23,231 nt of DNA from positions 1-23,231 of IMG/VR virus record IMGVR_UViG_3300008217_000104; one strand, written 5' to 3'. A program made the position numbers and the translations under genes. The number at the start of each line of letters is the position of its first letter. Position 1 is the stretch's first letter. This stretch comes from a virus. Below are positions 1 to 23,231 of this stretch, in pieces. The notes under the pieces were generated by a model. The model was not told where the DNA came from. It searched no databases and was given only the letters and a program-made list of their open reading frames with translations.

Positions 1-51
1 GTCAGTGTAAGTACAGTAATCAGTAATCAGTGTAAAAGTTGTGGTATGTAG
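1..51 (+). CDS. Possible 3' end of an upstream gene (partial)
   Basis: Frame 1 is open from the window edge to a TAG at 49-51 and would encode a C-terminus ending in QCKSCGM. The other two forward frames are closed within the first 30 nt. The terminal CxxC fits the many zinc-ribbon proteins in this window. Only 16 codons are visible and the short repeats CAGTGTAA/CAGTAAT run through it, so it may equally be non-coding. Confidence 0.22.
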   Translation, partial: VSVSTVISNQCKSCGM

Positions 52-93
52 TCTGGTAGTAAGTTAATATTATATGTAATCATTTATGTTAGA

Positions 94-102
94 TTTATAT
101 TA
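94..102 (+). promoter_or_regulatory. TATA box for the 180-aa gene
   Basis: TTTATATTA is centred about 26 nt before the ATG at 124, the same distance as at most other genes here, so the transcript is probably leaderless. Confidence 0.6.
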
Positions 103-123
103 CGTATATGATATATATTATAT

Positions 124-666
124 ATGGATAAAGAAGATATAATATCATTACAACAGATGGATAAAACAATACGATCATGGTCAAATGCTAGAATCCAAGA
201 CCAAATAAAAAGCATAAGAGAAGTGGAGAATCCAACCAGGATGCAGAAAATTGTGGTAAAATCACTGGTAACGGAAATCAATATAAGATATCATTCTCAA
301 AGGGAAGATAACTTGATTGTTTTCATGGGAAACATTGACAGAAAAGAGGCAGAGATAAAATACAAATATAAGAGGAAACTACAGATTAGAAAGGCAAAAC
401 GAACATTTGATAGCGTCCAAAAAGGAATAAGAAAAGAACAAAGACTTTTAAAATATGACACAGATGAAGAGTTAGAGATAAAAAAATTAAAAGCCAAACT
501 TGCATCAGAGAGAAAAAAGAAATATGATACACAATACTATAAAGATAACAAGGATGCTATCAATGTGAAAAGAAGACGAAAATATACTCCATTGAGTTTA
601 GGAAGAGTGTCAGACAAACAAAGAAGAGAGATAGAATCTATACTTGGAAAACCAATAGATTCCTAA
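124..666 (+). CDS. Hypothetical basic coiled-coil protein
   Basis: This 180-aa protein is not recognised. It is strongly charged: after an N-terminal segment (residues 1-65) the stretch from about 70 to 155 is almost entirely Lys, Arg, Glu and Asp with regularly spaced hydrophobics, as in a long alpha-helix or coiled coil. The segment around residues 130-152 (KKKYDTQYYKDNKDAINVKR) is very basic and resembles tails of small phage DNA-binding or HNH-adjacent proteins, so nucleic-acid binding is a reasonable inference. It has no Cys, membrane segment or signal peptide. The start is supported by the TATA box at the standard spacing. Its position ahead of the portal is where a small terminase or a regulator often lies, but no motif proves either. 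Confidence 0.75.
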   Translation: MDKEDIISLQQMDKTIRSWSNARIQDQIKSIREVENPTRMQKIVVKSLVTEINIRYHSQREDNLIVFMGNIDRKEAEIKYKYKRKLQIRKAKRTFDSVQKGIRKEQRLLKYDTDEELEIKKLKAKLASERKKKYDTQYYKDNKDAINVKRRRKYTPLSLGRVSDKQRREIESILGKPIDS

Positions 667-668
667 TC

Positions 669-676
669 TTTATATA
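669..676 (+). promoter_or_regulatory. TATA box for the metallothionein-like gene
   Basis: TTTATATA lies just after the preceding stop codon, with its centre 25-26 nt before the ATG at 698. This supports a real, separately transcribed leaderless gene. Confidence 0.65.
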
Positions 677-697
677 TCATTTGGTGTAATATTACTC

Positions 698-862
698 ATG
701 GGTTCATGTAAGTGTGGTACAGGTAAATGTTCAATACACGTATCAAGAAACACCGCACCTGTAATAGAGGTTATAGAATCATGCAAGTGTTCCAATTGTG
801 ATTGTAGCGATCATAAGTTTTGTGATTGTGAAGACTGTGAATGTGTTGAATGCAGTTGTTGA
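698..862 (+). CDS. Small Cys-rich metallothionein-like protein
   Basis: This 54-aa ORF starts ATG at 698 and ends TGA at 860-862. It has 13 cysteines (about 24 percent): an N-terminal CKCGTGKC-type cluster at residues 4-11, then after a Cys-free linker a dense C-terminal cluster (residues 29-54) of repeated CxC and CxxC such as CDCEDCECVECSC. His14 and His39 could also bind metal. Such alternating CxC/CxxC composition with no hydrophobic core is typical of metallothioneins, which chelate Zn, Cu or Cd thiolate clusters. It is much denser than the CxxC pairs of the zinc ribbons elsewhere in this window. A TATA box at the standard distance supports expression. Sequestering metal or guarding zinc supply for the many zinc-binding viral proteins is inference. 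A non-metal structural role through disulfides is the alternative. Confidence 0.72.
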   Translation: MGSCKCGTGKCSIHVSRNTAPVIEVIESCKCSNCDCSDHKFCDCEDCECVECSC

Positions 863-884
863 GATATAGTTAAATATAGGTAAG

Positions 885-892
885 TTTATATT
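885..892 (+). promoter_or_regulatory. TATA box without a start codon downstream
   Basis: TTTATATT in AAGTTTATATTAG matches the other promoters. The predicted start of transcription is near 912-916, yet no start codon sits there. The only nearby ATG (898) is upstream of it and opens a 14-codon frame. Confidence 0.45.
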
Positions 893-911
893 AGTAGATG
901 ACATATATATA

Positions 912-1030
912 TCGGTTGTCAGGGATTACCACCGTGTTCTGAGCTCTGAGTGCGGAAAAACAGTAGCCCTCTTAAACCTTTAAAGGTTAGAAAGTGCGTA
1001 AGAGACGTCATCTAACCACAGAAAATTTTT
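912..1030 (+). ncRNA. Candidate structured non-coding RNA
   Basis: The stretch has no supportable ORF, follows an orphan TATA box, and is less AT-rich than its surroundings. Visible pairings are AGGG (921-924) with CCCT (967-970), extended by TAC/GTA; an inner stem of 932-939 with 948-955 that includes three G-U pairs; and a 3' hairpin of GGTTAGA (985-991) with TCTAACC (1011-1017), continuing inside as TGCGT (995-999) with ACG-CA (1005-1010, one bulge). A perfect 14-nt palindrome AACCTTTAAAGGTT (975-988) competes with the 3' hairpin. T-runs at 1026-1030 and beyond could end transcription, since archaeal RNA polymerase stops at T-runs. The RNA call is inference; it could instead be a DNA-level site such as an origin or packaging signal. 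Confidence 0.38.
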
Positions 1031-1084
1031 AACAAAAAACGAAAATTTTTAGAAAATAAATTTTTTTACCGAAAATTTTTAGAA
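1021..1084 (+). repeat. Three phased GAAAATTTTTA repeats
   Basis: GAAAATTTTTA occurs at 1021-1031, 1041-1051 and 1071-1081. The last two extend to GAAAATTTTTAGAA. A related ATAAATTTTTTT lies between them at 1056-1067. Start-to-start distances are 20 and 30 nt, close to whole helical turns. They sit immediately before the portal TATA box (1088-1095), so they could be operator sites, bent A-tract DNA or serial T-run terminators for upstream RNA. Confidence 0.6.
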
Positions 1085-1087
1085 TAC

Positions 1088-1095
1088 TTTATATA
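1088..1095 (+). promoter_or_regulatory. TATA box for the portal gene
   Basis: TTTATATA is centred 25-26 nt before the ATG at 1117. An out-of-frame ATG at 1113 opens only a four-codon frame, which favours 1117 as the start. Confidence 0.7.
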
Positions 1096-1116
1096 AGCGT
1101 ATTGACACTATAATGT

Positions 1117-3249
1117 ATGGGTATTAGGCAGCGTTTTACAAGTGCATATAAGGCTTTAACGTCAGTCGACAAGGGTTATACCGAAACTACATCCAGACCG
1201 GCTATAATGCAGCCATATATGGCTACCGATACAGGCGCAAAACTACCAATTTTTCCATTTCCGCTAATTATGATCTATGAGTTGTCAGATAACGTCGACG
1301 CTCTAAGAATTTCCATTGAAACCATCAACAGAGAGATGTTTAAGAACGGTTTTGAGGTCGTTGAAAAGTACAAATACAAGTGTAACAACTGTGGAAAGGA
1401 GTTTGACGGCAAACCATCAAAGGATGACGCCTTTGATCGCAAGGAAGGACCGCCAAAAGACACTGATACAGATAAAGCACCTGCAAAAAGACTCTCACAT
1501 GCAAATAAAATACTAAACAAGGCAGGAATGCCAGGATTAAAGGAAGAAGAATCCCCTGCACAATGTGACGACTGTCATTCATCTGATATTTCTCGTCCAA
1601 AACCGGAAAATCGTAAAGTTTTACAACAATTATACACATGTTTCGTCAACAATAACGACCAAACCATGGAAGATGTCGGTAGAATGCTCGAGAGGGACCT
1701 AGAAGTAGCAGACAATGCATATTTATTACTATTAAAGAACTATTACATTAATGATGCTACAGGTAAGATTGATAAAAAGAAGACAAAGATTAAAGAACTT
1801 ATTAGAATAGATCCCCCTCAAGTCGCAATCATCGCAGATTCAGACGGCAGAGTCGGTTTCGATGACAAGAGAAACGCTGTATACGTCTGCCCACGATTTG
1901 AGCATAGAGATAAAAGGCTCTCCAAACCGCACTGTGAAAGGTGCGGTGCGGAAGCATTAAAGGCATTGTTGGAAGTGTCATCAGTATACTCTGTAGGTGT
2001 GCCACAGCCAAAGAGAGTAATATATGCACAGGGTGAGGTTATTTGGGTTGCAGGTAAATATAAACCGGGACTGATTTATGGATTTTCACCGATATATGCA
2101 TTATGGAGCAAAGTAATGTCATTGTCTCACATGGATGAGTACATTAGAAAGTACTTTGACAAGATGCGTCCGCCAAGAGGCTTGTTGGTCATACAGTCAA
2201 GAAATTATGAAACATTTAGAAAGTCATGGAACACACTTGAACAAAGAGCAACAGAAGATCCGTACATGATACATCCGTTACTGGTTGAATCCGACAAAGG
2301 CGGAGCAGGACAGGCCGCACAATGGATTGATTTCACGGGATCACTAAAAGAGTTACAATTTATAGATATTAGAAGAGAACTTAGACAGATTATAGGTGCA
2401 GCATATGGCGTATTGCCGTTATACTTTGGAGAACTTCCATCAGGATGGGCAAACGAGGGAATGCAGGTTACAATTACAAACAGACATGTAAAATGGTCAC
2501 AAGATTTCCTTAAATCACATATTTTCGACAGACTTGCAAAGGAATTACAAGTTAATGACTGGAGTCTACGACTTAGAGAAGGTGAAGAAGCAGACGAACT
2601 CAGAGATCTCGAAATAAAAGCACAAGAGATCCAGAACAACGCAACCCTGCAACAAATGGGATTCGATGTCAAGAGAACACACACTGGAGACTGGGTTGTC
2701 GGAAAGGAACCAACATTCGAGCAGGTTATGTTGCCACAAATGGCCGCAGCCGAACAACAGGCAGAACTTGGCATGGAAATACAGGAGGCACAACCGGAAG
2801 GACAGAAACAGGGAAGAGGTGCATCTACAACCGGTAACGGTGAGCGTACTCAGGGAGCCAAACAGGGCGGACCTATGAACAAACGACCATCAGACCCAGG
2901 TGGTTCAGGACAGGGTTCACCAACAGCAGGAGGCAAGAAGAGATCAGGCGCATTTAACGATTCACAGAAATCAATAGGACATACGGAAGAGTTCTGGGTT
3001 AGAAAGATGACCAAGGAAGGAGACATGACCGAGGACGAGGCTAGAAACATTGTAAAGTCATGGGAGAAAGAGTATAAAAAGTCAGGAACCATATATTTCC
3101 CAACAATAGCAGATGATGAGGAAAAGGCACCAGACGGACTTGCAGATACTGTAAGAAGAAAGAAATCAAAAGGCAAGGTAAAATATGTAATTAGAAGGGA
3201 AGGATTACCTGACATGGAAATAGTGAAATCCGAAGAGGAGGAAACATAA
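1117..3249 (+). CDS. Portal protein with two zinc-binding insertions
   Basis: This 710-aa protein would form the dodecameric portal ring at the head vertex through which DNA is packaged and the tail attached. Portal-type signatures are the GFSPIYALW segment (residues 322-330), followed by a long helix and MRPPRGLLV, and the later FIDIRRELRQIIGAAYGVLP and PSGWANEGMQ segments. Two putative zinc modules are inserted in the N-terminal half: C89/C92 with C150/C153 around an acidic-basic linker, and C258, H263, then H272-C273 and C276. Residues from about 560 to 620 are Gln/Gly/Lys-rich and probably disordered. They are followed by a small helical segment (EFWVRKM...SWEKEYKKSG). At 710 aa it is longer than typical 400-500-aa portals. 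The stop overlaps the next gene. The portal assignment is fairly secure; zinc binding is inferred from the Cys pairs. Confidence 0.85.
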   Translation: MGIRQRFTSAYKALTSVDKGYTETTSRPAIMQPYMATDTGAKLPIFPFPLIMIYELSDNVDALRISIETINREMFKNGFEVVEKYKYKCNNCGKEFDGKPSKDDAFDRKEGPPKDTDTDKAPAKRLSHANKILNKAGMPGLKEEESPAQCDDCHSSDISRPKPENRKVLQQLYTCFVNNNDQTMEDVGRMLERDLEVADNAYLLLLKNYYINDATGKIDKKKTKIKELIRIDPPQVAIIADSDGRVGFDDKRNAVYVCPRFEHRDKRLSKPHCERCGAEALKALLEVSSVYSVGVPQPKRVIYAQGEVIWVAGKYKPGLIYGFSPIYALWSKVMSLSHMDEYIRKYFDKMRPPRGLLVIQSRNYETFRKSWNTLEQRATEDPYMIHPLLVESDKGGAGQAAQWIDFTGSLKELQFIDIRRELRQIIGAAYGVLPLYFGELPSGWANEGMQVTITNRHVKWSQDFLKSHIFDRLAKELQVNDWSLRLREGEEADELRDLEIKAQEIQNNATLQQMGFDVKRTHTGDWVVGKEPTFEQVMLPQMAAAEQQAELGMEIQEAQPEGQKQGRGASTTGNGERTQGAKQGGPMNKRPSDPGGSGQGSPTAGGKKRSGAFNDSQKSIGHTEEFWVRKMTKEGDMTEDEARNIVKSWEKEYKKSGTIYFPTIADDEEKAPDGLADTVRRKKSKGKVKYVIRREGLPDMEIVKSEEEET
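3235..3241 (+). promoter_or_regulatory. Ribosome binding site for the 122-aa gene
   Basis: GAGGAGG, 7 nt before the ATG at 3249, lies inside the end of the portal gene. Internal operon genes have such sites while first genes rely on leaderless TATA promoters. Confidence 0.6.
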
Positions 3250-3617
3250 TGGAGGGAAACATCAACGAGCTTCAGATTATAAACCCACCGGCATCAGCAT
3301 TCGAGTTCATCATGGGAGAGAACAGGACGCTGACATACAAGCTTCACAACACGGGGGAATTTCCTATCAAGGACTTTAACATAAAGGCATCAAGCATTCT
3401 CAAATTAGGAGAGGACGTAAGACCTACAACAAAGAACTATGTAAAGGTGATAAAATATCCTTCTATACTAAAGGCAGGACAAAAAGGGGAACTTGTATTA
3501 GAAGCAGAGGTACCATTTGATTATAGTGAAGTAGTAAAGAGAGACGGAAAGGATACATTATGGCCTTATAGAATAGCATTGACTGTAAAGTCCATAAAAC
3601 ATATCACAGAGTTATAA
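3249..3617 (+). CDS. Small beta-sandwich (Ig-like) protein
   Basis: This 122-aa protein is predicted to be mostly beta strand, with the pattern of an Ig-like or DUF11-like sandwich: a Pro-rich first strand, LTYKLHNTGEFPIKDFNIK, and a late strand ELVLEAEVPFDY. The NTGxFPxxDFxI pattern is common in extracytoplasmic beta-sandwich domains that run through archaeal surface proteins and virion decorations. Its ATG shares one base with the portal TAA, and GAGGAGG (3235-3241) lies 7 nt upstream, so translation is coupled to the portal. A head decoration or portal-associated role is inference from position; no specific family is recognised. Confidence 0.72.
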   Translation: MEGNINELQIINPPASAFEFIMGENRTLTYKLHNTGEFPIKDFNIKASSILKLGEDVRPTTKNYVKVIKYPSILKAGQKGELVLEAEVPFDYSEVVKRDGKDTLWPYRIALTVKSIKHITEL

Positions 3618-3619
3618 CA

Positions 3620-3627
3620 TTTATATA
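3620..3627 (+). promoter_or_regulatory. TATA box for the 299-aa gene
   Basis: TTTATATA is centred 27-28 nt before the ATG at 3651, directly after the preceding stop codon. Confidence 0.65.
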
Positions 3628-3650
3628 TGGTTATGTGTATATAATAATAC

Positions 3651-4550
3651 ATGGCCAAAAGTAAAAATGTTAAAAGAGTTAAACAAAAACAGGCACCTGC
3701 CGCACAAGTACCGCCAGGACCTAATAATGAAGTTTACCGTTCAATCAGATATAAATCAGATATAAAGACACTTGTTGTCAGGACAGAGGTCGGATATGAT
3801 ATGGTATTTGAATTAAACCCCCAAATTAGAGTCAATCCATATGAGGTATCGGATAATGGAACTCCAAAGTTTCAGTCATCAATTATATGGACATTAAAAG
3901 GTGTAAGGCCAAGAGGCAATGCCATGAAACAACCCGAGATTGAATCAACGATCAAGGGAAGATCACTGTTACCAATGGAGATGGACTGGGACATAGCACA
4001 ACTGGGTTTTGTATATTCAAACGCAAGGGATCCAAACAACCACAGGTGGTGGCTTGAGGCGTTAAAGGCAGGAAAACAAATGGGTCAGTTTGACAGTCAG
4101 TTGTCGGAATATACCATGCAGGTTTCATCTACGGCACCTATAGGAACAAGATCATGGTTTGACGGAATACATCACGGACGATTTACATTCTCCAAGGATT
4201 CAATAGAAGATGCAAAAGAGATAGGAAAGGGCCATATTTTTATCAAGGGCAACGGAAAAGGAAGAATAGGAGACATAAAAGGAAATGTTGAGATACCTGA
4301 AGAATGTGTAGTGCTCAGACTGAGATTTGATATCAGAAAGAATATCTGGTATACAGAGATGATAAGTGCCGAAGGAAAGGTTCTGGGGGAGCCAATTATA
4401 AGCAGCCAATTAAAGGCAGACGCCAGGTTCAAAGGACATATGACACCGGATCCAAACAGACCAAAGGTATCAGGACTTATAGCAAGGGACGACGTCATAT
4501 CAATCAAGACAGACCAACAACTGACCATGATTAAAGGTAAATCTAATTGA
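3651..4550 (+). CDS. Uncharacterised 299-aa virus protein
   Basis: I do not recognise this family. A Lys/Gln/Pro/Ala-rich N-terminus of about 25 residues looks flexible and basic. The remainder mixes beta strands and short helices (IRYKSDIKTLVVRTEVGYDM, SSIIWTLKGVRPRG, a Trp-rich NNHRWWLEALKAGKQMGQFD, and GRFTFSKDSIEDAKEIGKGH). It has no Cys, no membrane helices and no signal peptide. The Trp-rich and Gly-rich beta strands would fit a virion or ligand-binding beta-sandwich, but that is speculation. It has its own promoter, and its stop codon overlaps the start of the next gene (TTGA), so the two are co-translated. Confidence 0.72.
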   Translation: MAKSKNVKRVKQKQAPAAQVPPGPNNEVYRSIRYKSDIKTLVVRTEVGYDMVFELNPQIRVNPYEVSDNGTPKFQSSIIWTLKGVRPRGNAMKQPEIESTIKGRSLLPMEMDWDIAQLGFVYSNARDPNNHRWWLEALKAGKQMGQFDSQLSEYTMQVSSTAPIGTRSWFDGIHHGRFTFSKDSIEDAKEIGKGHIFIKGNGKGRIGDIKGNVEIPEECVVLRLRFDIRKNIWYTEMISAEGKVLGEPIISSQLKADARFKGHMTPDPNRPKVSGLIARDDVISIKTDQQLTMIKGKSN

Positions 4551-4903
4551 TCATAGTAGGAGTAAATCCTCAATATCATCATGTAAAAAAGATGTCATAT
4601 ATAGAGTATTCCGCCCTGGCCTTTAACAAGGAATATTTGGAAGTAGGCAGTTTTAACAGCATACCAAAAGATAAACCAATTATAGTGTTTGCAGAGGATG
4701 GAGAAGAGTCGTTAGAAGACTTTGACTTCCCGGATGACGCATATTACGTGTTTGGAGAGGATTATGGAAAAGAAGATATGGATATGAGTTATGATGTAAG
4801 ATATGTCAAAATTCCAACAAACAGGAAAAGATTTAGGGCCCTATTTGCCCACCAGGCGGCATCAATAGTATTATGGGAAATCTTTAAAGAAAGTAATTCT
4901 TAA
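4547..4903 (+). CDS. SPOUT (TrmH-like) methyltransferase-related protein, short
   Basis: This 118-aa protein resembles the SAM-binding C-terminal part of SPOUT-class RNA 2'-O-methyltransferases. Residues 68-74 read VFGEDYG, like the family motif FGxExxG. Residues 87-91 (VKIPT) match the strand IPM, and 98-111 (ALFAHQAASIVLWE) match the knot helix SLNxxxAAxIxLYE. The family normally spans about 150-160 aa with an N-terminal NxxR catalytic motif, which I cannot find, so this copy is short and may be inactive or act on an unusual substrate. The only in-frame start covering the N-terminal strand IIVGVNP is TTG, overlapping the preceding TGA, with AAGGT 9 nt upstream; an ATG 15 codons later is the alternative. 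Modification of host or viral RNA is inferred from the family only. Confidence 0.6.
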   Translation: MIIVGVNPQYHHVKKMSYIEYSALAFNKEYLEVGSFNSIPKDKPIIVFAEDGEESLEDFDFPDDAYYVFGEDYGKEDMDMSYDVRYVKIPTNRKRFRALFAHQAASIVLWEIFKESNS

Positions 4904-4906
4904 ATA
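4899..4906 (+). promoter_or_regulatory. TATA-like box for the 765-aa gene
   Basis: CTTAAATA is centred 25-26 nt before the ATG at 4928. A more perfect ATATATAA at 4915-4922 is too close to the start to serve it. Confidence 0.5.
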
Positions 4907-4927
4907 AAACGAAAGATATATAATCGT

Positions 4928-7225
4928 ATGGCAATAACAACTTCTGCAGGTGACGGTGTGAGGATCACAACAGCGGCATGGTGTGGAGTGGCAAACTCTT
5001 CAACAGCAACATCAGCAGTTGTTAACGGCAGGTGGGCTGCAGGAGGAAATACAAACAATTGTAATACATGCGCATGTATAACGTTTACAGACAGGGTATT
5101 GGTATTAAGACAAGGTGCATGTAATGAGGAGATTAAGTTTATAACAGGTGAAACCGCATGTGCAACCTGTGATACTACATGTTTGACAATTCATGAGGCA
5201 TGGTGTACTAATCCGTCAGCGTGTGATACTGTTCATGTTTCTTATATTATACAGGACGCGGCTACACTGACAGGCCTAGGTCTTTTAACCAAACGTCTTC
5301 AGGACTATTCATCTTCCAGGGTTTTTAATGTGGGTAATACTGGAGCGTGTCCAGCGTACGCGCTGTTCGCGATGGTCAAGGGTGTGTCGTTGGAAACAGA
5401 CGGAACAGAAATGTCTAATTGTGCTCCTGATGTAGAGGTTGAAAATAATGGTCATTTTATAAACGGATATGAGGATAACGGAGTAGGTGTTAATGGAGGA
5501 TATTTTGTATTTCCAAACCAAACAGCCGGTCGTTGTGGTTTTAGAGCAAATGACGGGGCAATTTTACACATATTAGACGAGCAGTTTTGGGGATCAGTAT
5601 CAAACCCAGAACACAGAATACTTGGAAACTGTACTACTGGCACTGTAAGATTAAAAAACATATTCGGTACAAGACAGCTTGACGTAACTGCGCCCAATAT
5701 AAATTATGAGTGTTGGAGGGTTCAAGGTCAGGATGTTACATGTGATTTTTTTAATGTTGGTGGAAATATTACTATTAATGGTCTTGAAATGGTTGACATG
5801 GGAGCGATCAGAAACATAAATCAGAACACATGTGCGGAAACTTTTACTTTTAGAGATGTTGTGTTTATCAGTAACAGTGCCGACATAATTACAATGCAGG
5901 GAGCTAGTAATAACAAGACATTCATTCTAAATAATCCAAAATATACAAACGATCCCCCAACATGTGATATTACTCTTTTAGGTGCAGCGTCAACAGTTCA
6001 AGAACAGTTTAGAATTACAGCAACAAGCCAACAAACATGTGGTACCAAACTCCAAAATACTAGGTTTAAAATCGTAGAAAGTACACCATGTGCCGCATTG
6101 GTTAATGAAGTTAACAGTGATGTTTGTGGTGTAGCAGTTATAGATGTAGTTAAAAGAGAATGGACTGGAGCATGTGAGACTCTTACAACTCATGCCTGTT
6201 TTGCATTAAAGACATTTGATTATGGGTTTACACCTTTTGTAACGTCACAAACTGTAGCAAACAAGACGGGAGGTTTTGGTCAATGTACGGTAATTGCACA
6301 ACTTACAGACGATTTCGTATGTGCCGCAGAGTGTGTTGCAGTTGCAGATGGAACGGCAAAAGTGACAATCATAGAGTCAACGGCATGTAACAACCACAGT
6401 CTGGTCAAGTGGACATCGGGTTCAGGAACACTTACATCTGGGGATACTATCAGACAATGCGCAACAAATCTGGGAACAATACATATCATAGAAGGATGTT
6501 CAACAGCAGGTTCAGGTATAATAGTGGCAAGGACAGGAACAGCCGTAGCAAACTGTAGTACCCTGTGTACCGCAGGAGGATTCAGTGCAACATATACAAA
6601 CTCAAGTGAGAAGAGATTTTACTTTGTATACGATGCAGGATCAATATCATGTACCGACAGATCCGCCCAGCAACTTTACGATCATCAGATAGCCAAGCTT
6701 GGAGAGGCAACATTGGACACTGGAGACTCATGGTGCAAGCCAATTCTATGGGGCAGAACAGAACACGCAATTCCATTCCAAGGAGTAGCATGTGCCGGAA
6801 CCATATGTGCAACATTCAAGACAGTGAGAAATGTCGCATTAACTCAAGGCTGGGGAGTAATAGGATTATCATCATTAGGAAAAATAACAGTATTTACGGC
6901 AGATGACGGAACAACATTCAGTCCACAATCAACAGTAAACGTAACAGTAACAGTAAACGACGAGTCAGGAACTGCGGTACAGGGAGTGAAGGTTGGCATA
7001 TTCACATGCCCTGTAAGCCCGGGAGACAGTGCTCTGATATGTGGAACAAGCAATGCGTGTGGTGTTGTGACAGGAAGTTTGACGGTAGCGGGGGACATAT
7101 CAGCAAACGTAAGAGCAAGACTAAAGGGATATATACCATTTGAAACAACAGGAACAATCAGTGCGGTATCAGGGCTTTCTGTTGGTGTTAGATTCATAAG
7201 AGATACCAGTGTGAACCTGCCGTGA
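4928..7225 (+). CDS. Large Cys-rich adhesin or tail-fibre-like protein
   Basis: This 765-aa protein is almost all beta structure and contains about 38 Cys, mostly single and preceded by Ala, Thr or Asn rather than in CxxC zinc pairs, suggesting disulfides or thiols in an extracellular structure. Residues about 170-360 have the Asn/Gly-rich strand pattern (NGHFINGYEDNGVGVNGG, GNITINGLEM, FRDVVFISNS) of a parallel beta-helix, as in tailspikes and pectate-lyase folds. The last 100 residues begin VNVTVTVNDESGTAVQGVKV, typical of carboxypeptidase-regulatory or transthyretin-like sandwiches. The final segment (KGYIPFETTGT ... SVNLP) recurs at the end of the 1010-aa neighbour. There is no classical signal peptide, consistent with virion assembly in the cytoplasm. 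A receptor-binding or decoration role is inferred. The stop overlaps the next gene (GTGA). Confidence 0.78.
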   Translation: MAITTSAGDGVRITTAAWCGVANSSTATSAVVNGRWAAGGNTNNCNTCACITFTDRVLVLRQGACNEEIKFITGETACATCDTTCLTIHEAWCTNPSACDTVHVSYIIQDAATLTGLGLLTKRLQDYSSSRVFNVGNTGACPAYALFAMVKGVSLETDGTEMSNCAPDVEVENNGHFINGYEDNGVGVNGGYFVFPNQTAGRCGFRANDGAILHILDEQFWGSVSNPEHRILGNCTTGTVRLKNIFGTRQLDVTAPNINYECWRVQGQDVTCDFFNVGGNITINGLEMVDMGAIRNINQNTCAETFTFRDVVFISNSADIITMQGASNNKTFILNNPKYTNDPPTCDITLLGAASTVQEQFRITATSQQTCGTKLQNTRFKIVESTPCAALVNEVNSDVCGVAVIDVVKREWTGACETLTTHACFALKTFDYGFTPFVTSQTVANKTGGFGQCTVIAQLTDDFVCAAECVAVADGTAKVTIIESTACNNHSLVKWTSGSGTLTSGDTIRQCATNLGTIHIIEGCSTAGSGIIVARTGTAVANCSTLCTAGGFSATYTNSSEKRFYFVYDAGSISCTDRSAQQLYDHQIAKLGEATLDTGDSWCKPILWGRTEHAIPFQGVACAGTICATFKTVRNVALTQGWGVIGLSSLGKITVFTADDGTTFSPQSTVNVTVTVNDESGTAVQGVKVGIFTCPVSPGDSALICGTSNACGVVTGSLTVAGDISANVRARLKGYIPFETTGTISAVSGLSVGVRFIRDTSVNLP

Positions 7226-7428
7226 AGTGTCCACACTGTAATAGTACGTCTATTATAAAAAAGGTTAACAGATTTTGCCTGTCATGTGGAGCGGAAGAGA
7301 TAAAGATAAAGGGATTTGAGTATCTTGTATGGAAACTAACCAATGGAAGGATAGTTGCCTCCCCGGATGCAACGGAAGCAAAGAAGGAACAGGCAAAAAA
7401 AGACTGGCCGTCAGGGGACTGGCAGTAA
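7222..7428 (+). CDS. Small zinc-ribbon protein
   Basis: This 68-aa protein opens with CPHC (residues 3-6) and continues to CLSCG (19-23), a two-knuckle zinc ribbon of the kind found at the N-terminus of many archaeal small proteins. The rest is a short charged segment ending in Trp-rich SGDWQ. The start is GTG at 7222, overlapping the TGA of the adhesin gene by 4 nt, so it depends on translation of that gene. It may be a chaperone, a transcription-related factor or an assembly factor for the adhesin; the sequence cannot decide. Confidence 0.7.
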   Translation: MKCPHCNSTSIIKKVNRFCLSCGAEEIKIKGFEYLVWKLTNGRIVASPDATEAKKEQAKKDWPSGDWQ

Positions 7429-7433
7429 TCATC

Positions 7434-7441
7434 TTTATATA
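7434..7441 (+). promoter_or_regulatory. TATA box for the 1010-aa gene
   Basis: TTTATATA is centred 25-26 nt before the ATG at 7463. Confidence 0.68.
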
Positions 7442-7462
7442 CTGGAATTACGATAATAAAGT

Positions 7463-10400
7463 ATGGCAGTTGCTGACGATTGGGATATAGATTATATTGA
7501 CAAGAAGATTTCACACATAGACGGCAATCTCGACTGGGATGGCGGATCAGGTACCGTACCAGCAGCAGACGATTATATTTATCAGACTTCAGGAAATAAT
7601 GCCGTAGCAAAACTGATATGTTCACTTTCAGGTACGTCAGGAACGGCAAACCTAACCAATACAGTCGGAAGATTTGTAGATGGAACAGGACTAGTTAGAT
7701 TAGAATATGTAGATTTTGATACCGTAGCAAACTGCGGATTTTCAGTAGGAGACACAGTTACAGGAGCAACTTCATGTAGAACAGGAGTTATTAGAGCCAT
7801 AGAATATAATGATACTACCACTTCCGGTCAAGGAAGAATTTATGGACAGTTCACAGGTGCTGCATGTTTTACTGCCGCAGAAAATTTACAGGTTGGCGGT
7901 TCAACAAAGGCAAGTGCCGTAGGAACAGGTTCAGGTGACTTTGATTGGGCAGCATCGGTAAACGAGTTGACCAGTGGAACTCAAAACCCACCAGGAACCA
8001 ACAATACAAGTGTTTTAATAGACTTTGATTCTCCAGGATGTTCAATATATATTCCAGACGGTGCAAATATCAGTGCAACCGGATGTAAGTCAGGAGTTGT
8101 ACAACAACACGTAGGTGCAACAAGCGGAAGTCAGGGATCACTCAGACTTAACAACGTACAGGGAACATTTGCAAATGATGATAATTTAATTATGGAATGT
8201 GTTATATTTTACGACACCCAAGTTGCAGGTCAAGTATTTGCAGTTGGTGATGTTATTACAGGAGTAACTTCATCTATTCAGGCAAGAATTTTAAAAATTA
8301 TTGACGATGGTGACTCTTCAGGTAAACTAATTACGGCATCAAAGACTGGAGCAGTTACATGTGGTGAATCAATTCAAGTAAATTCTGTAACAATCGCATC
8401 AGTAGAGAATACAACAGCAACATTAGACAGTGCAACAGACGTATTGGGTTCACCAAGAACCAGACAAAGAGACGCATTACAGGGAGGTATTTATGATGAT
8501 TGTGTATCATTAAACATAGTTAGAAACGCCAACGAGTTATATACATATATCCAGGCAACATTCGACGATCTTGTCCAGATGGATGACGACGTTCCAATGT
8601 CCGCCCAAGTCAAAGACCAACAATATACTTTGATTAATTCATGGCAAATTCCAGATCTCAGCATGAGATTCCTGGAGAACGGTTCCATCAAAGACAGTTC
8701 AAACGACAATATTTGGACCAATTACCAGACATTAGGTTCCATTCAAGGAGTAGGTGACCAAGGATACACCGAATCAGCATGTACTCCATCACCACAACCA
8801 CAGTTCTACATTGAACAAGACGGTTCAGTACTTAGATCTGACTGGCTAGAAGGAAACATTAACGTATTAATTAAAGTAAAATCAAATTCCGATCCAACAG
8901 TCGTATGTGCATCAGTATGTGCACTGGGACAACTAATTAACAGCGGAACAGTTACAATATTCAATAGACGATTTGGTCACACATATGACCACTTCCAGAC
9001 AACTACAGTAGGTGGTACAGCTCCAATTCCACTCGCTACTGCAACAGACTTGAACAATGCGACCGGCCAATACCGTATATCATATACTGGTTGTGGAGGC
9101 TTTACTGTAGGAGAAGAGATTACAGGCGGAACTACCGGAGCCATAGGCGTAGTTATAGCAGAAAACTTGACATGTAACACACTGGATTATACATTATTCT
9201 CATCAACCCAGTTCGGATCAGCAGAAACCATCACGGGCGCAGTATCAGCAGCAACCGCAACATTCTCATCCGTAGCAAACCTGGTAGCAGGATATTGTTC
9301 AGCAGTAAGACAGATGACCGTAGAGACAAAGATTGCAACAGGCGGAGGAACTGGATCATCAGGTGTATGGACAAGAGGAGAGACAGTAACACAGGCAGTA
9401 ACATGTGCAACAGGATTCATATTAATGGCAGATGCAGCAGACGCATTATATATAGAAGTAACAGGATGTACGGCATTCTCTGGAGATAATTTAATTACAG
9501 GGGCAGTATCAGCAACAACATATGACCCGGGATGTGCAGGAACTTATACAGCTAACCAGACAACCGTACCAGGAGACATCGAGGACGGATGTGGTGAACA
9601 GAACTACAACGCATATTTGGTAGGAAATCACTGTGGAACATCATGTAACGCTTCCCCAATTCTTAACGTATATGAATGGACCAAATTTGAACTTAGAAAA
9701 GAATCAACTAATGAAATTGCACAAACAGGAACAACCGCAGCATTGGAAGGTAGAATTTACAGACAACTTGACAGTACTTACGCAGAAGTAAAGGCAGCAC
9801 CATTCGGATCATTCGCTGGTGGAAAATTATTCGGTGCAACAGGTGTATTCATAGACAAGGATACGTTATGTACAGGAGATGTTCAAGGTATTCAACTATT
9901 AGACGCAGCAGGTACAACAAGAAACCCACCTAACTTGCAGACTATTGCAGTTACCTCATTGGTAGCATGTGACAGTGTGTCAGTGTTTAGAGCAGTTAAC
10001 GCATGTGCCTGTGCAGAAGTTATATGTACAACAGAATTTACAGTAGATTGTGCTCCAGGAGCATGTGCTAACGGAGCAGCAAACTCTATCATTGAAGTAA
10101 AAACAGCAACCAGAGCAGTACCAATGGCACAAGACGTACCATCATCAGGAGTAATCAGAGTTGAAGATCCAAACAATGCAGGACTATTCCTTAGATTCCC
10201 ATACAATGCAGTATGTAGAACTACAGGCAGATTTACACTAACATCAGGTACTATTGGTAACGTCACATCATGTACGGCACTAACATCACTTGATGACGCC
10301 TTTGTGGTATTCATTGAACAGGCATCAGGAGGAGCAAGTACATCAAACTCTGTAATTTATGTGTCAGACGCCCCATTAATCATTAAAGTGAGAAGAAAAG

Positions 10401-10495
10401 GTATATTGCCGTTCCAGACCACTTCAACGTTCGGTTCAACCGGTGCATCAGTCGGTGCTGTAAGAACAACCGATTCTGTAGTAGACCTACCATAG
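7463..10495 (+). CDS. Giant Cys-rich tail-fibre-like protein with repeated modules
   Basis: The 1010-aa protein carries a recurring module seen in many phage tail and fibre proteins: an opening strand plus VGDxVTG turn at residues 92-101, 258-267, 546-555 and 635-644 (GFSVGDTVTG, VFAVGDVITG, GFTVGEEITG, VWTRGETVTQ). Each is followed by a small-residue loop and further strands. The middle part (about 348-490) contains NANELYTYIQATFDDLVQMD and DDVPMSAQ, a segment I associate with uncharacterised marine phage fibre proteins. About 30 Cys are scattered, several in positions where related modules have Gly. The C-terminus (KGILPFQTTST ... SVVDLP) matches the 765-aa protein. It has its own leaderless promoter. 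Likely role: surface fibre or adhesin; the host receptor is unknown. Confidence 0.78.
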   Translation: MAVADDWDIDYIDKKISHIDGNLDWDGGSGTVPAADDYIYQTSGNNAVAKLICSLSGTSGTANLTNTVGRFVDGTGLVRLEYVDFDTVANCGFSVGDTVTGATSCRTGVIRAIEYNDTTTSGQGRIYGQFTGAACFTAAENLQVGGSTKASAVGTGSGDFDWAASVNELTSGTQNPPGTNNTSVLIDFDSPGCSIYIPDGANISATGCKSGVVQQHVGATSGSQGSLRLNNVQGTFANDDNLIMECVIFYDTQVAGQVFAVGDVITGVTSSIQARILKIIDDGDSSGKLITASKTGAVTCGESIQVNSVTIASVENTTATLDSATDVLGSPRTRQRDALQGGIYDDCVSLNIVRNANELYTYIQATFDDLVQMDDDVPMSAQVKDQQYTLINSWQIPDLSMRFLENGSIKDSSNDNIWTNYQTLGSIQGVGDQGYTESACTPSPQPQFYIEQDGSVLRSDWLEGNINVLIKVKSNSDPTVVCASVCALGQLINSGTVTIFNRRFGHTYDHFQTTTVGGTAPIPLATATDLNNATGQYRISYTGCGGFTVGEEITGGTTGAIGVVIAENLTCNTLDYTLFSSTQFGSAETITGAVSAATATFSSVANLVAGYCSAVRQMTVETKIATGGGTGSSGVWTRGETVTQAVTCATGFILMADAADALYIEVTGCTAFSGDNLITGAVSATTYDPGCAGTYTANQTTVPGDIEDGCGEQNYNAYLVGNHCGTSCNASPILNVYEWTKFELRKESTNEIAQTGTTAALEGRIYRQLDSTYAEVKAAPFGSFAGGKLFGATGVFIDKDTLCTGDVQGIQLLDAAGTTRNPPNLQTIAVTSLVACDSVSVFRAVNACACAEVICTTEFTVDCAPGACANGAANSIIEVKTATRAVPMAQDVPSSGVIRVEDPNNAGLFLRFPYNAVCRTTGRFTLTSGTIGNVTSCTALTSLDDAFVVFIEQASGGASTSNSVIYVSDAPLIIKVRRKGILPFQTTSTFGSTGASVGAVRTTDSVVDLP

Positions 10496-10504
10496 ACGAT
10501 AATT

Positions 10505-10512
10505 CTTATATA
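10505..10512 (+). promoter_or_regulatory. TATA box for the 509-aa gene
   Basis: CTTATATA is centred 25-26 nt before the ATG at 10534. Confidence 0.65.
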
Positions 10513-10533
10513 TTTATAAGTCTTTAGTATATT

Positions 10534-12063
10534 ATGGCAACACTGACTTTCTTCAAATCCACCAAGATTATAGAAGTAGATGCCCCTCAGACAGAGGTAA
10601 CAGTTCAGGACTTGGTCAATCAAATAAGAGATTATGAGGACAACTTGGTAAATATGGATATCAAGAGAATTGCAGACATTACAGGTAAGGATTCGTTAGG
10701 AGGAGGAAATTTTACAGGAATTACACTAAAATTGTTACATGACTGGAGGGTTAGATTTGAAGACAGATGTGGTCCAACATTCGAACAGATGAGGGTATCC
10801 GGGGGGAACCTAATCGCAACCAATGTATATTGTAACAACCCTATAGCAACATCATCATTCACACAAGTAACCGTAGAACTTTCATTGTCACCATCAATCA
10901 CGGGTACCAATGATGAGGACTTGAGATATTTGGTAGAATCATTAAGAGGAAATCACAAGGCATTTGGACAGAGTATATATTGGAGCCCATATGACGGATG
11001 TGACGGACTGGATGGAAGCAGTGTTGGTTTGGCTGTACAGACATTTTGTAGAGCACATGCATTAACAACTGACAATGCAGGAGATGTTATATTTGCACTT
11101 GCGAACGACCCAAGTGGTGAAACCGTAACTACAGAAAAAATCACAATATCAAACAATAGAACATTATTGAGAGGACCGGGACAAAACTTTGTAATGAATC
11201 CAGCTACAACAGGAAGTCCTACAGTAACACTTAGTGGCATAGGAAATCAAATAACAGGAGTTAAGATACAAACGGCAGCATGTGGGATAGATAATGGAAT
11301 AACAGTAACAGGTAGTTTTTCCAACATACAGGATTTGACAATTGAATGTGTCACTGGAAACGGTATAGAAATAATATGTGGAGAGAAACATAGAGTTGAA
11401 AACATAATTGTAAAAAATGCAGTGTTTGACGGTGTAAAAGCAACTGATATTAAAACATCATTTTTTGACAGGATGGAGATAACAAACAATACAGGCCATG
11501 GACTATCTATATACTCTACGATATCTGAGGACTCATCAGATAATGTGTTATCAAACAGCATATTCAATAATAATAAAAAATATCAAGTATCAATTTTCTC
11601 AGGGACATCTAGAACATCCATAAGAGATACAAACTTAATCACATCTGACGGATTTGGAAGACTTGATGACTTGGGATTAAACACTGTAGATACAAACAAT
11701 GACGGTAAAATCAATGTGATATGTGCAGGCGTGGCCCAGACTATATTGGATGTATCGGACGTAAAGACGGAGACAGAGGATATTTTGACCAAACTGGAAA
11801 CAATAGAACCATCAGTTCTTGACATATTATCAAGGGTTAAAAAAATAGAAACATCCACAAACACGTCAGAAACATGCAACGCATTGATAAAAACGGCAGT
11901 TGATACTATCCTCAAATTCCACCAGAATAGGCAGAAGATATTAAATAACCAACTTATTATATATGATGATGATGACACAACACCGTTGATTTCATTCAAT
12001 CTATTCAATAAGGCTGGAGCAGCAACTGAAACTGAACCATTCGACAAAATACCGACTACATAA
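10534..12063 (+). CDS. Beta-helix tailspike-like protein
   Basis: This 509-aa protein has three visible parts. Residues 1-100 resemble an N-terminal module common in phage fibre proteins (TVQDLVNQIRDYEDNL, then GKDSLGGGNFTGITLKLL and a SGGNLIA turn), probably for attachment to the virion. Residues about 190-375 show the short strands and Asn ladders of a right-handed parallel beta-helix (ITISNNRTLLRGPG, NQITGVKIQT, FSNIQDLTIEC, HRVENIIVKNAVFDGVKA), the fold of pectate lyases and tailspikes. Residues about 390-450 form a coiled coil suited to trimerisation, followed by a C-terminal tail. A DTNNDGKIN segment near residues 388-396 resembles a dockerin/EF-hand calcium loop. Receptor binding or polysaccharide cleavage is inferred; I see no unambiguous catalytic residues. 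Confidence 0.75.
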   Translation: MATLTFFKSTKIIEVDAPQTEVTVQDLVNQIRDYEDNLVNMDIKRIADITGKDSLGGGNFTGITLKLLHDWRVRFEDRCGPTFEQMRVSGGNLIATNVYCNNPIATSSFTQVTVELSLSPSITGTNDEDLRYLVESLRGNHKAFGQSIYWSPYDGCDGLDGSSVGLAVQTFCRAHALTTDNAGDVIFALANDPSGETVTTEKITISNNRTLLRGPGQNFVMNPATTGSPTVTLSGIGNQITGVKIQTAACGIDNGITVTGSFSNIQDLTIECVTGNGIEIICGEKHRVENIIVKNAVFDGVKATDIKTSFFDRMEITNNTGHGLSIYSTISEDSSDNVLSNSIFNNNKKYQVSIFSGTSRTSIRDTNLITSDGFGRLDDLGLNTVDTNNDGKINVICAGVAQTILDVSDVKTETEDILTKLETIEPSVLDILSRVKKIETSTNTSETCNALIKTAVDTILKFHQNRQKILNNQLIIYDDDDTTPLISFNLFNKAGAATETEPFDKIPTT

Positions 12064-12064
12064 A

Positions 12065-12072
12065 GTTTATTA
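12065..12072 (+). promoter_or_regulatory. TATA-like box for the 196-aa gene
   Basis: GTTTATTA is centred 26-27 nt before the ATG at 12095; the same variant precedes the connector gene at 21710. Confidence 0.5.
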
Positions 12073-12094
12073 GGTATGTGATGAATTAGAGAAT

Positions 12095-12685
12095 ATGGCA
12101 CAAACTATTGTTGATGGTCAAACTAAAAATACAGCAAGAGTAAATACAATTTTTAGGCTAGAAACTGACAGTATTTCAAAGAATCAGGGAGAATTCCAAT
12201 CACAGGTTAATGGAGAGGTATTCGTATCTACAACCGGAAAAACCAATACATTATGTGCACCTAATGGAATTGTATTTTATATTAAAAATACAGATCCTGA
12301 CAGGGATATAATCATAGAGTCATTACAATTTGGTCTTCAAAATGCAGGGGCACAGATATCATTTCAAAAAAATGACACAGGAACACCGGCAACTACTACA
12401 GAATTAGATAAGACAAATGTAAATTTTGGATCAGGTAAGACAGCCACTGCAGACATATATACATCATCAGGAACAGGTATTACCGGACTTGCAGATGGTG
12501 AAATAATTGCAACACTGACAGATCTACCGGCAGGAATGGTTGATTTTACAAATGCAATTGGTAATACATTCGTATTAAAAACAAATGATATTCTTACATT
12601 ACATATACAGGCCTCAGCAGGTGGAGCACAGACAGGAAGGGTTTCATTTTGTTGCAGATATGCTTTTATAAAGGAGGACATATAA
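12095..12685 (+). CDS. Virion-associated beta protein, 196 aa
   Basis: I do not recognise a named family. The sequence is strand-rich with conserved-looking turns (GIVFYIKNTDPDRDIIIESL, then LQNAGAQISFQKND, and a Gly/Thr-rich middle) and ends in LHIQASAGGAQTGRVSFCCRYAF. This composition is typical of small phage fibre, baseplate or decoration proteins that follow large fibre genes. The N-terminal motif KNTARVNTIFRLETDSIS suggests a short docking segment. Its architecture parallels the next protein: a charged N-terminus, a strand pair around a Cys, then a beta domain. The two may be distant paralogues. It begins with its own promoter and ends 1 nt before the ATG of the next gene. Confidence 0.68.
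   Translation: MAQTIVDGQTKNTARVNTIFRLETDSISKNQGEFQSQVNGEVFVSTTGKTNTLCAPNGIVFYIKNTDPDRDIIIESLQFGLQNAGAQISFQKNDTGTPATTTELDKTNVNFGSGKTATADIYTSSGTGITGLADGEIIATLTDLPAGMVDFTNAIGNTFVLKTNDILTLHIQASAGGAQTGRVSFCCRYAFIKEDI
12669..12676 (+). promoter_or_regulatory. Ribosome binding site for the 190-aa gene
   Basis: AAGGAGGA near 12669-12676, about 10 nt before the ATG at 12687, lies within the end of the preceding gene and marks coupled translation. Confidence 0.6.
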
Positions 12686-12686
12686 A

Positions 12687-13259
12687 ATGGATGTAGAAAT
12701 TAGAGATCCATCAACCGGAACTGGAGCAAAAGTTGATTCTAATCAATTCTTAAAAGTTAGAGGATTTACAGAGGTTGTAGAGCATTATTCATTACAAAAC
12801 GGGAAAGCATGGAATATTAATACAGGTAACATTACATTGACATCAGCATGTTCATCAGCAGTGTTGTATGTATCTTATACAGGTGAAGAAGAACTTGACA
12901 TAAATTCATTTATACATCTGCTAGGAACATCCACAGGAGGATGTGGTGATTGGACAGTAGAAGTTATTAGAAATCCAACAGCAGGAACAATCATAGATAA
13001 TGCCACAACATTTACAATATATAACAGAAACTTTGGATCAAACGTCACATTAGATGCAACGGTATACAAGGGTGCAGAAGGTTATACGTTCACTGACGGT
13101 GAAGTTGCAATTCAATCAATAATAGATTCTTCTGGTAGAAATGTTGTTGGAGTACCAATACATCTTACAAAGGGAACATCTATGGGTATCAAAATTACAC
13201 CACCACCAGGAAATACATCTGCAACAATACAAACGGCAATAACACCATACATAGGTTAA
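12687..13259 (+). CDS. Virion-associated beta protein, 190 aa
   Basis: This unrecognised, strand-rich 190-aa protein begins MDVEIRDPSTGTGAKVDSNQ, a variant of the short N-terminus that recurs in uncharacterised phage structural proteins. It continues with LQNGKAWNINTGNITLTSAC and strands such as DINSFIHLLGTSTGG, TFTIYNRNFGSNVTLDATVY and PIHLTKGTSMGIKITPPPGN. The pattern suggests a jelly-roll or receptor-type beta-sandwich. It is translated from a GGAGG site at the end of the 196-aa gene. The pair is probably a fibre or decoration accessory set; no enzymatic motif is seen. Confidence 0.68.
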   Translation: MDVEIRDPSTGTGAKVDSNQFLKVRGFTEVVEHYSLQNGKAWNINTGNITLTSACSSAVLYVSYTGEEELDINSFIHLLGTSTGGCGDWTVEVIRNPTAGTIIDNATTFTIYNRNFGSNVTLDATVYKGAEGYTFTDGEVAIQSIIDSSGRNVVGVPIHLTKGTSMGIKITPPPGNTSATIQTAITPYIG

Positions 13260-13261
13260 AT

Positions 13262-13831
13262 ATGTCACTTTTAACCAGAGGGTTAGGTAGTAATTTATTA
13301 TTAACAGGTGGAATGGGAGGAGTTACAGTAGTAATAATAAAAACCCCACAAGATGATACAGTTGCAGGAGCCTCAACATTAGAGGGACTTTATAGCAAGC
13401 GAAGAGTAAAGGGTATTACATTAAAATCGGAGGACAATCTAGTATTAATAGATAATATAACAGCATTCACACAACACCCAACAAAAATATTCAAGATGTT
13501 AAAGGCCAATAGAAAGGAGAGATTATTAATCACAAAGGCAGTAGACGTAATGAGGTCAGATCCGATGCATATAACATCAATAGTAATAAGAAGACCTAGT
13601 AAAAGCCTTGTAATAAAGGAACATTATATGAGAAAACTTGACAGCAAGTCAGGAGTACAGGGAGACAGATTGATGAATTTTGTAGAAAAACAGATAAAAA
13701 TTAAGAATAAAGAGACAAAATTGACCAGTAAAAAAACGAAACATATAAACGTGGTGGATACTATAGATACACTAGAGGTTACTGAATTGATGGAGATTAT
13801 AAAAGATATGGATGATGCAGATGTTATTTGA
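13262..13831 (+). CDS. Small structural-type protein with glycine-rich start
   Basis: This 189-aa protein starts MSLLTRGLGSNLLLTGGMGG; the LLTRGLG ... LLTGGMG repeat is a signature I associate with small proteins encoded near phage tail genes. A hydrophobic strand (VTVVIIKTP) follows. The rest is basic and mostly helical (residues about 70-160), with a Lys-rich stretch (EKQIKIKNKETKLTSKKTK) and an acidic C-terminus ending DMDDADVI. Its start lies 2 nt after the previous stop, so it is the third gene of an operon begun at 12095. The next ORF begins inside its last codons. Function is unknown. Confidence 0.66.
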   Translation: MSLLTRGLGSNLLLTGGMGGVTVVIIKTPQDDTVAGASTLEGLYSKRRVKGITLKSEDNLVLIDNITAFTQHPTKIFKMLKANRKERLLITKAVDVMRSDPMHITSIVIRRPSKSLVIKEHYMRKLDSKSGVQGDRLMNFVEKQIKIKNKETKLTSKKTKHINVVDTIDTLEVTELMEIIKDMDDADVI

Positions 13832-13982
13832 CGGGTTTATTTCAGGATTGAAAAAGTCTTTTTCAGGCAAAATATTCACAAGAGAACTCAATGATTGCAG
13901 ATTCTGTGGAAAACCAAGCTATTTTGACACATGTTTAAAATGTGAAATTGACGAGGCATATAGGGGATTTGGGCAAAAATGA
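13821..13982 (+). CDS. Small zinc-finger protein, 53 aa
   Basis: This ORF of 53 codons starts ATG at 13821, overlapping the last 11 nt of the preceding gene, and its TGA overlaps the next ATG (ATGA at 13979). After an amphipathic start (MLFDGFISGLKKSF) it has C26-x2-C29 and C38-x2-C41, a compact treble-clef or ribbon-type zinc site (CRFCGKPSYFDTCLKC). The perfect fit between the two neighbouring genes, with stop/start overlaps on both sides, is strong support for coding. It may be a DNA- or RNA-binding accessory; function is unknown. Confidence 0.65.
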   Translation: MLFDGFISGLKKSFSGKIFTRELNDCRFCGKPSYFDTCLKCEIDEAYRGFGQK

Positions 13983-14377
13983 GTAGAAAGAAAGATTGTA
14001 TTTTTCAGAAAAAAAACCATAATCCATCTGGGTATGCTATTACAAATATTGGAGATAAAAAAGCAAGAACTCACAGATTAGAATGGGCAAAAGTTTTCGG
14101 ACCTATTCCAGAAGGATTTGATTTACATCATAAATGTTACAATAAGGGATGTATTAACCCTGATCATTTGGAAGCAATGTCACATTCAGAACACATGAAA
14201 TTATCACGGAAAGAAGAAGAAATTTCATTTGGATCAAGGCAATTATTAGCTTCATTAAGAATGAAATGTAAACAAGGTCACTTTTTTACAACAGAAAACA
14301 CATATATGTATAAAGGTTATAGATATTGTAGAACATGCAACAAAGAAAAGGTGAGGAGATTTCGTAAAAATGGGTAG
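13979..14377 (+). CDS. HNH endonuclease
   Basis: This 132-aa protein has a complete HNH (beta-beta-alpha metal) site: H50-H51, C53, C58, N60, H63 in GFDLHHKCYNKGCINPDHLE, where the Cys pair holds structural zinc and the His/Asn residues bind the catalytic metal. The preceding HRLEWAKVFGPIPEG is the usual lead-in strand. The C-terminus has a second zinc knuckle, CKQGHFFTTENTYM ... YRYCRTC (C97, H101, C117, C120), as in many phage and homing HNH nucleases. It makes DNA breaks or nicks. As a tail-operon insertion it is more likely a free-standing homing nuclease than the packaging-associated HNH found next to terminase. Its ATG overlaps the stop of the zinc-finger ORF, and its stop lies within the next gene. 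Confidence 0.9.
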   Translation: MSRKKDCIFQKKNHNPSGYAITNIGDKKARTHRLEWAKVFGPIPEGFDLHHKCYNKGCINPDHLEAMSHSEHMKLSRKEEEISFGSRQLLASLRMKCKQGHFFTTENTYMYKGYRYCRTCNKEKVRRFRKNG

Positions 14378-14582
14378 AAAACGTGATCCATATGAATATG
14401 TTACCCCGGACAACTTTGACATGGTAAGACAGTGTCTTATGCAGGGCTTACATTCAAACGATCCTAAATCAATAATTGAAAACATGAAAAAAACAACAGA
14501 TATACCTGAAGACGCTATTATCGCAATAGTTAGTCAGGAAATAGGCGGCGCATTTGACGCATGGAAGGAGAAAAATGGCTGA
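14370..14582 (+). CDS. Hypothetical helical protein, 70 aa
   Basis: This unrecognised 70-aa protein is predicted mostly alpha-helical: residues 14-27 (DNFDMVRQCLMQGL) and 33-66 with an amphipathic pattern (IIENMKK ... IAIVSQEIGGAFDAWKEK). The start overlaps the HNH stop by 8 nt and has GAGGAG at 14353-14358. Its own stop overlaps the next ATG by 8 nt. The tight overlaps show that it is translated as part of this operon. Small helical proteins at this place could be regulators or adaptors; there is no motif to decide. Confidence 0.65.
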   Translation: MGRKRDPYEYVTPDNFDMVRQCLMQGLHSNDPKSIIENMKKTTDIPEDAIIAIVSQEIGGAFDAWKEKNG

Positions 14583-15018
14583 CAAACTTGATGTAAACAC
14601 GGGAGGCACTGCCGCAGGTAAAAAAATATGGGAAATGCATCAGGCAGACGAGCAAAAGGCAGTTAACAACCACAAGGAAGGTCATTGCTGGAATTGTGAG
14701 AAGAAAAAAGCGGTTTCTGCAACAATGTTTAACGTGTGCGCCCATTGTAGACGCAATAGAGGACCAGAACACACACTTGTAACACTTGCAGACAAGGGAT
14801 GGGACCTTTGTATGTTCTGTGGAAAGTATTCATGGGATATAAAACAGATAAATGCTAGATTATGTTTCAGTTGTCACGGCAGAATCAGGGAAAAATTGCG
14901 TGATTTCAGACGAGCAGGTGGTACTACCAAGGTAGATCCATTTTGGAAGTCAATGAGGAAAAATCTAGGCAAGGATTACCTATTTCGTGAAGGTTTTACA
15001 AGAAATTTTAGAAAATAA
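14575..15018 (+). CDS. Four-knuckle zinc protein, 147 aa
   Basis: The protein carries four CxxC knuckles: CWNC (about residues 38-41), CAHC (55-58), CMFC (79-82) and CFSC (97-100), enough for two zinc sites, each knuckle followed by basic residues (CAHCRRNRG, CFSCHGRIREKLRDFRR). The second half is strongly basic (Arg, Lys), suggesting nucleic-acid binding. I chose ATG 14575 because AAGGAG at 14564-14570 is well spaced. An upstream in-frame TTG at 14554 would add seven residues without a clear ribosome site. It overlaps the previous gene and is the last gene before the leftward gene. A transcription factor or packaging adaptor is possible; no specific family is recognised. Confidence 0.75.
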   Translation: MADKLDVNTGGTAAGKKIWEMHQADEQKAVNNHKEGHCWNCEKKKAVSATMFNVCAHCRRNRGPEHTLVTLADKGWDLCMFCGKYSWDIKQINARLCFSCHGRIREKLRDFRRAGGTTKVDPFWKSMRKNLGKDYLFREGFTRNFRK

Positions 15019-15022
15019 AAAA
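15013..15022 (-). terminator. T-run terminator for the leftward gene
   Basis: Read leftward, the stop codon of the 144-aa gene at 15023 is followed by a run of six T and a further four T, sufficient for archaeal termination. The convergent 147-aa gene ends only 4 nt away. Confidence 0.45.
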
Positions 15023-15457
15023 TTAATGAACTGATTTTAATATCAGATTCACTCTAGGTTTGCTATCGTCGTATAGAATATAACCCTTGACATGTCTTTT
15101 TCTATTGTTAAGATCACCGGATTTTACTCTACGTGCTATAGCTAATGTCTGTTGTATCGTTTGACCGGAAAACACAACCCTGTTATGTTTGGGTTCAACT
15201 TCGACCTCGACTATAGGTTCAAATTTATCCTCATATTGTTTAAATGATTCTTCACCTAGATCAAAATAAACAAGAGATTTTGAAAAATCTGGTTTATAGC
15301 CAGCCGTACCTGAACGGGTATCACTAACAAGAACTATGTTTTTATCGTTAATCCATAAGGAAGAAAGGTGATTTTCTGTAACCACGTCCTGCCCTTGAGG
15401 ATAAAACAACATGTATTCTTCTAATGTGTCATACACATATACTGACGCATTTGTCAT
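15023..15457 (-). CDS. Leftward gene of unknown function, 144 aa
   Basis: This is the only convincing leftward gene in the window. I place the start at ATG 15457 (complement) because a TATA box (complement of 15481-15488) is 27-28 nt upstream; a longer reading to 15544 would run through the divergent gene's promoter and start. The protein has strands and helices (ASVYVYDTLEEYMLFYPQG, VLVSDTRSGTAGYKPDF, IVEVEVEPKHNRVVFSG) and a basic helical segment (QTLAIARRVKSGDLNNRKRH). It has no Cys, in contrast to its neighbours, and no recognised domain. Facing away from the 74-aa gene and sharing its 34-nt promoter region, it is a candidate regulator or antagonistic partner of the rightward transcription. 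Confidence 0.65.
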   Translation of the reverse strand: MTNASVYVYDTLEEYMLFYPQGQDVVTENHLSSLWINDKNIVLVSDTRSGTAGYKPDFSKSLVYFDLGEESFKQYEDKFEPIVEVEVEPKHNRVVFSGQTIQQTLAIARRVKSGDLNNRKRHVKGYILYDDSKPRVNLILKSVH

Positions 15458-15461
15458 TAAT

Positions 15462-15469
15462 ATTATATA
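15462..15469 (+). promoter_or_regulatory. TATA box for the 74-aa gene, interlocked
   Basis: ATTATATA is centred 26-27 nt before the ATG at 15492 and lies 5 nt from the start codon of the leftward gene. Confidence 0.6.
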
Positions 15470-15480
15470 GGGGTATTGCT

Positions 15481-15488
15481 TATATAAA
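15481..15488 (-). promoter_or_regulatory. TATA box for the leftward gene, interlocked
   Basis: On the complement this reads TTTATATA, 27-28 nt before the leftward ATG (15457). It ends 3 nt before the rightward ATG at 15492. Confidence 0.6.
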
Positions 15489-15491
15489 AGT

Positions 15492-15716
15492 ATGGGATAC
15501 AACGACTGTAAAAAATGCAAAAGATTGATATCCAGGTATACCATTGACAGGGAGTCAAACGGTATAGTGAAAAACTATCAGTTCAAACTGTGTTGGGGAT
15601 GTGGATATTTTACAATATACCCTAACGTTCGTGATGATTTCACTGTTTCTGTCATGAGAGATCAATCATTAATAATTGATTTGATAGAGTCAGACCTGTT
15701 AAAACCAATTCTTTAA
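15492..15716 (+). CDS. Small zinc-ribbon protein, 74 aa
   Basis: The protein has CKKC near residues 6-9 and CWGC at 34-37, a two-knuckle zinc ribbon with a basic loop between (KRLISRYTIDRESNGIVKNY), followed by beta strands (GYFTIYPN) and a C-terminal helix (SLIIDLIESDLLK). This layout, ribbon plus short helical tail, resembles small archaeal zinc-ribbon transcription or translation accessory proteins, but no family is certain. The ATG is fixed by the TATA box at 15462-15469. It is divergent from the 144-aa gene, so both depend on the same short DNA. Confidence 0.7.
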   Translation: MGYNDCKKCKRLISRYTIDRESNGIVKNYQFKLCWGCGYFTIYPNVRDDFTVSVMRDQSLIIDLIESDLLKPIL

Positions 15717-15719
15717 ATA
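15712..15719 (+). promoter_or_regulatory. TATA-like box for the 102-aa gene
   Basis: TTTAAATA is centred 26-27 nt before the ATG at 15742 and overlaps the previous stop codon. ATATATAA at 15730-15737 is too close to the ATG. Confidence 0.5.
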
Positions 15720-15741
15720 ATTATTAATAATATATAAAGGT

Positions 15742-16050
15742 ATGGAATTAGACATATTGGGGGAAGTAATAGCAGGTGCAATATTATTCATAGTATCAGG
15801 CATATCAGCATATATGTATAAGTTCTTTAAAGACAGAAAAAAAATGATGTCAGACAATGAAGAGGCAATAGAGGCATTAAACGACAAAGTGGACGAATTA
15901 AATAGACGATGTAAGTATGACGCGTTAAGAATGCGAAAGGCCATAGTCATATTATCCAAACGTTTGGATAAAAAAAACAAGGAAATACATCCGGATATAG
16001 ACACGGCATTTGAGGAAGTAACAAAGGATATCCTGACTGACGATTACTAA
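15742..16050 (+). CDS. Membrane-anchored coiled-coil protein
   Basis: This 102-aa protein has one N-terminal transmembrane helix (about residues 6-28, LGEVIAGAILFIVSGISAYMY) followed by Lys/Arg residues that would keep the remainder in the cytoplasm, then a coiled coil (residues about 38-80, EEAIEALNDKVDELNRR ... VILSKRLDKK) and an acidic tail. Such single-span plus coiled-coil proteins in virus genomes are often holin/spanin-type or membrane-anchoring assembly factors. Archaeal viruses lack a common lysis gene, so this is speculative. It is followed by a second small membrane protein, which strengthens the idea of a membrane or lysis module. Confidence 0.7.
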   Translation: MELDILGEVIAGAILFIVSGISAYMYKFFKDRKKMMSDNEEAIEALNDKVDELNRRCKYDALRMRKAIVILSKRLDKKNKEIHPDIDTAFEEVTKDILTDDY

Positions 16051-16054
16051 AAAG

Positions 16055-16062
16055 TTTATATA
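16055..16062 (+). promoter_or_regulatory. TATA box for the two-helix membrane protein
   Basis: TTTATATA is centred 25-26 nt before the ATG at 16084, but only 20 nt before the ATG at 16078. By the spacing rule of this virus the second ATG is the start. Confidence 0.6.
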
Positions 16063-16083
16063 GGCAATTGGCGTGGAATGAGT

Positions 16084-16275
16084 ATGGTATTCGAACTAGC
16101 CGGTCGACTTAGATATCATGCTTTATGGGCATATACTGCAATCGTGCTACCTTCATTCCTATTGGATAAACTTCCAGTAACGGATATTCAAGGTTTGGCA
16201 GCAATATTGGCACCTATAGCACTGGTACTCGCAGCAGACGTGGCCAAAAACAGAAACACAGTCGCAACTTCTTAG
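16084..16275 (+). CDS. Small two-helix membrane protein (holin-like)
   Basis: The 63-aa protein has two hydrophobic helices, about residues 13-27 (HALWAYTAIVLPSFLL) and 36-52 (IQGLAAILAPIALVLAADVA), joined by a short polar turn with Pro, and a charged C-terminus (KNRNTVATS). The size and hairpin topology resemble small holins, which make holes in the membrane at lysis. Holin identification by sequence is weak, so I give only the resemblance. ATG 16084 is preferred over 16078 by TATA spacing, changing the protein by two residues. It follows another membrane protein and precedes a hairpin with a T-run. Confidence 0.68.
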   Translation: MVFELAGRLRYHALWAYTAIVLPSFLLDKLPVTDIQGLAAILAPIALVLAADVAKNRNTVATS

Positions 16276-16316
16276 ACGTTTTTGACAAATCTAAGAGGAG
16301 CTACTTATATTTTTTA
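16268..16316 (+). terminator. Hairpin and T-run after the membrane genes
   Basis: CTTCTTAGA (16268-16276) pairs with TCTAAGAGG (16290-16298), nine bp with one G-U, around a loop containing five T. A run of six T follows at 16310-16315. It sits between the membrane-protein stop and the protease promoter. Confidence 0.5.
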
Positions 16317-16324
16317 TAGATATT

Positions 16325-16332
16325 ATTATATA
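16325..16332 (+). promoter_or_regulatory. TATA box for the protease gene
   Basis: ATTATATA is centred 25-26 nt before the ATG at 16354, which selects that ATG over the upstream TTG at 16345. Confidence 0.62.
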
Positions 16333-16353
16333 TGATGAAAGATATTGTTAGTC

Positions 16354-18969
16354 ATGGTAGAACGATTGTTTTTTTCCAAACTGGTCACCAAAGATTTGAC
16401 AGCTATTGAAAGCTCTAGACGATTATTTGAAGGGGTGCTAACAGTTGAAATGAAAGACAGACAAGGCGAGATCACCGTACGTGACGAACTACTTAAGGTT
16501 CTACCTATTTGGATAGCAAGGGGAGGCCCTATAACAGACACACATTCCAACAGAGTTGTAGGTCAAGGAATAAATTTCGGTTCAACAACCGTAACAGACG
16601 AGAAGGGAAAATCATATCCTGCAATAACAATACAGGGTGAGATATACAGAGACTACGAACTTGACGACGAGATATGGAATGCAATAAAATCAGGCAAGTA
16701 TAAAGGACTTTCATTCGGAGGCGCTACTAAATCCAATAGAACCCCTATAATGCAGAAAGATGGATCAGTTGCATATTCCCTAAAGGATTTGGAACAATAT
16801 GAAGTAGCCGTATGTGAGGAACCAGCAGTACCGCTTGCATTAATTACCCAACATAATGAGATAGCAAAAGCCATGGCAGGAGAGACAAAAGACAGAGGAG
16901 ATGGCAAGATGTGTATAAGATGTGATAGATTTAAATGTTATGTAGATAAAGATTCACTTGTAAAAATTGAAGATGACGAGGATGAAAATACCCAAGTAAC
17001 CGTATTGGATGAATGGAAACATGAGAAACACCCAGATACGGACGGAAAAACAGAGGGTATTAGAACAACAAAAGGAGATGACACTTTTTCAGATAAAAAC
17101 GGCGCAAACTCACCAAACAAGGACGAGGATGCAGAGGCATTGGAAAACAATGTAGGAGAGCCACAGGAAAACGGGGCTACATATCATGGAACAGACAAGG
17201 CAGAAGATGATAAAGCAATGGATAAAGACGATGACGAGATGCTAGAAGAGGCAGACTTGGAAGAAGTAGAGAAAATATTACCAGCATTGGGTGCAGCAGC
17301 AGGTGCTATCGGTAGAGGCGCAGCAGGCGCTGCAAGAGGTGCAGCAGGCGCTGCAAGAAACGTAGGAGGTAAATTTGATGCAGCATTATGTGCAGGAGAA
17401 AAAATCATGAATCAAATAAATGAAGGAATAGGCTCTGCACAAGAATCAGGATTAGTATGTACATGTAGTTGTTCATTATCATCTTCAGATAAATCTCATG
17501 ACAGTATAGAATCAAAATATACAGAAGATGGAAAAGACCAGTATGGAAACAAAATGCCTAAGGTAATGAGAAAAAAACCTTCTGAAACAGACACTGCACA
17601 GGACAAACCTGGAACCAGACACGGTACACGTCAGACAGGTATGGGAGAAGTAAAACCAAGCACGTCTAATATGACTCCAGAACAATTAAAAAGAAGACAG
17701 GAAGGCAATTGGAACAAGCAATCAGGACCAAAGGTCGGAGGGAAAAAGATTAAACCTGGTCCAACCGTAACACATGATCATAAAACGGGCACAACTACCA
17801 TAGACAATTCAACCGCAAGAAGAGGATCACAAGGAAAGATAACAATCCCAACAGAGAGATATATCAGTAATTTCACTTCCAAAAGAAACGACATGAAACA
17901 GTCATTTGACCTGTTAAGACTATTATTCACAGTTAAAACAGGTAATGTTAATAAAATAGAAACACCAACAGATAAAGAACTTAGAATTGAATTGGATGAA
18001 GCAAGAGCAGTGGAATCTGGAAAGGTATCAAAACCTAAAGAAAAACCAGAAGCAGGAGAAACAGCACTGGCAAACCAATATTCAATGAGAAATACAGAAG
18101 CATGGAAGTCAGGAAACGACTACAACACATGTGAGGTAGTCAGGGAATATGACGACGAGGAAAAAACAAAAGCAACAGGAGACGCACCATATACAGAGCC
18201 AGGAAGGGGTGGTTTTGCAGGAAGAGAGCCAGGAAAGACATGTGATCATAACGAATCAACGTCTATTCATAACGTAAATCAGCCTAAACACGTAAACAGA
18301 CCGTATGAGGACGAGGATGCAGAGGCTTTGAAGAAAGGAATGTCAATGGTTGATATTAATAACAGAGATAACGCAGGAAGGTGTATTGGTGCAGCATGTG
18401 CCAAGAAACCAAAGGCCAAACAGCCACTTGCAGAACCAGGTACATATTTCTGTGAGGATTGTGGCAAAGAATCAGAATCTAGTCACGCAGCATCATTATC
18501 AGCAAACAAGAATGACAGGGCCATGACGGCAAATAACGCTGAAGATGGCATTAATGGAAAGATGAGACTTGATGACGATCCCCCAGCGGAGGCTCTAGAA
18601 AAAAATGAGAAAGTATATGATGGAAAAGACAGACCAGGACAAGTAACCAGGCCTAATGCTACAACCCAGGACGAAGATGGTGACTATCCTACAGATAAAA
18701 CAAAGGATACAGGTGTAATGGACCCAGGCAGTGGAGCCGGGGGAATTAGAACAGGATCTTCATATGACAATGCTCAACAAGATACAGGACAAAAGGACAA
18801 CCCACGCAAGGTAAAGGAAGAAGAGTATTCAGGAGAAGAAGACCGGGGGAATTTAAATGAAAAATACTCAGGAGAGGAGGACACCGTATCTGGATCATCA
18901 ACAGAGAATTATAATAAAGCATCAATAGAGTTAGCAAAACTGTTATTTGACCTAAAAAAGCACATTTAG
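16354..18969 (+). CDS. Prohead protease with long acidic repeat-bearing C-terminal region
   Basis: Residues 1-170 are an HK97/S78-type prohead maturation protease: FEGVLTVEMKDRQGE, then WIARGGPITDTHSN with likely catalytic His64, GLSFGG with likely catalytic Ser120, and YEVAVCEEPAVPLA near 150-163, the closing strand that carries the acidic residue. It processes scaffold and capsid proteins during prohead maturation. The remaining 700 residues are unusual: acidic, low-complexity, Gly/Ala-rich at about 309-335 (a 21-nt tandem repeat encodes it), with isolated Cys pairs (CIRC about 186, CTCSC about 368, CEDC about 700) and repeated DAEALE-type motifs. Leu-rich helical stretches (FDLLRLLF, ELAKLLFDLKKHI) suggest a scaffold or capsid-binding role, a fusion of protease and scaffold as in some tailed phages. 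At 871 aa it is far longer than the usual 200-300-aa enzymes. Confidence 0.85.
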   Translation: MVERLFFSKLVTKDLTAIESSRRLFEGVLTVEMKDRQGEITVRDELLKVLPIWIARGGPITDTHSNRVVGQGINFGSTTVTDEKGKSYPAITIQGEIYRDYELDDEIWNAIKSGKYKGLSFGGATKSNRTPIMQKDGSVAYSLKDLEQYEVAVCEEPAVPLALITQHNEIAKAMAGETKDRGDGKMCIRCDRFKCYVDKDSLVKIEDDEDENTQVTVLDEWKHEKHPDTDGKTEGIRTTKGDDTFSDKNGANSPNKDEDAEALENNVGEPQENGATYHGTDKAEDDKAMDKDDDEMLEEADLEEVEKILPALGAAAGAIGRGAAGAARGAAGAARNVGGKFDAALCAGEKIMNQINEGIGSAQESGLVCTCSCSLSSSDKSHDSIESKYTEDGKDQYGNKMPKVMRKKPSETDTAQDKPGTRHGTRQTGMGEVKPSTSNMTPEQLKRRQEGNWNKQSGPKVGGKKIKPGPTVTHDHKTGTTTIDNSTARRGSQGKITIPTERYISNFTSKRNDMKQSFDLLRLLFTVKTGNVNKIETPTDKELRIELDEARAVESGKVSKPKEKPEAGETALANQYSMRNTEAWKSGNDYNTCEVVREYDDEEKTKATGDAPYTEPGRGGFAGREPGKTCDHNESTSIHNVNQPKHVNRPYEDEDAEALKKGMSMVDINNRDNAGRCIGAACAKKPKAKQPLAEPGTYFCEDCGKESESSHAASLSANKNDRAMTANNAEDGINGKMRLDDDPPAEALEKNEKVYDGKDRPGQVTRPNATTQDEDGDYPTDKTKDTGVMDPGSGAGGIRTGSSYDNAQQDTGQKDNPRKVKEEEYSGEEDRGNLNEKYSGEEDTVSGSSTENYNKASIELAKLLFDLKKHI
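17121..17138 (+). repeat. 18-nt repeat in the protease gene, copy 1
   Basis: GGACGAGGATGCAGAGGC here recurs exactly at 18309-18326, encoding the same DEDAEA peptide in the acidic C-terminal region. Confidence 0.75.
17320..17361 (+). repeat. Tandem 21-nt repeat encoding a Gly/Ala hinge
   Basis: Two adjacent copies of a 21-nt unit beginning GCAGCAGGCGCTGCAAGA (17320-17340 and 17341-17361) encode AAGAARG and AAGAARN within a Gly/Ala/Arg-rich hinge or glycine-zipper-like helix of the protease tail. Confidence 0.75.
18309..18326 (+). repeat. 18-nt repeat in the protease gene, copy 2
   Basis: Second exact copy of GGACGAGGATGCAGAGGC (first at 17121-17138), about 1.2 kb downstream in the same frame. 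Confidence 0.75.
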
Positions 18970-18979
18970 ATAGATATCC

Positions 18980-18987
18980 TTATATAA
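18980..18987 (+). promoter_or_regulatory. TATA box for the scaffold and capsid genes
   Basis: CTTATATA is centred 31-32 nt before the ATG at 19015, a slightly longer spacing than elsewhere, implying a short leader of about 5 nt. A closer TATATAAA (18999-19006) is too near the start. Confidence 0.5.
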
Positions 18988-19014
18988 TTGTTTTTAGGTA
19001 TATAAAGTAACAAC

Positions 19015-19593
19015 ATGACTGACGAAAAAGAATATAAAGACGAGAAACAAGAAGACGAAAAAGAAGAGGAAAAAGTAGAGAAATCTGCATTTGACTCATC
19101 TTTACAAGCATTGACAGAAACCATCAAAGGATTCGACATCAATGGTCTTAAGGACGAAATCAAAGGTATCGGTGCAAAAGTCGATAGTTTTGAATCCAGA
19201 ATTAAAGCCATGGAAGAGCCAACTGACCTTCCGCTAAAACCAAAAGTTTCAGCAGAAGACGATATTGGTGCTAAAGTCAAAGTCCCAGATGATTATCAAA
19301 GCAATTCAAACCAAGCCGGACTCAAAGATTCCGACGAGGAAAATGCAAAAGAGACTGACAAAAACGGTCTTTCTATGCAAGAGAAAAGCTTAAGTCAATC
19401 TGAACAAGTCTTTTCTACAGAAACTCCAAGACCAGGTGCTGCACTTGAAACCGTAGAGAAATCTGCTGGTATTCAAATGAACGATGTGCTTAAGGCAGCT
19501 CGTGAAGCAGGACATGAAGATCTTGGATCAGTCGGCAGACGTATTCTGAAAGGAGAATTCGGTAGTCCAGAACAAGGTGAACAGCAATGGTAA
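19015..19593 (+). CDS. Scaffold-like acidic coiled-coil protein
   Basis: This 192-aa protein lies between the protease and capsid genes, the position of scaffold proteins. Its N-terminus is a Lys/Glu/Asp-rich helix (residues 1-25), then a coiled coil at about 30-65 (LTETIKGFDINGLKDEIKGI ... SFESRIKAMEE), an extended Asp/Ser-rich middle, and a C-terminal helical segment (about 150-190). VEKSA occurs twice, at residues 21-25 and 147-151, encoded by an identical 14-nt stretch. It has no Cys. Scaffold proteins direct capsid assembly and are removed or cut by the prohead protease; the VEKSA repeats would suit cleavage sites but this is unproven. The stop overlaps the capsid gene by 7 nt. Confidence 0.75.
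   Translation: MTDEKEYKDEKQEDEKEEEKVEKSAFDSSLQALTETIKGFDINGLKDEIKGIGAKVDSFESRIKAMEEPTDLPLKPKVSAEDDIGAKVKVPDDYQSNSNQAGLKDSDEENAKETDKNGLSMQEKSLSQSEQVFSTETPRPGAALETVEKSAGIQMNDVLKAAREAGHEDLGSVGRRILKGEFGSPEQGEQQW
19574..19579 (+). promoter_or_regulatory. Ribosome binding site for the capsid gene
   Basis: AGGTGA lies 7 nt before the capsid ATG (19587), inside the scaffold gene, matching the archaeal 16S 3' end. Confidence 0.55.
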
Positions 19594-20831
19594 AAATTCA
19601 AACAATTGATGAGCTAGAAGCTTTGTACTATGGTTACAACCGTAATACTCTTAGAAAGGCAGACGCACCTGTAACAACCAGTACAACTGGTACTTTCAAC
19701 GCAGTTTTCGGGGCATACGCATGGGCTCAATTAAATCTTGAAGCAAATGCATTTGGTATCTTACCAAAGTATCCTTGGGACAAAAGCGGTTGGAGGGTTA
19801 TAACAGCTAAAGCAGATAGTTTAACAACTAACCCCTGCTGTGTTGCTAATAACAATACCGCATTAGGTGGTACTACAGAAGGCGGCCTTATAACAGAAAC
19901 CATAAAACCAACACTTGCAGAAATTGATGTAAGACCAAAAACTGCTCAATTACCATTCAGTGCCTCAGAGGTAATGGAATGGCTTGCAACACACAGTAAA
20001 GACGACATTTGGGGAGGTCTAGGTTCACTTAGACTTTTCATGGCAGTTCAACACAAAGAACTGTTAAACAGAATGTTATTGACTGATGTTGAAGCAGGAG
20101 CAGCAGCAGCTTGTGCTGTCCATACTGGTACCCTTAACTGGGAATCACTAGACAGAATCATATCAAGCCAAACAGAAGCAAACTTACAAGGAGCTTGTTC
20201 AACAGACAACTATGATCCTTGGAAAGGAAGTTCTGGTGCTGCCATTGACAGAGACTGTGCTAGTACATTCGATTCAACTGTCGTATCCCCATCCGGTACC
20301 GTAGGTACTAATGGAATAATGACAGATGACGTACTAAGAACATTCCTTAGATCAATCCGTAAGAAAGCTGGTAAAGATCCAAACGTATTCCTCGGTTCCC
20401 ACGAAGTTTATTCCGAAGTACAAGGCTTATTCATGCCTTCAGTCCGTATTGCAAATCCATACGGTGAAGCATTGGTACAAGTCGATGTAAACGGTATCCA
20501 AACATTCAAAGGTACTGGTGTAGGTATACACGTAGACTCTATCTATGGAGTTCCATTCATTCCAACCAAAGATGCTCCAAGCAATGCTTGTGATGGGTCA
20601 GAAGTAGGAAGACTATTTGCATTAGATACATCTGATGCAGAAGGATATGGCTACCCAAGATTGGGAATTATGGTGTCTATTCCAACAGAATATTACGAAG
20701 CAACCCGTAGAAGTCCAGGTTACCCATTCATCAACAATGCATTTGTTGAGAAAGGTGTATTCAGAACTATGGGTGAAACCGTATGTAGAAGTTTCATCGC
20801 TCAAGGCAAGATTAGAGATATTAAACTTTAG
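19587..20831 (+). CDS. Major capsid protein, HK97-like
   Basis: The 414-aa protein follows the protease and scaffold genes and has the segment order of HK97-type capsid proteins: an N-terminal arm (about 1-55), a long strand-rich region with PKTAQLPFSASEVMEWLATH near 115-135 (spine-helix lead-in), helix LGSLRLFMAVQHKELLNRML (about 145-165), then FLRSIRKKAGKDPNVFLGSHEVYSEVQG, and an A-domain with VQVDVNGIQTFKGTGVGIHVD and YGVPFIPT. Seven Cys include the CC pair near residue 90. There is no long N-terminal delta domain, because the scaffold is a separate gene. It probably forms the icosahedral shell. A hairpin terminator follows, and the following genes have their own promoters. Confidence 0.85.
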   Translation: MVKIQTIDELEALYYGYNRNTLRKADAPVTTSTTGTFNAVFGAYAWAQLNLEANAFGILPKYPWDKSGWRVITAKADSLTTNPCCVANNNTALGGTTEGGLITETIKPTLAEIDVRPKTAQLPFSASEVMEWLATHSKDDIWGGLGSLRLFMAVQHKELLNRMLLTDVEAGAAAACAVHTGTLNWESLDRIISSQTEANLQGACSTDNYDPWKGSSGAAIDRDCASTFDSTVVSPSGTVGTNGIMTDDVLRTFLRSIRKKAGKDPNVFLGSHEVYSEVQGLFMPSVRIANPYGEALVQVDVNGIQTFKGTGVGIHVDSIYGVPFIPTKDAPSNACDGSEVGRLFALDTSDAEGYGYPRLGIMVSIPTEYYEATRRSPGYPFINNAFVEKGVFRTMGETVCRSFIAQGKIRDIKL

Positions 20832-20852
20832 TCGAACCACATTCGAACCAAC

Positions 20853-20887
20853 ATACTCTAATCTTTGGGTGATTAGGTATCTTTTTT
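20853..20887 (+). terminator. Hairpin terminator after the capsid gene
   Basis: ATAC-CTAATC (20853-20863) pairs with GATTAG-GTAT (20871-20880), ten bp with one bulged T, around a TTTGGGT loop, followed by C and six T (20882-20887). This resembles an intrinsic terminator and would separate capsid transcription from the downstream genes. Confidence 0.6.
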
Positions 20888-20916
20888 ATACTATATACTT
20901 TCAAGGGGACACTATA

Positions 20917-20924
20917 CTTATATA
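20917..20924 (+). promoter_or_regulatory. TATA box for the 131-aa gene
   Basis: CTTATATA is centred 25-26 nt before the ATG at 20946. Confidence 0.65.
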
Positions 20925-20945
20925 TCACCAAAACTACATTTATAT

Positions 20946-21341
20946 ATGGCTATTACAGTCGCAGTGGATGCAAACCAAGAAAAATTGGCAGGAAAAACTC
21001 TATCCGTACAATCTGAGTTGACATCAAGACTACTCTCAACAGTAGTAGATGTTACATTCGGAGCTTGTGATAATTACACAAGCTGTGGGGTTACAGTTGA
21101 CCTTTCACTGGGCGGTAGAGTTGACACAGTTATTGAAGCATCAATAATCTCAAATGACAAAGGTCTTCTACTTGAATACGTTGCCGGTACAACAGCAGCA
21201 AATGGTAAGATCAAGGCTTTTGGAGCAATTAAGGATGATCCAGCAGGTGTTGCTACCGACGCAGCAGCTCTAACAGAGCTTTCTAACGCATCAACCATTG
21301 TTAATTCAATGGGCATAAAGATTCGAGTAGTAGGTTTCTAG
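20946..21341 (+). CDS. Decoration-type protein, 131 aa
   Basis: This small strand-rich protein sits directly after the major capsid protein, between two hairpin-type terminators and with its own promoter, as expected for an abundant virion component. The N-terminus MAITVAVDANQEKLAGKTLSV leads into an alternation of strands (TVVDVTFG, GVTVDLSLGGRVDTVIEASI) and ends with an Ala/Asp-rich helix and a final strand MGIKIRVVGF. The size, single beta domain and location suggest a capsid decoration or stabilising protein, as in other HK97-type capsids. No family name is certain. Confidence 0.72.
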   Translation: MAITVAVDANQEKLAGKTLSVQSELTSRLLSTVVDVTFGACDNYTSCGVTVDLSLGGRVDTVIEASIISNDKGLLLEYVAGTTAANGKIKAFGAIKDDPAGVATDAAALTELSNASTIVNSMGIKIRVVGF

Positions 21342-21363
21342 TTAAACCTTTACTTATTTTTTT
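21332..21363 (+). terminator. Hairpin terminator after the 131-aa gene
   Basis: AGGTTT (21332-21337) pairs with AAACCT (21344-21349) around CTAGTT, which contains the stop codon, and is followed by seven T (21357-21363). Confidence 0.55.
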
Positions 21364-21372
21364 ATAATAAAC

Positions 21373-21380
21373 CTTATATA
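21373..21380 (+). promoter_or_regulatory. TATA box for the 91-aa gene
   Basis: CTTATATA is centred 25-26 nt before the ATG at 21402. ATATAAAC near the ATG is too close to serve. Confidence 0.65.
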
Positions 21381-21401
21381 TCTATTAATAGTTATATAAA
21401 C

Positions 21402-21677
21402 ATGGGCGATAAGAATAATATTTCTGAAACTGATGCTACCGATTTACTGGTAAAAACAGGTCACGGAATTCTGAAAGCCATTTATGTACAACCAGGAGAC
21501 AGAACTTGGATCATAAGAGACGGAACATCAGCAGCCGGTACAGCAGTTATGACAGTGGTTGCAAACGCAAACAATCATTTTGAGGCACCGTATATAAATC
21601 ACCCAATGAATTCAGGAATTTTTATAGATAACACAGTTGCAGGCGCATCTGGAACAATAGTACTAGTATTTGAATAA
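21402..21677 (+). CDS. Small virion-type beta protein, 91 aa
   Basis: The 91-aa protein is mostly beta: GHGILKAIYVQPGDRTWIIRDG, AVMTVVANANNHFEAPYINH, SGIFIDNTVAGASGTIVLVFE. The sequence TWIIRDGTSAAGT and the ending TIVLVFE resemble short phage head or tail-spike-associated beta proteins that bind on the virion surface, but no named family is certain. It has its own promoter and no ribosome site, and it lies between the decoration-type gene and the connector gene, so it is probably another head-surface protein. Confidence 0.68.
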   Translation: MGDKNNISETDATDLLVKTGHGILKAIYVQPGDRTWIIRDGTSAAGTAVMTVVANANNHFEAPYINHPMNSGIFIDNTVAGASGTIVLVFE

Positions 21678-21679
21678 AT

Positions 21680-21687
21680 CTTTATTA
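21680..21687 (+). promoter_or_regulatory. TATA-like box for the connector operon
   Basis: CTTTATTA is centred 26-27 nt before the ATG at 21710. The perfect TTATATAT at 21701 touches the ATG and cannot serve. Confidence 0.5.
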
Positions 21688-21709
21688 CTAACAAAATCAC
21701 TTATATATC

Positions 21710-22348
21710 ATGGCAACTTGTTATATTGATACATGTGACGTGGCAGATTTCCTCAGAATATCAATTACATGTGCAAGTAGTCCCAGTATAGCCCAGGTCG
21801 AAAAACTGATCAAAAGAGCAGAGGAAAAAATTGATCGAAGGACAGGACATACATATGGAAGAACAAAATCAACTCAAGAGATATATTCATTGCCATTATT
21901 ATATACGTTCGGATGGGGTACATTCATACCATTAAAACATAGGGAGGTAACTACCGTAGGATCTGCATGCACTGATCTATGTGCAGGTGCAGGAGACAAG
22001 ATAGAGATATGGAACGGTTCAAATGGACGATGGACATGTTATGTATCTGGAAATGATTCATATGAAGTAGAACCAATAAAGGGAGAACTTTATCTAAGGG
22101 GATTTATATTTTCAATATTAAGAGCAAATAGGGTAAAAATAACATACAGATATGGAAGTGCGACAGTACCAGATGATATAAAGGATGCGTGCCTAAAACT
22201 AACATGTATAGACTTAATCAGATCCTCAATCAAAATGGATGATCTTGAGTTCGGTGGCGCTATTAAGAAGGAGCAGGCCATGGGAGACTGGAAAGAAGAG
22301 ATAGACAATATCATCCACGACAGAGCAGAGGTGTTTGTCGTACCTTGA
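21710..22348 (+). CDS. Head-tail connector / head-completion protein
   Basis: The 212-aa protein has the arrangement of gp6/gp15-type head-completion proteins: an N-terminal DVADFLRISI segment, then helix SIAQVEKLIKRAEEKIDRRTGHTYG, a strand-rich middle (TFIPLKHREVTTVGSA, KIEIWNGSNGRWTCYV, GELYLRGFIF), then VKITYRYGSATVPDDIKDACLKLT and a C-terminal helix. The motif VEKLIxxAEExID is typical of these adaptors that sit under the portal. It carries eight Cys, unusually many for this family, mostly single. The next gene starts within its stop codon. Position after the capsid genes supports the assignment. Confidence 0.72.
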   Translation: MATCYIDTCDVADFLRISITCASSPSIAQVEKLIKRAEEKIDRRTGHTYGRTKSTQEIYSLPLLYTFGWGTFIPLKHREVTTVGSACTDLCAGAGDKIEIWNGSNGRWTCYVSGNDSYEVEPIKGELYLRGFIFSILRANRVKITYRYGSATVPDDIKDACLKLTCIDLIRSSIKMDDLEFGGAIKKEQAMGDWKEEIDNIIHDRAEVFVVP

Positions 22349-22785
22349 CCGGGTTGTTTAATGCAAACAAAAGATCATTAGGTCAATTAAGAAGAAACCT
22401 AAATCATGACATAGGTAACAGGATGGAACATGAAATGAAAGACGAGTTTTCAAGACTGGATTCATATAGCTATACATGTAGTGATAAAAAGGAAAGCATA
22501 ATGTTTGATGAAACTGAAAAAATTGTAGGAAGTAAGGAATGGGCCGTAGCGGCATCAGATACAGGTGGAGACTGGACATGGAGTAAAGAACCACCATATA
22601 ACAAGATTAAAGAATGGTTCATTAAACATCAAGGGATACAACCAAATGATAGAAGATTACACCTTATGGTTAAATCATATCAAAAGAAAATACTTAATGA
22701 AGGTATTCACTCACATTACTGGGTTGACAAATACTTGGCAGACTTTACACATGATTCAGGTGCACCAGGAAGTGGTATGATATGA
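22345..22785 (+). CDS. HK97 gp10-like head-tail/tail-completion protein
   Basis: This 146-aa protein follows the connector. A TTG start at 22345 overlaps the preceding TGA (TTGA), with GAGGTG 12 nt upstream; the first in-frame ATG (22423) would cut the N-terminal helix. Residues 50-95 hold strands (IMFDETEKIVGSKEWAVAAS) and the typical helix-turn of gp10-like proteins around WTWSKEPPYNKIKEWFIKHQ, followed by a helix with a His/Trp-rich turn (HSHYWVDKYL). Such proteins connect neck and tail tube. The assignment rests mainly on order and overall pattern rather than on a diagnostic motif. ATGA joins it to the next gene. Confidence 0.6.
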   Translation: MTGLFNANKRSLGQLRRNLNHDIGNRMEHEMKDEFSRLDSYSYTCSDKKESIMFDETEKIVGSKEWAVAASDTGGDWTWSKEPPYNKIKEWFIKHQGIQPNDRRLHLMVKSYQKKILNEGIHSHYWVDKYLADFTHDSGAPGSGMI

Positions 22786-23231
22786 CCATAATCACGTATG
22801 ACGCCATAGACGACCTTAAAACTGCACTATGTGCCCAATGGGATGCTACATGTGCAGGAGGAGTAAAACCTGCAATTGACCTGGTATGGGATAAAAAGGT
22901 TGTAGGATTCGACGGGGACTCTACAGAGAGGGTAATAATAGAACCGTTATCAGAACCTATAAGGACATTTGACCTACACGGAGACGCATATTGGCATGAC
23001 TTGTACGTCAAAATAGACATCAGATCCTATAAAACGGGAGGCACTACCAGACAAAATATCATAGTAAAAGAGGTTACCCGTATCATACAGAACATAATAA
23101 GAAGAGATACCCAGGGATTCCTACAGATAATTTTAACCAAATCCGAGACTAGAAACCAGGATTACAGGAACATGTACAGACATATAATCGACCTAAAATA
23201 CCAAGATGTCAACAACCACACCTTCGTATAA
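22782..23231 (+). CDS. Tail-terminator/neck-type protein
   Basis: The 149-aa protein starts by ATGA overlap with the previous gene and ends at the last base of the window. Residues 1-20 form a helix (DAIDDLKTALCAQWDATC), followed by strands with VWDKKVVGFDGDSTERVIIEPL, a mixed region with HGDAYWHDLYVKIDIRSYKT, helix RQNIIVKEVTRIIQNIIRRD and a final strand. The strand-helix-strand layout resembles tail-terminator proteins that cap the tail tube, and its place as the third gene after the connector fits. The family is too variable to be sure from eye inspection. Confidence 0.58.
   Translation: MTIITYDAIDDLKTALCAQWDATCAGGVKPAIDLVWDKKVVGFDGDSTERVIIEPLSEPIRTFDLHGDAYWHDLYVKIDIRSYKTGGTTRQNIIVKEVTRIIQNIIRRDTQGFLQIILTKSETRNQDYRNMYRHIIDLKYQDVNNHTFV

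Follow-up and report, generated by a model that had tools for sequence, protein, structure and literature searches.

Three known systems bear comparison with the element described here. The phi29 pRNA (Rfam RF00044) is a small viral RNA of ~100–170 nt from a tailed virus, encoded near packaging genes, and phage pRNA constitutes a family in Rfam. Adenovirus VA RNA and the herpesvirus EBER and HSUR are short, structured and independently promoted viral RNAs. Tan1 is an abundant, uncharacterised cellular ncRNA of 229 nt from marine Thalassoarchaea (Euryarchaeota; PMC5069720). Within the open literature, we found no earlier account of such structured RNAs in tailed archaeal viruses. Here we report an element before the portal gene of a viral DNA record (IMG/VR IMGVR_UViG_3300008217_000104; the window, that is, the whole stretch of 23,231 nucleotides that was analysed, to which coordinates without a locus label refer) that, judging from comparative sequence analysis, is a previously undescribed RNA, widespread among viruses, the two-hairpin shape of which is kept by matched changes in at least three unrelated lineages. 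Like phi29 pRNA, it would be a small RNA of a tailed virus, encoded at most loci near packaging genes, yet it has no Rfam match, its hairpins stand in tandem with no sign of interlocking loops, its promoter is archaeal, and its link to packaging genes does not extend to every lineage. With VA RNA, EBER and HSUR it shares short length, structure and an independent promoter, whereas its host is archaeal, its action on a host factor is only proposed and its function inferred; the likeness is one of general features, and kinship in sequence or structure is not expected. Tan1 is likewise a structured ncRNA from marine archaeal sequence data, from which the present RNA is set apart by being viral and about 100–120 nt long.

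The promoters, hairpins, T-runs and portal gene all lie on the + strand. The TATA box of the RNA gene, TTTATATT (885–892), is an octamer whose counterparts stand at a preferred distance in relatives, and G914 lies 29 bp downstream of it, the same spacing that separates the portal gene's own TATA box, TTTATATA (1088–1095), from the ATG at 1117 (portal protein gene, 1117–3249; PHROG portal, E = 1e-36); the TATA box noted in the first-pass annotation is confirmed. On the basis of this spacing, the transcript is predicted to start at about G914; its predicted end is within the first T-run (T5 at 1026–1030) or beyond it, and its predicted span is given as 914–1030. It would begin with hairpin A, the constant domain (914–978; covariance-model match of 50.7 bits), in which an outer stem, P1 (914–917/975–978), is followed by an internal loop (GUC 918–920/CUUA 971–974), by P2 (921–924/967–970), by a bulged A925, by a further paired segment (926–929/963–966) and by an apical extension (930–962). 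Hairpin B, the type i 3′ domain (985–1017), consists of an outer stem (985–991/1011–1017), an internal loop (992–995/1009–1010), an inner stem (996–999/1005–1008) and a loop (1000–1004). T-runs follow the structure, as had been noted, at 1026–1030, 1046–1050, 1061–1067 and 1076–1080, and possibly form an archaeal terminator of the RNA gene, a function suggested by their sequence. A short cysteine-rich protein encoded at 698–862 ends ~20 bp ahead of the TATA box of the RNA, and in the related contigs L002–L012 too the RNA is preceded by Cys-rich ORFs that resemble it.

The element stands out in composition, with a GC content of 39–43% in 120-nt windows over it against 23–33% in most windows on either side, in agreement with the lower AT content first claimed for it. 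Its minimum-energy fold contains the stems originally described for 885–1030; the folding energy, however, is no better than that of shuffled sequences, being non-significant both for 885–1030 (z = −0.50; 59 of 200 shuffles fold as well) and for 912–1030 (z = −1.12; 30 of 200). A structured RNA would be an unproven claim from this one sequence, and what decides the matter is the comparison with relatives.

Confirmed relatives of the portal protein in IMG/VR number 190, and the 80 best were retrieved. In L001–L012, the portals of which are 72–100% identical, the two hairpins are kept before the portal with changed stem sequences, and a hairpin-B pattern led to more contigs, with complete copies in L084, L089, L094 and L114. 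A hairpin-A pattern gave 58 matches in IMG/VR viral contigs versus 3 in 84,980 prokaryote genomes. All 58 viral matches are genuine, having either an outer stem whose sequence changes or a score of 52–70 bits with a covariance model that was trained on many of the sequences it scored, whereas the three matches in prokaryote genomes are spurious: their outer stem is not formed, and two score ~20 bits and one goes undetected by the model. Host or provirus copies were also sought through the portal, which has no relative in the prokaryote genomes searched, and the Nitrososphaera provirus Pro-Nvie1 gave no match to the RNA. Hairpin B occurs alone, without hairpin A, at L110:1445–1476 (minus strand), in the virus record that also carries the RNA of L007.

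Both hairpins are maintained by compensatory change. Pairing in hairpin A is kept in 95.8% of pair cells across 39 distinct sequences, with two-sided changes at 8 pairs and a covariation score of 0.376, compared with 0.118 in shuffles (none of 500 reaches the observed value) and at most 0.089 in slid versions. The corresponding values for hairpin B in 22 relatives are 96.3%, two-sided changes at 8 of 11 pairs and a score of 0.701, compared with 0.243 in shuffles and at most 0.191 in slid versions. The covariation check that had been proposed was carried out as an R-scape-like, tree-aware test (FastTree tree; 200 nulls obtained by redistributing Fitch substitutions over the columns; G statistic with average-product correction), in which 5 of 14 pairs in hairpin A and 7 of 11 in hairpin B are significant at E < 0.05, the non-significant pairs being mostly invariant. 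No off-structure pair covaries in hairpin A, and one does in hairpin B (columns 12 and 20, that is, window positions 996 and 1004); these two positions, which do not form a pair of the helix, change together across viruses (A with U, G with G) and may make a tertiary contact.

The alignments define a common architecture. Hairpin A combines a P1 of variable sequence with the GUC/CUUA internal loop, P2, the bulged A and a UUACC/GGUAG stem, below an apical loop that ranges from 6 nt to more than 40 nt; type i hairpin B combines its outer stem with an AAGA/CA internal loop, an inner stem RYGU/ACRY and a loop with an invariant GA. An intergenic element present once per genome and close to gene-cluster borders could also be a DNA element (a replication origin, or a packaging or recombination site) with hairpins formed as DNA. 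We regard this as very improbable, given the one-sided TATA box at a fixed distance, a conserved U–G wobble pair (34 of 39 sequences), from which the G–U excess of hairpin A mainly comes, and the ratio of G–U to A–C in hairpin B (14 versus 2), an excess that favours RNA over DNA and the + strand as the one transcribed.

The promoter is conserved in position and the element has no conserved coding capacity. Among 45 relatives, a TATA-like octamer (at least 7 of 8 positions) precedes the aligned hairpin by 28, 29 and 30 nt in 25, 7 and 5 cases, respectively, and by any other distance in at most 4 cases each, so that the distance is kept in most members. The stretch had been said to lack an ORF, and no reading frame is shared by 46 relatives. 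Some copies hold chance short ORFs of up to 32 codons, as a short peptide gene would require, but these have no common start, frame or length, the whole of hairpin A measures 44–90 nt regardless of frame, and substitutions track base pairing, which leaves the peptide reading with next to no probability. Covariance models of Rfam 15, that of phi29 pRNA included, gave no match in the window at the gathering threshold; at a relaxed E-value, there is a single chance match to a CRISPR repeat on the opposite strand (E = 0.99). ARAGORN found no tRNA or tmRNA gene in the window. An archaeal C/D or H/ACA guide RNA was considered and rejected, as the GATGAC/CTGAG and ACCACA motifs of the window are not kept in relatives and there is no Rfam match; likenesses, by eye only, to 16S helix 24, the 23S GTPase centre and an anticodon loop were set aside too, given that the Rfam scan yields no rRNA match and the loops are not conserved. 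Structure, promoter spacing, distribution and absence of an ORF are established here by computation. Covariation across many viral contigs, together with a fixed-distance promoter, no ORF and a single copy, upholds the virus-encoded structured RNA of the first-pass annotation, and the comparisons strongly support the view that the element is an independent small RNA gene.

A more specific suggestion, that the RNA acts in cis on the portal operon as its leader or switch, fared differently. In this virus, the portal gene starts 139 bp past the RNA on the same strand, and a 14-nt palindrome, AACCTTTAAAGGTT, is present that could compete with the 3′ hairpin, consisting of the 3′ strand of the outer stem of hairpin A abutting the 5′ strand of the hairpin B stem. 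However, the palindrome is absent where the A and B stems differ in sequence (for example, L005, L006 and L084), and because it does not recur when stem sequences change, the competing fold is not conserved; a palindrome switch was rejected as confined to close relatives, in which the neighbouring stems share sequence by chance. The portal's own promoter, moreover, lies downstream of the RNA, and the RNA is directed away from the portal in about a dozen relatives and adjoins other genes elsewhere, with other lineages having it upstream of terminase genes or next to MCM or cobS. This varied placement excludes a general portal-leader role, and a leader, riboswitch or switch acting in cis on the portal gene is largely refuted.

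The RNA occurs in marthavirus-like viruses, in a lineage with a Nitrososphaera provirus-like terminase and in a third lineage (the record of L209), records of which have about 3–11 detected gene families in common. In the window, the sole relatives of the major capsid protein in the phage collection are from tailed viruses of haloarchaea (~25% identity), and the portal matches PHROG portal families. Relatives of this virus carry CobS-like and MCM genes; radA, ATPases and CobS are hallmark genes of marthaviruses (PMC7678222). The terminase of the second group has one match only among 50,697 phage records, to Pro-Nvie1 (33%). Such gene content suggests that the hosts are marine ammonia-oxidising archaea.

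Placement also bears on whether the RNA might belong to the portal–terminase motor or act as a packaging guide, as phi29 pRNA does. It lies right before the portal, on the same strand, in window-type viruses, is divergent from the portal at about 480–940 bp in other portal-bearing marthavirus-like viruses, and stands about 0.6–2 kb upstream of TerL in two further groups; of the 44 distinct loci, about 36 have a portal or TerL gene no more than 2 kb away. Loci beside MCM or cobS, unlike most, have no packaging-gene neighbour; several viruses with a related portal have the RNA at such a place, far from portal and terminase. Moreover, whereas exactly one copy is present in 22 of 41 whole related records, the other 19 (some of them fragments) have none, which means that the RNA is not universal, and three of these exceed 56 kb and carry the same portal family. 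Given these observations, together with the lack of a match to phage pRNA in Rfam, we consider a packaging RNA unlikely, although a virion-related role could explain the proximity to portal or terminase in most lineages, which we count against the reading that we prefer.

That reading, to which we assign a probability of roughly 60%, is that the element is an autonomous gene for a small, trans-acting RNA, carried by tailed viruses that infect marine ammonia-oxidising archaea, and that this RNA binds a conserved partner, most likely of the host. From its own TATA promoter, an RNA of ~100–120 nt would be transcribed, reaching from the base of hairpin A to the T-runs beyond the 3′ domain, and would act in trans. 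The core of hairpin A (the UC/CUUA internal loop, the bulged A and the UUACC/GGUAG stem) would be recognised by the partner, and the 3′ domain (hairpin B or the RNA3 described below) may serve a second function or stabilise the 3′ end. A conserved core with variable stems, an own promoter, a single copy, the absence of host-genome copies at the pattern used and the occurrence in distinct lineages fit such a trans-binding RNA. Because one core serves virus lineages with few genes in common, we infer that a protein or ribonucleoprotein of the host is the most likely partner, in which case the RNA probably alters some process of the infected host. A promoter of its own and a short length, together with apical loop and linker sequences that differ between viruses, would also suit an RNA that regulates the virus's own mRNAs in trans through base pairing. 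Regulation of this kind nevertheless seems decidedly unlikely: the conserved unpaired parts are very short (GUC, CUUA), and the paired sequence of P2 is conserved beyond the needs of pairing, which suggests recognition by a protein.

One constant core across lineages that share few genes points to a target that they have in common in ammonia-oxidising archaea, which are central to the marine nitrogen cycle and for which genetic tools are few. With the covariance models, the RNA can serve as a marker by which viral contigs of this kind are found in DNA and, in principle, also in metatranscriptomes.

The 3′ side of the RNA is exchangeable. Copies without a type i 3′ domain often have another conserved module, RNA3, made up of a 4–5 bp hairpin with the loop ARGUC and then a 7 bp hairpin with CACGUAAG in its loop (for example, L181:1027–1071, L177:3414–3458 and L200:11724–11768). 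Its pairs are kept in 99.0% of cases, with two-sided changes at 11 of 12 pairs in 16 sequences. In some viruses RNA3 is fused directly 3′ of hairpin A, and in others it forms a separate unit slightly downstream with an apparent TATA box of its own and a first stem capped by a short loop; among whole records, all 7 in which it was found also bear the RNA, and it lies near hairpin A in them. The presence of RNA3 at some loci and of hairpin B at others indicates that hairpin A acts as a module on different scaffolds. We tentatively extend the proposal of a trans-acting RNA, at somewhat less than even odds, to a family of modular viral RNAs, in which hairpin A stays constant and the 3′ scaffolds are exchangeable, and which has been kept or exchanged among unrelated tailed lineages because hairpin A captures one conserved host machine. 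If true, archaeal viruses would have their equivalent of the small RNAs with which eukaryotic viruses target the host, in a virus–host system among the most abundant of the ocean.

A viral protein partner was sought by comparing 8 RNA-bearing with 3 RNA-less records, and the one correlate was a small zinc-ribbon protein (13812–13982; GLKKSFSGK...CxxCG...CxxCE). This protein occurs in unrelated virus lineages, in 13 of the 22 records with the RNA versus 1 of the 19 without it (Fisher p = 0.0003, uncorrected for kinship), and its gene lies close downstream of the RNA in the second virus group. As an obligatory partner it was rejected, since records of 48 and 55 kb that carry the RNA lack it.

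Upstream of the portal there is also another structured element, RNA2, which is unrelated to the first. It has no Rfam match and consists of a closing stem, a CUGG/CCAG hairpin, a variable third hairpin and a conserved UAUGCnnACUCACACCAC; examples include L001:3702–3770 (which ends ~115 bp to the left of window position 1), L018:2638–2701 and L045:3382–3445. One clear copy is present in 21 of 41 records, and its pairs are kept in 90.5% of cases, with two-sided changes at 14 of 16 pairs, 10 of the 16 being significant in the tree-aware test.
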